Assembly: GCA_016235815.1 (NCBI GenBank)
Contig: JACRIM010000017.1
Coordinates: forward strand, 1 to 64,000
DNA: 64,000 bases
From: Planctomycetota bacterium
GTDB lineage: Bacteria; Planctomycetota; Phycisphaerae; UBA1845; UTPLA1
Direction: 5' to 3'
Numbering within the stretch: the first letter of the stretch is position 1; each line of letters starts with the position of its first letter. Positions 1-64,000 of the stretch are shown piece after piece. The position numbers were made by a program, and so were the translations under genes. Below the pieces are notes generated by a model. It was not told the origin of the DNA. It did not search any database and worked only from the letters and a program-made list of their open reading frames with translations.

Positions 1-2
1 CC

Positions 3-128
3 AGGCAACTGCGCAAGCAGGAGAACATCAAGCTCCGCCAACGCCTGCTGCCCTACCCGGTCGAAGACTCGACCCGGCGAGCAGCCGAAACCATCCTCTA
101 TTCAGGAAGCCGTTTTGTCTCACTTTGA
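3..128 (+). other. Partial open frame at left edge
   Basis: An open frame enters from the left edge and stops at TGA 126-128. The visible 41 residues are rich in Arg, Lys and Gln at first and match no family I recognise. It ends just before the LamG fragment begins, so it may be the tail of an unrelated gene brought next to it by a rearrangement. It could equally be non-coding. Confidence 0.15.
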
Positions 129-153
129 GTGAAACATTTCATTTGCAGCAACT

Positions 154-1101
154 TTGGACTCAACCGTGCCCGTAGCTCGAGCGTTCTTAAACGGCATACA
201 AACGAGTGAAACAAGTTTTCTGCAGAATGGCCAGCCCATCCCATCACTTCCCTTGTGCACAAACAATGCCACTGTGTTGATTGGCGGCTTGCCGCCATTT
301 CCCAATAATTACTTGGACGGGAAAATTGAAGAGCTTCGCATCTGGAATATCGCGCGAAGTCAGAGCGATATTCAATCGACCATGAATCGCAGGCTCACGG
401 GGCTTGAACCCGGGCTTGTTGCCTATTACCGATTCGACGAGGGATCGGGAACTACCGCGACGAATCTTGCTACCGGGTATGGTGTAGGAAATGGTACGCT
501 CGTGAACGGCACCGCATGGGCGTCATCAACCGCACCGATCTTCGCGCCTAATCCCACGAACGACTGCAACGCAAATGGCATTCCTGACGATTGCGATATT
601 GAGTCGGGTATCAGCCAGGATTGCAACTCAAACGGCATCCCCGACTCCTGTGAACCATCCGGAAATGACTGCAACAACAACGGTGTATTGGATTCGTGCG
701 ACATCGCCAGTGGATCAAGCAGTGATTGCAACCAAGATCAGATTCCTGATGAATGCCAGCCGGTGTTGGATGCGGATGGGGATGGAATACAGGACGGCTG
801 TGACAATTGCCCGTCAGTGGTCAATCCGGATCAGGCGAATAATGACAACGACGCCTTTGGTAATGCGTGTGACAATTGTCCGAACACGTTCAACCTCACT
901 CAGATCGACAGCGATGGCGATGGCCTGGGCGATCTTTGCGACAACTGCCCCGGTGTGGTGAATCCGGGTCAGGAGGATTGCGACAACGATGGCTACGGCG
1001 ATGCCTGCGGGTGCAGCGCGGAGCGCGGTGACATGAATGGTGATGGGTTGGTCAATGCGCTGGATACGCAACTGTTTGTGGAGCGGTTGTTGCGGCCGTA
1101 G
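154..1101 (+). CDS. LamG / thrombospondin-3 / dockerin-like protein, 5'-truncated
   Basis: About 315 residues. The N-terminal ~100 residues match the second half of a LamG (concanavalin-like) domain: AATLD, an IGG strand and the LDGKIEELRIWN strand, then YYRFDEGSG. They are followed by cysteine-rich calcium repeats of the DxDxDGxxDxCDNCP type (thrombospondin type 3) and a final dockerin-like loop (GDMNGDGLVNALDTQLF). The frame has an upstream stop at 130-132, the only start nearby is TTG 154, and there is no signal peptide or first half of LamG. The gene is therefore probably a 3' fragment of a larger secreted protein. Cohesin partners are not visible. Domain reading is firm; expression is doubtful. 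Confidence 0.65.
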   Translation: MDSTVPVARAFLNGIQTSETSFLQNGQPIPSLPLCTNNATVLIGGLPPFPNNYLDGKIEELRIWNIARSQSDIQSTMNRRLTGLEPGLVAYYRFDEGSGTTATNLATGYGVGNGTLVNGTAWASSTAPIFAPNPTNDCNANGIPDDCDIESGISQDCNSNGIPDSCEPSGNDCNNNGVLDSCDIASGSSSDCNQDQIPDECQPVLDADGDGIQDGCDNCPSVVNPDQANNDNDAFGNACDNCPNTFNLTQIDSDGDGLGDLCDNCPGVVNPGQEDCDNDGYGDACGCSAERGDMNGDGLVNALDTQLFVERLLRP

Positions 1102-1222
1102 GGGGATGATGCGGGCGGGTGGCGGAGTTCGTGCGTCCTCCGGACGCAGGGGGTTATTGGGGGAATTGGTACCGGTGGTTGAAACCACCGGCTACGAGCG
1201 TGCGCCCTGCCGGGCGGTGTAG
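1102..1222. other. Intergenic spacer before the repeat zone
   Basis: GC-rich spacer following the LamG/dockerin fragment. No gene, promoter or terminator was recognised. Many short overlapping frames are open here and on to 1860, but all of them read through the repeats and look like composition artefacts. Confidence 0.4.
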
Positions 1223-1470
1223 GTGCGAGAAGGGATTGTCTCCTGGGCGACTCTTCGACCCGCTGGTGGTGCGTGCGAGAAGGGATTCTCGCACGAGCAA
1301 GTGCGGGAAGGGATTGTCTCCCAGGCGACTCTTCGACTCGCTGGTGGTGCGTGCGAGAAGGGATTCTCGCACGAGCAAGAAGGGATTGTCTCCCAGGCGA
1401 CTCTGCGACGCGCTGGTGGTGCGTGCGAGAAGGGATTGTCTCCCAGGCGACTCTTCGACTCGCACGAGCA
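1223..1470. repeat. Interspersed hairpin repeat cluster, four units
   Basis: Four copies of a block beginning GGGATTGTCTCC and running to about CGACTCG (GGG at 1232, 1310, 1382 and 1432) alternate with a second block. Two copies of the second block are perfect hairpins: arm GTGCGAGAA, loop GGGA (a GNRA tetraloop in RNA), arm TTCTCGCAC, at 1273-1294 and 1351-1372. A linker CTGGTGGTGC precedes three of the hairpin arms. The units are irregularly spaced (50-78 bases) and there are no unique spacers, so this is not a CRISPR. Related copies lie at 1681-1800 and 2546-2660. Confidence 0.85.
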
Positions 1471-1680
1471 AGCCACGGGTCAACGAGTTGACCCATGCCA
1501 CCCTTGCTTTCACCGTTTATGAGAAGTCCGGCTGAAGCCGGCTTCGGAAGTTTGTTGGGCACCTTGGACCACCAACTGAAGATGGTGGCAAAGGCGGGCC
1601 GGCTGAAGCCCGGCCGTTTGCGCATAACGATGAGTCTCGGGATTTGTCGTCCCCGATTGGGGGCCTATGGCGGTCTTCGC
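1471..1680. other. Intergenic spacer between repeat clusters
   Basis: No gene recognised. A short palindromic stretch (GGGTCAACGAGTTGACCC, 1477-1494) and a GCCGGCTGAAGCCGGC-like stretch near 1530-1543 sit here. Both are typical of dispersed intergenic palindromes. Confidence 0.35.
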
Positions 1681-1800
1681 GCGAAGGGATTCCCATACGA
1701 TTGCGTGCGAGAAGGGATTCGCGCACGAGCGAGAACGTTTGCGTGCGAGAAGGGATTCGCGCACGAGCGGCGACTCTTCGACTCGCACGAGCAACGAGCA
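1681..1800. repeat. Second hairpin repeat cluster
   Basis: Two further copies of the hairpin block at 1705-1726 and 1743-1764. They keep the GGGA loop and the GTGCGAGAA arm but carry TTCGCGCAC in the other arm, which leaves one A-G mismatch in a 9-bp stem. The linked GGCGACTCTTCGACTCGCACGAGC block follows at about 1768-1793. The same one-base variant in both copies suggests local duplication after divergence from the 1223-1470 cluster. Confidence 0.75.
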
Positions 1801-1866
1801 ACGAGTCCGCCGGATCAGCAGCCCGGCGCAATCGTGTCCTGACGGCAATCACCGTCACGCTCGGCT

Positions 1867-2076
1867 TTACGCGTACTCGTAGACCGGCGTCTCGATGACC
1901 TTGTCGGGCTTCTTACGGCTTTGGATCAGGGTCTGGATGTGCTCGACCGTTTCCGGGGCGAAAAATTGCTCCCCGGTCTCCCGGCAGACCCGCGCCGGTA
2001 CATGGACGATCATGTAAAACCTGCCATCATGCTCAAGGGTGTAGGTGACCTTGGTCTCTTCCATCGTCTCTTTCAT
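1867..2076 (-). CDS. YgiT/MqsA-type antitoxin-like protein, zinc site lost
   Basis: 69 residues from ATG 2076, the start I prefer because it follows the stop of the upstream toxin frame by 14 bases and has GGAG upstream. The sequence follows the core of YgiT-type zinc-finger antitoxins (VTYTLEHDGR, VPARVC, GEQFFAPETVEHIQ). It lacks the usual N-terminal CxxC, and the second CxxC reads CRET, so zinc binding is unlikely. It lies directly downstream of a broken DUF4258-type toxin gene, the usual partner. It may bind DNA or the toxin without zinc, or be a leftover. Confidence 0.7.
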   Translation of the reverse strand: MKETMEETKVTYTLEHDGRFYMIVHVPARVCRETGEQFFAPETVEHIQTLIQSRKKPDKVIETPVYEYA

Positions 2077-2090
2077 GGCCAGCACACTCC

Positions 2091-2402
2091 TCATCGCGGC
2101 CTTCGGGTGCGAAAATCGATCCATAAGGCCGGCTCAGGCTCGTAAAGCGTGACGATCTTCAACAACGGTCGGTCAGGGTAGCTGCACTGCAGGTGCAATG
2201 GTCTTTCCGCCGGCGTGAACGCAAGGATCAGACAACTCGGTCCGTACTTGTCGTCCGGTTAGTCTTCAATGATTTCGCATCGGTTGGCGATCGCTTCCTC
2301 AATCTCGCTCACTCGAATGGCACGAGTGATGCTTTGGTCAACGGCATGTCTGGAGAATTCATACTCTCGCCGCAGTATCTTAGCACGAATCTCGTCCAGC
2401 AT
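2091..2402 (-). pseudogene. DUF4258-type toxin gene with premature stop
   Basis: Reading the minus strand from ATG 2402 gives MLDEIRAKILRREYEFSRHA and continues for 47 residues to TAA at 2259-2261. The same frame then continues for 55 residues (PDDKYGPSCLILAFTPAERP, then LYEPEPALWIDFRTRR) to TGA 2091-2093. DUF4258 proteins normally read EDYPDDKYGPSCL at this point, so a Tyr codon has become TAA. The gene sits upstream of the YgiT-like antitoxin in the usual toxin-first order. It is either a dead toxin or a sequencing error at one base. Confidence 0.8.
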
Positions 2403-2545
2403 TCCAATCTCGCTTGCTTACGAAACCCCTTGACCAACGCCACTGCCCTGAGGTTGACATCCCATAACCTATACCAATGTTGCGGCGAGGACAATCGGCG
2501 CAGGCCCGATCTGTACACCACTTCCACTACGGGGTGCGCACAGTG
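2403..2545. other. Intergenic region, nothing recognised
   Basis: This spacer separates the toxin remnant from the third repeat cluster. I see no gene, RNA or clear promoter; any promoter for the toxin/antitoxin pair would lie here on the minus strand. Confidence 0.35.
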
Positions 2546-2660
2546 GCCGGATGCGCGGGAAGGGATTTTCTCCCAGGCGACTCTGCGACTCGCACGAGCA
2601 AGAGCAAGAAGGGATTGTCTCCTGGGCGACTCTTCGACTCGCACGAGCAGGAGCAAGAAC
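2546..2660. repeat. Third hairpin repeat cluster plus dispersed palindrome
   Basis: Two copies of the GGGATTnTCTCC...GGCGACTCT block (GGG at 2562 and 2610), each followed by CGACTCGCACGAGCA, share the linker AGAGCAAGAA. The cluster runs into CCCGCTCCCTAACGGTCGCG (2660-2679), which resembles a short GC-rich palindrome that I associate with planctomycete intergenic regions. The resemblance is from memory and needs a genome search. Confidence 0.65.
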
Positions 2661-2683
2661 CCGCTCCCTAACGGTCGCGGCTC

Positions 2684-2725
2684 GGATCAAGCGCGGGTCG
2701 GATCAAGCGCGGGTCGGATCAAGCG
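2684..2725. repeat. Tandem 16-bp direct repeat
   Basis: GGATCAAGCGCGGGTC occurs exactly at 2684-2699 and 2700-2715, and a third copy begins at 2716 (GGATCAAGCG) before diverging. The last copy overlaps the end of the downstream minus-strand oxidoreductase gene (stop near 2719), so the repeat forms its 3' flank. Confidence 0.8.
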
Positions 2726-3729
2726 TTCCAGTGGTGTGATTGAATTGCGGCGATGATGTCGGTCGCGAGGCGGACGGCTTCGACGCCGTCTTCGGCGGTG
2801 ATGGCGGGGGTGCTGCCGGTTTGGACGCTTTCGAGGAAGGATTCGAGTTCGGCGCGGAGGGGTTCGACGTCGTCCACGATGAGCGGCTCGACGTTGATCA
2901 TCTTGCCGAAGTCGAGGTTGGCCATGTCGGAGAGAGTCTCGAACTTGCCATCTTTCGCCATGGAAAGGATGTCGAGGTTGGCATCGCGGGTGATGACGAT
3001 GCCGCTTTTCTTTTGATAATCGAGCGAGCAATAGGCCGTCTCGCTGAAGACGCGGAGGCGGCGGTCGGTCTTGAGGGCGAGGCGCGAGGCGACGAGGCTG
3101 GCCACGGCTCCATTCTCAAAGACGACGCGGGCGTTGGCGACATCCTCATGTTGGGCCAGCACATTCACGCCGACGGCGTCGATGCGGACGGGCTTCGAGC
3201 GGATCAAACTGAGAATGATGTCGATGTCGTGGATCATGATGTCCATGACCACACCGATGTCGGCCGAGCGGAAGCGGAAGGGGCTGACGCGCTGGCTCTC
3301 GACGAACTTGGGCTGGATGTTCAGCCGGCTGATGGCGCGGACGACGGGGTTGAAGCGTTCGGTGTGGCCGACGGAGAGGAGCGAACCGGTCTGACGTGCG
3401 CAGGCGAGAAGCTTTTCCGCCTCGGGCACGGTGGCGGCGATGGGCTTCTCCACGAGGACGGCGATGCCGCGGCGGAGGAGTTTCTCGGCGACTTCGACGT
3501 GGTGGCTGGTCGGCACGGCGACGGTTGCAGCGCGGATGCCGTCGGGCAAGTCATCGACGGAGGTATACGGTTTTGCGCCGTGTTCATTCGCAACCTGCGC
3601 AGCGCGTTCGGGGCTGGCGTCGACGACGGCGACGAGGTTCGACTGCGGCATTTCTTTGTAGAGCCGGGCATGGTGGCGGCCCATGTGGCCGACGCCGATG
3701 ACCGCGACAGGTGTGGGAGGCTGACTCAC
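2719..3729 (-). CDS. Gfo/Idh/MocA-family NAD(P)-dependent oxidoreductase (possible GnnA)
   Basis: 336 residues starting at GTG 3729, which overlaps the lpxA stop as GTGA. The Rossmann motif GVGHMG is near residue 17, VEKPIA is the family's EKP lysine motif near 95, and MIHDIDI supplies the C-terminal-domain active-site region. It is the last gene of an lpx operon. In bacteria that make 3-amino lipid A, the Gfo-type enzyme GnnA oxidises UDP-GlcNAc at C3 and is encoded beside lpxA. GnnA is therefore an attractive guess, but the aminotransferase GnnB is not in the window. The family is certain; the substrate is inferred. Confidence 0.85.
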   Translation of the reverse strand: MSQPPTPVAVIGVGHMGRHHARLYKEMPQSNLVAVVDASPERAAQVANEHGAKPYTSVDDLPDGIRAATVAVPTSHHVEVAEKLLRRGIAVLVEKPIAATVPEAEKLLACARQTGSLLSVGHTERFNPVVRAISRLNIQPKFVESQRVSPFRFRSADIGVVMDIMIHDIDIILSLIRSKPVRIDAVGVNVLAQHEDVANARVVFENGAVASLVASRLALKTDRRLRVFSETAYCSLDYQKKSGIVITRDANLDILSMAKDGKFETLSDMANLDFGKMINVEPLIVDDVEPLRAELESFLESVQTGSTPAITAEDGVEAVRLATDIIAAIQSHHWNA

Positions 3730-4658
3730 GATGCAGCGCTTCCGGCCGCATAGAAGGTGGGGCGTGGTCCGCCGGCGTCGCGACGTTGCGACTCAAGATA
3801 GCGGCCGTGAACACCCTGCAGGATGGAACGTTTCATGAACTCGATGAGATAGCGGCAATGCTCATTCAGCGGGCCGTTGGATTCGGCATCCTGAATGCGA
3901 CGGGCCATGGTCATGCTGACGGCCTTGTCATCGCGGCGACCGGCCCAGAGGCCGTAGAGCGCGCGAAGGCCGAAGCGGGTGACGTTTTGGGCCTTCTTCG
4001 GGAAGAGGAACTTGCAGAGATCGCGAAGGGATTGAATGACCGCTTCGGGGAAACCCCAGCGGCCGAGGCCTTTCACGTTCACACCCTGAATGTAGCCGTC
4101 GTAGCCGAAGATGACGTAGGGCGGCGTGTCCATGGAGCAGCGGGCCATGCCGGTGATGAAGCTGTAGCGGCCGATGGTGACGAACTGCTGGACGCCGGAC
4201 ATGCCGCTGACGGTGACGTGGCTTTCGATGTGCACATGACCGGCGACCTGGACCTGGTTCGAGAGGACGCAGTGATTATCAATTCGCACGTCGTGGGCGA
4301 GATGGGTGCCGACCTGGAATTGGTTGTGGCTGCCGATCTCGGTGACGCCGCCGGCGACTTCGGTGCCGGTGTGGGCGGTGACGGATTCGCGGAAGATATT
4401 TTGGTCGCCGATGATGAGTTTCGTGTCGCCGCCGCGGTACTTCAGGTCTTGGGGGGCGGCACCGATGACGCAGGCGGGATAAAAGATGTTGCCGGCGCCG
4501 ATGGTGGTATTGCCGAGGATGGTGACGTTGGCGAGGAGGCGCGTACCGGCGCCGATGGTTACGTGGGGCCCGACGTAGCAGCCAGGCCCGACTTCAACGT
4601 CGGGGGCTAGTTCGGCACTGCGTTCGACGGTCGCACTCGGGGCGATCTTCGACATCAT
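3726..4658 (-). CDS. lpxA: Acyl-ACP--UDP-N-acetylglucosamine O-acyltransferase
   Basis: 310 residues, longer than the usual ~260. This is the first enzyme of lipid A synthesis, acylating UDP-GlcNAc from acyl-ACP in the cytoplasm. The left-handed beta-helix hexapeptides (IGAGTR, ILGNTTIG, IGAAPQDLKY) are clear. His122 in THLAHDV corresponds to E. coli catalytic His125, and VSGMSGVQQF matches the family signature. The C-terminus carries an extra ~45-residue tail after the helical domain. It starts at ATGATG 4658, six bases after the lpxC-fabZ stop, and overlaps the oxidoreductase by four bases. Confidence 0.95.
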   Translation of the reverse strand: MMSKIAPSATVERSAELAPDVEVGPGCYVGPHVTIGAGTRLLANVTILGNTTIGAGNIFYPACVIGAAPQDLKYRGGDTKLIIGDQNIFRESVTAHTGTEVAGGVTEIGSHNQFQVGTHLAHDVRIDNHCVLSNQVQVAGHVHIESHVTVSGMSGVQQFVTIGRYSFITGMARCSMDTPPYVIFGYDGYIQGVNVKGLGRWGFPEAVIQSLRDLCKFLFPKKAQNVTRFGLRALYGLWAGRRDDKAVSMTMARRIQDAESNGPLNEHCRYLIEFMKRSILQGVHGRYLESQRRDAGGPRPTFYAAGSAAS

Positions 4659-4663
4659 TCGTC

Positions 4664-5989
4664 CTATCGGTCCACTCGCGACTCGGGAGATTCAGCGTCC
4701 ACCAGCATGAACTTGATCTCGGCCTGAGCCACCGAATGATCATTCACCAAGGCCCGGCACCGAACATGGCCGGTTCGGGACTTTACCTTAATCGTTTCCG
4801 CCTCCAACACCAACTGGTCTCCCGGAACGACCGGTCGACGGAATTTTACCTCATCCATGGAAAGCAGCACAGCCACTTTTCCGGTGTGTTCGAGCTTTTG
4901 GGAGAGCAGTATACCGCCCAACTGAGCCATGGCCTCCAGGATCAGAACTCCAGGCATGATAGGCATTTGCGGATAGTGGCCCTGGAAGAAAGGCTCGTTA
5001 ATCGAGACATTCTTGATGCCTGTGGCGCGTCGATCCCCGTCGATTTCCACGACCCGGTCAATCAGGAGGAAGGGGTAGCGGTGGGGCAGCAGCTTCCGCA
5101 GATGGTTCGCATCGAAGGCGGTGGCCGTGCCGAGGCGCTGGCGGCGCTCGTAGCGGTCGATGGCTTCGAGCAGCTTTCGGACGAGTTCGTGGTTGAGGGA
5201 GTGGCCGCTCTTTCGGGCGAGGATTTTTCCGAGGATCGGCCTACCCGCGAGATAGAGATCGCCGATGAGGTCGAGGATTTTGTGTCGCACGCATTCGTCC
5301 GGGTAGCGGAAGGCATTACCGATGACGCCTTCCGGGCCGATGACGACGACGTCGCTGTACGTCAGATGTTTTCCGAGACCGGCGGCCTGGAATTGCCTGG
5401 CTTCTTCTTCGAAGAGGAACGTGCGGGCCGGGGCGATTTCGGTGACGAAGTCTTGTGAGACGCGGGCGGCGAAGATTTGTCGGGGCAAACGCGCTTCGGG
5501 GCCGTAGTCGAGGTCGTAGACGATGTTGAGATCGTCAGTGTCGGTCGGGACGGCGATGAGTTCGGCGTCGCCATCGGTTACGCGGACCATTTCGTGTATG
5601 ACGAGCGGTCGGCGGGCGACCCCTTGCGTGGAAATGCCGGCTTTTTGCAGGGCTTCCACGAAGAATTGGGAACTGCCGTCGCCGCCGGGTAATTCGCCGC
5701 CGTGCAGCTCGACTTCGAGATTATCAATGCCGAGGCCGTGAAGGGCGGCGAGGCAATGCTCCACTGTTTCGATGGCGAGGGTGCCGTTGCGGATGGCGGT
5801 GCGGCGGGCGCGTTTGGTGACGTTTGAGACGTGGGCCTTGATGCGCGTGGGGATGGAGGAATCGGTGCGGACGAACAGAATGCCGCTGTCGGCGGGGGCC
5901 GGTTTGAATCGCACGACGACTTCTTCGCCGGTGAACAGGCCGTGGCCGCGCACTTCGGCCGGGCTATCGATGGTTTGCTGAAGCTTCAA
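4664..5989 (-). CDS. lpxC/fabZ: Fused LpxC deacetylase / FabZ dehydratase
   Basis: 441 residues. Residues 1-280 are LpxC, which deacetylates UDP-3-O-acyl-GlcNAc, the committed lipid A step. His78, His236 and Asp240 are the zinc ligands, and Glu77 and His263 (SGHSLNH) are catalytic. Residues ~295-441 are FabZ, with LLPHRYPFLLIDRV, catalytic His338 in FFQGHYP and Glu352 in LEAMAQ. The fusion couples lipid A synthesis to supply of unsaturated or saturated acyl-ACP and is known in Bacteroidetes and some other groups. The start is TTG 5989, 26 bases inside the end of lpxD, which suggests translational coupling. Confidence 0.96.
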   Translation of the reverse strand: MKLQQTIDSPAEVRGHGLFTGEEVVVRFKPAPADSGILFVRTDSSIPTRIKAHVSNVTKRARRTAIRNGTLAIETVEHCLAALHGLGIDNLEVELHGGELPGGDGSSQFFVEALQKAGISTQGVARRPLVIHEMVRVTDGDAELIAVPTDTDDLNIVYDLDYGPEARLPRQIFAARVSQDFVTEIAPARTFLFEEEARQFQAAGLGKHLTYSDVVVIGPEGVIGNAFRYPDECVRHKILDLIGDLYLAGRPILGKILARKSGHSLNHELVRKLLEAIDRYERRQRLGTATAFDANHLRKLLPHRYPFLLIDRVVEIDGDRRATGIKNVSINEPFFQGHYPQMPIMPGVLILEAMAQLGGILLSQKLEHTGKVAVLLSMDEVKFRRPVVPGDQLVLEAETIKVKSRTGHVRCRALVNDHSVAQAEIKFMLVDAESPESRVDR

Positions 5990-7025
5990 GCTCTTTTACT
6001 CGCCGAGTAAGCTCCGCGACCTCGTCATAGAGCTTGTGCAGTTTTCGAACAAGTACGACGTTTCGCATCTCGGTCTTGATCGTCTGTGCCGGGGTGCCCT
6101 GAATTGCGTCGCCTGCGGCAACATCTTTCGTGATCCCAGACTGAGCGGCGATGCGGGCACGATCACCAATGGTAATGCCTGGGACGATGCCGGCCTGTCC
6201 GCCCATCGCGACACCCGCACCCAATTTCACGCTGCCCGATAATCCAGCTTGTCCGGCAAGGACGCAAAGGGGGCCGATTTGCACATTATGCCCGATCATG
6301 ACCAAAGCATCAATCTTCGTTCCCTGACCAATTCGGGTCGGTCCGAATTTGCCGCGATCGACCACGGAATTGGGGCCGATCTCCACGTCGTTTTCAATGA
6401 TCACGGTTCCGATGTGACTGAACTTTCGTAGCCGGTTGTTCTGGAAGAAGAACCCGAATCCGTCGGCGCCGATGACGGCCCCGGCATGGAGGATGACGCG
6501 GTCACCGATTCGGCATCGGTCATAGATGACGACGCGATCGTAAAGAACGGTACCCGCACCAATCGATACGTCACGTCCGATGCTTACACCTTCGTGAATG
6601 ACCGCGTTCTCGGCGATGGTTGCGCCGGCATGGACGATGGCATGAGCGCCGATGCGCGCAGTCGGCGCGATGGATGCGGAGTCGTGAATCACGGCGGTGG
6701 GATGCTTTCCGGGCGGCGGCGGCTCCGCGGGGATCTCGAATTTGTCGAGGACGTCGGCGATGGCAGCATCGGGATTCGTGACGACGATGCCGCGCGGATG
6801 GCCGGCCAGCAGGGTTTCGGTGCCGATGATGGCGGCGGCGGGGCATTCGGCCAAATGTTTGGCGTGTTTGACGTCGGCGATCCAGGAGATGGTGTCCGGT
6901 CGGGCGTCATGGAGCGCGGCGACGCCGGTGACGACCGCGTTGGCCGATTTCGCGTCGCCGACAAACCGGCCGGCGCAAGCGTGGGCGATTTGTGCAACCG
7001 TGAATTGCGGCGTGGCCATGAGCAC
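5964..7025 (-). CDS. lpxD: UDP-3-O-acylglucosamine N-acyltransferase
   Basis: About 353 residues. This is the third lipid A enzyme, N-acylating the deacetylated product of LpxC. The N-terminal uridine-binding domain (VTGVAALHDA, ISWIAD) is followed by beta-helix hexapeptides, the signature GADGFGFFFQ (187-196) and catalytic His246 in VMIGHNVQIG. A C-terminal coiled coil (LYDEVAELTRRVKELEAS) is typical. The first start is GTG 7025, with GGAAAA six bases upstream; ATG 7019 is the alternative. The end overlaps lpxC by 26 bases. Confidence 0.95.
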   Translation of the reverse strand: MLMATPQFTVAQIAHACAGRFVGDAKSANAVVTGVAALHDARPDTISWIADVKHAKHLAECPAAAIIGTETLLAGHPRGIVVTNPDAAIADVLDKFEIPAEPPPPGKHPTAVIHDSASIAPTARIGAHAIVHAGATIAENAVIHEGVSIGRDVSIGAGTVLYDRVVIYDRCRIGDRVILHAGAVIGADGFGFFFQNNRLRKFSHIGTVIIENDVEIGPNSVVDRGKFGPTRIGQGTKIDALVMIGHNVQIGPLCVLAGQAGLSGSVKLGAGVAMGGQAGIVPGITIGDRARIAAQSGITKDVAAGDAIQGTPAQTIKTEMRNVVLVRKLHKLYDEVAELTRRVKELEASANHR

Positions 7026-7043
7026 GTTTTTCCGATTTGACGT

Positions 7044-7062
7044 GGGTCCGCCCGTCGGACCC
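7044..7062. repeat. Perfect 7-bp hairpin between ompH and lpxD
   Basis: GGGTCCG, a 5-base loop CCCGT, then CGGACCC. It lies in the 45-base gap between ompH and lpxD and has no T-run, so it is not an obvious terminator. The GGGTCCGC core recurs in the inverted repeat at 57917-57990. This suggests a dispersed intergenic element, possibly an mRNA stabiliser or processing site. Confidence 0.6.
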
Positions 7063-7070
7063 TGCCTGTA

Positions 7071-7763
7071 TTACGGCTTTGCCGGCGGTGCCGTCGGAGC
7101 CGAGCCGGCCGTGAGGGTTGCCTTGCCGCCTGCGGCTTTATAGGCGGCGTTCATTCGCTGAATGACCTGGTCGGTGATGTCGCATTCCGGTGAATAGCAA
7201 AGGACGGTGCGGTCCTGGATGACGCGGCGGAGGGTCTGCAAGTTTTGCTCGATCTCGAAGGGCTTCCACTCCGTCTTTTGCACCACCAGTTCGAAGCCAC
7301 GCTCCTTGGCGATGTCGCAGGCGGTTTGCGCGCCCTTTTCATAAACCACCTTGGTCCAGTCGAAGCGCTGCTGCTCCATCTCCTGTTCGGCTACCTTCAG
7401 CCAGACGTTGGCCTCCATGCTGAGACGGACGAGATTCTTGCGGCGCGCCTCATAGTCGGGAGTGCCGGGTTTGAAGGCGGTCAGTTCCATCTGCTTGTCT
7501 TCGATGACTTTCTGACGCTGCTTGCCTTCCTTGGAGTATTCCTCTTTTTTCTGATTAATGAGATCGTTGAGATCGAGGATTTGCGCCGTCTCGTTGAAGA
7601 TGCGGACGAGATCGACGACGCCGGTTTTGCAGGCACCGGTGGGAGCGGCGTTTGCGGCCGGGGGCGTGGTTTGGCCGCCGCTGCGTGAGACGCCGAGGGC
7701 CAGGGCTGCGCCAATGGCGAGGAGAGCGAGGGACCGGACGGGGATTTGGATGGTTCGAGGCAT
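7071..7763 (-). CDS. OmpH/Skp-family periplasmic chaperone
   Basis: 230 residues from ATG 7763, chosen because AGGAGA lies seven bases upstream and a signal peptide follows immediately (MPRTIQIPVRSLALLAIGAA). The mature protein has the Skp pattern: VVDLVRIFNET near the start, then a long charged coiled coil. Skp-type proteins chaperone unfolded outer-membrane proteins. It is the first gene of the lipid A cluster, the same skp-lpxD order as in proteobacteria. An Ala/Pro-rich tail ends the protein. Confidence 0.85.
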   Translation of the reverse strand: MPRTIQIPVRSLALLAIGAALALGVSRSGGQTTPPAANAAPTGACKTGVVDLVRIFNETAQILDLNDLINQKKEEYSKEGKQRQKVIEDKQMELTAFKPGTPDYEARRKNLVRLSMEANVWLKVAEQEMEQQRFDWTKVVYEKGAQTACDIAKERGFELVVQKTEWKPFEIEQNLQTLRRVIQDRTVLCYSPECDITDQVIQRMNAAYKAAGGKATLTAGSAPTAPPAKP

Positions 7764-7935
7764 TCGTATCTCCTGAGAAGGTCGTCGTTGTTGATTGGTG
7801 CGAGTATTGTCGCCGTTTCTCGTCAAAAAACAAGGTTGGATTGACACGACGGTGAAGGGGTTACAATCGGCTTGGTCATCAGGGTTATGCGACTCTGACG
7901 AGGCCTGCGAGAATATTTGTTGAAGGAGACTTGGC

Positions 7936-8304
7936 ATGCGAAAGCGAATTGGGTTCTGCGGCGTGGCAATGATGATGCTCGTCGCCGGGTGCGCGAATCA
8001 GATGGTCGTCGGCACCTGGACGGCGGACAAGCAGTCGGGCGCGGCAAGCCCGATTGCCCGGGCGACGTTTGCCGGCGACGGGACCTTTACCGCCGAGGCG
8101 GAGTACGGCGGCGGCAAGACGCACGCCGTTTCCGGAACTTACAAAGTCGAGCAGGGCAAACTGAAGCTGACGACGGACGGGACGACGCGCGAATACCCGG
8201 TGACCGTCGAATCCTGCAGCATGACCATGACACACAATGGCAAGAGCGCGAAGATGATGAAGCTGTGTTCAACGAGCTGCGCTTCGTCGTGCTGTAAGAA
8301 GTAA
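7936..8304 (+). CDS. Small predicted lipoprotein, lipocalin-like
   Basis: 122 residues. A signal peptide with lipobox LVAGC places the modified cysteine at about residue 19. The mature part begins VVGTW and shows alternating strands (FAGDGTFTAEAEYGG, SGTYKVEQGKLKLT) like the small lipocalin-type or META-like barrels. It ends in a cysteine-rich tail (CSTSCASSCCKK), which is unusual for an exported protein and could bind metal. AAGGAG precedes ATG 7936. It is divergent from ompH and followed by a good terminator. Specific function unknown. Confidence 0.75.
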   Translation: MRKRIGFCGVAMMMLVAGCANQMVVGTWTADKQSGAASPIARATFAGDGTFTAEAEYGGGKTHAVSGTYKVEQGKLKLTTDGTTREYPVTVESCSMTMTHNGKSAKMMKLCSTSCASSCCKK

Positions 8305-8334
8305 CGCATGACGTGTGATTGGCGAAACACCCAG

Positions 8335-8365
8335 GCCCCGGTCCATTCGGATCGGGGTCTTTTTT
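8335..8365 (+). terminator. Rho-independent terminator after the lipoprotein gene
   Basis: CCCCGGTCC (8336-8344), loop ATTC, GGATCGGGG (8349-8357), followed by TC and a run of six T (8360-8365). The 9-bp stem has one G-T pair. Confidence 0.85.
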
Positions 8366-8452
8366 CTGTGCAATGGCCGGGCGAACATTCGTGAAAGTCG
8401 TCGAAGCGTGCGCGCCGATGAAAAGGACACGCTTTCGAACGAGGAATTGGAC

Positions 8453-8815
8453 GTGGCGACGCGAGTTTTGATAGCAGACGATGCTCCCTTCATGCGACAC
8501 ATGCTGAAAAGCACTCTTGCGGGCCTTGCGTGCGAGGTTGTCGGTGAAGCGGGCGATGGTGACGAAGCAAGCAGTTTGTATCAAACAATAAGGCCTGATC
8601 TGGTCATGCTGGACATGGTCATGCCCGGCAAGCGCGGACTGGATGTGTTGGCAGAGATTCGCGCCGTCGATCCCCATGCGAAGGTCGTCATGACGGCAAC
8701 GGACGATCAGCGATCGGCGCTGCTTGATGCGCTCCGCCAGGGGGCGGCTGATTACATCATCAAGCCGTTTGAGCGCGATCGCATTGAAACGATGATGCGA
8801 AACCTCATCGCGTGA
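8453..8815 (+). CDS. CheY-like single-domain response regulator
   Basis: 120 residues from GTG 8453. Earlier in-frame starts would place the N-terminus inside the terminator, whereas GAGGAA lies just upstream of this GTG. All receiver residues are present: the DD pair at 9-10, phosphoacceptor Asp54 in VMLDMVMP, the Thr in VVMTAT and Lys in IIKPF. There is no output domain, so it acts by protein contact or as a phosphorelay intermediate. No kinase or chemotaxis gene is adjacent. Its last 11 bases overlap the convergent MFS gene. Confidence 0.9.
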   Translation: MATRVLIADDAPFMRHMLKSTLAGLACEVVGEAGDGDEASSLYQTIRPDLVMLDMVMPGKRGLDVLAEIRAVDPHAKVVMTATDDQRSALLDALRQGAADYIIKPFERDRIETMMRNLIA

Positions 8816-10139
8816 GGCCGCTGCGTTTGAGGCGGATGAGTGCGGGGAGTGTTGCCATCGCACATGCCATTTGCATCGCGCCCGCGACAGCGAATGTGAA
8901 ACGATAGGCATCGATCGTCTGTCCATTTGCACTCCACCACGCGAACAAACCGCCGGCCATCAACGGCCCCATGGTGAATCCGAGCGAACCGGCGACATTG
9001 AAGCCCGTGAACGCGGCTCCGCGACCGCCGGGTGGGGCAAGATCGGCCGTCAGCGCAAGGCTGGGCGCGAACATGATCGCGCTGACGACGCCCGACAAAA
9101 GCATTACGACGGGCAGGCTTGCGATTTCGAACCATGGATAAGTGGCAAACATCGCGCCGAAGACAAGCGACGCGACCGAGATGGGCCAAACTCGACCGAC
9201 ACGATCCACCAGTCGGCCCGCGGGGTAGACCAAAGCGGCAAATGGAATAAGAAATAATCCGAGCAATCGGCTTCGTTGACCAGGTTCCAGTTGCCCGATG
9301 TCGCTGAGGTAGAGCACAAACGTTGACACGATGACGCCGACACAGAGGCGATCCATCAATGCGTATGCATAGGGAATGGCCAGTGCCCGGTTTTCTCGCA
9401 GCGTCGCGCGAATTCCGGGAAAGGCGGGCGCTTCGGATTGCGCCGCGCGCGGCTCCGACGCGAACACGAGCACCAGGAATGCGGCCATTGCGCTGATTAC
9501 GCCGGCGATTTGGAACGTCCAGCCCGGCATGGAATGCCAGATCGGCCCTCCGAGTCGCGTGCCGCAGGCCGTTCCGAACATCATTGCGGCACCGGCCATT
9601 CCCATGGCGCGGCCGCGCTTTTGCGGCGAGGCCCAGGATGCGGCGAGCGCCATGAGCTGGCTGATCGCCACCACGTGCGCCGCACCTTCAAAAAAGCGAA
9701 GTGTGAGCAAGACGGCAAGGGACGGCGCCAGCGCCATCGCGGCCAATAAAACGGCATCCACCGCCAATGCGAGGATTGCGGTGCGGCGGCGTTGGGCGGG
9801 GCGATCGGCCCGTGCGCCGACCAAGGGGGCGATCAGGATTGCGCCGATCATGTTGATCGACATGAAGGCATGGGTCGCGAAATCACCGGCGCCATGTCGA
9901 ATCGCGATCAGTTCTTTGAGCGGGGCGACGAGCATGGTCACGGGGATCATCGAGACGAACAGCAAACCGCTGATGAGGGCCGCAGCGCGCGCCGCAGCGG
10001 CGTCCGACGTTGGGTCGATCCCGTCTGTGCCGTGGGATGTTACAAAGCTCGATTGCAACGATTCGTCGGCCTTCGTGAGATTCGGCGGCGCGTCAATCGC
10101 GCGTGCATGTTGCACATCTTCGAAGGTCCGTGACTCCAC
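8805..10139 (-). CDS. MFS transporter
   Basis: About 444 residues starting at GTG 10139. A ~50-residue soluble N-terminus precedes roughly 12 hydrophobic segments. The loop between TM2 and TM3 (PLVGARADRPAQRRR) matches the MFS G-x-x-x-D-R-x-x-R-R motif, and a second half-motif appears as PAGRLVDRVGR. This fits a proton-coupled drug or metabolite exporter; the substrate cannot be inferred. The long N-terminus is odd, so a later start is possible. Confidence 0.85.
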   Translation of the reverse strand: MESRTFEDVQHARAIDAPPNLTKADESLQSSFVTSHGTDGIDPTSDAAAARAAALISGLLFVSMIPVTMLVAPLKELIAIRHGAGDFATHAFMSINMIGAILIAPLVGARADRPAQRRRTAILALAVDAVLLAAMALAPSLAVLLTLRFFEGAAHVVAISQLMALAASWASPQKRGRAMGMAGAAMMFGTACGTRLGGPIWHSMPGWTFQIAGVISAMAAFLVLVFASEPRAAQSEAPAFPGIRATLRENRALAIPYAYALMDRLCVGVIVSTFVLYLSDIGQLEPGQRSRLLGLFLIPFAALVYPAGRLVDRVGRVWPISVASLVFGAMFATYPWFEIASLPVVMLLSGVVSAIMFAPSLALTADLAPPGGRGAAFTGFNVAGSLGFTMGPLMAGGLFAWWSANGQTIDAYRFTFAVAGAMQMACAMATLPALIRLKRSGLTR

Positions 10140-10172
10140 TCGGATTGTTCGTTGATAAGCGGCTACGGCGCC

Positions 10173-11003
10173 TTATCCGCCTTTGGCTGCGGGCTTGTCC
10201 TCTCCGCCCCGGCCGCGCGGGCCGCGCGAATTCATCTCGCCCTTGACCTTTTCCTGCTGTGCCGGGTTTAGAACGGCGAACACATCGTCGTAGAGTTTCT
10301 TGCTGACGCGGTTTCGGTCGACCGGCGTCTTCGCGTCCGCGATTTCCTTCTCGCTCGCCTTGAAGAGATCCTCGACCTTCTTCTTTTGATCGTCGGCGAG
10401 GTCCGGCAATTTCATCACGACGCTGCGAAGCTGGTTCGGGTTGACCCGGGCCGGGCCGGTGTTGCGACCTTGTACGGCGTCCTGCCACAGACCCTCGAAA
10501 CCAGCCTTCTGCTTTTCGCCGAGCATGGTGGCGAGGCGGTCATGAAGATTCTTGGTTGACTTGTCGATCGCCTCGCGAATGGGCGCCTCGGCGGCGTCGC
10601 GCTGCTTTCGGTCTTCCTTCATCTGGTCGAGGATTTGCTGCATGCGAGCGTTGTCTTTGGCGGCACGGGCCTCGTCGAGTTGCTTCCGCCACTCGGCGTA
10701 TTTGGAACCCATTTCCGCCGGCGGCTTGGCCGATTCGCGGAGCGTCTTCACATCGGCCGCGTATTCGTCGACGAGCTTCTTGGCCTCGGACTGCTGCGAG
10801 TCGGTGAGCTTCAGCTCTTCCTTCATTTGTTCGAGCAGTTTTTCCGGATTGCGGATGCCGGCCTGATTCAGTCGCGGTGCGCGGTCTTCGCGTCCACGAC
10901 GTCCTTCGCGCTTTTCTCCAGGCTCGGGCTTCTCCTGGGCGAGGCCAACGCCCGCCGCGACCAGCAAGACCCACACGCTCAGTTTCAACGATTTCGTCAC
11001 CAT
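10173..11003 (-). CDS. Secreted Spy/CpxP-like LTxxQ-repeat protein
   Basis: 276 residues from ATG 11003. The upstream ATG 11015 is less likely because its own codons (GGAG) form the Shine-Dalgarno of the inner start. A signal peptide (LKLSVWVLLVAAGVGLAQ) is followed by a highly charged helical protein with LKLTDSQQSEAKKLVDEY and VLNPAQQEKV, resembling the LTxxQ motifs of Spy/CpxP periplasmic chaperones. The C-terminus is Gly/Arg/Lys-rich. Planctomycetes encode many such proteins, possibly acting in envelope stress or metal sensing. It lies just upstream of the MFS gene on the same strand. Confidence 0.7.
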   Translation of the reverse strand: MVTKSLKLSVWVLLVAAGVGLAQEKPEPGEKREGRRGREDRAPRLNQAGIRNPEKLLEQMKEELKLTDSQQSEAKKLVDEYAADVKTLRESAKPPAEMGSKYAEWRKQLDEARAAKDNARMQQILDQMKEDRKQRDAAEAPIREAIDKSTKNLHDRLATMLGEKQKAGFEGLWQDAVQGRNTGPARVNPNQLRSVVMKLPDLADDQKKKVEDLFKASEKEIADAKTPVDRNRVSKKLYDDVFAVLNPAQQEKVKGEMNSRGPRGRGGEDKPAAKGG

Positions 11004-11028
11004 GGTTTGCTCCATTGAATTCTCAAGA

Positions 11029-12456
11029 TCATAGCGTCGACCGCCGGCTGCGTCGGATCAACCCGACCCCGACCAGAACCAACGGCATCATGGTCATCAT
11101 ACCCATGCCGCAGTTGCCCGATGCACCGCAGGCCGCGTTATTTCCGCCTCCACCCGGTCCGTCGGTCGAGTCGCAGGCATCGCCGACTCCATCGGCGTCA
11201 GCGTCGGCCTGGTCGGCATTGGCAGCGTTTGGGCAATTATCACAGTCATCGCCAAGCCCGTCACCATCGGCATCGGCCTGAGTCGCATTGGCGACGCTCG
11301 GGCAGTTGTCGGTTACGCAGGTGTTGGTCGCTACGCCGGGGTTTCCGAACCCGTCGCCGTCCGAATCGTTGCAGGTGTCGCAGGCATCGCCCAAACCGTC
11401 GGCATCGACGTCGGCCTGATCAGCATTGGCAACGTTGTCGCAATTGTCGCAGGCGTCACCGAGGCCGTCACCATCGGTGTCGGTCTGCGTCGGATTGGCC
11501 GCGCCTGGGCAGTTGTCCGTTGCGCAGGTGTTGGCGGCGAAACCGGGGTTTCCGAAGCCGTCGCCGTCGGTGTCGGTGCAGGTGTCGCAAGCATCGCCGA
11601 TGGTGTCGCCATCGGCATCGGCCTGGGTGGGGTTGGCGACGGAGGGGCAGTTATCATTGGGGCAACAGGTGCGCATGAAGCCGGGGTTTCCAAATCCATC
11701 GTTGTCCGGGTCGACGCATAGATCGCAGTCGTCATTCGCGGCGTCCATATCGAGGTCGGACATTCCGCATGTCGGCATCAAGTCGACATCAAAGTCGCAG
11801 CGACGGTTGTTGGTGTAGACCACACCGGTGGTGATTAGTTGGTAGTCGGCGGAGTTGGTGGTGCTTAGCGCGGTGGCGACGCCTGTGAACTTCAACGCTC
11901 GTGTTCCGGTGATGGTATCAAGGCCGCTGCCGAACTTTCCGAAATCGCCGTCGGCGTCGTTGGTGGTAGCTCCGGTGGTGGGGCCGGTGTAATTCGCGCC
12001 GCCCCAACTGACGCGCCAGAGGATTGATCCGGCATCGCTTTCAAACGTCAGCGATCCCGCGGCGAAGTAGCCGGAAGGGATTTGGCTGGTCATCTGAAAG
12101 TCTTCTTGCCCGGAGATTGGCGGAACGACGACCTCGCCAAAGTTCGTGCTGACAATCAGAACACGGTCTCCCTCGGCGTCGTTGGGGACGGTGGTGGCGA
12201 AATCGATGATGGTGATTGGGTTATTGCCGCTGGCGTCAAACGCGCGGATTCGGCCCTGAGACACGATATTTTGACCACCCGTTCGCATTCGGAGCTGGAT
12301 GGCCTGTCGGGAGTTGTCGCCACCTACCCCGACTGTGATTTGCTCGATTTGCATGAAATGGAAGCTGGCGAGCGCGCCCTGTGCGGCAAGCGAGATGCCT
12401 GCCATGGCAAGGAAAGGGGCGGCCCGGTTTACGTGACTTAACCTAATTGTTTTCAT
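11029..12456 (-). CDS. Secreted protein with thrombospondin-3 repeats and C-terminal anchor
   Basis: 475 residues from ATG 12456, where a signal peptide begins ([15 protein letters not shown], cleavage near AQGALA). The N-terminal ~220 residues form an unrecognised beta-rich domain. About eight calcium-binding repeats follow (DxDGDGxGDACDxC, [13 protein letters not shown]), some with an extra Cys-containing insert ([16 protein letters not shown]). The C-terminus has [10 protein letters not shown], a hydrophobic stretch ([12 protein letters not shown]) and RRSRR. That is the layout of a sorting/anchor signal also found twice in the neighbouring giant protein. It is probably exported and surface-attached. 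Confidence 0.8.
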
Positions 12457-13066
12457 AACGTTAATTCTCGCGGGAGACGCGAGTAAAGCGGCGAGGTCTT
12501 TCTTCTGTTCGGGAGCGTAGCCCAAGTCGTTCTCGAAAACGCGGGAACGTAGGGACCAGACGCTTCTCGTTTCCAGAAAGTACTTTACAACACAATTCAG
12601 TGCAATGCGAGCGAATTTGGCTGTTTCAATTGTGCGTCCGATGCCGAGTTACAGTACTTGTAAATAGGTTTGCGTCGTTTTTGCGGTGGGTAATAGTGCA
12701 CACAGAAGTGGGGCGAAATCGGGGCGGTTGTTTGGTGACACGGTTTGCCCCCTTTACAAGCACGGCGGAACAGCCGTACTATTCGACTCAATACCACTTG
12801 CACGCCGGTCGCAAGATCGTATGCTACCGGACAGGACAAGGTGGATACGGGCGTTCGACATCGGGGTCGAGCGCGTACGTTTCGGCAGACTTCGCACTAG
12901 TTAAGGATTCCGACATCGCACGGAAGCGTTTGAATCCTCGCATCTTTGAATTGAACCGCGCGTGTTGTGCTGCGCGTTTTGTTACCTCGCACATTCAGAA
13001 TAGGAATATCACCCTCGCTGTGGGCTAAATGCCCGCGGGAAATGGCCTCTTGGCTTAGGAGCATCT
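12457..13066. promoter_or_regulatory. Divergent intergenic region between two surface-protein genes
   Basis: 610 bases of lower GC than the flanks, with no credible gene. It holds an AAAGTACTTT palindrome (12577-12586) and a related site, TTACA-GTACT-TGTAA (12649-12663). An inverted pair CACAATT...AATTGTG lies around 12591-12633, and another 7-bp inverted repeat AGGATTC...GAATCCT at about 12904-12938. Promoters for both divergent genes must lie here. The repeated GTACTT sites could bind a shared regulator, but that is inference. Confidence 0.45.
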
Positions 13067-16000
13067 ATGAATCGCGTGAACAAAAACATCCTGTGTCTCA
13101 TCGTTTGTACACTGACGCTCGCCGTCGGTTTCACTTCGGCATCGGCTGCCGTGATAAATGTGATTCCAACCGACGACATCAACGCGAAGATCACCTCCGC
13201 CGCCGTGGGGGATACGCTCCTGTTCGGTCCTGGCACCTACACAGTGACGGCGACGATTAATGTGAACAAGGCGAATCTGAGCCTGCTCTCGTCGGGCGGC
13301 GCCAGCGCCACGACGATCGTGTATGCGACGAATACGGATAATACGCCGGTCATCACGATCGCTTCGTCGGGGATCACGATCGGCGGTCCGGGTCAGGGCT
13401 TCACGATTCAGCAGAATGATGCCGGCGCGAACACGCCGCTCACGGGCAACTGCTGCATCAAGATCGACGGCAGCACGACCGGCAACAGCACGATCTCGAT
13501 CCGCAACAACATCCTTCAGGGCACCGATGCGGATTGCGGCATCCTGATCAACCCCGACATGACGCCGGCGGATGTGGCGGGCGGGTCGCCGACGCTGAAC
13601 GTGACGGACAATCAGTTCAACATGAGCGGCGGCGCGACATCGTTTGATTACGGCATTTATTTCTACTACCACATGTATCCGGCGCCGCTGAGCACGAATA
13701 TCTCGGCCTACAACATGACGGTCACCATTACGGGCAACGCCATGACCGACGTTACGGACTATGGCATCTACTTCGATGATGACGTTTTCAAGAGCAACGT
13801 CACCGTTACGAACAATACGATTTCGTCCGCCAGTGGTGGAAGCAGCGGAGTTGAGTTTTCCAGCGACGTGACGGCGTTCTCCTCCGTGACGGTCTCCAAT
13901 AATACGATCGATGACTTTGGCTACGGCCTGTACATCAGCGAGGTGAATGAAGCCTCGACGCTCGCCGTTGCCAATAACACGTTCACCAATGTGGATACCT
14001 ACGGCATTGACGTCGATGTGTATAACGGCGCGACCGGTTCGGTAACGGGCAATATGCTGTCCGTCGACTCGGCGAGCGGCAGCGACGGCATCGAGTCTGA
14101 TACGGAATACGGCAGTTCGATGCTCATCGACGGCAACACGATCATCGGCTTCGACTCCTACGGCATTTACGAGTCGTACCCCTACGCGGGATGCAGCGTC
14201 ACGATTACCAACAACACCATCCGCATGGCCGATGGCGGCGGCGGCAGCTACGGCATCTACACCGATACGGAATACGGCAGCCAGACGACCGTGACGAACA
14301 ATGATGTCCGCGGCCACGACTATTGCGGCATCTATGAGAGTTATCCCCAATATGGGAGCACTTATCTCTGTTCCGGCAACACGGTGGACGCCCGTGATGA
14401 GAGCGGCGGCGACTACGGCATCTGGGTGGATGAGTCGAGCTATGGTTCGACGGCGACCGTCACCAACAATACGGTCAAGGACTTTAGCTATGCCGGTTTC
14501 TATTACGGCAATGATGTCTATTACAACAGCTCCCTGGCGATCACCAACAACACGTTCACCGGTTATGTAAGCAGCACGCCGGATTATGGAATTTACTTTG
14601 ACTCCGATGTCTACGATCACAGCACGGCGACGGTTACGGGCAACACGTTTGTCGGCCACACCTATGCTGGCTTCTATTGCGATGATGTGTATGACAATTC
14701 CACGATCCACGTGGACAACAACACCTTCACATCGGGCGCCGGCGGCGCGGATTACGGCGTGTATTTGTACAACCCGTATTACTACTCCTGGGCCACGATC
14801 GACAACAACATCATTTCAGGCGTCGACGAGGGTATTGAGCAATACTACGTCGGCGATTTCGCCACTTGCTCCATCACTGGCAACACCATCACCGCGAACT
14901 ATTCGGATGCCGATTACGGTCTCTACGTGTACGAGGCATACGACGGGGGCGCCTGGACGATTGCCAACAATACCATCAACGACTTCGAGTACGGCCTCTA
15001 TAACTACGAGGTCGAATACGGCAGCACGATGTTGATCGACGGCAACACGATCAACGGCTGGTGGTACTGCGGTCTCTATATGGACTACCCGGGCTATGAG
15101 GGTGGCATCACCACCGTGACGAACAACTCAATGACGGCCCACCCCAGCGGCGCCTTTGCCGGCATCTATGTGTATGAGCTGTATGAGGGCGGGTTCATCA
15201 TCGTGAACAACAACACCATCACCGGCTATGGCAACTACGGCGGTGGCGACGCGGGGTACTACAACGACTATTGTTATGACGGCTCGGGTTGCACGATTAC
15301 CGGCAACACCTTCACGGCGCATTCGGCTGGTTCGGAATACGGCATCTATCTGGATGACGGCGTGTCCGACGGCAGCTTTGGTATCTGTTCGAACAACACC
15401 GTCACGAATTTCTACTACACGGCGATCTATTGGTATCAGACCTACGACGGTTCGGACACGACGATCAGCGGCAACACGTTCACGGCCGTTCCCGGCGGAT
15501 GCGATTACGGTCTGTACACTGACAGCGATACGGACTATGGCTCGACCTTTACGATGGCGGGCAATACCTTTACCGGCCAGCGAATGTATGGCGTTTATTA
15601 CTACGACACGGACGACGGCAGCACGACCACGATCACCGGGAATACGTTTACGCCCCATGCGGACGGGTGCCAGTACGGTCTTTATATGTACTACGGCGCC
15701 GATTACGGCTCGTTGGTTACGATCAGCAATAACACTATTACGAACATCATCGATCCGGACGGCGTCGGTGACGATTCGCCGTATGACAGCGACGACGGCG
15801 CGGGCATCTTCGTGGATGACGAAGTGACCGACGGCTCCACCTTTATCGTCACCGGGAACTCCATTACGGCCGGCACTGGTGGTGGCGACAACGGCGGCAT
15901 CATTCTTTATTACGGTCCCGGCGAGTATGGCTCGCGCGTCGAGGTCAATCGCAACACGGTGACCGGCTTCCCGACGGGCGCCATCATCATTGATGATGAC

Positions 16001-19000
16001 ATCTCGGACGGTGCGACGTTTATTGTCTATGGCAACACTTGTACGGGCGGTAAGCGAAGTTTGTGGTGGGATGACTATGACCTGGAGGAAGGGACCGTCA
16101 TCACGATCACGAACAACTTCTTCAATGATTTTACCGAGGACGGGCTGCTTTTTGACAGCGAAGTCTATGGCACGAACCTCACGGTCAGTAACAACCGAAT
16201 TAAGACGACCGCCAGCGCGACGAACGGTATCCGATTCACGGACGATATCACGAGTGCGTCGGACGTTCAGATTCACCACAACTGTTTCGTGGGTTCGCTG
16301 CGCGGCATCACGCTTGAGCAGGAAATTCTCGATACTGCCTCTGTGAATGCATCGGGCAACGACTTCTCCGGCGTGCCGACCGGCGTGAACAATGTGAATG
16401 GCGACGCCGCTCACATCGTGAATGCCGAGAATTCCTTCTTCACGGGTGCTCCGTCCAACGCCGGCCAGGTTGATGCCGATCCGGTCTCCGCGACGGCTAC
16501 GGACGGCGACGGTGACGGTGTCATCGACTGCGACGACGCCTGCCCCGACACGGCGGCGGGTCAATCGCCGGATGCGACGGGATGCTCCTGCCAGCAGAAC
16601 AATCCGGACGGCGACGCCGATGGCGACGGCATTCAGGATTGCGTTGACAACTGCTCCGCAGTGGCCAACGCCGATCAGGCGGATTCCGACGGCGACGGCA
16701 TCGGCGATGCCTGCGAAGCGCCGGCACCTCCGGGCGGGCCTTGCGGCATCGGCTGCGGTCCGGGCGGCGGAATCATGGTTCCCACCACCTTGCTCGGCCT
16801 TGCCATGCTTGGCCGACGACGCATTCGCCGAGGGCGAAAGGAAATTTCGATGAAGACTTCAACACGAACCTTGACGGGCCTGTGTTTGGCCCTTGCGGTC
16901 GTCGGCCTGGCCGGCGGCGAAGCGCTGGGCGCGACGATTACGGTTCCCGGAAACTCGGCGACGATCAACGGTGCCGTGACGCTGGCGTCACCTGGTGACA
17001 CGATTCTCGTGTCGGCTGGTACTTACACTGAGAACGTCGTATTAAATAAGGCCAACTTGATTCTCCTCTCGGTGAGTGGTGCGGCCACGACGATCATTGA
17101 GAACAACGTCGCCGATACGCCCATCGTGGACATCGCCTCCTCCGGCATCACCATCGGTGCGGCCGGCGGGCAAGGCTTCACGATCAATCAGAAGGACCAA
17201 GGCCCAGGTGCCATGGCCCACGTTGGTAATTGCGGCATTCGCATCCGCGGCGACACCACCGGCAGCAGCACCACCACCATCCAGAACTGCATCATCACCG
17301 GCTACGAGTCGGATGAGGGCATTCTGATCAATCCCGACCTGACCCCTGCCAACGTGCCAAACGGCGGCGCGACGCTGAACATCCTGAACAATACGTTCGG
17401 TGTGAACACAGGTACTTTCGGCTTCAAGGATGGAATCCACTTCCACTATCACACATATCCGGCTCCTCTCAACACTGACATCTCGGCCTATGAGGCGACC
17501 ATCACCATCACCGGAAACACGATGACGATGATCGAGGATGAGGGCATCCAGTTCCACGATCGTACCTACCGGAGCACGATCACCATCAGTAACAACACGA
17601 TGACGTCAACGGCCACCGGCGGGGACGGCATTCGCTTTGATTACATCGGTGACTTCTCAACCGTGACGATGACCGGCAACACCATCAACATGTTTGATGA
17701 TGCATTCGACTTTGACATCACCAACATGTCGCACGTGACCGTGTCGGGGAACACCGCCACGGGTTTCGAGGACAACGGCATCGAATGCTACACGGAATAC
17801 GGTTCGACGCTGATGGTCTCCGGCAACACCTTGACCGGCAACGCCACCGGTGACATCGGAATCGATACCGACACCGAGTATGGCGCAGACACCACCGTGA
17901 CCGGCAACACCATCAGCAGCGTGCAGGACACTGGTATCAACGAGGATTATCCCTACGGCGGGTCGTCCTACACCTGCACCAACAACACCATCACCATGAT
18001 CGCCAACGCCGGAAGCGGATACGGCATCGAGACCAGCACCGAGGAAGGGTCCCACACCGTGGTCACCGGCAACACGGTGACGAACTACGACTACTGCGGT
18101 ATCTACGAAAACTATCCCTACGATGGCTGCACGTATCTTTGCGAAAACAACACGCTCGACGCTCTGGATGCCACCGGCTCGGATTACGGCATCTGGGTGG
18201 ATTACCCTGAGTACGGCTCGTCCGCCACGATCAACAACAACACGGTGAAGGATTTCAACTACTGCGGTTTCTATAACAATGGCGGCGACTCGGGAACGAC
18301 GATGACCGTCACCAACAACACCTTCACCGGCTATGCCACGACTGCGCCCGATTACGGAATCCTGTTGGATAGTGATTGGTACTACGGTTGCACTGTGAAT
18401 ATCAATAACAACACGGCGACCGGCTTCGACTACGCCGGTGTGTACACCAACGATATCTACGACAATTCGTCGTGGACCTGCAACAACAACACGCTGACGG
18501 GCGTGACCGCCGGCGCCGATTACGGCATCTACTCAGAAGGCGTTTATTACTACGGCTTCTGTACGATCAACGGCAACACCGTGTCGAACTTCGACTACGG
18601 CCTCTACAACAACTACAACGACGACTTCGCCAGCGTCACCGTTATGAACAATTCGTTCATTACGACGGTGGCGGCGGCGTCGTATGGCATGTATTTCGAG
18701 TATGCCTATGACGGGGCGCTCCTGACGGTCACTAATAACACCATCACGGGCGGCAGCGACGGCATCTACATCTATGAGATCAGTTACGGCGGCACCTGTC
18801 TCGTGGACTCGAACACCGTCTCCGATTGGGATGATGCCGGTCTCTACATTGACTATCAGTATTATGGCTTCCTGACGACCGTGTCGAACAACACCATGAC
18901 GGCCGACACGACCGGCGCCTATTACGGCATCTACACCTATGAGCTGTACGAAGGCGGCGTGATGAACGTCGTGAACAACACGGTCACCGGCTATGGCAAC

Positions 19001-20587
19001 ACGGCCGGCGATGAGGCCGGCTTCTGGAACGACGACTACATCGAGTACGGCAGCGACCTGAACATGAGCGGCAACACGTTTACCGCTCATGAAATGGGCA
19101 GCCAGTATGGTCTGTACCTCAATGACGGATTTGATTACGGCTGCAACGGCAACATTTCCAACAACACGTTCACCGGTATCGTGGGTGACTGTCTCTACAG
19201 CTACTACTGCGAAGACGGCAGCTTCGTCACCATCGCCAACAACACGTTTACGGCGATCGCGGCAGGGTGTGACAATGGCTTGTACTTCGACGACGGTGTC
19301 GATTACGGCAGCCGCCTCACCGTCACGGGTAACACCGTAACCGGTGCCATGGACTACGGGTTGTACATGTATGAAGCCAACGACGGTAGTACCGTCAACA
19401 TCACCGGGAACACCTTCACCGGTGCGACCACGGGCTGTGAATACGGCCTTTACAACGAGTACGACGATTACGGATCGATCATTAACATCACCAACAACTC
19501 GTTCACAAACATCATGGGTCCGGCCGCAAGCGATGGCTACGGCATGTACCCCCTGGACAGTGATTATGTGAACGATGGTTCGGAAATGACCATCAGTGGC
19601 AACACGATCACCTGTCTGACTGATGCCGACAGCGACACCTATGGCATCTACTTCAACTACGTGGCGGCCTATGGTTCGAACCTGACGGTGAATGACAACA
19701 CCCTGACCGGTCACAACTATGTTGGCTTGTACTTCAACGATGACATTTACAGTGGCGGTCGGCTCGACGTGACCAATAACACCGTGACCGGTGGCGAGTA
19801 TTCCGTTTTCTGGTTCACGTCATACGACATCGAGACGGGCAGCATCGTGAACTTCACGGGCAACCTGTTCTCGCAGTTCACCAACGACGGCTTCTACTAC
19901 GGAGGCACGATCTATGGTGCGCGGGTGTCGATCAGCAATAACCGCTTCCAGGGGAATGCCGCTGCAAACGGCATCAAGATCGACGATGACATCAGCTCGG
20001 CCTCCGAGGTCAGCCTGAATGACAACTGTTTCACGGGTGTGACGGATGGTATCTACCTGAAGGACATCCTTGACACGGCCATTGTGACGGCCACCGGCAA
20101 CGACTTCTTCGGTGTCACCACCAACGGCGTGAACAACACCGCCGGTGACGCGGATCACACCGTGAACGCCGAGAACTCGTTCTACAACGGTGGGCCGACG
20201 AATGCCGGCAATGTCGATGCGGACCCGGCCGCGGCTTCGGCGCCTGATGCCGACGGTGACGGAGTGGCCAACTGCGATGATACCTGCCCCGAAACGGCGG
20301 GCGGCGCATCGGTCGATGCCGCCGGTTGCTCCTGCATCCAGCTCACGCCGACGGCCGATGCCGATGGCGACGGTGTGATTGACTGCAACGACAACTGCGT
20401 GAACACGGCCAATGCCGATCAGGCGGACAGCGATGCCGACGGCATCGGCGATGCCTGCGAAGCGCCGGCCCCGCCGGGCGGCCCCTGCGGCATCGGTTGC
20501 GGTCCGGGCGGCGGAATCATGGTTCCGACGATGCTCGGCGCCGGTCTGGGCCTCTTTGCACGGCGATCGATTCGACGCCGACGCTAA
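13067..20587 (+). CDS. Giant duplicated parallel beta-helix surface protein
   Basis: 2506 residues. Each half is a complete secreted protein. Residues 1-1261 have a signal peptide, a helix of about 33 coils, thrombospondin-3 repeats, then GPCGIGCGPGGG, a hydrophobic stretch and RRRIRRGRK. Residues 1262-2506 repeat the same order, starting with a second signal peptide at an internal Met (ATG 16850) and ending in an equivalent anchor. The coils repeat every ~33-37 residues with (V/I)TxNNT(F/I) asparagine ladders and YGIY or YGLY, rich in Tyr, Asp and Gly. That fits PbH1/NosD-like right-handed beta-helices. The halves are colinear but diverged. AGGAG precedes ATG 13067. Ligand unknown; an adhesin or matrix role is likely. 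Confidence 0.85.
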   Translation: MNRVNKNILCLIVCTLTLAVGFTSASAAVINVIPTDDINAKITSAAVGDTLLFGPGTYTVTATINVNKANLSLLSSGGASATTIVYATNTDNTPVITIASSGITIGGPGQGFTIQQNDAGANTPLTGNCCIKIDGSTTGNSTISIRNNILQGTDADCGILINPDMTPADVAGGSPTLNVTDNQFNMSGGATSFDYGIYFYYHMYPAPLSTNISAYNMTVTITGNAMTDVTDYGIYFDDDVFKSNVTVTNNTISSASGGSSGVEFSSDVTAFSSVTVSNNTIDDFGYGLYISEVNEASTLAVANNTFTNVDTYGIDVDVYNGATGSVTGNMLSVDSASGSDGIESDTEYGSSMLIDGNTIIGFDSYGIYESYPYAGCSVTITNNTIRMADGGGGSYGIYTDTEYGSQTTVTNNDVRGHDYCGIYESYPQYGSTYLCSGNTVDARDESGGDYGIWVDESSYGSTATVTNNTVKDFSYAGFYYGNDVYYNSSLAITNNTFTGYVSSTPDYGIYFDSDVYDHSTATVTGNTFVGHTYAGFYCDDVYDNSTIHVDNNTFTSGAGGADYGVYLYNPYYYSWATIDNNIISGVDEGIEQYYVGDFATCSITGNTITANYSDADYGLYVYEAYDGGAWTIANNTINDFEYGLYNYEVEYGSTMLIDGNTINGWWYCGLYMDYPGYEGGITTVTNNSMTAHPSGAFAGIYVYELYEGGFIIVNNNTITGYGNYGGGDAGYYNDYCYDGSGCTITGNTFTAHSAGSEYGIYLDDGVSDGSFGICSNNTVTNFYYTAIYWYQTYDGSDTTISGNTFTAVPGGCDYGLYTDSDTDYGSTFTMAGNTFTGQRMYGVYYYDTDDGSTTTITGNTFTPHADGCQYGLYMYYGADYGSLVTISNNTITNIIDPDGVGDDSPYDSDDGAGIFVDDEVTDGSTFIVTGNSITAGTGGGDNGGIILYYGPGEYGSRVEVNRNTVTGFPTGAIIIDDDISDGATFIVYGNTCTGGKRSLWWDDYDLEEGTVITITNNFFNDFTEDGLLFDSEVYGTNLTVSNNRIKTTASATNGIRFTDDITSASDVQIHHNCFVGSLRGITLEQEILDTASVNASGNDFSGVPTGVNNVNGDAAHIVNAENSFFTGAPSNAGQVDADPVSATATDGDGDGVIDCDDACPDTAAGQSPDATGCSCQQNNPDGDADGDGIQDCVDNCSAVANADQADSDGDGIGDACEAPAPPGGPCGIGCGPGGGIMVPTTLLGLAMLGRRRIRRGRKEISMKTSTRTLTGLCLALAVVGLAGGEALGATITVPGNSATINGAVTLASPGDTILVSAGTYTENVVLNKANLILLSVSGAATTIIENNVADTPIVDIASSGITIGAAGGQGFTINQKDQGPGAMAHVGNCGIRIRGDTTGSSTTTIQNCIITGYESDEGILINPDLTPANVPNGGATLNILNNTFGVNTGTFGFKDGIHFHYHTYPAPLNTDISAYEATITITGNTMTMIEDEGIQFHDRTYRSTITISNNTMTSTATGGDGIRFDYIGDFSTVTMTGNTINMFDDAFDFDITNMSHVTVSGNTATGFEDNGIECYTEYGSTLMVSGNTLTGNATGDIGIDTDTEYGADTTVTGNTISSVQDTGINEDYPYGGSSYTCTNNTITMIANAGSGYGIETSTEEGSHTVVTGNTVTNYDYCGIYENYPYDGCTYLCENNTLDALDATGSDYGIWVDYPEYGSSATINNNTVKDFNYCGFYNNGGDSGTTMTVTNNTFTGYATTAPDYGILLDSDWYYGCTVNINNNTATGFDYAGVYTNDIYDNSSWTCNNNTLTGVTAGADYGIYSEGVYYYGFCTINGNTVSNFDYGLYNNYNDDFASVTVMNNSFITTVAAASYGMYFEYAYDGALLTVTNNTITGGSDGIYIYEISYGGTCLVDSNTVSDWDDAGLYIDYQYYGFLTTVSNNTMTADTTGAYYGIYTYELYEGGVMNVVNNTVTGYGNTAGDEAGFWNDDYIEYGSDLNMSGNTFTAHEMGSQYGLYLNDGFDYGCNGNISNNTFTGIVGDCLYSYYCEDGSFVTIANNTFTAIAAGCDNGLYFDDGVDYGSRLTVTGNTVTGAMDYGLYMYEANDGSTVNITGNTFTGATTGCEYGLYNEYDDYGSIINITNNSFTNIMGPAASDGYGMYPLDSDYVNDGSEMTISGNTITCLTDADSDTYGIYFNYVAAYGSNLTVNDNTLTGHNYVGLYFNDDIYSGGRLDVTNNTVTGGEYSVFWFTSYDIETGSIVNFTGNLFSQFTNDGFYYGGTIYGARVSISNNRFQGNAAANGIKIDDDISSASEVSLNDNCFTGVTDGIYLKDILDTAIVTATGNDFFGVTTNGVNNTAGDADHTVNAENSFYNGGPTNAGNVDADPAAASAPDADGDGVANCDDTCPETAGGASVDAAGCSCIQLTPTADADGDGVIDCNDNCVNTANADQADSDADGIGDACEAPAPPGGPCGIGCGPGGGIMVPTMLGAGLGLFARRSIRRRR
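16838..16852 (+). promoter_or_regulatory. Internal ribosome binding site and start in the giant gene
   Basis: AAGGAAA at 16838-16844, seven bases from AGGA to ATG 16850. The ATG is in frame and opens a good signal peptide (KTSTRTLTGLCLALAVVG). The second half can therefore be translated on its own. In the +1 frame a TGA (16851-16853) overlaps this ATG, the usual layout of two coupled genes, which hints that the first copy once ended here. Confidence 0.65.
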
Positions 20588-20617
20588 GAAGCATTTGACA
20601 GGTTTGGTAGCCCTTCA

Positions 20618-20652
20618 AAGCGGCCGATCCTCCGGGGTCGGCCGCTTTTTTT
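20618..20652 (+). terminator. Strong terminator after the giant gene
   Basis: AAGCGGCCGATCC, a short loop, then GGTCGGCCGCTT followed by a run of T (to 20652): a stem of about 12 bp with a T-tract. It separates the surface-protein gene from mnmG. Confidence 0.9.
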
Positions 20653-20709
20653 GGCGTCGGGGTCGCTGCAAGCCGGATGCCCGGGCCCTGTGATATCATG
20701 TGGGGTCCA

Positions 20710-22557
20710 ATGCTTTCAAGTTTTGACATCGTGGTGATCGGCGGCGGCCATGCCGGCGCGGAGGCGGCCTGGGCTGCTGCGCGCATGGGTATTCCCACCG
20801 CGATGGTTACCATGGATCGCCACGCCATTGGGCGGATGAGCTGCAATCCGGCGATCGGCGGCATCGGCAAGGGCCAGATGGTCCGCGAGATCGACGCTCT
20901 GGGCGGCCTCATGGGGCTTGCGACCGATCGGGCGGGTATCCAGTTTCGCATCCTCAATCGTCGCAAGGGGCCGGCCGTTTGGGCGCCGCGGGCGCAGTGC
21001 GACCGCGATCTTTATGCCGCGGCGGTGCAGTCCCTGCTCGACGAGACGCCGAACCTGACGATTCTTGAAGGCACGATCGAGACCATCGACACCGCAGATG
21101 GCCGTGTGCACGGTGTCACGCTTCACGACCGTCGGCGGCTTTCGTGTCGCGCTGTGATTGTTACGACCGGCACCTTTCTCCGCTCGCTCATGCACACCGG
21201 CGAGCACAAGGCGTCGGGCGGGCGAATCGGCGAGGCCAGCGCCGACGGCCTGAGTGCGAATCTTCGGGCGATGGGTTTCGAGCTGGGTCGATTGAAGACG
21301 GGCACGCCCCCGCGGCTGCATCGCGACAGCATCGACTACAGCGCGCTCGAAACGCAGCCCGGTGATGACGAGCCTGCGCCGTTTTCGTTCATGAATGATC
21401 GTGTGCCGCAGCGACAGGTGAATTGCTGGATCACCTACACCAGCGACGAAGCACACGACTTGATCCGCGCGAATCTGCACCGTGCCCCGATGTACACCGG
21501 CCAGATCCAGTCGCGCGGCCCGCGTTATTGTCCGAGTATCGAAGATAAGGTCGTGCGCTTCGCCGACAAGGACCGTCACCAGATTTTTCTGGAGCCCGAG
21601 GGTTATGACAACGAGCGCATCTACTGCAACGGCATCAGCACATCGCTTCCGCAGGATGTGCAGGAGCCGATGGTGCGGTCCATTCCCGGGCTTGAAAACG
21701 CCCGCATTTTGCAATGGGGCTACGCCGTTGAATACGATTTCGTCCCGCCCGATCAGATTCGCGACACGCTGGAAACAAAGCGCGTGCGGGGCCTGTATCT
21801 CGCCGGGCAAATCAACGGCACCAGTGGCTACGAAGAGGCCGCCGGTCAGGGATTGATCGCCGGGATCAATGCCGCGCTGGCCCTGCAGAACCGCGAACCG
21901 TTCATTCTCCGCCGCGATCAGAGTTATATCTCTGTGATGATCGACGACCTCATCACCAAGGGCACGATCGAGCCGTATCGCATGTTCACATCGCGTGCCG
22001 AGTATCGGCTGCTCCTTCGCAGCGACAATGCGGATGTTCGCCTGACACCGCTCGGCCGGGAGATTGGGCTTGTGGATGACGCCCGCTGGGAGCGATTCAA
22101 TCGCAAGCAGGGCGCAATCCGCGCATTCGGCGCATGGGCCGCTAATCATCGCATCGATGGCATGTCACTGGACAAGTGGTTCTCGCGGACCGACACCGAC
22201 TGGTCCGCGCAGGTCGATTGGCAACAGTGGAAGTCGGCGATTCCGGCGGAGTTGATGACGTGCGGCGACGATTTGTTGAATGAGGCCGTCACTGCCGCGC
22301 GCATCGAGGGCAAATACGGCGGCTACATCGAGCGGCAGTCGCGCGAGGTGGATCGTTTCCGGCGGATGGAGGCGCGCGGCATTCCGCATGATGTGAACTT
22401 CACTGAGATGAAGCAACTTCGCATTGAAGCCCGCGAAAAGCTCGCGGCTGTCGGCCCGCGAAGCATTGGCCAGGCTCAGCGCATCGCGGGCATCACGCCT
22501 TCTGATATCGCCGCACTTCTGGTCTATCTGGAGAGTCGCAAGCGCCGCGCCGGATAG
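20710..22557 (+). CDS. mnmG: tRNA uridine-5-carboxymethylaminomethyl modification enzyme
   Basis: 615 residues from ATG 20710 ([20 protein letters not shown]), the start that fits the family and has GGGG upstream; ATG 20677 is an alternative. With MnmE it modifies wobble uridine 34 of several tRNAs using FAD. The dinucleotide-binding motif GGGHAG, the signature [12 protein letters not shown], the YCPSIEDKV region and the C-terminal helical domain for MnmE/tRNA contact are all present. mnmE is not in the window. The gene stands alone between a strong terminator and a signalling cluster. Confidence 0.97.
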
Positions 22558-22720
22558 CGGACCCAGCAACGTGAAAGCGAAGAACGCGCCGGCACCGGCA
22601 TTAAATTTGGATGCCCGCCTCACGTCATTCGGCCGTTTCTCGGCCCTTACCCCCTTTATCAAGTCCAGCCCCAACCGGCTCGATAGCCTCACTGTTGTCA
22701 AACTGGGGGGTTTAGGTAAG

Positions 22721-23365
22721 ATGGCCGGCAGTCCTAATATCAATGGCGATCATGCACAGGCGGTCGTCGAAGCGCTCGAAGCCGCCAAGACCGATTGGCC
22801 CATGAAGACGATTTTCACCACCGGCGAAGTCGCCGACATCTGCAACATCAGCCAGCAAACGGTGATCCGTTGTTTTGACAACGGGCGCATCAAGGGCTTT
22901 CGCGTGCCCGGCTCGAAGTTCCGGCGCATCCCGCGCGATTCGCTCGTGATGTTCATGAAGGCCAACAACATCCCGATGGAGCGGCTGGAGACCGGCAAGA
23001 AGCGCGTCTTGATCGTGGATGACGACGCGGCCATCGTGGAGATGCTGACCGATCTGCTCTCGCGCGACGGGCGTTTCGAGGTTCGCTCGGCGAGCAACGG
23101 GTTCGACGCCGGCGCGGCCACGAAGGAGTTCCGCCCGGACATCCTTCTGCTCGACTTCATGCTTCCGGACATCAACGGCAACATCGTTTGCCAGCGCGTG
23201 CGGAGCGATCCGGAGTTGTCGCATACCAAGATTATCATGGTCTCTGGCGCTGTGTCGCCGACAGAGATCGAAAGCTTGAAGGCGGCCGGCGCGGATGATT
23301 TCATCAAGAAGCCGTTCGACGTGACCAAGTTGATCGGCCGCATGGTCGAGTTGATGGCCGTGTAA
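22721..23365 (+). CDS. Excisionase-like HTH fused to receiver domain
   Basis: 214 residues from ATG 22721. Residues ~30-82 form a MerR/excisionase-type helix-turn-helix (FTTGEVADICNISQQTVIRC, then RIKGFRVPGSKFRRIPR). Residues ~95-214 are a receiver with the DDD triad at 100-102, phosphoacceptor Asp145 (ILLLDFMLP) and Lys in IKKPFD. The DNA-binding part precedes the receiver, the reverse of most response regulators. It is followed after 54 bases by an HDOD/histidine-kinase gene, a plausible phosphodonor. Confidence 0.9.
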   Translation: MAGSPNINGDHAQAVVEALEAAKTDWPMKTIFTTGEVADICNISQQTVIRCFDNGRIKGFRVPGSKFRRIPRDSLVMFMKANNIPMERLETGKKRVLIVDDDAAIVEMLTDLLSRDGRFEVRSASNGFDAGAATKEFRPDILLLDFMLPDINGNIVCQRVRSDPELSHTKIIMVSGAVSPTEIESLKAAGADDFIKKPFDVTKLIGRMVELMAV

Positions 23366-23419
23366 TCGCGTCGCGACGGGGGGCGGCGCAATCGATTCGT
23401 GTGAGGGGCGCGGGTTTCT

Positions 23420-25687
23420 ATGAGCACAGCAGCGCCAATCATCGAAGCCCCGAAGATCGAACTCATTTTGTCGCAGCTCGACTCGCTTCCGGCCCTGGCG
23501 CCGGTGGCCACGCGCATCCTCTCGCTTACCGCGGACGACAACACAAACACGCGGCAACTCATTGAGGCTGTCGGGAGTGATCCATCCTTGACCGCACGCG
23601 TACTTTGCGTGCTGGGCAGCGCGGCATACGGCGTCCGTCCGGAATCGGTCAACCTTGCCCATGCGGTCAAGCTGCTGGGTTTTCAGGCCATTCGCCAACT
23701 GGCCCTCGCTGCGAAGGTGATGGAGATCTTCAGTTCGCGCGCCGAGGAACGCGACGACGACGCCCTTGATCGTCGCGAGTTCTGGAAGCATTGTCTCGGT
23801 GTCGCGTGTGCGGCGCGCGGCATCGCGGCGGCGACTCGATGCGGGATCGCCCCAGAAGAGGCCTTTGTGCTCGGTCTGCTGCACGATCTCGGCAAGGTCG
23901 CCCTCGACACCCTCATGCCCAAGAGCTATGCCCGTGTTGTGCGACAATCGCGCCAAGCCTACGGTGACATCGCCGACATTGAGCGATCCGTGCTGGGCGT
24001 CGATCATGCCGTCGTCGGTCATCGGTTGGCCGAACGATGGAATCTGCCGCGAACGCTGGTTGAATCGATCTGGCTGCATCATCAAACGCCGGAGTCGTTG
24101 CCCGCGTCGGTTGCGCGAGGTCGCCACGTGCAGATCGTGCAACTTGCCGACATGCTGGTTCGACGTCAGCGCATCGGCTTTTCCGGAAACTACACCGAGA
24201 CTTTTGTTTCCGAATCGCTCGCCGCGGAACTCGGCCTTACTCCGGATGCCCAACGCGCGATTATGGAATCGCTCGCAGGCGAGATTGAAGCCCGCGCCGC
24301 GTGGATCGGTGTGGACGACATGACCAGCCAGGACGTGTATCTGCGGGCCTTGCTGCAAACGACGGAGGAACTCACCGTTGCCAACGCGGCGCTGTCAGAT
24401 CGCAATCGGCGGCTGCAGCGCGAAACCGCTTATTTCTCCGCGCTCGGGTGGTTCAACGCGACGCTCTCGCCGCAGGCCGCCGTGCGCGATGTCTGCGCCA
24501 TCGGCGCCGAGGCCATACGCCGCGCGCTCGATGTCAACGGCGCGGTGCTGTTTGTTGTCGAATCGAACGGTGCGTGGGTGGAAGCAGGTATCGCCGCCGA
24601 CGGAACCTTGCACGGCGAAATCGTGGACATGTCCGCCAAGCCCGTTGTGCCGGAACCTGATGCGACGCTTGCGGCGCAACTGGCCGCGTCGGGTGCGTGG
24701 ATCGCTCCACCTGGTCGAGCGTTCGATGACATCGTGCTTCGTTATCGACCCCGGCTTGGCGATGGGGAGGTGTGGCTGCTGCCGGTCCTTTGCGGTCCAT
24801 GTTGGCATGGCGGTGCCCTTGTCACGGCCTCGCTCGATCACGCCGCCGCGCTGCGGTCGGAATCGGCCTGTCTTGCAGTCATGAGCGCTGCCATCGGCCT
24901 TGCCATCGCGCAGGCACAATCGAAAGCCACGGCATTGAACATCAGCGATGAGCTGGCCGAGGCGAATCGCCGGCAGGCGGCGATGCAGGCCGCACTTGTG
25001 CAAATGAAGAGCCTGGAGACCACGGTGGCGCTTGCGGCGGGCGCGGCGCACGAGTTGAACAACCCGCTTGCGGTGATATCGGGACGTGCCCAAATGCTTA
25101 GCGGACAGGCACCGACCGAACAAATGCGGACCCAATTGGACATGATCTCATCTCAAGCCCAGGTAGCCAGTGATATCGTGACCGAGCTGATGGACTTCGC
25201 CCAGCCGCGCCCGGCAGCGCCGCAATTCACGGCCTTACCAGACGTTCTTCGAGCCGTGACCAACGACCTGATCGACGCTGGATTATTGACTAGGGAAGAA
25301 GTGACCATCGACGTGGAGTCCGATACGCCGCCGGTGTGGTTCGATGTCGACTATCTCAATCGACTATTCCGCGAACTGCTTTCCAACGCGATCGAAGCGA
25401 CGACGCCGGGCCATCGCCGATTGACGATCAAGGCCGCCGCGGATCGAGCCGAAGAAAATGTCGTCGTGCAGGTGTCCGACAACGGGCGCGGCATGACCCC
25501 CGAGATTCTGAGTCGCGCGAAAGACCCGTTCTTCTCGTGGCGACCGGCGGGGCGGGGACGCGGGCTCGGATTGGCCCGTGTGACTCGATGGCTCGCGGAC
25601 GGCGGCGGATCGGTTGCGATCCAAAGCCGGTTGGAGAGCGGCACGACGGTGGAACTCCGGTTCCCAACGCGTGCCGCGCGGGCCTGA
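23420..25687 (+). CDS. HDOD domain / GAF-like / histidine kinase hybrid
   Basis: 755 residues. Residues ~10-270 are an HDOD domain (LPALAPVATRIL, HDLGKVAL with His155-Asp156, HHQTPESLP), then a helical linker and a ~150-residue GAF-like sensor region. A histidine kinase core follows: phospho-acceptor His544 in AAHELNNPLAV, N-box LLSNAIEA, G1 box SDNGRGM and G2 box GRGLGLARV. There is no membrane segment, so it is cytoplasmic. HDOD plus kinase links nucleotide or stress sensing to a phosphorelay. It lies between an HTH-receiver protein and a degenerate receiver on the same strand. Confidence 0.9.
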   Translation: MSTAAPIIEAPKIELILSQLDSLPALAPVATRILSLTADDNTNTRQLIEAVGSDPSLTARVLCVLGSAAYGVRPESVNLAHAVKLLGFQAIRQLALAAKVMEIFSSRAEERDDDALDRREFWKHCLGVACAARGIAAATRCGIAPEEAFVLGLLHDLGKVALDTLMPKSYARVVRQSRQAYGDIADIERSVLGVDHAVVGHRLAERWNLPRTLVESIWLHHQTPESLPASVARGRHVQIVQLADMLVRRQRIGFSGNYTETFVSESLAAELGLTPDAQRAIMESLAGEIEARAAWIGVDDMTSQDVYLRALLQTTEELTVANAALSDRNRRLQRETAYFSALGWFNATLSPQAAVRDVCAIGAEAIRRALDVNGAVLFVVESNGAWVEAGIAADGTLHGEIVDMSAKPVVPEPDATLAAQLAASGAWIAPPGRAFDDIVLRYRPRLGDGEVWLLPVLCGPCWHGGALVTASLDHAAALRSESACLAVMSAAIGLAIAQAQSKATALNISDELAEANRRQAAMQAALVQMKSLETTVALAAGAAHELNNPLAVISGRAQMLSGQAPTEQMRTQLDMISSQAQVASDIVTELMDFAQPRPAAPQFTALPDVLRAVTNDLIDAGLLTREEVTIDVESDTPPVWFDVDYLNRLFRELLSNAIEATTPGHRRLTIKAAADRAEENVVVQVSDNGRGMTPEILSRAKDPFFSWRPAGRGRGLGLARVTRWLADGGGSVAIQSRLESGTTVELRFPTRAARA

Positions 25688-25910
25688 GGCGCTCCACCAG
25701 GGGGGTGAGCGCTGGAAGTTTGTGTGCGGGGGAAACGCAGCAACGATTGTGCGATGAAACAACCAGTATCCGGGCCAGCGGGTCGTGGAGGCTACTCTCT
25801 CCCTCCTCCCCTCGCTCTCACGGCTGAAGCGACTCGCCGGCCTTTTTTGACCGACTCGAAGGAACGAGTTGCGACGGATACGGAGGCTCAAGGAAGAGAA
25901 GGAAGCAGAC

Positions 25911-26468
25911 ATGACCAATGGGGAACTCAACATTCTAATCGTCGCTGAGGATGGCCCGATCGCTGCCGAGATCGCCAAGGAACTCCTCCTCGACATGCAG
26001 GCCGACCTGGCCATCGTCTCGACACTGGACGAAGCCCGTTCGATCGTGGCAGAAAGCAACTTCGACGTCATTCTTACGGCAGGCTCGCTGGTCGATGGTG
26101 AAGGCGTCTCACTCGCCGCCGACGTCGATGTAACGGCTCCGGTGATTGTGTTTTTGAATCACGCGACGGACACCGAACAGGCCCTCGATCTCATTCGCCG
26201 GGGCGCGGCCGACGTGTTGCCCCATCCGCTGGACATGAATTGCGTCATCGAATCAGCCCGTCGTGTCGGCGGCAATCATAAGGTCGCTCGCACCTCGGCC
26301 CGCCGGACGAAGCGACTTCGCACGATGACGTCACGCCTGGTGCGTGATCGGCGCGAGCTTCGACGCCGAGTCGATCTCATCTGCCGCGACCTTGTCTCGG
26401 CGTACCAGCGGCTGGCTGAGAAAGTCGTGGATGTCCGTCAGGGCGTAAGCGGCGCCGAGTCGAACTGA
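25911..26468 (+). CDS. Degenerate receiver-domain protein with coiled C-terminus
   Basis: 185 residues from ATG 25911 with AAGGAAG upstream. The N-terminal ~120 residues follow a receiver fold (NILIVAEDGP, then VIVFLNHATDTEQALDLIRRGAAD). The phosphoacceptor position reads DVILTAGSL, with Ala where Asp should be, and the conserved KP is HP (VLPHPLD). It therefore probably cannot be phosphorylated in the usual way. The C-terminus is basic and helical (RRELRRRVDLICRDLVSAYQ). It is likely a phosphorylation-independent partner of the preceding kinase. Confidence 0.75.
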   Translation: MTNGELNILIVAEDGPIAAEIAKELLLDMQADLAIVSTLDEARSIVAESNFDVILTAGSLVDGEGVSLAADVDVTAPVIVFLNHATDTEQALDLIRRGAADVLPHPLDMNCVIESARRVGGNHKVARTSARRTKRLRTMTSRLVRDRRELRRRVDLICRDLVSAYQRLAEKVVDVRQGVSGAESN

Positions 26469-26479
26469 GCCGGTCCGCG

Positions 26480-26965
26480 TTACGGGTGCAGGAAACTCAA
26501 ATGTAGTTCCGCGTGGCGCAGGTTGATTGCCACGCGTTCATCTTTCGGCATGGGGCCCCATGCCGGGCTGTCGTACTTCGCGACCTCGCTGCTTTTGAGT
26601 CGATTCAGGGCTGCACGAAGCCGCGCTGCGCCCTCGTCGGTGCTTAGCGCCTCGATTCCGAACGTGCCGTGTTCGGTCTTGGGAATCTTCACGCCGGCTT
26701 GCATTCCGCCCTTGAGGATTTTCTTTTTCATCAGCCGCAGAATCCAACGGATGAAAAACGGCGGCGGGCCCAGCGGGAATCCGTCGTAGGCGTAGTTGAT
26801 CCACGATGCGACGTGCCCCATCGCCTGGCCTGCGGTCCAGTTTCCGGTGCAGCGCAGCGTCCCCGCTCGATCCGATGCGACGATGCGATCAACATCCGCC
26901 AACACGGACTCCAGTGTGGGAAAGTGGAGTTTGCGACGATCGGTCTGGTTTTTTGTGTCAATCAA
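26480..26965 (-). CDS. DUF1569 / DinB-like four-helix protein
   Basis: 161 residues. The start is TTG 26965, supported by GAGGAG seven to eight bases upstream. The pattern NWTAGQAMGHVASWINY, and the final LRHAELHLSFLHP, fit the DinB-superfamily DUF1569 proteins, where three histidines usually bind a metal. Its biochemical role is unknown; related proteins include thiol-transferase-like enzymes. The gap to the next upstream gene on the same strand is 33 bases, so the two may be cotranscribed. Confidence 0.7.
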   Translation of the reverse strand: MIDTKNQTDRRKLHFPTLESVLADVDRIVASDRAGTLRCTGNWTAGQAMGHVASWINYAYDGFPLGPPPFFIRWILRLMKKKILKGGMQAGVKIPKTEHGTFGIEALSTDEGAARLRAALNRLKSSEVAKYDSPAWGPMPKDERVAINLRHAELHLSFLHP

Positions 26966-26998
26966 GGTGCGACTCCTCGACTTCTCATTTCGAATTGC

Positions 26999-27577
26999 TT
27001 AGGCCTTTGCTACGTTCGGTGCTTTGCCGAGGACCAGTACAATCCCCGCAGCGGCGGCCAGCCCTCCGACGGTTTGGTCGACCATCTGCGCCATGGCGTA
27101 TGACGACGGGAACTCGTACCAATTCCAGTAGGAAACATCGATCGACATCCATGCAAAAAAGCCCAGCGCCGCGCCGAGCAACATTCGTTTGCCCCGGCTT
27201 CCATTGATCCGCGCAAGAATGACGGCGAGGATGATCGACGCGAGTGTGTTGCTCCCCCATTCGGTAATGAGTTGCCTGGGCGACATCGCGCTACCTGGAC
27301 CCGGATCGAAGATCAAAATTCCATGCGGGCCCTTCTTGATTTTTTCCTCCCATGTCTTCATTCCAGCATCCGAGCGGTCATTCATGCCCGGAATAAAGTA
27401 CATGCCGGGAGTGGTGATGGCCACCTTCATTTGGGGAAGCAGGATTGCCTCCGCTGCATCGGGCATGCTCTTGAAGCCGGCCTCGCCGAGTGGCGTGGCC
27501 ATGTGTGAAATGGCGCCCCAGAGGAACATGGCGATGCCGCCAACGATACCCGCGATGATGATCTTCCCGGTGCTCAT
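26999..27577 (-). CDS. Small integral membrane protein of unknown function
   Basis: 192 residues from ATG 27577, chosen for GGAG seven bases upstream. The first segment (KIIIAGIVGGIAMFLWGAIS) is a membrane helix. A ~70-residue soluble loop follows, then about three more helices (NTLASIILAVILA, MLLGAALGFFAWMS, VGGLAAAAGIVLVLG). This matches a conserved but uncharacterised bacterial family that I cannot name with confidence. Confidence 0.65.
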   Translation of the reverse strand: MSTGKIIIAGIVGGIAMFLWGAISHMATPLGEAGFKSMPDAAEAILLPQMKVAITTPGMYFIPGMNDRSDAGMKTWEEKIKKGPHGILIFDPGPGSAMSPRQLITEWGSNTLASIILAVILARINGSRGKRMLLGAALGFFAWMSIDVSYWNWYEFPSSYAMAQMVDQTVGGLAAAAGIVLVLGKAPNVAKA

Positions 27578-27709
27578 GGTGGTGCTCCAAGAATGGAAAC
27601 CCGCATCATAGGCACTGCGCGAGAATTCACGCGGCCGATGATGCATCACGAGAGGGACTCTAAGCCCCCGTGGTCGCCATGTCACCAGGAAAGCAGGGGA
27701 TATTCTTCT

Positions 27710-28465
27710 CTATTGGGCCGCTTCAGATGTCGCCCGCCGGATTGGCAATGGAATCAGCATCGGTACCCGCTTTCGATAGGACGCATAGTCGCTCCCGTGG
27801 ATTTCGAGGAGGTTCCGCTCCTCCAGTCGAATCGCAATGAGGATGTAAACCGTCATGGCCGCCGAAAACAGCAGGTGCCCGGCGGTCATCGTCGGCGTGG
27901 CCCAGAAGGTCGCTATCCAACCGACATAAAGCGGATGGCGAACGTGCCGGTAGAACATGGGAACTTTGAACGGGAGATGCGTGTGCGGTCGCCCGAGCAG
28001 GTAGAGCGTCACCTGTCTCATTCCGAACAGCTCGAAGTGATTGAGTAACAGCGTGGAGACGAAGACCAAGGCCCAGCCGAAAATGAACAGCCCCCACACG
28101 GCGTTGCGAATCGGGCCGGACTCGATGTTCCACACGATGCCGGTCATGGGCCGCCATTGCCAGAACAAGAGCGCGAGCACGATGTTCGTCGCAAAGACAT
28201 ACGTGCTTCGTTCGATCGGTTGGGGGACGATCTTCGTCCACCAACGCTTGAACGTCGGTCGCGCCATGATGCTGTGTTGTGCACCGAAAAGAGCGATGAG
28301 CGCAAGATCGATGGCCAGCGCCATCCCGAGACTCGCCGACGGGCCGGTGTTGATGGTCCGCGGCACGACGGCATTGCCGAGGAATCCAACGGCATACACA
28401 AAAACAGCCAGAAACATCACATAGCACACGGTGCCATACGCAAAGTAGATCGCTCTTGTGAACAT
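27710..28465 (-). CDS. mddA: Methanethiol S-methyltransferase-like membrane enzyme
   Basis: 251 residues from ATG 28465; the extra upstream frame is not family-like. It closely follows the MddA pattern: an opening helix (AYGTVCYVMFLAVFVYAVGF), the AQHSIMARPTFKRWW motif, LFWQWRP, LNHFELFGMRQV and the C-terminal FYRHVRHPLYVGW SAM-binding region shared with isoprenylcysteine methyltransferases. MddA uses S-adenosylmethionine to turn methanethiol into dimethyl sulfide. The protein has about five or six membrane helices. NnrU/ICMT-type relatives are the alternative, but the match over the whole length favours MddA. Confidence 0.8.
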   Translation of the reverse strand: MFTRAIYFAYGTVCYVMFLAVFVYAVGFLGNAVVPRTINTGPSASLGMALAIDLALIALFGAQHSIMARPTFKRWWTKIVPQPIERSTYVFATNIVLALLFWQWRPMTGIVWNIESGPIRNAVWGLFIFGWALVFVSTLLLNHFELFGMRQVTLYLLGRPHTHLPFKVPMFYRHVRHPLYVGWIATFWATPTMTAGHLLFSAAMTVYILIAIRLEERNLLEIHGSDYASYRKRVPMLIPLPIRRATSEAAQ

Positions 28466-28622
28466 CTCAGTACCATTGAATTGCGAGGTGAACAGGTCCA
28501 CCAACGTACGATATAAAAGGGCTGGATGGCAAACGATCCTTGGAATTTTTTTACGCCAATGCTGTTCACCCGCACTTTTGCTCAAATAACAGGGTTCCGC
28601 GGAGGGCGGCCGGTGCATGGAA

Positions 28623-29273
28623 TCAAAGGTGGCGAACGACAACCTCGGCCGGGAAACGCACCTTCGGCAAGGTCGCGTACTTGTCATCCGCGGCGCGATA
28701 CCCTGCCGCGCAGGCCACGACTGTTGCAAACGGCGAACTGCTCAAGCCCAATACCTCGTCGTAGTTCTTCCGCTCGATTCCCTCCATCGGACAGGTGTCC
28801 ACGCCGACCATCGCCGCGGCCGTCATGAAGTTGCCGAGCGCGATATAGACTTGTAGTGATGCCCATTGATGAATGTCGAACCCGGTAGGTGGGGGAACCA
28901 ACTGGCTCATCATCATGCCCTTGAACTTGCCGAGCGTGTCCACGGCGACGCTGCGGACTTCCGCCGTTCGCCGTACATAGGCATCCACGTCGGTCTCGGT
29001 CAGCGTTCGGCGGGCGGTGAACACCACAAAGTGCGAGCAGTCGGCCGACTGCGTCTGTCGCCACGAGATCGGCACGAGCTTTTCCTTCATCGCCTGATCC
29101 GTGATGACGAGGAACTGCCACGGCTGCAATCCGTACGACGACGGCGTGAGCACGAGGGCCTGCTCCAGCGCCTTCCATGTGTCGGCGGGTATCTTCTTTG
29201 CGGGGTCGAACTTCTTCGTGGCGTAGCGCCAATTGAGTTGATGAACAAGCTGGTCGGGTGATGCGGTTGGCAC
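28623..29273 (-). CDS. NAD(P)H nitroreductase family protein
   Basis: 216 residues from GTG 29273 (GGAG about eight bases upstream). An upstream ATG at 29360 would add 29 residues unlike the family. Motifs: LNWRYATKKFDP (FMN phosphate contacts), TPSSYGLQPWQF, and MVGVDTCPMEGI near the dimer interface, as in NfsB/YdgI-type flavoproteins. They reduce nitro compounds, quinones or flavins with NAD(P)H in the cytoplasm. No operon partner explains the substrate. Confidence 0.88.
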   Translation of the reverse strand: MPTASPDQLVHQLNWRYATKKFDPAKKIPADTWKALEQALVLTPSSYGLQPWQFLVITDQAMKEKLVPISWRQTQSADCSHFVVFTARRTLTETDVDAYVRRTAEVRSVAVDTLGKFKGMMMSQLVPPPTGFDIHQWASLQVYIALGNFMTAAAMVGVDTCPMEGIERKNYDEVLGLSSSPFATVVACAAGYRAADDKYATLPKVRFPAEVVVRHL

Positions 29274-29419
29274 CGTGGGTCTCCGGGTAATTTGAATCGG
29301 TTGGGCGAGCGCCCGTCGCCCGCTGATCGGGCATTGTAGCGCGACGATGGAAAAACGCATTTTACCCGGTCGCCGAAGCGGTACTGGCTGAGAGGCTCGG
29401 TCGAACGCCCCGAGCGCGG

Positions 29420-30238
29420 TTACGAGCTAATTCGCATCGCTGTGATGCGCAAGCCCCCATCGATAATCCGCAAGCCCGCGACTGTATCGCCCTTCATCTC
29501 AAACGCGATCTCGACGGCCGGTGCGCCTGTCGGGTGAAAAACGTTGTTGCCTTTGTGCAGCAACTGGCGCGGCGCGCCGGATGGTCCTCGCTGAATCGAT
29601 AGTCCGCCGAGCTTTGAGCGTGCGATGGTCAGCCGCTCATCCCTCGAAGCGCCGAACGAATAGTCGCCGATGCACAAGGCCTTCGACTCTTCCGACAGTG
29701 GTTGATTGATCTGGCCGATGTCCGCGTCGCCGAGCGACTTCAGATACTCCAGGACGGGTTTCGCCTTATTGCCGCCGGCCTCGGCGTGTGCGAGCAATGT
29801 GATTCCGTGCGGGCCATGCGTCCGTTGAATGCCGGGATTGCTCTCCACGTAGGCCTTCACGACTTCAAGATTTCCGAGCATCGCAAACGTGAAGATGTCG
29901 GGCCGCGCACCATGCTTAATGAGCAGCGCGGCAATCTCACGATTGCCCACGTGGCTGGCCGCGCCGATCGCCGTTTCCCAGTCGCCGAAACCCCAGTCCC
30001 ATGTGGCCTTGGCCAGGGCCGGGCGCGCGGCGAGAAGCTCGCGCACGCGGTCGATTTTTCCGTGGGAAACTCCAACCATCTCCCTCACAACCTCAGGCTC
30101 CTGCGCTGGAAAGCCGGCGTAACGGCCGGCCTCTCCGAGCGACGCGGGACTTGGGCCATCGGCAAACAGTGAAGGAGTCTTCAATGCGGCAAACCCGGCC
30201 GAAGCCGTGGCCAGCAGGCGGCGACGCGAAAGTATCAT
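29420..30238 (-). CDS. Tat-exported ankyrin-repeat protein
   Basis: 272 residues. The N-terminus (MILSRRRLLATASAGFAAL) is a twin-arginine signal peptide. The middle holds about three degenerate ankyrin repeats (KIDRVRELLAARPALA, ETAIGAASHVGNREIAALLI, GNLEVVKAYVESNPG). A C-terminal ~70-residue beta-rich region (LSIQRGPSGAPRQLLHKG, NVFHPTGAPAVEIAFE) resembles beta-sandwich modules seen in hydrolase partners. It is probably periplasmic and protein-binding. No ATP or metal motif is visible. Confidence 0.75.
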   Translation of the reverse strand: MILSRRRLLATASAGFAALKTPSLFADGPSPASLGEAGRYAGFPAQEPEVVREMVGVSHGKIDRVRELLAARPALAKATWDWGFGDWETAIGAASHVGNREIAALLIKHGARPDIFTFAMLGNLEVVKAYVESNPGIQRTHGPHGITLLAHAEAGGNKAKPVLEYLKSLGDADIGQINQPLSEESKALCIGDYSFGASRDERLTIARSKLGGLSIQRGPSGAPRQLLHKGNNVFHPTGAPAVEIAFEMKGDTVAGLRIIDGGLRITAMRISS

Positions 30239-30380
30239 GACGATTCTCCGGAAGTAGAGTGTGGCTCAAAGGGAAATAACGAGCGATGGGCAGTAATGTC
30301 ACGAGTCGTTACGGACTTGGGCGTTGACGTCGAAGACCCGTGGCTTGGGCCGACGCTGCGGAGTGGGTTCGACCATCCGG

Positions 30381-30395
30381 TAGAATGCCGGGATG
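30381..30395 (+). promoter_or_regulatory. Candidate -10 box six bases from start of the membrane-protein gene
   Basis: TAGAAT at 30381-30386, then six bases (GCCGGG), then ATG 30393. No -35 match is convincing and no Shine-Dalgarno is present. It fits the leaderless spacing seen at arsR, argR and the ATPase gene but is the weakest of the set. Confidence 0.35.
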
Positions 30396-32228
30396 CTGAC
30401 CCCGGAGCAGCCGAAATCCCAATTCTTGACTCCGCGGCCTTCGGGTCGGCAGCGTGCGTTGACGGTGGTCGCGATTGGTTCACTTGCCGTTTTGTTTTTT
30501 ACCTGTGCTTGGCAGCGCGTCTGGGGAACTGATTTCTGGTGGCAATTCGCGACCGGCCGTCACATTGCCGAACATGGAATTCCCCGCCTTGATCCGTTTT
30601 CCTACAGCAGCGAAACGCCTCGGCCGTGGATCGAATTGCGCTGGCTGTATTGCCTTGCTTTGTACGAGGGCATCTTGCATTGGGGGCTGACGGCGGTACT
30701 CGCGATCAAGGCGGCGGTGCTGGCTGGTGCGTTTGCCCTGGTTGTGCATTGCATACGCCCCCAACGTTGGTCGGCGCTCATGGTGGCGCCGATTTTCTTT
30801 GCAATTTTGACGGCCCGGGGCCGGCTTTTTCTTCGGCCGGAAGTTATCAGCATCGTCTTGTTTGCCGTCTATCTTCGCCTTCTCGTTGGCTATCGTGATG
30901 GGGGAGGGCGCTGGATCTGGGCCATTCCATTTCTGCAACTACTCTGGGTGAACAGCCACACCGTGTTCATCATGGGGCCTGTGATCGTCGCACTTGCGGC
31001 GCTTTCGGATGCGATTGCGTTGATCCGGCGAAATCGAATGGCGGCGGACGATTTTCAACGTCGCCTAGCACGATTGCGCGAGTTGATCGTCCTGACGATG
31101 TTCACGGGTATTGCATGCATGGCGAATCCGTATGGCTGGGAGGGCGTTCTGTTTCCGTTTCAGCTTTTTCGACAGATCAGCGGCACGGCGTTCAAGGAGT
31201 TCATCTCCGAGTTCGGGGGCGTCTATAACTCGCCGCACTCCTTCATGTCCGTTTGGGCCTTTGATGCCCTTCTTGGGATGTCGGTGGTCTCTCTGTTGGC
31301 GAACCTTCGCCGGCTCGATGGATTCTTAACGCTTCTAACGATGGCGATGGCGTATCTCTCCATTCTCGCCGTGCGCAATCTGCCATTCTTCGCGATGGTG
31401 AGCGTACCGTTCATCGCTTGGAACATTCACGAATCGGCGCTGGCTCAAGCACCGCGTGTTCAGTCCCTGCTGAAACGCATGACGCCGCCCGTCTGTCTTG
31501 TGGTCATTGCCGCGTCGTGTTGGTACAGCCGGCAACTGGCCACGGACCGGCAGTTCCTCGGGATTATCAGCAGCGTGCAGTGCGGCGCGGGTTATGCGTT
31601 TCCCGAATACCCCATCGAGGCGGAGCGATTCTTGCGGGAGGCCAACGTTCCGAAGCCAATTTTCAACACACTGGCGGAGGGTTCGTTTCTGCTCGCTCAG
31701 GGGCACAAGGTTTTCATTGACCCGCGCCTGGAGGTTTACGGCGAGACGTTCTTTTCCCGACAGATTGACATGTTGCAAAACCGTGATTCGCTGGAGCGCG
31801 GCGTTGCGGAGTTTGGTGTCAGAACGATTTTCGTCGGGATCCACAGCCGGATTATCAATCACGTGGCGACGTCGCCGAACTGGAAACTTGTGTTCTTTGA
31901 CGAATGCGCGGCCGTATTTGTGCGAAGCGATTCGCTCGGTTCGCTTCGTCCGGTTGCATCCACGGCGGACTATGCGCGTGTCATCGCGGGTATTCGGGAG
32001 CGGCTCAAGTCGCCGACGCCGCTCGCCCGCCTGGGCTTTTTCGAGCGGGCAACCAACAGCATTCCGTATATGTTTTTGGCCGACTTTCTCCGCGTGATGG
32101 GCCAGCCGGGCCTTGCATTGCCCTTTATTGAGGATGCGCTCGCGGCCTACCCTGAGACGATCAACGCCGCACGTTCGCGCGACGACGTGCTCCGCATACT
32201 CCAACGTCAGGCCGCTGCAAAGCCCTGA
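30393..32228 (+). CDS. Large polytopic membrane protein, GT-C-like
   Basis: 611 residues. After a short basic N-terminus come about 9-11 membrane helices to residue ~400. Early loops read TDFWWQFATGRHIAEHG and DPFSYSSETPRPWIE, a layout seen in membrane glycosyltransferase-like proteins of planctomycetes (an Asp-containing first periplasmic loop). The C-terminal ~200 residues are soluble (FNTLAEGSFLLAQGHKVFID, RLEVYG). It might transfer lipid-linked sugars, but no catalytic motif is certain. Confidence 0.6.
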   Translation: MLTPEQPKSQFLTPRPSGRQRALTVVAIGSLAVLFFTCAWQRVWGTDFWWQFATGRHIAEHGIPRLDPFSYSSETPRPWIELRWLYCLALYEGILHWGLTAVLAIKAAVLAGAFALVVHCIRPQRWSALMVAPIFFAILTARGRLFLRPEVISIVLFAVYLRLLVGYRDGGGRWIWAIPFLQLLWVNSHTVFIMGPVIVALAALSDAIALIRRNRMAADDFQRRLARLRELIVLTMFTGIACMANPYGWEGVLFPFQLFRQISGTAFKEFISEFGGVYNSPHSFMSVWAFDALLGMSVVSLLANLRRLDGFLTLLTMAMAYLSILAVRNLPFFAMVSVPFIAWNIHESALAQAPRVQSLLKRMTPPVCLVVIAASCWYSRQLATDRQFLGIISSVQCGAGYAFPEYPIEAERFLREANVPKPIFNTLAEGSFLLAQGHKVFIDPRLEVYGETFFSRQIDMLQNRDSLERGVAEFGVRTIFVGIHSRIINHVATSPNWKLVFFDECAAVFVRSDSLGSLRPVASTADYARVIAGIRERLKSPTPLARLGFFERATNSIPYMFLADFLRVMGQPGLALPFIEDALAAYPETINAARSRDDVLRILQRQAAAKP

Positions 32229-32347
32229 GTGACGAGCTTACCGATTGGATTCTCCAACGCCTACCGAATAAACTACCGCCCTGTTTCGCACCGCGCGGTT
32301 CCTCCGTATGCCGCCGACGAACGCGAACACTCAACTGAAGGCAGACT

Positions 32348-33850
<1,503 letters not shown>

Positions 33851-33907
33851 GAGCTTCGGGCGAGCTCCTATAACCTCGTCGAAACGATGCCGCAGCTGAA
33901 TGACGTG

Positions 33908-33932
33908 TATAATGACCTGATCGTAATGGAGG
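33908..33932 (+). promoter_or_regulatory. hicBA promoter -10 and Shine-Dalgarno
   Basis: TATAAT at 33908-33913 is a consensus -10, with no strong -35. GGAGG at 33928-33932 stands seven bases before ATG 33940, so this operon has a short normal leader, unlike the leaderless regulators elsewhere in the window. Confidence 0.6.
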
Positions 33933-33939
33933 TGTTGCC

Positions 33940-34146
33940 ATGCGGTTCATCGTCAATTTAGATCGTGATGAGTCGGGAATGCTCGTCGCCGAGTGCCCCG
34001 CCATACCCGGCTGCATCTCGCAGGGTGCAACCGAGCAGGAAGCCATCGCCAACATCCGCGAAGCGATTCAGGCATGCCTTGAATCCCGCGCAGCTAACGG
34101 AATGCCGCTGACCGTTACTACTCGTGAAGTGGAGGTCACGGTCTGA
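33940..34146 (+). CDS. hicB: HicB-family antitoxin
   Basis: 68 residues of the short HicB type: an RNase H-like fold with FIVNLDRDESGMLVAECPAI and PGCISQGATEQEAIANI, with no separate DNA-binding tail. It should neutralise HicA. Its TGA overlaps the hicA start by one base (TGATG). The order hicB-hicA is the reverse of the classic E. coli operon but common elsewhere. Confidence 0.92.
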   Translation: MRFIVNLDRDESGMLVAECPAIPGCISQGATEQEAIANIREAIQACLESRAANGMPLTVTTREVEVTV

Positions 34147-34367
34147 TGCCTCGCCTCCCGGTCGTCTCGGGGGCCGAAGCGGTGAAAGCCTTCCAAAGCG
34201 CGGGCTGGCGCGTGGATCGGCAACGTGGCAGCCACGTCGTCATGCTCAAGTCAGGGCATGTGGCAAGCTTGTCAATTCCGCAGCACAAGGAACTCGCACC
34301 GGGGACATTGCGATCGTTGATTCGCATCGCCGGGCTGACGGTGGAAGAGTTTGTGAGCCTTTTGTAA
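34146..34367 (+). CDS. hicA: HicA-family mRNA interferase toxin
   Basis: 73 residues with a double-stranded-RNA-binding-like fold: VVSGAEAVKAFQSAGW, then RQRGSHVVM with His30 as the catalytic histidine, and IPQHKELAPGTLRSLIR. HicA cleaves mRNA when free of HicB. All core residues are intact, so the pair looks functional. Confidence 0.93.
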   Translation: MPRLPVVSGAEAVKAFQSAGWRVDRQRGSHVVMLKSGHVASLSIPQHKELAPGTLRSLIRIAGLTVEEFVSLL

Positions 34368-34395
34368 TACAAGCGGATGATAGAGATTGTTATCC

Positions 34396-35697
34396 CTAAC
34401 GATCGTTCGCTTTGGCTGTGGCTGAGTTATCTAGTTGGAACTTCAGATAGCCTGAGCGTCGTTCGCCGCCCGGAGCGGAGGCGTCCTCGCCGAGGTAGAA
34501 ATCCACTTCCATTGAGCCATCGCTGCAGTCGTACATGGAATGCCAAAACGTGCGGTTCAGCCGCGCAGGCAGGCCCGCGACGCGCTGGCCGGCCGAGCTA
34601 CGGGCCTTTACGCAGGCGTTGGTCTTCTTGATGTCGTCGGTGGTACGCGTCTTTGGTGCTGCGGCGATTTGGCCTTCGAGCGCGCGGAAGCGACTAAATG
34701 AGTCGCCCGCGGAAATCTTCTTCTTACCATCGGTTTCGTATTGATGCACCGGGTGATTGGTAATCACTTGCGGCGCGCCCTTGCCATCCGTGAGAAATCG
34801 CTCTTCAAGGTCTGTCGAATACTCGAACACGACGGATGCCCCGGTGCGGTCGCCGATGATGTAGTGGCAGGGCATCATGGAGTAATAGACCGGAGTGGTC
34901 TCAAGCAGCTTTCGCACCTCTGATACGGTCGCGCATCGATCCAGCATGAAACGTGTCAATTCGATTTCACTAAGACCCGCGCGCGGTGCTTTGCTGGGCG
35001 CGGGTTGCGACACTCCAAACGGATCGCGATTCGAGAGCAAGGCCACCGTCAGGCCCTTTTCATTGACTCCATCCAGACATCCGCCAAGGAGGTCGTAGGC
35101 GCAGACATAAAGCGATGCAAATCCTTGATCGGGATAGACCTCGATGACATAGGGGTCCGCCGTCCATGGCCGCATTCCGGGCGGCGGCTCGGTGCCTCGC
35201 ATTTCGGCATACGTCTCGGTTGAGAAATCGTAGTTGCGGCTGAGCATCGCATGGCCCGACGCGGTGTAGGCCGGCGGGTAGTAAACCACCGAACACGCCG
35301 GTGCGAGGTTCATGTTGTACCAAAGGGCCGTGGTATCGACCGGCCCGGCAACCGGTGCGCCGAAATATTCGGCGACACCTGCCGCGCGGGCGAAATGATT
35401 CGGATAGTGCTTCTTGTAAAACGTCCATCGCTTCTTGGTCTGCTCGGAGGTATCGGCCGACAACTCGAATCCATGGCGCGTCGCGGCAATCTCGGCGAGC
35501 TTCTTCCCAATGGCCTCATTTGATCCGCGCAAGGTGAGATGCCGGACGATCATGAAGTCCTTTTCGCCGCCGGCGACTTGTTTTTCGGCGAAGTGTTGTA
35601 GCGCCGATTCGGCGGTTGCGCGGGCTGTGATGCCGGTGGCGAGTAGGAGGGCGAGAACGGCAACGAGTCGTTGGTGTCGCAAGAGGCGAGTGGTCAT
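34396..35697 (-). CDS. Secreted C45-type Ntn-hydrolase (acyltransferase-like)
   Basis: 433 residues with a signal peptide (RLVAVLALLLATGITARATA). The region LAPACSVVYY contains the probable nucleophile Cys, and HAMLSRNYDFS matches the R-N-x-D-F motif of choloylglycine hydrolase / acyl-CoA:6-aminopenicillanate acyltransferase (C45) enzymes. GCLDGVNEKGLTVAL is the next conserved block. These Ntn-hydrolases cut linear amides after self-processing. Export to the periplasm is unusual enough to suggest a role on peptides or N-acyl signals, but the substrate is unknown. Confidence 0.75.
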   Translation of the reverse strand: MTTRLLRHQRLVAVLALLLATGITARATAESALQHFAEKQVAGGEKDFMIVRHLTLRGSNEAIGKKLAEIAATRHGFELSADTSEQTKKRWTFYKKHYPNHFARAAGVAEYFGAPVAGPVDTTALWYNMNLAPACSVVYYPPAYTASGHAMLSRNYDFSTETYAEMRGTEPPPGMRPWTADPYVIEVYPDQGFASLYVCAYDLLGGCLDGVNEKGLTVALLSNRDPFGVSQPAPSKAPRAGLSEIELTRFMLDRCATVSEVRKLLETTPVYYSMMPCHYIIGDRTGASVVFEYSTDLEERFLTDGKGAPQVITNHPVHQYETDGKKKISAGDSFSRFRALEGQIAAAPKTRTTDDIKKTNACVKARSSAGQRVAGLPARLNRTFWHSMYDCSDGSMEVDFYLGEDASAPGGERRSGYLKFQLDNSATAKANDR

Positions 35698-35864
35698 TGG
35701 GGGGGCTCCTTCAACGTGGGACTGAGAATGTCGACAAGGTAGAACGGTCCAGAATGGCCCTATTCACGGTGAGTGAAGGGGCTGCAAACAAGAGCAAGGG
35801 AATTAGAAGACTGTCTGGCGAAATCTATCTGGTGGGCTCAAATGCAGGGACGATCCCGTTTGCA

Positions 35865-36251
35865 CTACGTAGTCGGCTCGAAAAGCGAGAGGGTTGGGAT
35901 CGCGTTTTGCATGAGTCGGTAATGTTCGTCCCGAGTCCACACAGGAATGCCGTACATCATCGCCAGAGTCGCGATTAGCGCATCTTGGAAGGGCACGACA
36001 ATTCCTTTAGACCGCAATAGGCGAAGATTCTCGCCGAGGATTTGCCATACTGCCTCAGTCACTTCCAGATTCGTGAAGCGATCAAGGGCTTCGTTGATGC
36101 GTGTCGCGTCCACGTCTGATCGGACACCGCAAAGCAACTCGGCCCGGGTGATGCCGCACACGGCCGCTCCGTATTTGAGAAGGACTTCGCGGACCTGAAC
36201 TGAAGGCGAGCGTAGGTAGTCCACCAGGATGCTGGTGTCGACCAAGATCAT
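35865..36251 (-). CDS. vapC: VapC-type PIN-domain toxin
   Basis: 128 residues. Acidic PIN residues Asp5 (ILVDTSIL), Glu38 (TRAELL), Asp90 (PFQDALIA) and Asp108 (WTRDEHY) are all present, so it should be an active Mg-dependent ribonuclease. The start overlaps the vapB stop as ATGA. Confidence 0.93.
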   Translation of the reverse strand: MILVDTSILVDYLRSPSVQVREVLLKYGAAVCGITRAELLCGVRSDVDATRINEALDRFTNLEVTEAVWQILGENLRLLRSKGIVVPFQDALIATLAMMYGIPVWTRDEHYRLMQNAIPTLSLFEPTT

Positions 36252-36463
36252 AGAGTACTGGCCCTGCGAAGGTCGGCCACGGCGTTTTCATCGATCACGC
36301 CTTTACCGGCAATCTCGTCGAGCAGAGAAAGGTCTGGAGCGCCGTTTCCGGCTGCGCCGGCATCAAAGACAACCAAGTCGACTAATCGTCCGCGCAGATC
36401 CGCCAACTCGGGTGAATCCAGCAGCGAAGATTCAAGCTTTCCGTGGACTCGAATGGGCTTCAT
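36248..36463 (-). CDS. vapB: VapB-type antitoxin
   Basis: 71 residues, located directly before vapC with a four-base overlap. The N-terminus (PIRVHGKLESSLLD) could form the DNA-binding strand or hook, and the acidic C-terminus (GAPDLSLLDEIAGKGVIDEN) the toxin-binding helix. The family match is weak, so the call rests mainly on position. GAGG lies about eight bases before ATG. Confidence 0.7.
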   Translation of the reverse strand: MKPIRVHGKLESSLLDSPELADLRGRLVDLVVFDAGAAGNGAPDLSLLDEIAGKGVIDENAVADLRRASTL

Positions 36464-36517
36464 AGTCTGACCTCGCTGTCCCGCAACGTCGGAGTACTCG
36501 CATGACGATGCACTTCT

Positions 36518-36523
36518 ATTATA
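36518..36523 (-). promoter_or_regulatory. Candidate -10 box for vapBC
   Basis: TATAAT on the minus strand, about 55 bases before the vapB start. No strong -35 was found. It implies a leader of about 50 bases. Confidence 0.45.
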
Positions 36524-36571
36524 GTGATATTCCTTCCAGTTCGGTCATTTGGCCAGCCATTGGTCCGCGAA

Positions 36572-37627
36572 TCACACCTTCGCCCCGCCCAGCCGCTCGG
36601 GTTGCACGATCCCGCGCAAATCCCCGCTGTTGAGAATGCGGATATCCCCCACGCCGTACTTCATCATTGCCAGTCGTGTGAGGCCCAGTCCGAAGGCGAA
36701 GCCGGTGTATTCGTGCGGGTCGATCTTGCCGTGTCGCAGCACGTTTGGGTGCACCATGCCGCAGGGCAGGATCTCCACCCAGCCGCTGCGTTTGCACGTC
36801 GGGCAGCCCTTGCCGTCGCAGATGGCGCAGCTCATGTCCAGCTCGAAGCCCGGCTCGACAAACGGGAAGAACCCCGGCCGCAGCCGCACCTTCACATCAC
36901 GGTGAAACACCTCGCGGAGCAGCAGCTTCATGAACGCGATCAAGTGGGCGATACTGATGTCTTTGTCGATCAGCAGGCCCTCAAGCTGGTAGAACGTGTT
37001 CTCGTGCGAGGCGTCGATTGCCTCGTAGCGGAAACACCGCCCGGGCGCGATGACGCGAATCGGCGGCCCGTAGCGGAGCATGGCCCGCACCTGACAGGGG
37101 CTGGTGTGCGTTCGCAACAGCCAGCCGTTTGTCAGCCAGAAAGTATCTTGCGCATCGCGCGCCGGGTGCATGGCCGGGATGTTCAGCGCTTCGAAGTTGT
37201 AAAACTCCGTCTCCATTTCCGGGCCGCCGACGACGGCGAACCCCAAGCTGCTGAAGATGCGTTCCACTTCGCGCTGCACGATCGTCACTGGATGCAGGCC
37301 CCCGCGCAGCGTCCGCGCCGGCGGCAGTGTCGGGTCGAAATCGCTTGCACTTTTTCGTTCGCTGGCCACACCCGCCGCGCGAAGGGCGTCCATAGCGGCT
37401 GCGAATTTCTCCGCGATGAGCTGCTTTGTCTTATTGATGTTTTGTCCGGCCTGCCCCCGCTCCTCCGCCGCGAACGACTTGATCGACTTCATCGCCTCGG
37501 CCAGCGGCCCCTTGGTAATCTTCGATTCCGCGGCCCGAAGGGCGTCCGCCGTCCTCGCCTCGGAGACCGCACCCGCGGCCTCTGACTCGATCCGGGTTAG
37601 CAAATGGGCAAGTTCGTTCAGGTCCAC
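36572..37627 (-). CDS. pheS: Phenylalanyl-tRNA synthetase alpha subunit
   Basis: 351 residues starting at GTG 37627. An N-terminal coiled coil is followed by the class II core: HPVTIVQREVERIFSSLGF (motif 1), FRYEAIDASHENTFYQLEG (motif 2), and GFAFGLGLTRLAMMKYG (motif 3). A four-cysteine block (CAICDGKGCPTC) may bind zinc. The beta subunit gene pheT is not adjacent, unlike the common pheST operon. Confidence 0.96.
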   Translation of the reverse strand: MDLNELAHLLTRIESEAAGAVSEARTADALRAAESKITKGPLAEAMKSIKSFAAEERGQAGQNINKTKQLIAEKFAAAMDALRAAGVASERKSASDFDPTLPPARTLRGGLHPVTIVQREVERIFSSLGFAVVGGPEMETEFYNFEALNIPAMHPARDAQDTFWLTNGWLLRTHTSPCQVRAMLRYGPPIRVIAPGRCFRYEAIDASHENTFYQLEGLLIDKDISIAHLIAFMKLLLREVFHRDVKVRLRPGFFPFVEPGFELDMSCAICDGKGCPTCKRSGWVEILPCGMVHPNVLRHGKIDPHEYTGFAFGLGLTRLAMMKYGVGDIRILNSGDLRGIVQPERLGGAKV

Positions 37628-37866
37628 GCGTCGTATATCTCCGTCTGATAACAGGTTATATGTAAGGGCAGTCGTGGGGCCTTACAAGTCGGCCCGGTGG
37701 CGCTCCAAAAGGCGAAGGTACCTCACTCTTTTTCCGCTCAAGTCGGCAATAGTCCCATACACTTGGGCGTTTCATTACCTGAGGACCGGCCTCTGCCCTG
37801 TCCCGCCAATCTCCGGTGCGAGTGGGCGCCGGAAAGTCAATAATCCGAGGATGGAGAGTGTTTCCC
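37628..37866. other. Divergent intergenic region pheS / peroxidase
   Basis: About 240 bases between the divergent pheS and di-haem peroxidase genes. It must hold promoters for both. I see no T-box-like or attenuator structure that I can support by eye. Confidence 0.35.
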
Positions 37867-39687
37867 ATGACGACGCGAACCCGCGCAATCAGCTCCGTTG
37901 CCATCTGTCTTGTCCTTCGTATGGCCGGTAGTGCCGCTGCCCAGCCCCCGCCACCCCCTCCGTTCCCGCCGGTAACTGCTCCTCCGGAGAACCCGATCAC
38001 CGAACAAAAGCGCATCCTTGGCAAGCTCCTTTTCTGGGATGAACAGCTCTCCAGCGACAATACTGTTTCCTGCGGAACCTGCCACAAGCCCGGATTCGGC
38101 GGCGCCGACCCGCGAATCGCGCGCAATCCACACACGGACAATGCCCTCAACACGCCCGACGACATCATCGGCTCGCGCGGCACGATTCGCTCCGATGCGA
38201 CGAACAAGTACTTCCGCGATCCGGTTTTTGTGCTCCAGGCTCAGATCACGGCCCGCGCGGCGAACCCGTTCATCAACGCCATGTTTGCCCCCGATCTCTT
38301 TTGGGATGGCCGAGCGCGCACGACGTTCGTCAATCCCGAGACTGGGCTGACCAGCATCGCCACCGGCGGCGCGCTGGAGAGCCAGGCCGTCGGGCCGATC
38401 GTCAGTAGTATCGAAATGGGCCACGATGGTCGCCCGTGGTCCGAAGTGACGGCGAAACTCGCCGTCGTTACGCCGATGATCCTTGCTCGAAATCTCCCTG
38501 TTGATATGGCCGCTGCGATCACCGGCGGCGCAAGCTACCCGAGCCTCTTTGCCGCCGCATTTGGGGATCCGGCCATCACGGCCGAGCGCATCGGCTTTGC
38601 CCTTGCGACTTACGAGCGGACGCTCACCGCGAATCAGACGCCGTGGGACGCTTTCCGCGCCGGCAACGCGGCCGCCCTCACGCCGGCACAGGTCAACGGG
38701 TTAAATACGTTGCAGGCGTCTCCCTGCTTCGTCTGCCATACGCCGCCTCTGTTCACGAATAACAGTTTTCAAAATATCGGTCTGCGCCCGATCGGGGAGG
38801 ACAACGGTCGACAGGCTGTCACCGGCAACCCCGGCGATCGCGGACGGTTCAAGGTGCCGACGCTTCGGAATGTCGGACTCAAGCCCACCTTCATGCACAA
38901 CGGGCAGTTCACCACGCTGAACCAGGTCATCGGCTTCTATGCCAACGGTGCGGCACAATTTCCCGATAACAAGTCGCCGATCCTGCCTGTTGCATTGCCC
39001 CCGCCGACGGTTCCAAACGTGGTGGATTTCCTTGCCAACGGCCTGACGGATCCGCGCGTTCGCAATGAGCAGTTTCCCTTCGACCGGCCATTGCTGAACT
39101 CGGAGAATCAATTTCCCAATCCTTCGCTCATCGGCGGTGGCACGGTCGGCAGTGGTGGTCTGACGCCCGCGATGATCGCCATCAGCCCGCCGAACCTGAA
39201 TAACATTGACTTCAAGGTCGGTGTGAACGGCGCCCTCGGTGGCGCTCAGGCGTTCCTCGCTCTGTCCACGCAGCCACCGGCCGGTGGTGTGCTCATCAGC
39301 CCAACGATGCACGGGCCTATCACGCTCAGCGGCGTTGGCAACGGCCAGGGCTTCGGCACATGGCAAAATCCGATTGACCAGACCATGATCGATTCGTGCG
39401 ACGTGTACGTTCAATGGCAGGTTTCCGATCCCGCGGCGGCCGGCGGCGTGGCGTTCTCACCGGTCGCGCATCTTCGCATGATCCCCTATCTCTGCGGCGG
39501 CGATATGAACTGCGACGGCGAGAACAACGGCCTCGACATCCAGGCGTTTGTGCTCGCGGTGCTCGACCCGGTCGGCTACGAAGCCAGCCACCCTGGTTGT
39601 AACCGCGCCCACGGCGACCTGAACGGCGACAACCTCGTCAACGTGCAGGACGTTGCCCAGTTCATAAATGAAGTGACGGCGCAATAG
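37867..39687 (+). CDS. Di-haem cytochrome c peroxidase-like protein with dockerin
   Basis: 606 residues from ATG 37867, where a signal peptide begins. Two c-type haem motifs are present, CGTCH near residue 74 and CFVCH near 290, in the MauG/CcpA layout (LGKLLFWDEQLSSDNTVSC, RGRFKVPTLRNVGLKPTFMH). This class reduces H2O2 or oxidises substrates in the periplasm. The C-terminal ~65 residues form a dockerin-like calcium pair (GGDMNCDGENNGLDIQAF, GDLNGDNLVNVQDVAQF). A ~140-residue unassigned beta-rich domain lies between. The dockerin suggests attachment to another exported protein. Confidence 0.88.
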   Translation: MTTRTRAISSVAICLVLRMAGSAAAQPPPPPPFPPVTAPPENPITEQKRILGKLLFWDEQLSSDNTVSCGTCHKPGFGGADPRIARNPHTDNALNTPDDIIGSRGTIRSDATNKYFRDPVFVLQAQITARAANPFINAMFAPDLFWDGRARTTFVNPETGLTSIATGGALESQAVGPIVSSIEMGHDGRPWSEVTAKLAVVTPMILARNLPVDMAAAITGGASYPSLFAAAFGDPAITAERIGFALATYERTLTANQTPWDAFRAGNAAALTPAQVNGLNTLQASPCFVCHTPPLFTNNSFQNIGLRPIGEDNGRQAVTGNPGDRGRFKVPTLRNVGLKPTFMHNGQFTTLNQVIGFYANGAAQFPDNKSPILPVALPPPTVPNVVDFLANGLTDPRVRNEQFPFDRPLLNSENQFPNPSLIGGGTVGSGGLTPAMIAISPPNLNNIDFKVGVNGALGGAQAFLALSTQPPAGGVLISPTMHGPITLSGVGNGQGFGTWQNPIDQTMIDSCDVYVQWQVSDPAAAGGVAFSPVAHLRMIPYLCGGDMNCDGENNGLDIQAFVLAVLDPVGYEASHPGCNRAHGDLNGDNLVNVQDVAQFINEVTAQ

Positions 39688-39701
39688 CCATGCGTTATGA
39701 C

Positions 39702-40088
39702 TTACTTGCTTCCATTGTCGGCCGACTTTTTGTGAATCTGCCCGACCTTTTCGAGTATTTCAAGTAGATATTTTGTTGGAACATAACCTCTGATCTCTCG
39801 TATTTCGCTTGGGCGAAGGATTACCAACCAGTCGCAGACAGCAGCGCATCGGCGAGCCAAGCCAGTTGCAGGATGCCCACCTCGATACCAAGGGAGTTCA
39901 ACGTAGGAGCCTGGAACTGATTCTGGGATCAATGTCGAGACGGCAACTCCAACAATGGGTGAATCAAGTAAGATTTCGGAGTCAGCTGTAATAATCACAA
40001 GTGGTCGAGTTTTTAGCGTTCCACTGCGGTCTGGTATGCCGGCCCATACTATTGACCCCTGTTTGAGACTCGGTGGTGCTGGATTCAC
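39702..40088 (-). CDS. PemK/MazF-like toxin
   Basis: 128 residues. The start QGSIVWAGIPDRSGTLKTRP fits the MazF/PemK barrel opening (G-x-I-x-W, then a K-x-RPxxII). Later blocks (VGVAVSTLI, SYVELPW) follow the same fold. MazF-type proteins are sequence-specific mRNA interferases. The protein is somewhat longer and less canonical than E. coli MazF. It follows a small gene by 12 bases that is a natural antitoxin candidate. Confidence 0.75.
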   Translation of the reverse strand: MNPAPPSLKQGSIVWAGIPDRSGTLKTRPLVIITADSEILLDSPIVGVAVSTLIPESVPGSYVELPWYRGGHPATGLARRCAAVCDWLVILRPSEIREIRGYVPTKYLLEILEKVGQIHKKSADNGSK

Positions 40089-40100
40089 TCACCCATTCTC

Positions 40101-40331
40101 TCAGGCTTCAAAGGGATCAGTCGTATCATCATACCAGTCTTGTGGAGGGCGAGTCGAAATCTGAGCTGCCCACTTCAGCAAAATTGGATTCGACGGAGTG
40201 GAGCTCGCCAATCGCCCTTCAATTGCGGAACAAGCAAGGGACTGCTCAAGCTTGACAGGATGCCACGGAAAACCGCTTGAATTCGTCTCGGCGATTCGAA
40301 GCTCGCTAGTAGTTGGTTGTAGACTTGTCAT
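40101..40331 (-). CDS. Candidate antitoxin upstream of the MazF-like gene
   Basis: 76 residues, ending 12 bases before the MazF-like start on the same strand. No DNA-binding motif is obvious. The tail WYDDTTDPFEA is acidic and aromatic, as in many MazF-binding antitoxin tails. I do not recognise the family, so the assignment rests on position, size and tail composition. Confidence 0.5.
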   Translation of the reverse strand: MTSLQPTTSELRIAETNSSGFPWHPVKLEQSLACSAIEGRLASSTPSNPILLKWAAQISTRPPQDWYDDTTDPFEA

Positions 40332-40361
40332 ACTGGTTCGGTCTCGTCGTTAACCTTGATC

Positions 40362-40763
40362 TTATTCAGAAGCATGCTTGATGTAAAGTGGACGTTGCTG
40401 CAGTATCGCGCCATCTGCTTTTAGCACGACCCAGTATTTCCCTTCTCTTTCGAACACTAAATTTGCAAGCGTGACATTGACGTCTGATATTGCCAATGGG
40501 TCATCGGCTCTTAATGGTCCGCTAATGCGAACGATCTCGGTTCCACTCTGCTCGTGCTCGACCGCCAATTCCAAGTTGTATTCGCCCTTTCCATTGGTCA
40601 ATGTGAATAAAACAACCAGTTTTCCGTGGGCGCAGGGCATGGTTGGGGCATTGATTGTGTTGAATACGCCGACGACGATCAGTTTTTTTGTCTGTTCATC
40701 GCGGTAAACATCGTCACAGACGACAATCGAAATGCAGGTTAGTTTTTCAGGATTCGTATTCAT
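40362..40763 (-). CDS. DUF6941-like protein
   Basis: About 133 residues from ATG 40763; ATG 40784 or TTG 40787 are alternatives placed nearer the promoter. The opening (ISIVVCDDVYRDEQTKKLIV, VGVFNTI) matches a family of short beta-sandwich proteins annotated DUF6941. There is no catalytic motif or signal peptide. It sits alone between the MazF-like operon and the arsenic operon; role unknown. Coordinates are 40362-40763 on the minus strand. Confidence 0.6.
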   Translation of the reverse strand: MNTNPEKLTCISIVVCDDVYRDEQTKKLIVVGVFNTINAPTMPCAHGKLVVLFTLTNGKGEYNLELAVEHEQSGTEIVRISGPLRADDPLAISDVNVTLANLVFEREGKYWVVLKADGAILQQRPLYIKHASE

Positions 40764-40795
40764 GGCATTTTCAAAGCAGCTCATCAATAACTACG

Positions 40796-40824
40796 AGTAT
40801 ACGTCGCATTCCCACGGGCGCCAA
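40796..40824 (-). promoter_or_regulatory. Sigma70-like promoter of the DUF6941-like gene
   Basis: On the minus strand, TTGGCG, a 17-base spacer, then TATACT (plus-strand 40796-40801). The transcript would begin about five bases before ATG 40784, or about 26 before ATG 40763, and no Shine-Dalgarno is visible at either. Confidence 0.65.
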
Positions 40825-40876
40825 CCCAAAACTGCCCCCGGAAGACTTCAGGAACGGCTCGCAGCGGTTCAGCGAC

Positions 40877-40904
40877 TTGACGCGGCCCACCGGGTCGTTA
40901 TACT
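40877..40904 (+). promoter_or_regulatory. arsR promoter with start codon at +1
   Basis: TTGACG (40877-40882), 16-base spacer, TATACT (40899-40904), then six bases and GTG 40911. The expected transcription start coincides with GTG, giving a leaderless arsR transcript. There is no Shine-Dalgarno before GTG 40911 or ATG 40920. Confidence 0.75.
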
Positions 40905-40910
40905 TGCATA

Positions 40911-41285
40911 GTGACGCAAATGAGCAAGAGACATGCGACATCCAGAACCACTGCCTGCTGCGACCTTGCCGGCATCCTCCCGCCGCGGTTCTTCAAGGCA
41001 TTGGGCGATCCCAATCGAATCGCCTTGTTGGCTCGCCTCGCCGCGTGCGGCCGGCCCTGTGGCGTGACGGAGATGGCGGCCTGTTGCCCGATTGACTTCT
41101 CGGTCACTTCACGACACCTCGCGATCCTCCGGGACGCGGGGATCATCCATTCCGAAAAGCGCGGCAAGGAAGTCCACTACGCCGTGCGATTTCAGGAGAT
41201 TTCCACGGCCCTTCGCGCCATGGCCGATGCCCTCGATGGCTGCTGCCCGTCGCGCAAAACGAAAGCGAAAGGAACGACCAAATGA
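40911..41285 (+). CDS. arsR: ArsR-family metalloregulator
   Basis: 124 residues from GTG 40911 (ATG 40920 possible). The winged helix-turn-helix is clear (FFKALGDPNRIALLARLA, FSVTSRHLAILRDAGIIH, SEKRGKEVHYAV). Cys pairs CC near residue 16 and CGRPC...CC at ~46-59 could bind arsenite; the second set lies close to the recognition helix. It should repress the arsR-arsM-acr3 operon and be released by As(III). It overlaps arsM by four bases (ATGA). Confidence 0.93.
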   Translation: MTQMSKRHATSRTTACCDLAGILPPRFFKALGDPNRIALLARLAACGRPCGVTEMAACCPIDFSVTSRHLAILRDAGIIHSEKRGKEVHYAVRFQEISTALRAMADALDGCCPSRKTKAKGTTK

Positions 41286-42091
41286 ACTCCACCAAGTCCA
41301 TCCATGACTCCGTTGCCGAGGCCTATGCCAAAGCCGTTGTTGCTCCCAAATCCTCCGGCTGTTGCGGCGGCGGCACGCCCAAGGGCGTTCTCGCCAAGGT
41401 TGCCGGCTATCAGCGAGAAGAACTGGCGAAGCTCCCTGCCGATGCCGTCGTGAACTCCTTCGGCTGTGGGAATCCGCTGGCCTTCAGCGATGTTCGCCCC
41501 GGCGACGTGGTTCTCGATCTTGGCAGCGGCGCGGGGATTGATCTCCTCATCGCTTCTGAAAAAGTCGGCCCCACCGGCCGCGTCATCGGCGTCGACATGA
41601 CCGATGCCATGATCGAGCGTGCCCGGGCCAACATCGCCACGGCCGGCATTACAAACGTCGAGGTTCGCAAGGGGCTGATCGAGTCATTGCCGGTCGAATC
41701 GTCCAGCGTCGATTGGGTTATTTCCAATTGCGTTATCAATCTCTCACCGGATAAGCCGCACGTCTTTGCCGAAATCGCCCGTGTCCTTCGCGCCGGCGGG
41801 CACATGCGCGTCTCCGATGTCGTTGTCGAAGATCTCCCCCTCTCTATCCGACAGAGCCAGTCTCTCTACGGTTGCTGCGTGGCCGGCGCGGTCAGCGAGT
41901 CGGCGTATCTGCAGGGCCTTCGCGACGCAGGCATGGTCGATGTCGAAGTGCGCGACCGCGCCGTCTACACCGCCGCCCAACTCCGCGCCCTCGCCGGTTC
42001 GGAGGTCCTGAACGACCCGGCCGCCGCCGAAATGCTCGGCACATTGGAAGGCAAGGTCTGGAGCGCGATCATCGTCGCACGGAAGCCATAA
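41282..42091 (+). CDS. arsM: Arsenite S-adenosylmethionine methyltransferase
   Basis: 269 residues. The Rossmann SAM motif DLGSGAGIDLLIA and GVDMTDAMIERARANI are typical. The three arsenic-binding cysteines of ArsM correspond to Cys62 (FGCGNP), Cys150 (ISNCVINL) and Cys199 (YGCCVAGAV), and an extra pair CCGGG lies near 27. ArsM methylates As(III) to volatile or exportable methylarsenicals in the cytoplasm. It lies second in an arsR-arsM-acr3 operon, with the start overlapping arsR. Confidence 0.96.
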   Translation: MNSTKSIHDSVAEAYAKAVVAPKSSGCCGGGTPKGVLAKVAGYQREELAKLPADAVVNSFGCGNPLAFSDVRPGDVVLDLGSGAGIDLLIASEKVGPTGRVIGVDMTDAMIERARANIATAGITNVEVRKGLIESLPVESSSVDWVISNCVINLSPDKPHVFAEIARVLRAGGHMRVSDVVVEDLPLSIRQSQSLYGCCVAGAVSESAYLQGLRDAGMVDVEVRDRAVYTAAQLRALAGSEVLNDPAAAEMLGTLEGKVWSAIIVARKP

Positions 42092-42113
42092 CACCGCGTT
42101 TCGGAGTATTGCC

Positions 42114-43253
42114 ATGAATGTCGAGCATGATGTCCGACGCCTCAACATCTTTGAACGCTACCTCAGTCTCTGGGTGGCGTTTTGTATGGTTGCGGGCATC
42201 GCACTTGGCAAGATCGCGCCGCAGTTCATCAGCGGACTTCGCCGCCTTGAGTTCGGCGCAGGCAGCCAGATCAATATCCCCATCGCCGTCCTCATCTGGC
42301 TCATGATTTACCCCATGATGTTGAAGGTGGACTTCGCTTCCGTGCTTCGCGTGCGCGAACGACCGCGCGGCCTGCTCGTAACCTGCTTCGTGAATTGGAT
42401 GGTCAAACCTTTCAGCATGGCCCTGATCGGGTGGCTGTTCTTCAAGGTACTGTTTCTTCCATTGATCGGAAAAGAGTTGGCCGATCAATACATCGCGGGC
42501 GTCATCATCCTTGCCGCCGCGCCGTGCACGGCGATGGTTTTTGTGTGGAGTTACCTGACACGCGGGGACGCAGCGTACACGCTTGTTCAGGTGTCGGTGA
42601 ACGACCTTTTGATGCTCGTGCTCTTTGCTCCGATCGTCACGTTTCTTGTCGCGGGGGCATCGGCGCTCACCGTGCCGTTCATGGTGCTGGTGTACGCGGT
42701 GATTGCGTTTATCGTGATCCCGCTTGTTGCCGGCTCAATCACCCGCGTTCTTCTGATTCGCTCGCGTGGCGCGGCCTGGTTTGAGTCGACGTTTCTCCCT
42801 CGCTTTCACCCCGTCGCCGTTCTCTCCCTGCTCGGCACGCTCGTGCTGATCTTCGCATTCCAAGCCGACAACATCACGTCCCGCTACCTGCATGTACTTC
42901 TCATCGCCGTGCCGATCCTGATTCAGGTCTATTTCAACTCGTCACTTGCGTACGGTCTGATGAAACTACTGCGCGTGCCCCACGCCGTCGCCGCCCCGGG
43001 CGCATTGATTGGAGCCAGCAACTTCTTTGAACTCGCTGTCGCAACGGCCATTGCCCTCTACGGCCCCGACTCCGGCGCGGCCCTGGCCACCGTTGTCGGC
43101 GTTCTCGTCGAAGTGCCCGTGATGCTGAGCGTCTGTGCATTTTGCAACCGTACGCGCCACTGGTTCCCGGCTGAATCCGCCGCCGGCTGCCCTTCGCCCG
43201 CACCGGGTTGTTGCTCAAACTGGCGCGACTTTGCTCAACCCGCAGCAGCGTAG
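42114..43253 (+). CDS. acr3: Acr3-type arsenite efflux permease
   Basis: 379 residues with about ten membrane helices. Cys138 in AAAPCTAMVF is the conserved substrate cysteine of Acr3 (the AAPCTxMVFVWS motif). A later block, APGALIGASNFFELAVATA, is also family-specific. It exports As(OH)3 driven by the proton gradient. The C-terminal tail (CPSPAPGCCSN) adds three cysteines that most Acr3 proteins lack and may pre-bind metalloid. It follows arsM after 22 bases. Confidence 0.95.
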   Translation: MNVEHDVRRLNIFERYLSLWVAFCMVAGIALGKIAPQFISGLRRLEFGAGSQINIPIAVLIWLMIYPMMLKVDFASVLRVRERPRGLLVTCFVNWMVKPFSMALIGWLFFKVLFLPLIGKELADQYIAGVIILAAAPCTAMVFVWSYLTRGDAAYTLVQVSVNDLLMLVLFAPIVTFLVAGASALTVPFMVLVYAVIAFIVIPLVAGSITRVLLIRSRGAAWFESTFLPRFHPVAVLSLLGTLVLIFAFQADNITSRYLHVLLIAVPILIQVYFNSSLAYGLMKLLRVPHAVAAPGALIGASNFFELAVATAIALYGPDSGAALATVVGVLVEVPVMLSVCAFCNRTRHWFPAESAAGCPSPAPGCCSNWRDFAQPAAA

Positions 43254-43282
43254 GTTCGATGTTGGTCCGATGTTCGGCCGCC

Positions 43283-43306
43283 GGCGGAAGCTGGACACCT
43301 TCCGCC
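43283..43306 (+). other. 8-bp inverted repeat before the GT2 gene
   Basis: GGCGGAAG (43283-43290), 8-base loop, CTTCCGCC (43299-43306), 13 bases before the first ATG of the glycosyltransferase. There is no T-run. It could be the acr3 terminator without a T-tract or a leader hairpin. Confidence 0.4.
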
Positions 43307-43319
43307 TTCGCCTCATACC

Positions 43320-44294
43320 ATGCTCCCCATGAAACTCATGGTCCAAATTCCCTGCCTCAACGAAGAGGAAACCCTGCCGGCCACCATCAAAGACATCCCC
43401 CGGCAGATCCCCGGAATCGACAAGGTCGAGATCCTCATCATTGACGATGGCTGTACCGATCGGACCGTCGAGGTCGCCCGTGAGATGGGCGTCGATCACA
43501 TTCTGAGCTTCCCCGGCAATCGCGGGCTTGGCCACGCCTTTGCCGCCGGCATGGACTTCTGCCTCGCCCACGGCGCCGACATCATCATTAATACCGACGG
43601 CGATAATCAGTATTACGGAGGCGACATCCCCAAACTGGTGAAGCCCATTCTTGAGGGCCGCGCCCACCTCGTCATCGGTGACCGCGAACCGGAGAAGGTG
43701 CCGCACTTTTCATTTATCAAGAAGAAGATGCAGACCGTTGGCAGCAAGGTCGTCAGTCGTCTTGCCGGCATGCACGTCCCCGACGTCCCCAGCGGTTTCA
43801 AGGCCTACAGCCGCGAGGCCGCCATGCGACTCGCGTGCTCGACCGATTTCGACCACACCGTCGATCATGTCATACAGGCCGGCCGCAAGCGGATCATCAC
43901 GGTGAGTGTGCCGATTCGCACGAATGACAAGCTGCGCGAGAGCCGACTGTTCACCAACATCGGTGTCTTCATCACCCGTTCCATCGGCATCATGGTGCGG
44001 GTGTATTCGTCCTACAAGGCGATGAAGATTTTTACCATTGCGGGCAGCGTACTATTCAGCCTCGGCTTCATCCTCGGCCTGCGATTCCTGTACTACTTCT
44101 GTTTCCACGATCAGACCGAGAGCGACAAGCATGTCCAGTCGCTCATCCTTGCGGCGATTCTCCTGCTCGCGGGGTTTCAGACCATGCTCACCGGCATCGT
44201 CGCCGACTTGCTCAATTCCAGTCGCGGTGTGCTGGAGGATGTGTCGTATCGTCTTCGGCGGATGGAGTCCGACCAGCGCGGCGATTCGGGATAG
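43320..44294 (+). CDS. Family 2 glycosyltransferase with two C-terminal membrane helices
   Basis: 324 residues; starts at ATG 43320 or 43329, neither with a clear Shine-Dalgarno. The GT-A fold shows QIPCLNEEETLPATI, IIDDGCTDRT and the NTDGDNQYYG (DxD-like) metal site. It closes with two helices (FTIAGSVLFSLGFILGLRFL, SLILAAILLLAGFQTML), as in dolichyl/polyprenyl-phosphate sugar synthases. It probably moves a sugar onto a lipid phosphate at the inner membrane; the sugar is unknown. Confidence 0.85.
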   Translation: MLPMKLMVQIPCLNEEETLPATIKDIPRQIPGIDKVEILIIDDGCTDRTVEVAREMGVDHILSFPGNRGLGHAFAAGMDFCLAHGADIIINTDGDNQYYGGDIPKLVKPILEGRAHLVIGDREPEKVPHFSFIKKKMQTVGSKVVSRLAGMHVPDVPSGFKAYSREAAMRLACSTDFDHTVDHVIQAGRKRIITVSVPIRTNDKLRESRLFTNIGVFITRSIGIMVRVYSSYKAMKIFTIAGSVLFSLGFILGLRFLYYFCFHDQTESDKHVQSLILAAILLLAGFQTMLTGIVADLLNSSRGVLEDVSYRLRRMESDQRGDSG

Positions 44295-44304
44295 TAGTCC
44301 GTGT

Positions 44305-45573
44305 CTACCGCGTCTGTCCGTCGCCGATGACGACGTAGCGCTGCGTGGTCAATTCTTCCAACCCCATCGGCCCGTAGGCGTGAATCTTCGAGGTACTGAT
44401 GCCGATCTCGGCACCGAGGCCGAGCGAGTGGCCGTCGTTGAAGCGTGTCGACGCGTTTACGACCACGCACGAAGATTGCAGGCCTTCAACGAATCGCCGC
44501 TGATTCGCCTCGTCGACGCTGAGAATCGCCTCGGTGTGGTTCGAGGTGTGCTTTCGAATGTGCTCAATGGCGGCGTCGATGTTGTCCACGATACGCATCG
44601 CCACGATCAAATCAAGGAACTCCCGCCCCCAATCGTCGTCGGTTGCCGCAACCACTTTCGGCGAATGCGTCTGCACAGCGGCATCGCCTCGTACTTCCAC
44701 GCCCTCTTTGGCGAATCGATCGAGCAGTCTTGGGACGAAGGCATTGGCAATCGCCCGATGCACCAGAATTGTCTCCACGGTGTTACACGCGGCGGGGGCG
44801 GTGATCTTCGCCGTCGTGCAGATCTCCAACGCCTTCGAAATGTCCGCCGACGCATCCACGAAGATGTGGCATACGCCCATGAAGTGCTGCACCATTGGGA
44901 TTCGCGAATGCTCGTGGACAAAGCGAATCAACTCCGTGCCGCCCCGGGGGATGACGAGGTCAATCACCCCCGTCATTTTCAGGAGCGCCTTCATCTCTTC
45001 GCGGTCTGATGATGTGATGAGGTGTGCAACCTCGGGAGGCACCCCGTGCGCTTTCAGGGATTCGTGTATCAGCCCGAACAGCGCCGTGTTCGACTCGGCC
45101 GCTTCCCGCCCGCCCTTGAGCAGGCATGCGTTTCCACTTTTGAAGCACAGCGCAAACGCATCGACTGTCACGTTCGGCCGCGCCTCGTAGATCATCAGGA
45201 TCACGCCGAGCGGGCATCGCACCTTGCGCACCCGCAAGCCGGTCGGCAGGACGTCGTCGCGCGTCACGCGCCCGACCGGGTCGGGCAAATCGGCAACCTG
45301 CCGAAGCCCTGTCCCCATCTGCGCTACAGCGTCCGAGGTCAGCGTCAACCGTCGAATCTTCGCCTCGGATAGGCCGGCCGCCCGCGCCGTCGCCACATCC
45401 CGAGTATTCGCTTCCAAGATGTCCCCGGACGATGCCCCAATCCGCGCCGCCAGCTCGCGCAACACTGCATTCTTGGTGTCTGTGTGGAGAGTGGCTAATA
45501 CGCTTGTGGCTTGACGAGTTTTTTGGACATAGTCACGAAGCGCTTCCCAATTTGGTAATTCGCTATTCGTCAT
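44305..45573 (-). CDS. proA: Gamma-glutamyl phosphate reductase
   Basis: 422 residues, the usual size. It performs the second step of proline synthesis, reducing glutamyl-5-phosphate with NADPH. Catalytic Cys is in APAACNTVETILVH, the cofactor region in RCPLGVILMIYEARPNVTVD, and the ending GPMGLEELTTQRYVV is canonical. It starts at ATG 45573, three bases after the proB stop (TAG-CGA-ATG). Confidence 0.96.
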   Translation of the reverse strand: MTNSELPNWEALRDYVQKTRQATSVLATLHTDTKNAVLRELAARIGASSGDILEANTRDVATARAAGLSEAKIRRLTLTSDAVAQMGTGLRQVADLPDPVGRVTRDDVLPTGLRVRKVRCPLGVILMIYEARPNVTVDAFALCFKSGNACLLKGGREAAESNTALFGLIHESLKAHGVPPEVAHLITSSDREEMKALLKMTGVIDLVIPRGGTELIRFVHEHSRIPMVQHFMGVCHIFVDASADISKALEICTTAKITAPAACNTVETILVHRAIANAFVPRLLDRFAKEGVEVRGDAAVQTHSPKVVAATDDDWGREFLDLIVAMRIVDNIDAAIEHIRKHTSNHTEAILSVDEANQRRFVEGLQSSCVVVNASTRFNDGHSLGLGAEIGISTSKIHAYGPMGLEELTTQRYVVIGDGQTR

Positions 45574-45576
45574 TCG

Positions 45577-46701
45577 CTATTCAACCAGCACCATGTCATC
45601 CCGGTGCATGATTTCCTTCACATACTCATAGCCAAGCACATCCTTGTATTCCGTCCGCGCCCGGCCCTGCAGTCGGCGGATTTCATCCGATCGGTAACTG
45701 ACGAGGCCTACCGCGAGCGGCCGACCTGACTCATCCTGCACGTCCACGCGGTCGCCCATTTCGAACGTGCCCTGCACCGCCTGAATCCCCGCGGGGAGCA
45801 GACTGGCACCGCCAGCGCGTAGCGCGTCCGCCGCGCCGGCGTCCACGCGAATGGTGCCCATCGAGCGCGAACGGATGGCGATCCATTTCTTTCGCGCGGA
45901 GAGCTTCGTATCCTGCGGCGTGAACAGCGTGCCGACCTCTTCGCCTGCGAGGATGCGCTGCAACATGCCCGGCTGTCCGCCCTCGGCAATGATCGTCGGG
46001 ACTCCACCCTGCCCGGCCAGGCGCGCTGCGGAGACCTTGGCCCCCATTCCGCCGACGCCGGTCTCGCTGAGTTCGCTGGAGACATGCTCCTGCACCGACG
46101 AGCCGACCTCGACCTGCGGGATCACCTCTTCGGTCCCGGCGCGATACAGCCCGCGCACGCGACTGAGTATTACCAGGAGTTGCGCTGAGGTGAGATTCGT
46201 GACCAATGCGGCCAGGTGATCGTTGTCGCCGACTTTGGATTCATCGTCGGACAGGGCGTCGTTCTCATTGATGATGGGCACGACGCCGCGCGACAGGAGC
46301 ATCTGCATCGTGTGCCGGGCGCTGAGGAACCGTCGACGGTTTTCGATGTCGTCGGCCGTCATGAGGAGCTGGGCCACGTGAAGCCGATGCTTGATGAAGG
46401 CCCGCGCGAACATGGCCATGAGCCGATGCTGACCGACGGATGCGGCGGCTTGGCGCTCCACCACCGCGCTCGGCGGCTGCTCCATCCCGAGCGGCTCGAA
46501 GCCAGCAGCCACTGCTCCGGAGACGACCATGACGACGTCGATCTTCTGGTGCCGTAGCACGGTGATGTCATACGCGAGGTCTTCGATGACCTTCGCGCGC
46601 AGCCTTCCTTTGCCCGCGATCACGCCGCTGCCGACCTTGATCACGATTCGATTGATCCGCCCCAGCCGCCGCCGTGCGATGGTGAGTGGTTCCACGCTCA
46701 A
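45577..46701 (-). CDS. proB: Glutamate 5-kinase with PUA domain
   Basis: 374 residues from TTG 46701, supported by AAGGAG eight bases upstream; a GTG at 46743 would add 14 unsupported residues. The kinase core has INRIVIKVGSGVIAGKG, VVSGAVAAGFEPLG, PIINENDALSDDE and GTGVGGMGAKVSAARLA-like SETGVGGMGAKVSAA. The C-terminal PUA domain spans roughly the last 85 residues. It phosphorylates glutamate for proline synthesis and is coupled to proA. Confidence 0.94.
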   Translation of the reverse strand: MSVEPLTIARRRLGRINRIVIKVGSGVIAGKGRLRAKVIEDLAYDITVLRHQKIDVVMVVSGAVAAGFEPLGMEQPPSAVVERQAAASVGQHRLMAMFARAFIKHRLHVAQLLMTADDIENRRRFLSARHTMQMLLSRGVVPIINENDALSDDESKVGDNDHLAALVTNLTSAQLLVILSRVRGLYRAGTEEVIPQVEVGSSVQEHVSSELSETGVGGMGAKVSAARLAGQGGVPTIIAEGGQPGMLQRILAGEEVGTLFTPQDTKLSARKKWIAIRSRSMGTIRVDAGAADALRAGGASLLPAGIQAVQGTFEMGDRVDVQDESGRPLAVGLVSYRSDEIRRLQGRARTEYKDVLGYEYVKEIMHRDDMVLVE

Positions 46702-46744
46702 TTCATTTACTCCTTCGTTAACGTATTCAACCAATCCGAGCACT

Positions 46745-46875
46745 AAGGCGCGAGTCGCAGAGTCGCCACGGCGACCCTTGTGGCATGTCGAGCAATTGCC
46801 GTACTTGCGACCAACGCGTTGAGAACGGCTCCGCGAACCGCGGGCTAGCGCCGCGCGGCTCGGATTTTTGCGTTG
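46745..46875. other. Gap between argH and proB with a palindromic element
   Basis: About 175 bases separate argH from proB on the same strand. The stretch near 46836-46857 (CCGCG...GCTAGC...CGCGG) is a GC-rich palindrome of the kind dispersed in planctomycete genomes. Another short inverted repeat (AGTCGCC-AC-GGCGACC) is at about 46758-46773. The two operons could share a transcript through this region. Confidence 0.4.
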
Positions 46876-48171
46876 CTATGCAAGCGACTTCAGCAACGCC
46901 TCCGCCGCGCGCCGCGTATCCGCCGGATTGGCGCTACCGCTCGTTGCGTAGAGGTTCACCCAATCTTTCGGCAAGCCCGCGAGTGACACCGTGCCCTTCG
47001 TTACTTCGTCCGCCACTGCGTGATGGGCGTCGCGCAGCGGCTTGCCCTGCATTACCAATTGCTCCATTCGCAAGGTCGCTTCAATCGCCCCTTGCTGCAT
47101 CGATGCCGCCAATCGCTCCCTGTCAAACTCCAGTTGCTCTAGGAACGCAGTCGCCAACTCAAGCAAGGCGCCTAATTTCTCCGCCGCGTCTCGCACGACC
47201 GGTTTGATGCACTGCAAGTCCCGGTTGTAGCCGCTCGGCAGTCCTTTCATCAGAAGCATCGCCTGCATCTGTGCCGCGATGATCGCGTTTGCCTCGCCTC
47301 GCATCAGCTCCATCGCATCGGGATTCATCTTATTCGGCATCATGGAAGACCCGGTGCCGAACTCCGCCGGGTACTTCGTCCATTGCAGCATCGTCTGCGA
47401 AAACACGATGACATCGGCCGCCAGCGATTGCAGATGCAGCGATGCTTGCGACGCAATAAACAAAAACTCCAGGCACTCGTCGCGCGTCGACGTTGAATCC
47501 AGCGCATTCAGCGACGGCCCCTCGAACATGAGCGCGCCGGCCTGCAATCCGCGATCGATTCCGATTGACGATCCGGCGACCGCGCCGCTGCCCAATGGGC
47601 AGAAACGTCGCCAAACCTCGCCCGCGCCGTCCCAGTGCCGTCGCACGCGATCGAACGCCGTTGCATACTTCATGATCCAGAAGCCGGCGTTGCCCGGGGC
47701 GGCGAATTGTTGATGCGTCTGCATCGGCATCACGACGTCGCTCCATGCAATCGCGCGGCGGCAGGCCGTTTCAACGAGTCGCTGCATCGCCGTGGATGCA
47801 CGTTGGCCCGCGTCAATGACGAACAGCCGGATCAACGTCGCCACCTGATCGTTTCGCGATCGCGCCGTGTGAATCTTCTTACCGGCGTCCCCGGCGCGCT
47901 TTACCAATTCGCCTTCGACCCATGTGTGCAGGTCTTCGGCATCGGACGCCGGGCAAGGCATCCCGACGTGCGTGGTCTCCAGATCGCCTACCGCGCGATC
48001 CAGCGCCTTCCGCTCGGCCGCGCTCAGAATCCCGGCGGCTGTCAGCGCTTCGGCGTGTGCCTTTTGCAGTCGCAGTTCATACGGCAGCAGGAACCAGTCG
48101 GCCTCCAGGCACCGATTTAGCTTTTCGAACGCCGGATGCAGGCTTACCCCCTGTTTCCAAAGTGCCGCCAT
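46876..48171 (-). CDS. argH: Argininosuccinate lyase
   Basis: 431 residues from ATG 48171, with GGAGGAG seven bases upstream. It is the last step of arginine synthesis. The fumarase/aspartase-superfamily signature GSSMMPNKMNPDAMELMR is intact, and KKIHTARSRNDQVATL and STSTRDECLEFLF are conserved blocks. The gene begins 95 bases inside the end of argG, in another frame. It is slightly shorter than the ~460-residue norm. Confidence 0.95.
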   Translation of the reverse strand: MAALWKQGVSLHPAFEKLNRCLEADWFLLPYELRLQKAHAEALTAAGILSAAERKALDRAVGDLETTHVGMPCPASDAEDLHTWVEGELVKRAGDAGKKIHTARSRNDQVATLIRLFVIDAGQRASTAMQRLVETACRRAIAWSDVVMPMQTHQQFAAPGNAGFWIMKYATAFDRVRRHWDGAGEVWRRFCPLGSGAVAGSSIGIDRGLQAGALMFEGPSLNALDSTSTRDECLEFLFIASQASLHLQSLAADVIVFSQTMLQWTKYPAEFGTGSSMMPNKMNPDAMELMRGEANAIIAAQMQAMLLMKGLPSGYNRDLQCIKPVVRDAAEKLGALLELATAFLEQLEFDRERLAASMQQGAIEATLRMEQLVMQGKPLRDAHHAVADEVTKGTVSLAGLPKDWVNLYATSGSANPADTRRAAEALLKSLA

Positions 48172-49375
48172 GAGTCTCCTCCGCAAAGGGTTTGCCGATC
48201 GATGTCATCCACGTCAGGCGGATGAACCCCGCCGCATCCTGATGCGAAAAGTCGCTCTTCTCGAACGTCGCCACATTCTTTGAGAAGATGGCCGCGTCGG
48301 CGTTGATCGTGGCTGCGTAGGGCACAGGCTCCAGATGAACCGTAACGTCGCCCGACAGGTGCTGCATCGCCGCGGTGGCCGCTGCCTGCAGCATGACCCG
48401 CTGATCGGAAAAGAACTCGCCGCGATAGAGCATCGCCCCATACTGCTTCCCCAGTTCGACATACTGATCGTAGGTCGGCTTGTTCAAACTCGTCCGCGCC
48501 AAGGCATCGATCGCGACGTGCAGCAGCTTCGCCGCCGGGTTGATATAAAGCCCGCGCGACTTTACGCCGGTGAATCGATTCTCGATAACAAGATCCCACG
48601 CCCACGGCGCGGATCGGTATTCGTGGTTGAGCGTTGCCACCAGCTCCAGCAGCGACAATCGCTCGCCGTTGTACGCCACCGGCACGCCCTGCTCGAACGT
48701 GATCGTCGCGGTAAGCTCGCCGTGGCTGCCGTTTACGCCGCCCGCGAATCGGTCGTTCACGCCTTTGAGCACTTCCTCAATCCGCACCGTCGCGGAGGGA
48801 TCCTCCAGAGGCCCGCCTTCGACGCTCAGATGCCACAAGTTTTCATCGAGACTGAAATCCTTCGTCAGGGCGTAGTCGCCTTCGATCCCGTGTTTGCGAA
48901 GGTACGCGATCATGTCGCTGCGGCCGCCGATGTCCCACACCTTCCACGGTGCGAGCACCTCGCACTCCGGCGCCAGTGACCGATAGGCGAACTCGAAGCG
49001 AATCTGGTCATTGCCCTTGCCCGTTGCTCCATGCACCAGCGTCGCGCCGCCGAGCTGTTTCGCCAGCCGAACCTGCTCGGCCGCGATGAACGGCCGCGCC
49101 AGCGCCGTGCCGAGGTGATAGGTCCCCTCGTACGTCGCACCCAGTCCGATCACCCACGGCAAGACGTGTTGACACATCGCCGGCCGGGCGTCGCGAATCT
49201 CGGCGGTCTTCGCGCCGAGTTGCAATGCCTTCTCGCACAACGCGGGCAAGTCTTCCTCCTGCCCGACGTCGATGAGCACGGCATGGACCTCATAGCCGCG
49301 CTCGCGCAACCACACCACGATGGTCGTGGTGTCGAGTCCGCCGGAATAAGCCAGCACACATTTCTTATCGCTCAT
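48077..49375 (-). CDS. argG: Argininosuccinate synthase
   Basis: 432 residues from ATG 49375 (GGAG seven bases upstream). The ATP-binding P-loop LAYSGGLDTTTIVVWL and the block THGATGKGNDQIRFE are canonical. It joins citrulline and aspartate. After the normal end near FIRLTWMTS it carries about 35 extra, low-complexity residues (TLETGGKPASGVRKAK). These exist because the frame runs on through the start of argH. The start overlaps argR by 11 bases. Confidence 0.96.
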   Translation of the reverse strand: MSDKKCVLAYSGGLDTTTIVVWLRERGYEVHAVLIDVGQEEDLPALCEKALQLGAKTAEIRDARPAMCQHVLPWVIGLGATYEGTYHLGTALARPFIAAEQVRLAKQLGGATLVHGATGKGNDQIRFEFAYRSLAPECEVLAPWKVWDIGGRSDMIAYLRKHGIEGDYALTKDFSLDENLWHLSVEGGPLEDPSATVRIEEVLKGVNDRFAGGVNGSHGELTATITFEQGVPVAYNGERLSLLELVATLNHEYRSAPWAWDLVIENRFTGVKSRGLYINPAAKLLHVAIDALARTSLNKPTYDQYVELGKQYGAMLYRGEFFSDQRVMLQAAATAAMQHLSGDVTVHLEPVPYAATINADAAIFSKNVATFEKSDFSHQDAAGFIRLTWMTSIGKPFAEETHGGTLETGGKPASGVRKAKSVPGGRLVPAAV

Positions 49376-49817
49376 GCTTTTCTCCAAACCAGTGAGCCAG
49401 TCGCCGCAGGGCCACAACCTGCGAACGCCGGTTCTTTGTTGCCATGAAAATCGTGTCATCGCCGGCCAGTGTCGCCGTGATCGCCGGCTCGGCCGTCGCG
49501 TCGATCTTGACCGCCAGCGGTTGCGCTGCCCCGGTCGTGGTGCGAAGGACGATCAGGTGCGGCCCGCAGGTCGTGTAATTGACGACCGCCGCTCCAAACG
49601 TCGGCTCCGGTGCGGGCCGACCGGATTGCTCGACGATCTCATATTTCCCGCGAACCTTGCGGATCTCCAGCTCAACGAGGTCTCGGCTCAGCGTGGATTG
49701 ATCCACCGCCATGCCGCGACCGCGCAGGGCCTTTCGCAACTCGGCCTGCGTTCCGACCGTGCCGCTTCGCACGATCTGCCGAATCGCCTCCTGCCGCTCG
49801 TCCTTGGTCGCCTGCAT
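49365..49817 (-). CDS. argR: Arginine repressor
   Basis: 150 residues from ATG 49817. The N-terminal winged helix (ERQEAIRQIVRSGTVGTQAE, VDQSTLSRDLVELEIRKVRG) is followed by the hexamerisation/arginine-binding domain (LIVLRTTTGAAQPLAVKID, TLAGDDTIFMATKN). It should repress arginine genes with arginine as corepressor. It heads argR-argG-argH, and its promoter contains an inverted repeat between -35 and -10, consistent with autorepression. The start is leaderless. Confidence 0.95.
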   Translation of the reverse strand: MQATKDERQEAIRQIVRSGTVGTQAELRKALRGRGMAVDQSTLSRDLVELEIRKVRGKYEIVEQSGRPAPEPTFGAAVVNYTTCGPHLIVLRTTTGAAQPLAVKIDATAEPAITATLAGDDTIFMATKNRRSQVVALRRLAHWFGEKHER

Positions 49818-49823
49818 CCGATG

Positions 49824-49852
49824 AGTATAGCATACTATGCACAAGTATGCAA
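49824..49852 (-). promoter_or_regulatory. argR promoter with embedded ARG-box-like operator
   Basis: Minus strand: TTGCAT (plus 49847-49852), 17-base spacer, TATACT (plus 49824-49829), six bases, ATG 49817. Inside the spacer lies a perfect 7-bp inverted repeat, GCATACT (49830-49836) and AGTATGC (49844-49850), with a 7-base centre. The TGCATA half-sites resemble actinobacterial ARG boxes. Repressor bound here would block polymerase directly. Confidence 0.8.
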
Positions 49853-49953
49853 CATGATTTTCTGCATTTCTTAGATAGACGATCGCAGCGGACAAGGGGC
49901 GAAGCCCCCACGCGTTCGTTCGGGGTCATTGCAGGAACTCTGAGCCGGATGAC

Positions 49954-49982
49954 TTTTGTGGAATCGCGCGCGGGACTATGAT
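49954..49982 (+). promoter_or_regulatory. Promoter of the ATPase/TOPRIM pair
   Basis: TATGAT at 49977-49982, six bases (CTTGAC), ATG 49989. A TTTTGT hexamer lies 17 bases upstream of the -10, a weak -35. There is no Shine-Dalgarno, so a leaderless start is likely. Confidence 0.55.
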
Positions 49983-49988
49983 CTTGAC

Positions 49989-50942
49989 ATGCTAAATTCG
50001 TTACGAATTGAGAATTACCGGTGCTTCCATCGCCTTGAGGTTCCTCTGAAGCCACTTACAGTCGTTGTCGGGGCAAACGACACCGGCAAGTCCACGTTTC
50101 TGCGTGCGATTCGGTGTCTCAGCGGGGAATTACCTTGGGATCCAGCTGATTTTCATCGAGGTTCCGCAGGAAGTGCAATGGTATTGTCCGCTGAAACTTT
50201 AAGAGGTCGCTTCTCTCTAAGGTGGAACCCGCGAGAGAATCCAAATGAGGACAACCCTCAGCTACGGAACGAGTTCTCACCAGTGGGCTTCTACCAGTTG
50301 CCCGTTCGCGGTGTCGAATTGATTTCGGGGGGATTGTCAGAGGGAGCTAGTGCTCCGCAACTACTTGAGACTGGAACTGGAGTACCGACGCTGCTGGATT
50401 ACTTCCTTAGGCGTGATAGAGTGCGATTCGATAGTATTGAATCGGCTATGCGAGACCTGATTCCGGGCTTTGAGCGCATTGAGATCGTCACTCCTGAACC
50501 GGCTCAGCGCCGAATCGATCTTACCATTGATAACGGTTTCCGCATTCATGGCGATCGCTCTTCCGCTGGCGTCCGACTCCTGATTTTCTTTGTCGCGCTT
50601 GCTTACCACCCCAACCCCCCGCGACTCATTCTTCTGGAAGAGCCGGAAACCGGCATTCACCCTAGGCGCTTGGTCGATGTGGTCCGACTCCTGCGAGAAA
50701 TTACGCAAGGCAAACACGGTGGGCACAAGGTCCAAATCGTCCTGACGACCCATTCGCCATATTTGCTCGATTTGATTGATCCCGGTCAGGATCAGGTGCT
50801 TGTATTCCGCCGCGATGATGATGGAACTCGTACTGCCGAACCGGCGGACGCCGAACGGCTTCGCGATTTCCTCGAGGAGTTCATGCTTGGTGAAGTCTGG
50901 TACAACCAGGGTGAAGAAGGCCTCATCGCTCGGAAGGCATAA
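49989..50942 (+). CDS. OLD/AAA-type ATPase of a two-gene nuclease system
   Basis: 317 residues from ATG 49989. Walker A is GANDTGKST (28-36), Walker B is RLILLEEPETGIHPRR near residue 212, and the H-loop is LTTHSPYLLDLI near 254. The order of motifs is that of AAA_15/AAA_21 ATPases of the OLD, Gabija and PARIS defence families. There is no fused nuclease domain; the next gene, two bases later, provides a TOPRIM-like fold. Base composition is lower in GC than the flanking arg and trp genes, which suggests acquisition. Confidence 0.82.
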   Translation: MLNSLRIENYRCFHRLEVPLKPLTVVVGANDTGKSTFLRAIRCLSGELPWDPADFHRGSAGSAMVLSAETLRGRFSLRWNPRENPNEDNPQLRNEFSPVGFYQLPVRGVELISGGLSEGASAPQLLETGTGVPTLLDYFLRRDRVRFDSIESAMRDLIPGFERIEIVTPEPAQRRIDLTIDNGFRIHGDRSSAGVRLLIFFVALAYHPNPPRLILLEEPETGIHPRRLVDVVRLLREITQGKHGGHKVQIVLTTHSPYLLDLIDPGQDQVLVFRRDDDGTRTAEPADAERLRDFLEEFMLGEVWYNQGEEGLIARKA

Positions 50943-50944
50943 CC

Positions 50945-51574
50945 ATGCACATTTTTTTCGTCGGGGACGGCGAGCGCGATGCCGTGACGGTACCTACATT
51001 GGTATCGAGGATTCTAGGCCGCAACTTTGGCGAAGAATGCAGAAATTGGGCGAGATTGCATGGCGCAGGTCGCGGCTATAAGAAGAAACTACTGTTTGCC
51101 ATGATCCAAGCGAGGGAAGTGCGGGCCGACGCATTGGTGGCCACGGTTGACAGGGACAGGGACAAGACCGACGCGAAAGTTGAAACTTTGCAAAATACTC
51201 GTGATTCGCGGCGATCTTGGGCTCGGTATATTCCAACAGCAGTGGGACAAGCGATTCCGCACGGTGAAGCCTGGCTCTTGGATGATCCAGCGGCCGTTCG
51301 AACGGTCTTGAAGTTGCCTACAAACCAGCAGATTCCAAACGTAACTAAGGTAAGAAGTCCCAAGTCGGAATTGGAAGACCTTTTGGCTTCAAGTTCGCGA
51401 TATCGTGAGACCCCACGAAGCATCTGGGCCGACATTGCCGATGCTATTGACATTACCCGATATCAGCATTCTGAAAAGACTGGCTTTAGTGAATTCGCCG
51501 ATGATGTGCGACGCGAGATAGGCCCTATCGCCTCAGAAAATTCCCCAGCAACTTCGCCCCCTCCACCGTCATGA
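50945..51574 (+). CDS. TOPRIM/DUF4276-like nuclease partner of the ATPase
   Basis: 209 residues. The start MHIFFVGDGERDAVTVPTL carries the acidic E/D of TOPRIM folds (Glu10), VATVDRDRDK gives the DxD pair (Asp69, Asp71), and IPHGEAWLLDDP matches the EAWLLAD block typical of DUF4276 proteins. With the ATPase two bases upstream it resembles AbiL- or PARIS-like abortive-infection pairs. The Pro/Ser-rich tail overlaps the convergent amidotransferase gene by 50 bases. Family placement is by motif only. Confidence 0.7.
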   Translation: MHIFFVGDGERDAVTVPTLVSRILGRNFGEECRNWARLHGAGRGYKKKLLFAMIQAREVRADALVATVDRDRDKTDAKVETLQNTRDSRRSWARYIPTAVGQAIPHGEAWLLDDPAAVRTVLKLPTNQQIPNVTKVRSPKSELEDLLASSSRYRETPRSIWADIADAIDITRYQHSEKTGFSEFADDVRREIGPIASENSPATSPPPPS

Positions 51575-52109
51575 AGCTCTCGGGGTGAAACTGCACGCCC
51601 TCGAGCGGCAGCGTCTTGTGTCGCACGCCCATGCACTCGTTCTCATCGGTCCAAGCCGAGATCTCGAACTCGGCGGGCAGAGTCTCCGGCTTGATCGCCA
51701 GCGAGTGATAGCGCGTTGCCGTGAAGGGGTTCGACATCCCTGAGAAGATCGTCCGCCCATCGTGCCGAACTTCGCTGGTCTTGCCGTGCATGATCCGACC
51801 TGCCCCCGCGACGGTCGCGCCGAAGCTGTAGCCGATGCACTGATGCCCGAGGCAGACGCCCAACACTGGTATCGTCTTGTGAAAGTGCTTGATCGCGTCG
51901 TTGCTGATGCCGCCCTCGCGCGGCGTGCACGGCCCGGGCGAAATCACCAGATGCGTCGGCCGCAACTCCTCAATCTGCGGGATCGTCACTTCGTCATTGC
52001 GGAACACGCGAATCTCGTGCCGCAGCGCCGGCTCCTCCAGCCCGATCTCTCCAAACCGCTGGACGAGGTTGTACGTAAAGGAGTCGTAGTTATCGATGAG
52101 CACAATCAT
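51525..52109 (-). CDS. trpG: Anthranilate/aminodeoxychorismate synthase glutaminase
   Basis: 194 residues. The class I amidotransferase triad is present: Cys86 in VLGVCLGHQCIGY, with His and Glu in VQFHPESF. It supplies ammonia from glutamine to TrpE or PabB. It stands alone here, so it may serve both tryptophan and folate synthesis, as in other bacteria with a single shared subunit. TrpG and PabA cannot be told apart from sequence. Confidence 0.93.
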   Translation of the reverse strand: MIVLIDNYDSFTYNLVQRFGEIGLEEPALRHEIRVFRNDEVTIPQIEELRPTHLVISPGPCTPREGGISNDAIKHFHKTIPVLGVCLGHQCIGYSFGATVAGAGRIMHGKTSEVRHDGRTIFSGMSNPFTATRYHSLAIKPETLPAEFEISAWTDENECMGVRHKTLPLEGVQFHPESFMTVEGAKLLGNFLRR

Positions 52110-52173
52110 GATCGTCGGTGGTCATGGTAAGGGCAGACCTCCGATTTCTCACCCCGGTATTCGCAGCGTGTGA

Positions 52174-54768
52174 TCAGCCTTTCGTGGAGAGGTCTGCCAA
52201 TCGCCGGGCGACGGCCTGCGTCTCGCGATGAGTCGGTCCGCGGGTGGCTCGCAGCGCCGATTCCACGTCAACGAGCAAGGCACGAGCCTCCTCGGTACGG
52301 CCCAAACCGATCAACGCGTCCGCCAGCGTGCGGCAATAGCGCGCACGCGTCATTTTGCTGGCGGGATCATGCGCGTCAACCGTCCGTAGCGCCTCGCGGG
52401 ACAGTCGCTCCGCCATTGCCGCGTGACCGTCGCCCGCAAGCATCTCGGCGGTTTGATCGAGGAGGCTGGCGTAGAGCGCGGGAGACAAGGCACTGGGCGA
52501 GTAGGCGACGGGCGCCAGCGCGATGAACTCCCCATACGCCTCGGGTATCGCGGCGCTGGGTTGCGCTTCAAATCGCTCCATCAGGGCGCGCCACCGCGCC
52601 GCGGCCGAACCGCTGGACTGCGGTACTGTTGTCCGCCCGAACCGGGCCAGCGCCAAGTGCAGATTCCGCCACCCCGTTGCCCGGTCGCCGCGTGCACAGG
52701 AGACATCAACCAAATACGTGAGCGGCACAACGGTCGCGGCCTCGCCCATGGCCTGTGCGTTGAGCGTCATCGACTCGCGAAGCAACTCCTCTGCCCGATC
52801 CAGCCGCCCGAGGTCCGTCAGGCAATGCGCGTAATCCTCGATGCAATTGATGAGCTGCGTATCGAGCGGGGGCAGGACACGCCGACTTAACGCCAGCGCC
52901 AGTTCATATTGATCGGCCGATGCCTCAAGCCTTCCCTGGTGTCGAAGCAGTGCGGCGAGGGCGTGCAGATTCTCCGCCGCGGAATCCGATTCTCCTGCGC
53001 CGAGTCGTTGCCGCATGGCCAGTGCCTGGCGATATAGCCCTTCGGCCTCGTCATAGCGCGCCGGGCGGGAACAACGCGTCAGAGCAAAGGCGAGTGCGTG
53101 AAGACTTTGCGCGACGAGCAGATGTTCTTCGCCGTAAAGTTCCCGGCGGATGGCCAACGCCTCGCGCTGCAGGGGGAGGCCTTCCTCGTCATCCCGGAAG
53201 CTGAGGGCAGCCCCGAGCGATACCAAGCTTTCGGCCAGCTTCGCCCGGTCAAGCGGCTCACTCCGGCGATAGCACTCAATCGCCTGTCGATAGCTGCGAA
53301 TCGCCTCGCTTCGTCGTCGCAGGCTGTTGTAGGTCGTGCCGATCTGATGGTGAATGCCGGCGGCGACGTCGGGCTGGTCGGCCAATTCTCGCGCCGTGAG
53401 CATCGAGGCCTCTTCAAGCACATGTAATCCTGCGGGCGTGGCTCCGAGATGCGTGGGTCCGGCGAGGGCTAGTAACTCCGTCATGACACCGTTGATCTTT
53501 TGCGAGACTTGCCGCGCCCGAGCCTCACGCTCGCGGGCAATGTTTGCGGACCGTGCTGACAACGCCGAGGAGACCGCAAGGCCGCTGATGATCACGAAGG
53601 AAGCCGCAGCGACGCCGAACGCGATTCGATGCTTATGGAGAATGGTTAAGGCTCGCTCGAATCGCCCGGCCTTGTAGGCCATCACCGTTGATCCGTCGAG
53701 ATAGCGCCGAATGTCCTCGGCCAGTTGCTCCGCCGATGCATACCGCCGACGTGGTTCCTTGTGCATGGCCATGGCGACGATGCGATCGAGGGCAAGACAG
53801 CGAGGCAGCCGCTCGTCCGGGTGGGCATCGCGATAAGCCGCGCTTGGCGACATCGGATTCTGCTCACTGATGATTCGCTCGGCCTCATAGCGGGACGCGC
53901 CGCGAAGGTTGTATGGCAAGCGCTCGGCAATCAACTCATACAGCACGACGCCCAGCGAATAGATATCCGTGGCCGTCGAGATCGGTTCGCCGCGGATCTG
54001 CTCTGGGCTGCTGTAGCGCGGTGTCATGGCGTCCATCATCGTTTCGGTGGCCGACGCCGCCGGCTGATCGGTGAGGAGCTTTGCTATTCCGAAGTCGAGC
54101 AGCTTGATCACCCCGCCCGCACTGACGAGGATATTCCCCGGCTTCAAATCACGATGCACGATCAGATTCTGGTGGGCAAAATGCACGGCGAGGCACACCG
54201 CTCGAAACAGTTCGAGCCGTTCGTGCATCGGCAATTTGCCGGTGCGCACATAGTCATCGATCGGAACTCCATCGACGTACTCCATGACGAAATACGGCCG
54301 TCCGTCGTCACACGTGCCCATTTCGAGGATACGACCGATGTTCGGGTGATCGAGCTGGTCGAGAACCCGTTGTTCCCGGCGAAATGCGCGAAGCATCTTT
54401 CGTGAGTCGCGCCCGGGTGGAAGCAGCTTAATGGCCACGGTGAGGGGGCGTTCCGCTGCGTCGTCAGTGGCCTTGAGCACCACACCCATTCCGCCGACCG
54501 CGATGACGCCATCGATGCGATACCGGCCGATTCGGGTCATCGCTCCCAACACACCCGACCATGCGAGGGCATGAGTCGCCGCTCCGGGCACCGGCGCGGC
54601 CAGCCAGTCCTCATCCGGCGGCTCACGGCCGATCAGTTCATCAACGGCCCTGCGAAGCGCGGCGTCCCCGCGACAGGCTCGATCGAGCAATCGCGCGCGT
54701 CGTTGCGGCGCGCAGTCGCTTGCAGCCTCGGCAATCCGTCGGACTTTTTTCCAGGTACCGGTGTCCAT
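52174..54768 (-). CDS. Membrane Ser/Thr protein kinase with TPR sensor region
   Basis: 864 residues. The N-terminal ~80 residues form a helical extension that could contact the sigma factor. Kinase motifs follow: GGMGVVLKAT loop, VAIKLLPPG lysine, HRDLKPGNIL and DFGIAKLLT. One membrane helix (FGVAAASFVIISGLAVSSAL, near residue 380) leads to about 450 residues of TPR-like helices (YRQALAMRQRLGAGESDSAA) outside the cell membrane. It starts nine bases after the ECF sigma gene, a pairing common in planctomycetes and Acidobacteria. It probably phosphorylates the sigma factor or its regulators. Confidence 0.92.
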   Translation of the reverse strand: MDTGTWKKVRRIAEAASDCAPQRRARLLDRACRGDAALRRAVDELIGREPPDEDWLAAPVPGAATHALAWSGVLGAMTRIGRYRIDGVIAVGGMGVVLKATDDAAERPLTVAIKLLPPGRDSRKMLRAFRREQRVLDQLDHPNIGRILEMGTCDDGRPYFVMEYVDGVPIDDYVRTGKLPMHERLELFRAVCLAVHFAHQNLIVHRDLKPGNILVSAGGVIKLLDFGIAKLLTDQPAASATETMMDAMTPRYSSPEQIRGEPISTATDIYSLGVVLYELIAERLPYNLRGASRYEAERIISEQNPMSPSAAYRDAHPDERLPRCLALDRIVAMAMHKEPRRRYASAEQLAEDIRRYLDGSTVMAYKAGRFERALTILHKHRIAFGVAAASFVIISGLAVSSALSARSANIAREREARARQVSQKINGVMTELLALAGPTHLGATPAGLHVLEEASMLTARELADQPDVAAGIHHQIGTTYNSLRRRSEAIRSYRQAIECYRRSEPLDRAKLAESLVSLGAALSFRDDEEGLPLQREALAIRRELYGEEHLLVAQSLHALAFALTRCSRPARYDEAEGLYRQALAMRQRLGAGESDSAAENLHALAALLRHQGRLEASADQYELALALSRRVLPPLDTQLINCIEDYAHCLTDLGRLDRAEELLRESMTLNAQAMGEAATVVPLTYLVDVSCARGDRATGWRNLHLALARFGRTTVPQSSGSAAARWRALMERFEAQPSAAIPEAYGEFIALAPVAYSPSALSPALYASLLDQTAEMLAGDGHAAMAERLSREALRTVDAHDPASKMTRARYCRTLADALIGLGRTEEARALLVDVESALRATRGPTHRETQAVARRLADLSTKG

Positions 54769-54777
54769 GTTGCGTTT

Positions 54778-55305
54778 TCAACGTTCCAATTCGCGGGCCA
54801 GCCACGCCCGGGCCACGCTCCACGCCCGGCGAATGCTTCGCGTTGAGCACTTCAACGCCGCGCCGATTTCAGCATCGCTCAATCCGCCGAAATAGCGAAG
54901 CTCAACGACCTGGGCGAGTTCCGGGTCGAGTTCGCGGAGTCGATGGAGCGCCTCATCCAAGGCAACGAGGTCGACGTTCGCTTCCAACGCCGGAAGTGCG
55001 TCGGGTTCGACTGCTTCCCGCTGCGCATTTCCGCCGCGCTTGAGCGCCGAGCGCCGGCGGGCGTGGTCAACCAGGATGCTGCGCATGGCTTGCGCCGCGG
55101 CGATCAGGAACGCCGCCGTGTTCTCAGGCTTTGACGCCGTAGCCCCGGAAACGCGAAGGAAGGCCTCATGGGCCAATGCCGTGGGTTGGAGCGTGTGGTT
55201 GCCCCGTTCGCCCGCGAGATGTCGCCGGGCAAGGGCGCGCAGCGACGCATAGGTCTCGGTTGGCAGCACAACCGGCATCAGGGCGTCATTGCTGGCCGGC
55301 GGCAT
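54778..55305 (-). CDS. ECF sigma factor, TIGR02999 type
   Basis: 175 residues from ATG 55305 with GGAGAG upstream. Region 2 holds TLQPTALAHEAFLRVSG and region 4 the helix-turn-helix LRELDPELAQVVELRYFG, SDAEIGAALKCSTRSIRRAW. These are the hallmarks of the TIGR02999 sigma family, which lacks a classical anti-sigma and is usually encoded with a Ser/Thr kinase, as here. It would direct a small regulon on a kinase signal. Confidence 0.92.
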   Translation of the reverse strand: MPPASNDALMPVVLPTETYASLRALARRHLAGERGNHTLQPTALAHEAFLRVSGATASKPENTAAFLIAAAQAMRSILVDHARRRSALKRGGNAQREAVEPDALPALEANVDLVALDEALHRLRELDPELAQVVELRYFGGLSDAEIGAALKCSTRSIRRAWSVARAWLARELER

Positions 55306-55578
55306 GTGTCACTCTCCGGGAGGTCCGAAAACGGCGGGGCACGGCGTACAAAAAAAATTGGCCGCGCACACGGGGGGATTGCGCTGATTCAGGTGGCGGA
55401 ACCTGCATTCACGGTGGTCCCGGATAAGTATATCCCTGACCCCTGCTGAATCCAGTCGTGCTCCGCAACGACTCATACCCGGAAACGCGCCGACGCAGCG
55501 CGCCCGGACAGGCCGCGCGCCGTGCGCGGTCAGGTCCCGGTCAAGGCGAGCGTCACGCCAATCAGTGGAGGATGATCA

Positions 55579-56694
55579 ATGATTCGCTCGATTCGATTCC
55601 TCGTTTGCGTCATTACCGTTGCCCTTGGTGCAACGCAGCACGCCCACGCCCGCGGTGGCGAACTGCTCGCCTGTGGATTCAATTCCGATCAGATTCATCG
55701 CTACGACGCGACCACCGGCGCATTTGTCGGCACTTTCGGCGCAGGAGGCGATCTGAATGGGCCGATCTGCGTCACGGTCGGACCGGACGGACTGCTTTAT
55801 GTCTGCAGCGAGGAAGCCAACAAAGTCCTGCGCTATCATCGCACAACTTTCGCTTACATCGACGAATTTATCTTCGACGATTTGGGAACGCCAATGGTTG
55901 ACGAAACCGGCGGGTTGCTCGGTCCGACGGCGGCCATCTTCGGACCCGACGGCAATCTTTATGTTGCGAGCTTCGACAACGACCAGATATTGCGCTACAA
56001 CGGCACAACGGGCGCGTTCATCGACATTTTCGTTACGGCTGCCAGCGGTGGACTGAATGGCCCGGACAATGGAACGATCTTCGGTCCGGACGGGCATCTC
56101 TATGTCCCGTCTTTTTTCGGCAATCAAGTCCTTCGATACGACGGCACAAGCGGCGCATTCCTCAATGTCTTTGTCGGGGTCGGCTCAACCACCAGCGCCA
56201 TGCGCAATCCGCGAACCGTCTTGTTTCGCTACGGCTGCAACGACCTGTTGGTAAACAACGAATTCGGCGGCCGCGTGCAGCGATACAACGCCACGACCGG
56301 CGTGTGGATCGACCGCTTCATTGCCAACGTGCCCGCGCCGACCGGCATGGCCATCGGTCCCGACAAGAATCTGTACATCGCCAGCCTCAATAACCACTCC
56401 ATCACCAAATGGAGCGGCGTGAACGGGGCGGCCCTGGGAACCTTCGTGCCCTCCGGCAGCGGTGGGCTTAACGGCGTCGTCTATATCAAGTTCCTGCCGC
56501 TCACCGGCGATGCGAACTGTGACGGCGTGGTGAGTATTGCGGATCTTGATGGATTCGTTCAGTTGCTGCTCGACCCCGTTGCCTACGCCATTGCCCATCC
56601 GAACTGTGATGCCGCGAATGCCGACGTGACCGGCGACAACGCGACGGACGGTCTGGACATCACTGCGTTTATTACGCTTATCCAATGCCCCTGA
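55579..56694 (+). CDS. Secreted beta-propeller protein with dockerin
   Basis: 371 residues. A signal peptide (FLVCVITVALGATQHAHA) is followed by six or seven NHL/Vgb-like blades of the form GPDGxLYVxSxxxNxVLRYDGTTGAFL, which form a propeller. The end is a dockerin-like pair (TGDANCDGVVSIADLDGF, DVTGDNATDGLDITAF). This is a common planctomycete exported-protein layout; the ligand is unknown. GGAGG precedes ATG 55579. The gene ends in a strong terminator. Confidence 0.88.
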   Translation: MIRSIRFLVCVITVALGATQHAHARGGELLACGFNSDQIHRYDATTGAFVGTFGAGGDLNGPICVTVGPDGLLYVCSEEANKVLRYHRTTFAYIDEFIFDDLGTPMVDETGGLLGPTAAIFGPDGNLYVASFDNDQILRYNGTTGAFIDIFVTAASGGLNGPDNGTIFGPDGHLYVPSFFGNQVLRYDGTSGAFLNVFVGVGSTTSAMRNPRTVLFRYGCNDLLVNNEFGGRVQRYNATTGVWIDRFIANVPAPTGMAIGPDKNLYIASLNNHSITKWSGVNGAALGTFVPSGSGGLNGVVYIKFLPLTGDANCDGVVSIADLDGFVQLLLDPVAYAIAHPNCDAANADVTGDNATDGLDITAFITLIQCP

Positions 56695-56725
56695 CACCGC
56701 TCAGCGCGACGACGGTTTTCCCTTA

Positions 56726-56757
56726 GACTCCTCCCGTTGGATCGGGAGGAGTCTTTT
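56726..56757 (+). terminator. Terminator hairpin that also covers the next gene's Shine-Dalgarno
   Basis: GACTCCTCCCG (56726-56736), loop TTGGAT, CGGGAGGAGTC (56743-56753), TTTT: a perfect 11-bp stem. The GGAGGAG in the 3' arm is the only Shine-Dalgarno for the PLP-enzyme start GTG 56760, seven bases away. Formation of the hairpin would both terminate and hide the ribosome site. Confidence 0.85.
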
Positions 56758-56759
56758 CC

Positions 56760-57920
56760 GTGAATCAGCCACGCCGCCCCGGACTTGAAACCATCTGCGT
56801 CCATCACGCCGAGGACCGCGAGGCCCAGCGCGGCGCCGCCGCGCCGCCTCTCTATCAGTGCAGCATCTTCACCTATCCCGATTGCGAATCTTTCGTCAAT
56901 CGCAAGGCCCCCGGAGACGGCCGCTACGACTACACCCGCGTCGCCAACCCCACGACCGCGCTTCTCGAATCCAAAGTTGCCGAACTTGAACGCGGCGAGG
57001 CCTGCCGGGCCTTCGCCAGCGGGATGGCCGCCATCTCCGCCGGCATCCTCTCGTGTGTGAAGTCGGGCGGCCACATCATCACGGTCGAGACCGTTTATGG
57101 ACCGACGCGCCGCTTCCTCTCCGACTATCTCCCGAAGTTCAACATTGAAACGACCTACATCCGCGGCACCGACATCGAGCAGTTCCAAGCCGCTCTTCGG
57201 CCGAACACGCAGCTGATCCATCTCGAATCTCCATCGAGCTTTTTCTTTGAAGTGCAGGACATGCCCGCTGTTGTCGCCCTCGCCAAGAGCAAGGGCATCG
57301 CCGTCAGCATCGACAATTCCAACGCCTCGCCGATGTTTCAGAACCCGCTCGATCACGGCGTCGACCTCGTCATGCACACCGCTTCGAAATACATCGGTGG
57401 CCACAGCGATCTCGTCGGTGGCCTTGTCGTCGCGTCGCGCGAGCGCATCGAAAAACTTGTCTCTCTCGAAGGCGAACTGCTGGGCGGTATCGCCGATCCT
57501 TTCGCGAGCTGGCTTATGCTTCGCGGCCTGCGCACCCTCGGCGTGCGGATGGATCGCCACTACAAAAGCGCCCTTACCATCGCCCGTCTGCTGGAGATGG
57601 ACTCGCGCGTCGCCCGCGTCTGGTACACCGGTCTCGACTCCCACGCCCAGGCCCGTCTCGCCAAAAAACAGATGCGCGGCCACGGCTGCCTCGTGAGTTT
57701 CCAATTGCAGAACCCGACGCGCGAACGCACCTTTGCGGTGGTCGAAGCCCTCAAGCTCTTCGGCATCGCCGTTAGCTGGGGCGGCTTCGAAAGCCTCGCC
57801 ATCCCCATCGAGACCCCCGACCCGGCCACCGGCAAGCCGACGTGGATCATCCGTCTGAGCATCGGATTGGAAACGGTCGAGGATTTGAAAGCGGATTTGT
57901 ATCAGGCGCTGGATGTGTAG
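56760..57920 (+). CDS. Trans-sulfuration PLP enzyme (cystathionine/methionine gamma type)
   Basis: 386 residues from GTG 56760. The Cys/Met-metabolism fold has [33 protein letters not shown], and the PLP lysine Lys210 in [16 protein letters not shown]. The family includes cystathionine gamma-synthase, gamma-lyase and methionine gamma-lyase, and sequence by eye does not separate them. If it is a methionine gamma-lyase it would feed methanethiol to the MddA-like enzyme at 28 kb. Its start is buried in a hairpin, so expression is probably tightly controlled. Confidence 0.88.
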
Positions 57921-57990
57921 GGTCCGCCGTGCGGACCGCGACTCAAAGAGAGCGCCAAAGCAGATTCATGGTCCGCACAGCGGGCCCTAC
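57917..57990. repeat. 21-bp inverted repeat pair with palindromic arms
   Basis: The arm at 57917-57937 starts GTAGGGTCCGC and ends GTGCGGACC. The arm at 57970-57990 is its reverse complement with two differences. Each arm is itself partly palindromic, so the DNA or RNA could fold in two ways. The shared GGGTCCG core also appears at 7044-7062. It lies between the PLP enzyme and aconitase. Confidence 0.7.
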
Positions 57991-58090
57991 GCACTGTCCT
58001 TCCAGCATCTTCGTCTATCCATATAATGCTGTGCTTGCACCATTACACGGCACCGGCGCGCCGACTGCGCCCGCACGATTCGGAGTCACC

Positions 58091-60805
<2,715 letters not shown>

Positions 60806-60837
60806 ACTTTTGCTTCTCGGTTTATGCCGGCCTTGGT

Positions 60838-62250
60838 TTAGCTCTCTATATTCCGCGGAAGCACCACACTCACGTCGGTTCCCCTGCCCAGGGTGCTTTC
60901 AATTCTTAAGTCGCCGCCGTGGGCCTGCAGGATCGAACGGCAAATTGCGAGACCGAGGCCGATGCTCCGTGGGGCATCCGCGGGCGACGCCGATCTCGCG
61001 CGATCGACGCGATAAAACCGTTCGAAGACATGGGGAAGTTCGTTTGGCGGAATGCCCGATCCCGTGTCCGCGATGCGAATGGTCGACGTCCCATTTGACG
61101 TCGAGAACTCGATCGTCACGCGTCCCGGCCCTCCCATGTATTTGATCGCGTTGTCGATCAGGTTGCTGATGACGCGGCGGATCTTTCCCGGATCGATCGA
61201 GGCGGTGAGCGTGGATGTGGGGTCCATCCTGAGTTCGATCCCGTGGTCGGCCGCGAGCGGACGATACAGATCGACAACTTCGTCCACAATCGTGTCGACC
61301 GAGCATGGCTCCGTTCGGAGCGGTTCCTGGCCTGCGTCGAGCCGGGCCAGTAACAGCAGGTCGTCCGTGATGCGTGTCAGCACGCGATAGTATTCAAGAC
61401 TTCGCTCAATGACCGCGCTCAACTGCTCGACGGATCGCGGTTGAGAGAGTGCGAATTCCGCGGTGCCGCGCAGGGCCGTCAACGGCGTTCGCAGTTCGTG
61501 CGCGGCATCGGCGGTGAACTGTTGAATGCGCTGGACGCCGGCATCAATGCGTTCGAGCATGTCGTTGAGCGTGACGGCCAATTCATCGATTTCGTCATTG
61601 GCTCCGCTTCGTGGAACGCGCAGCGAAAGTTGTTTGGCGGTGACGTTTCGCGCGGATTGCGTGATCGCGGCGACGGGGCGCATGCTGTTGCGGGCGACCA
61701 CCTTGCCGCCGAAGTACGAGAGGATCGCCGCGAGGAAGACGGCCAGCGCGCAGACCCAGCGGCATAGCGCGAGCGAGCGTTCGACGCGATCCAGCCGATA
61801 GACGGCCTGAACAATGACATCGCCGTGACGATCGAACGTCACATGTTGATTGCAGAATCTGAGCGACGAATGGGTGTCGCGAAAAAATTCAAACGACGCC
61901 GTTGCCCCAGATGCGGTGTGAACCATCGGCCACGGATTGGGGAATGAATCCTCGGGATCGCTGGTGATGAGCAGCCTCCCATGCTTGTCAAGAAGTCGGA
62001 ATGTCAGGTCCGCGCCGGGACGTCCACCCAGCTCGGCCCGAATCTCGCGCTCGATTTCCTTGAGATCATCATCCTCTTCGTGCTGGATGATCGCCTGGAA
62101 TTCGCGGACTTCGCCCTGGAGGAATGAATCAACCTCGCGATGCAGCGACAGGTAGAGTCCGACATACACCGCCGCGCAGACGAGCACACAGATTCCCAGG
62201 GTGACCGAGGTTGCGAGAAGCGTGATGCGCGTACGAACGCTGCGTGGCAA
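60838..62250 (-). CDS. Membrane sensor histidine kinase, CusS-like
   Basis: 470 residues. Two membrane helices (TLLATSVTLGICVLVCAAVY; ALAVFLAAILSYFGG near 168) flank a ~130-residue periplasmic sensor. HAMP, dimerisation His251 in DAAHELRTPLTAL, and N, G1 (ADTGSGIP) and G2 (GLGLAICR) boxes are present. The layout resembles CusS/CopS heavy-metal sensors. The gene overlaps no neighbour and lies 11 bases after its response regulator. Confidence 0.92.
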   Translation of the reverse strand: MPRSVRTRITLLATSVTLGICVLVCAAVYVGLYLSLHREVDSFLQGEVREFQAIIQHEEDDDLKEIEREIRAELGGRPGADLTFRLLDKHGRLLITSDPEDSFPNPWPMVHTASGATASFEFFRDTHSSLRFCNQHVTFDRHGDVIVQAVYRLDRVERSLALCRWVCALAVFLAAILSYFGGKVVARNSMRPVAAITQSARNVTAKQLSLRVPRSGANDEIDELAVTLNDMLERIDAGVQRIQQFTADAAHELRTPLTALRGTAEFALSQPRSVEQLSAVIERSLEYYRVLTRITDDLLLLARLDAGQEPLRTEPCSVDTIVDEVVDLYRPLAADHGIELRMDPTSTLTASIDPGKIRRVISNLIDNAIKYMGGPGRVTIEFSTSNGTSTIRIADTGSGIPPNELPHVFERFYRVDRARSASPADAPRSIGLGLAICRSILQAHGGDLRIESTLGRGTDVSVVLPRNIES

Positions 62251-62261
62251 AGGAAACTCCC

Positions 62262-62933
62262 CTAGTCGGCGCGAAGCACGAACCCGACGCCTCGAACCGT
62301 GTGAATAAGCGGCGTTGCATAGCCGTGATCAATCTTTTTTCGAAGGCGCGTCATCTGCACGTCGACGACGTTGGTTAGCGGGTCCTGGTTCATGTCCCAG
62401 ACCTTCTCAAGGATCATGTAGCGCGTCAGGACATGGCCGACGTTGCGCGCGAGGTATTCAAGCAGGGCGAATTCCCTGGCCGACAGATCAATTCGGCGTC
62501 CCGCCCGCTCGACGTGTCGGGCGACGACATCGATCACCAGATCGCCGACGCGGATGGGGTTGGTGGCGATCGCCGATGTGCGGCGCACCAGTGCTCGAAT
62601 TCGGGCCAACAACTCAGCCGGACTGAACGGTTTCACCATGTAGTCATCAGCGCCGCTGTCCAGCCCTTTGACGCGATCGTCGACGGCGTCGCGCGCCGTC
62701 AGGCAAATGACGGGCGCCTTCACCCCCTCGGCCCGCAGCGCACGCACGACGCTGAACCCATCTCGAATCGGAAGCATCAGATCGAGGACAATGACGTCGT
62801 ATGCGTTTTCCCGGCCAAGTTGAATACCGGCTTGTCCGTCGGCGGCCACGTCGACCGCGATGGATGCTTCCCGAAGGCATCCCTCGATGAATGACGCAAC
62901 CCCCACTTCATCTTCGACAACCAGCGCGCGCAT
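62262..62933 (-). CDS. OmpR/PhoB-type response regulator, CusR-like
   Basis: 223 residues. The receiver has acidic pair Glu7-Asp8, phosphoacceptor Asp51 (VIVLDLMLP) and Lys in MVKPFS. The winged helix ends RHVLTRYMILEKVWDMNQDP-like and VVDVQMTRLRKKID, VRGVGFVLRAD. It is cotranscribed with the downstream histidine kinase and divergent from the PepSY-like gene, its probable target. Confidence 0.94.
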   Translation of the reverse strand: MRALVVEDEVGVASFIEGCLREASIAVDVAADGQAGIQLGRENAYDVIVLDLMLPIRDGFSVVRALRAEGVKAPVICLTARDAVDDRVKGLDSGADDYMVKPFSPAELLARIRALVRRTSAIATNPIRVGDLVIDVVARHVERAGRRIDLSAREFALLEYLARNVGHVLTRYMILEKVWDMNQDPLTNVVDVQMTRLRKKIDHGYATPLIHTVRGVGFVLRAD

Positions 62934-63050
62934 TTCGACAGGTTTCCTCCGTCTGGGGGCCGTTGAAGGCAGATTGCTTATGCAGTCACTGGTCCCTTAG
63001 CTTAGCCCTTGCGTCGTCGGCATGCCAATCCCACAACCGAACCCGCACTG

Positions 63051-63070
63051 TGAAAGGCCGATTTCTTTCA
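63051..63070. promoter_or_regulatory. Candidate operator between the two-component genes and the PepSY gene
   Basis: TGAAAG (63051-63056), 8 bases, CTTTCA (63065-63070): a perfect 6-bp inverted repeat in the 255-base divergent region. It is a plausible but unproven regulator binding site. Confidence 0.4.
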
Positions 63071-63188
63071 GCTTTGTAATGATTCGGTAACCCATCAGAA
63101 ACGGGCATTGGGTAGGATTCGTCGCGTGGATGCGTTCTGAGTATGCTTCATCGAAGCGAACCAACAGGTATTTTTTAAGGAGAAAGTT

Positions 63189-63710
63189 ATGGTGATGTCT
63201 CGAAAACGAATCGCGATCGTCGCATGTCTGGCTTGTGGATGTCTGAGTGTGGCCATCGCGCGCGCCTTCGGCCCGTCAGAGGAGGGCGAGAGCGAACGGA
63301 AGGTAAAAGAATCTGAAGTGCCCAAGGCGGCCTTGGCAGCGCTAAAGAAACATGCCGGTGACAATGCCATCACGGAATTCGCCGAGGAAATCGAACACGG
63401 TTGCAAGTATTACGAAGGATCATGGAAGACCGCGTCCGGCCATGTCGATGTGTTGGTGACGGATGCGGGCGCATTGGTGGAAATCGAGGAGGGCGTTTCG
63501 GCGGACTCGATTCCCGCGGCGGTTGCGGCTGCGGCGGAGAAGGTCGCCGGCAAAGGCGCCAAATTGCGATACGAGAAAAAGACCATGGTCATGTATGAAG
63601 TGAAGTTCGAGAAAGACAAGCGGCGCCATGAGTTGGTGCTGTCTCCGGATGGCCGTGAACACGAACACGAAGATGAGCAGGCAGGCAAGGGCGAGGACGG
63701 GGACGACTAA
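63189..63710 (+). CDS. Exported PepSY-like protein with acidic His-rich tail
   Basis: 173 residues from ATG 63189 with AAGGAG upstream. A signal peptide with a Cys-rich core (IAIVACLACGCLSVAIA) is followed by a PepSY-like region (SEVPKAALAALKKHAGD, YYEGSWKTASGHVDVLVTDA, GALVEIEE). The C-terminus is acidic and histidine-rich (GREHEHEDEQAGKGEDGDD), suited to binding divalent metal. It is divergent from a CusRS-like system. A metal-responsive periplasmic protein is the likely role; lipoprotein attachment through the signal cysteines is possible. Confidence 0.78.
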   Translation: MVMSRKRIAIVACLACGCLSVAIARAFGPSEEGESERKVKESEVPKAALAALKKHAGDNAITEFAEEIEHGCKYYEGSWKTASGHVDVLVTDAGALVEIEEGVSADSIPAAVAAAAEKVAGKGAKLRYEKKTMVMYEVKFEKDKRRHELVLSPDGREHEHEDEQAGKGEDGDD

Positions 63711-64000
63711 GGCCGGTGAACCCGCCTCCGTTTGAGGTGCAACGAGCTTATTCTGTTGCTCATGACGGTTATCGCAGCGAACCATCCGCCTTTATGGTCA
63801 ATGGAGACGGATGGTTTGCTTTTTTCTGGACACCACCCCGGATTGAACTTGGTTTTTCCTTAACACACAGCCAAAGACCGAGAGTTAAAGAAAGACTTAG
63901 CGTCGACAACGGCCCCAGCGGTGCCTTTCCTATTTGTAATGCCCTCGTTGGGGGGCTACCGAAGGCCACGCCCACTGGCCGCGGGTGATTACTTCTTCTG
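63711..64000. other. Right-edge region without recognised gene
   Basis: About 290 bases. A 90-residue frame from GTG 63716 is open, but it has no family resemblance and I do not call it. No RNA gene or terminator was recognised. Confidence 0.4.

Follow-up and report, generated by a model that had tools for sequence, protein, structure and literature searches.

A predicted leaderless arsR start within its promoter and putative operator in a Planctomycetota arsenic operon

The acuR-acuI-dddL operon of Rhodobacter sphaeroides begins with the gene of an autorepressor, and mapping placed the 5' end of its leaderless transcript at the AUG of this gene; an inverted-repeat operator overlaps the promoter, the downstream genes carry Shine-Dalgarno (SD) sites, the abstract reports weaker translation of acuR than of the genes that follow, and homologous operons of the acuR type in other bacteria are likewise reported to be without leaders (PMC3017554). 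Classical repressors described as products of leaderless mRNA include those encoded by lambda cI and Tn1721 tetR (PMC3017554, PMC9938897). Among metal-responsive systems, the Zur-controlled genes cg0042, cg0043 and cg2911 of Corynebacterium glutamicum are reported to be transcribed from the A of the ATG, in the case of cg0043 by prediction (PMC2823685). At the level of whole genomes, a TANNNT signal upstream of genes was read in one survey as the mark of leaderless genes (PMC3160421), and Planctomycetes, represented by a single genome, are named among the phyla in which nucleotide bias points to leaderless mRNA and/or initiation with ribosomal protein S1 (PMC5397173). In our literature searches on leaderless arsR, Planctomycetes and an ArsR operator at a start codon, the titles and abstract openings did not describe the arrangement reported below, and a search for planctomycete transcription start sites and dRNA-seq returned only a study that concerns Streptomyces by its title.

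The window, i.e. the whole stretch of 64,000 nucleotides analysed here, contains an arsR gene (40911..41285, + strand) encoding a metalloregulator of the ArsR/SmtB family (NF033788: 66.9 bits, cut-off 55; PF12840: 30, cut-off 27; PF01022: 24.5, cut-off 22, all over threshold). It is followed on the same strand by arsM (41282..42091), encoding an arsenite methyltransferase (NF008823: 285.6 bits, cut-off 263), whose start overlaps the arsR stop and is preceded by an SD-like AAAGGA, and by acr3 (42114..43253), encoding an arsenite efflux transporter (TIGR00832: 362.3 bits, cut-off 282.8), with an SD-like GGAG 7 nt before its ATG. The operon content is arsR-arsM-acr3; the source genome, which belongs to the same taxonomic order as the relative G022, comprises 4.58 Mb in 60 contigs, and the close arsR orthologues that are named come mostly from Planctomycetota records. 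ArsR possesses, as candidate arsenite-binding residues, the pairs Cys16-Cys17 and Cys58-Cys59 (numbered from the GTG), mostly conserved in an alignment in which eight rows were counted and L055 and L059 were left out. These pairs may resemble the sensor cysteines of ArsR from C. glutamicum. Just upstream of the arsR region, a gene on the opposite strand (39705-40088, -) encodes a protein weakly similar to PemK/MazF (PF02452: 21.5 bits, under the cut-off of 23.1), and a DUF6941 gene (40362-40787) adjoins it. Rfam and tRNA scans of the window gave no matches.

Our main reading, to which we assign a probability of roughly 0.8, is that promoter, operator and start codon of arsR are fused into one element heading an arsenic-inducible, autorepressed arsR-arsM-acr3 operon, with arsR predicted to be leaderless or to have a leader no longer than about 10 nt. 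The -35 element TTGACG (40877..40882, +), of which TTGAC is also present upstream of most orthologues, is followed after 16 nt by the -10 element TATACT (40899..40904, +), and this in turn lies 6 nt (TGCATA) before the GTG start codon (40911..40913, +), the predicted +1 of the transcript. The -10 hexamer begins 12 nt before the GTG, about the distance at which TANNNT is read as the mark of a leaderless gene. No purine-rich SD sequence precedes either this GTG or the second in-frame start, an ATG (40920..40922, +) that corresponds to start positions in orthologues and would give a leader of 9 nt. The preliminary description of this DNA had reported the promoter, the 6-nt gap and the lack of an SD sequence, all of which we find at arsR, and its view that arsR is leaderless gains, in the leaderless or near-leaderless form, from an exact spacing kept in relatives and a non-random frequency of that spacing in the genome. 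What it overlooked is an inverted repeat.

The repeat, TTGCAY-N4-RYGCAA, spans 16-20 bp from the last T of the -10 hexamer through the start codon, with the core TTGCAT-AGTG-ACGCAA at 40904..40919 (+). For comparison, orthologues were anchored on a looser form of the repeat, so that 26 of the 30 loci given could be aligned (L055, L056, L063 and L073 are absent), and in all 26 of them the repeat is invariant at positions 1-4 (T, G, C, A), 12 (G) and 15 (A). A further GCAA-like half-site lies about 8 nt downstream, with positions +21 to +23 each kept in 23-24 of the 26. Judged by sequence and conservation, the element appears to be a palindrome overlapping its own promoter, as in ArsR/SmtB metalloregulators, and because its placement over the -10 box, the +1 and the start codon suits an autorepressor, we regard it as almost certainly the ArsR operator.

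According to this model, RNA polymerase carrying the main sigma factor would begin transcription on the arsR start codon or no more than a few bases away from it. ArsR would accordingly be made from an mRNA that has no leader, or a short one of up to about 10 nt that lacks an SD sequence. Without arsenite, an ArsR dimer bound to TTGCAY-N4-RYGCAA would cover the -10 box, the +1 and the start codon and thus block its own operon; arsenite would free the operator from ArsR, and arsM and acr3 would be translated in the normal manner from their SD-like sites. The layout would then keep the repressor scarce and the enzyme and the pump abundant, a logic suggested by the SD-like sites of arsM and acr3 and by the match to the layout of acuR-acuI-dddL.

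A set of 42 ArsR loci, reduced to 40 by dropping two exact duplicates (L101 and L108 share the same printed promoter region and both count), was used for a tally of every in-frame start preceding the DNA-binding domain. TANNNT lies exactly 6-7 nt before such a start in 24/40 loci, and over all gaps the tally has its maximum at 6 (19 cases). Within L049-L073, comprising the window gene and 24 relatives, the gap is 6-7 nt in 18 of 25 loci and 9-16 nt in six, and one is broken. The nearest TANNNT is found 9-16 nt before the start in 8/40 loci, which implies leaders of about 3-10 nt, and the remaining eight have no match: L096, L106 and L107 fail solely by the hexamer rule, L072 is the broken one, and in L098, L100, L103 and L104, whose records do not bear the Planctomycetota label, the leader is longer; it holds an SD-like site in L098, L103 and L104, and no clear one in L100. 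Further out in the class and phylum (E ≤ 1e-20; 392 genomes of the phylum sampled), 12 of 19 additional loci have the 6-7 nt gap. As the orthologues are related, none of these counts are independent.

One could object that the repressor site simply has to cover the -10 box and that the start codon came to lie there by accident, making the geometry a by-product. The repeat does overlap both the -10 and the start in nearly all Planctomycetota orthologues, as this explanation would have it. However, in L066, L067, L070 and L071 a -10 hexamer and an ATG are both displaced 3 nt upstream relative to the repeat with the gap of 6 retained, while in the alphaproteobacterial L106, L107, L109 and L110 the repeat itself stands upstream of the -10, and TATACA, TATACA, TATACT and TATATT, respectively, still stand 6 nt before the ATG. 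These two groups point to conservation of the gap as such, and since the same gap also occurs at argR and across the genome (see below), we consider an accidental by-product improbable.

Three loci show related variants. In L100 (labelled Deltaproteobacteria) the same promoter, operator and GTG are present, but the frame opened by this GTG ends after four codons and the start of arsR lies further downstream; either a leaderless start has been lost here or the sequence contains an error. L052 (arsR), which has an SD-like AGGA, and L146 (argR) have short SD-bearing leaders and could be transitional between the leaderless and the SD-led form.

The choice between the two start codons is less clear. 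The position of GTG 40911 is occupied by ATG in 15 and by GTG in one of the 26 anchored orthologues, and in 8/26 it is the sole candidate among four offsets. The position of ATG 40920 holds an ATG in 10/26, and in four of these (L050, L052, L095 and L097) it is the only ATG or GTG near the promoter. This variation suggests that some members are truly leaderless and others have leaders of about 9 nt. Leaderless GUG is reported to be poorly used in E. coli and efficiently used in some Actinobacteria (PMC9031893), and the weakness in E. coli either favours ATG 40920 or leaves the GTG uncertain. Thus, arsR of the window may start at ATG 40920 rather than at GTG 40911, or both codons may be used. 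The stricter alternative that translation begins from ATG 40920 after a leader of about 9 nt, with GTG 40911 being just operator sequence, draws on the orthologues with ATG 40920 and on the E. coli data, but the 40911 position holds ATG or GTG in 16/26 and the window retains both codons; we therefore rate it as possible, if rather unlikely.

The same geometry was sought across the window at every ATG, GTG or TTG opening at least 80 codons (n = 1,814), with TA...T differing from TATAAT by one mismatch at most. Four sites (40911+, 49817-, 49989+ and 30393+) have a gap of exactly 6, against a mean of 0.73 over gaps 12-59; the scan thus returned, together with arsR, precisely the argR, ATPase and 30393 sites at which the preliminary description had seen the geometry recur. 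With -35 mismatches of 1 at arsR, 3 at argR, 3 at the ATPase gene and 4 at 30393, arsR has the best promoter among them. By itself the window count is unconvincing, as four against about 0.7 is a small excess, and the test was picked after the sites were known. A sample of the genome provides a stronger test. The smallness of this count would suit the view that a -10-like hexamer happens to precede the GTG by chance, with the true promoter and leader elsewhere, but conservation in 24/40 loci and a genome-wide peak at this spacing make that very improbable.

The argR gene (49365..49817, -) heads argR-argG-argH-proB-proA and encodes the arginine repressor (PF01316 and PF02863 over cut-off; TIGR01529 at 92.8 bits, under its cut-off of 130.45), and its -10 TATACT (49824..49829, -) lies 6 nt before ATG 49817. 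Among argR loci of at least 45% identity the 6-7 nt gap is found in 12/18, among more distant ones in 0/12; the exact spacing in the close loci supports the proposed leaderless or near-leaderless start of argR. Before the -10 (49830-49870, -), and in L131-L148, there are repeated TTGCATA/TGCATA-like motifs conserved among close argR loci, which are likely to be ArgR boxes. At the other two sites the geometry is present as claimed, but its conservation is weaker. For the AAA ATPase gene, with the -10-like TATGAT (49977..49982, +) 6 nt before ATG 49989, TACGAT-6-ATG occurs in L182 only, one of four close homologues, and is absent from L183-L185. For the gene without a Pfam family at ATG 30393, the weakest site, with TAGAAT (30381..30386, +) 6 nt upstream, TAGATT-6-ATG was found in L164, and in other homologues it is missing or unclear.

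In the genome sample (613 called genes from 834 kb), the 369 genes without an SD sequence have TANNNT at gaps 6-10 in 12, 10, 7, 8 and 8 cases, against a background of 2.5 per position, whereas the 244 SD genes have it once in total over these gaps. With more than 40 nt of upstream space required, the no-SD genes (n = 280) give 11, 9, 5, 6 and 5 against 1.8 per position, or 36 against 9.0 expected (Poisson p ~1e-11), and the SD genes (n = 168) again one in all, against 2.26 per position. Individual starts in these counts are rough assignments because they were picked by a simple gene caller made for this analysis, which placed arsR at 41064 and the 30393 gene at 30465, both overridden. A 400-kb sample of the relative G002 (169 no-SD genes) has TANNNT in 3, 6, 3 and 3 cases at gaps 6-9 against 0.69 per position. 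The preliminary description had held that a random frequency of this spacing genome-wide would refute its leaderless starts; in these samples the frequency is not random, and genes with a -10 box just before a start that lacks an SD sequence form a real, if small, class in the genome. The -35 region contributes little to the genome-wide case, since its mismatches at the candidates with gaps 6-10 are not clearly fewer than at other -10-like sites.

The preliminary description had further proposed that regulators without leaders would offer a stress signal a way around normal initiation; on such a view, their mRNAs would be translated when that initiation fails. In the window arsR and argR both encode regulators, and leaderless mRNAs can be favoured in E. 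coli under some conditions, but the MazF model of stress ribosomes, on which ideas of this sort draw, is reported in the same source as not reproduced by other laboratories (PMC9031893). The candidates number 43 at gaps 5-10, of which the 29 at gaps 6-8 were listed and 20 of these 29 scanned (argR of the window is in the 29 and outside the 20). None of the 20 matches a helix-turn-helix regulator family; 18 have some Pfam match, and most are housekeeping genes, including mfd, priA, uvrD, murJ, MTHFR and one for a NusG-like protein. ArgR, moreover, is not a stress regulator. A use of leaderless starts specific to regulators is thus not supported by the 20 genes scanned, and we find the stress bypass quite implausible.

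A near copy of the arsR operator, CTTGCATAGCAACGCAAA, is present at 46867-46884 (-), at the end of argH and about 120 nt upstream of proB. The exact operator pattern occurs three times in the source genome against none for a reversed control, but across 31 genomes the control is found about as often as the pattern, so the copy at argH is probably due to chance and we do not retain it as a second operator. In the relative G018, TTGCATGTGAACGCAA is found at seven places on several contigs (L203), possibly as part of a dispersed repeat.

We give even odds to a wider reading, in which throughout Planctomycetota a single element of about 20 bp would serve as -10, +1, ArsR operator and start codon, with selection keeping the distance from -10 to start even though the operator moves. 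Leaderless initiation would then be a regular minor route that tolerates an AUG 0-10 nt from the 5' end, perhaps with two forms of ArsR (from GTG 40911 and ATG 40920). The arsR element offers a widely conserved, testable example of predicted leaderless initiation in this phylum; the joint shift of -10 and start in orthologues lets one ask how strictly such initiation sets the 5' end, and the layout suggests a simple way to keep the repressor dose low with SD-led effector genes.

Among known systems, arsR resembles the TA-led genes of Zheng et al. 2011, in which a TANNNT some 12 bp ahead of the start is taken as the -10 of a leaderless gene; that work is a genome survey, its main text is without the string "planctomycet", and it is not known to deal with operators (PMC3160421). 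The Zur-controlled leaderless genes of C. glutamicum are likewise governed by a metal regulator whose motif overlaps the core promoter, but znr-zur, the operon of the repressor, carries a leader of 45 nt, unlike what is predicted for arsR (PMC2823685). The leaderless lambda cI and Tn1721 tetR, for which operator overlap is known as well, belong to a phage and a transposon of Proteobacteria, unlike arsR. The sequence layout is closest to acuR-acuI-dddL, with the repressor first, predicted to be leaderless, and effector genes with SD-like sites after it. AcuR is an acrylate-responsive repressor of the TetR family, whereas the regulator here is of the ArsR family and its repeat extends into the start codon; hence the arsR operon would work like the acuR type without being a member of it. 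A leaderless autorepressor with an overlapping operator is a kind of arrangement already known, of which the arsR site is a new case and not a new mechanism.

Follow-up and report, generated by a model that had tools for sequence, protein, structure and literature searches.

The analysed window, a 64,000-nt stretch of a contig from a Planctomycetota bacterium, contains two genes that run in the same direction and are separated by 65 nt, nearly half of which is occupied by a hairpin. The upstream gene (55579..56694, + strand, stop codon TGA at 56692-56694) encodes an NHL-type propeller protein (NHL, E 1e-7) with a weak dockerin-like C-terminus (Dockerin_1 just below cut-off). The downstream gene (56760..57920, + strand) encodes a fold-type I PLP enzyme of the Cys/Met metabolism family (Pfam Cys_Met_Meta_PP, E 3e-115). 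Its GTG at 56760 is the only possible start, since the frame is closed by the stop at 56724-56726 and holds no other start before the conserved domain, which is reached within ten codons. An earlier note on this DNA had described the product as a sulfur-metabolism enzyme. The family assignment is clear, and among solved relatives the methionine gamma-lyases come nearest. No cut-off of an NCBIfam equivalog was reached, however, and the top-scoring model was that of an archaeal alanine/glutamate racemase, itself below its cut-off. "Sulfur metabolism" is therefore to be read as a loose family label. A second paralogue of the PLP enzyme (37% identity), which is more widespread, is encoded elsewhere in the same genome (C24:18754).

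The hairpin between the two genes has a perfect 12-bp stem, formed by a 5' arm (AGACTCCTCCCG, 56725..56736) and a 3' arm (CGGGAGGAGTCT, 56743..56754), both on the + strand, with the loop TTGGAT (56737..56742) between them. A short U-tract, TTTT followed by CC, occupies 56754..56757 (+), and the sequence 3' of the stem is TTTCCGTG. The earlier note had counted 11 perfect pairs followed by TTTT. The structure is real, but it comprises 12 pairs, and TTTT is obtained only when the stem is counted one pair shorter; with all 12 pairs included the remainder reads TTT-CC-GTG. The computed minimum free energy of the hairpin alone was -23.7 kcal/mol (dG about -22 to -24), and the fold of the 101-nt region around it gave z = -3.2, with none of 200 shuffles equally stable. 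Across 376 kb of the genome three perfect stems of at least 12 bp were seen against 0.4 expected from dinucleotide shuffles, so the hairpin is not a chance structure; a perfect stem longer than 9 bp was present in only 2 of 698 gene upstream regions.

The 3' arm carries the only Shine-Dalgarno (SD) sequence of the PLP-enzyme gene, GGAGGAG (56745..56751, +), as had been recognised earlier, although the gap to GTG 56760 is 8 bases and not the seven then given. In RNA initiated upstream of the hairpin, the SD was predicted to be unpaired with a probability of 0.00014, the lowest value among 335 genes with an SD in a 1.12-Mb sample of the genome (median 0.41), and its opening was predicted to cost 19.3 kcal/mol, versus 4.8 kcal/mol in an RNA starting at 56737. 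When the RNA starts in the loop, the predicted unpaired probability rises to about 0.48, near the genome median. Most modelled starts between 56733 and 56743 gave values of 0.43-0.49 (0.37 at 56736), and with 5' ends up to 56727 the SD was still shut. These predictions agree with two claims of the earlier note, namely that a read-through transcript keeps the site closed and that a transcript starting in the loop opens it. Coupling to ribosomes from the propeller gene is unlikely to open the stem, since these ribosomes stop 30 nt before it. Control by heat had been suggested as well. In the predictions, however, the SD was 99% paired at 85 °C and no temperature up to 85-90 °C opened it; heat control was accordingly rejected as a candidate, and with closure persisting at 85 °C a heat switch at the SD appears very unlikely.

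To place the hairpin among its likes, stretches of the same genome amounting to 1.12 Mb, with 711 genes called by a codon model, were searched for terminator-like hairpins 3' of genes. Such hairpins, with long GC-rich stems and T-runs, were found behind 53 of the 711 genes, and they begin at a tight distance from the stop codon (median 29 nt, quartiles 23-33). The hairpin after the propeller gene begins 30-31 nt past the stop (30 nt for the 5' arm as delimited above) and is followed by TTTTCC; in both place and shape it matches the terminators of the genome. Its U-tract, with 4 T of 6, is among their shorter T-runs, and it was not listed by a stricter consensus scan. Since a distance of 30 nt is typical of terminators in this genome, the hairpin most likely ends the propeller gene, short U-tract notwithstanding, which was also the opinion of the earlier note. 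For comparison, the tR2 terminator in E. coli was repressed when close to a stop codon and attained full efficiency beyond about 30 bp (PMC4824070). The hairpin resembles Rho-independent terminators in its GC-rich 12-bp stem, 6-base loop and position 30 nt after the stop; a T-run follows but is short (TTTT, then CC), and the hairpin differs from them in that the 3' arm doubles as the SD of the next gene. A literature search on overlapping terminators and SD sequences returned general papers only.

The PLP-enzyme gene was compared with nine same-family orthologues that have a usable 5' end, all from outside the genus of the present genome. None of the nine had a hairpin over the SD, and the final 60 nt of their leaders offered perfect stems of 3-6 bp at best. 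The SD itself is kept in all nine (AGGAG, GGAGG, GGAG or AGGA, at -11 to -14); beyond SD and start the orthologous leaders were too diverged to be aligned. The hairpin was also absent behind the propeller orthologues, both in the relative G014 (65% identity) and in nine more distant ones, and an inherited end of the propeller gene was rejected on this basis.

This distribution, together with the ordinary position and shape described above, is what would be expected if the hairpin were a plain terminator, the closure of the SD being a side effect of tight packing that has no consequence, as hardly any RNA would read through, and a promoter for the enzyme gene lying somewhere near. With the hairpin missing from the relatives, nothing indicates that the overlap between terminator and SD has itself been under selection. 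On the other hand, those of the 53 terminator-like sites that lie beside a downstream start and were inspected do not bury an SD in the same way, and the short U-tract makes some read-through likely, in which case closure of the SD matters. We consider a plain terminator rather unlikely as the full account of the structure.

The absence of the hairpin in orthologues also bears on the possibility of a regulated translational switch, in which the enzyme would be translated from the propeller transcript once the hairpin had been opened by a protein, small RNA or ligand. In its favour, the SD is closed more tightly than that of any other sampled gene, and the gap lacks a recognisable strong promoter. 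However, a perfect 12-bp stem that needs 19 kcal/mol to open and is shut at 85 °C in prediction exceeds the stability of typical thermometers or aptamers, no orthologue has the hairpin, the genome holds no second copy of it within 3 mismatches, and nothing points to a helper acting in trans. RNA thermometers and translational riboswitches likewise sequester the SD in a stem directly upstream of the start codon, but the perfect stem here is far too stable for melting within a useful range, comes without a conserved aptamer and is absent from orthologues. Rfam gave no match at gathering score in the whole window, and nothing relevant at E <=1 between 56500 and 56900, where a sub-threshold Acido-1 match lies on the other strand inside a coding region. 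A riboswitch or conserved leader RNA was rejected on these grounds, and an inherited ligand switch appears unlikely, as judged from the lack of an Rfam match and of the hairpin in all nine orthologues. The suggestion of the earlier note that the element might be a ligand-controlled or small regulatory RNA structure is thus not supported, the 65-nt gap being moreover nearly filled to one half by the hairpin itself. A regulated translational switch seems to us quite improbable.

The gene order around the PLP-enzyme gene differs from that in its relatives. In eight of the nine orthologues the neighbour is trpG/pabA, facing away and mostly 90-200 nt off, and the ninth has another divergent gene. 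In the window trpG/pabA (51525-52109, - strand) also faces away from the PLP-enzyme gene but lies 4.6 kb off, and the space between them (52174..56694) is taken up by a block consisting of a kinase gene (-), an ECF sigma factor gene (-) and the propeller gene (+). In G014, trpG adjoins the PLP-enzyme gene without interruption (L130), and the kinase, ECF and propeller genes (59, 68 and 65% identity, respectively) are found elsewhere (L129). On the simplest reading, the trio moved into the gap between trpG and the enzyme gene in the lineage of the present genome, and this move would have given the enzyme gene its first co-directional upstream neighbour. With the trio in that gap, transcription from the propeller gene is now directed into the enzyme gene. 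No direct repeats longer than expected by chance were found at the ends of the inserted block. The kinase-ECF sigma-propeller trio looks like a movable gene set.

The hairpin could also be a functionless inverted repeat, produced by a recent template switch, by an inverted duplication of the SD region or by the arrival of the propeller block. The hairpin is unique to the present genome, and an AGGAGTC context at the SD is shared with two relatives, L009 (GAGGAGTCTGAGC) and L010 (AAGGAGTCAGCA). This shared context makes an old 3' arm and a new 5' arm probable, as such an origin would have it. A random inverted copy is, however, not expected to show the layout of the genome's terminators, lying 30 nt past a stop codon and ahead of TTTT, and shutting the sole SD would carry a high cost for a gene with no promoter of its own. 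A repeat devoid of function is thus the explanation to which we give the least credence.

In the relatives the PLP-enzyme gene is divergent from its neighbour and therefore needs its own promoter there. A candidate -10 box, TAGACT (56724..56729, + strand, at -36), overlaps the first five bases of the 5' arm. A de novo two-block EM promoter model drifted to an uninformative motif and left TAGACT unranked, and it was replaced by an analysis of hexamer enrichment before genes. TAGACT was fifth of 64 TANNNT hexamers (5 seen, 1.4 expected, the site at 56724 included); other enriched hexamers were TATAAT (16 seen, 1.9 expected), TAGAAT (16 and 2.4), TATACT (7 and 1.1) and TACAAT (14 and 2.9). The pattern TA[TGC]A[AC]T, to which TAGACT belongs, is enriched 15-70 nt before genes of this genome, with 63 other instances versus about 11 expected, and the enriched -10 hexamers have a median position of -43 (quartiles -59 to -31). 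The related hexamer TAGAAT is present at -31 before the PLP-enzyme orthologue in two relatives. No recognisable -35 was found for TAGACT (best match 2/6), and -35 hexamers are weak for most -10 boxes in the genome. A start 7-11 nt past TAGACT would fall at 56736-56740, that is on the last base of the 5' arm or in the loop as judged from spacing only, and would free the SD. TAGACT is thus a reasonable, somewhat favoured candidate for the enzyme gene's own promoter.

The perfect dyad symmetry of the hairpin lies exactly at this candidate promoter, and the 30-bp palindrome over the -10 box might therefore be read as the DNA site of a dimeric repressor, with the RNA hairpin being incidental. A search of the 4.58-Mb genome for a further copy within 3 mismatches found none. 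A plasmid collection gave no match. The relaxed core GACTCCT-N6-16-AGGAGTC has one further occurrence in the genome and one in 16 relatives, never at an orthologous gene, and a reversed control pattern also matches once. A repeat or recurrent operator was rejected accordingly, there being no second copy and the relaxed core being rare and unrelated. The position 30 nt after the stop and the T-run also fit a terminator better, and we regard an operator as very improbable.

Taken together, the best explanation is that the hairpin acts both as a terminator and as a translational insulator between two unrelated genes, a reading to which we assign a probability of roughly 0.6. Most polymerase arriving from the propeller gene would stop at the hairpin, acting as a Rho-independent terminator, and the RNA that reads through would fold its SD shut and stay untranslated. 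The PLP-enzyme gene would be expressed from its own promoter, with the -10 box TAGACT (56724-56729) overlapping the 5' arm, and this transcript would start in the loop and have a leader of about 20-25 nt in which the SD is free. The insulator would have arisen after the kinase-ECF-propeller block came between trpG and the PLP-enzyme gene. So understood, the locus is best explained as a compact insulator of an already known type, which combines ordinary parts in a single genome, and not as a new RNA switch.

Its nearest known counterpart is gene e (lysozyme) of phage T4, where a hairpin sequesters the SD (McPheeters et al. 1986, reviewed in PMC3014915). In long transcripts of gene e the structure that closes the SD cuts synthesis about 100-fold, whereas RNA made from promoters that overlap the 5' strand is free of the structure and is translated (PMC3014915); I-TevI and mobE of T4-like phages are similar cases. 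On our best reading the present hairpin would work like the lysozyme-gene system, in that upstream-initiated RNA closes the SD and a start inside the structure, here predicted, frees it. The two differ in that gene e is an experimentally shown temporal switch served by late phage promoters, whereas the present case concerns a bacterial chromosome, a candidate promoter and a hairpin that is also terminator-like. Read-through hairpins are also familiar from Tn10 and Tn5.

If the insulator reading is true, a gene may acquire a new neighbour upstream and yet remain independent of it across a gap of only 65 bases, because one hairpin stops the polymerase and blocks translation of the read-through RNA. 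This would be a cheap insulator design. It would also call for caution with compact intergenic regions, where a terminator and a ribosome site can be the same bases. The hairpin reveals no new class of regulatory RNA. It is conceivable, but doubtful at present, that a single 30-bp element serving as upstream terminator, downstream -10/start region and conditional cover of the SD is a recurrent separator of tandem genes in compact planctomycete intergenic regions.

Some other hairpins near gene starts were noted in the same genome. On C12 (- strand, 10432) a TACGAT lies just before a terminator-like hairpin with a gene start 17 nt after it, a possible promoter-terminator overlap and possible cousin of the present element. 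A perfect 12-bp hairpin at C32:6485-6513 (GGGAGCGCCGGG-AGA-CCCGGCGCTCCC), one base before the ATG of a tatC-like gene, may be another such cousin. The leader of a gene for a small ribbon-helix-helix-like protein (L064:15044, equivalent to C58:235044) has nested palindromes (ACTCCTATAGGAGT and ACACTCTACAGGGAGTGT) that also pair with the SD, and looks like an autoregulatory operator. Finally, small hairpin repeats of the form CACCGGTT-NNN-AACCGGTG recur between genes on C58, C36 and C38.
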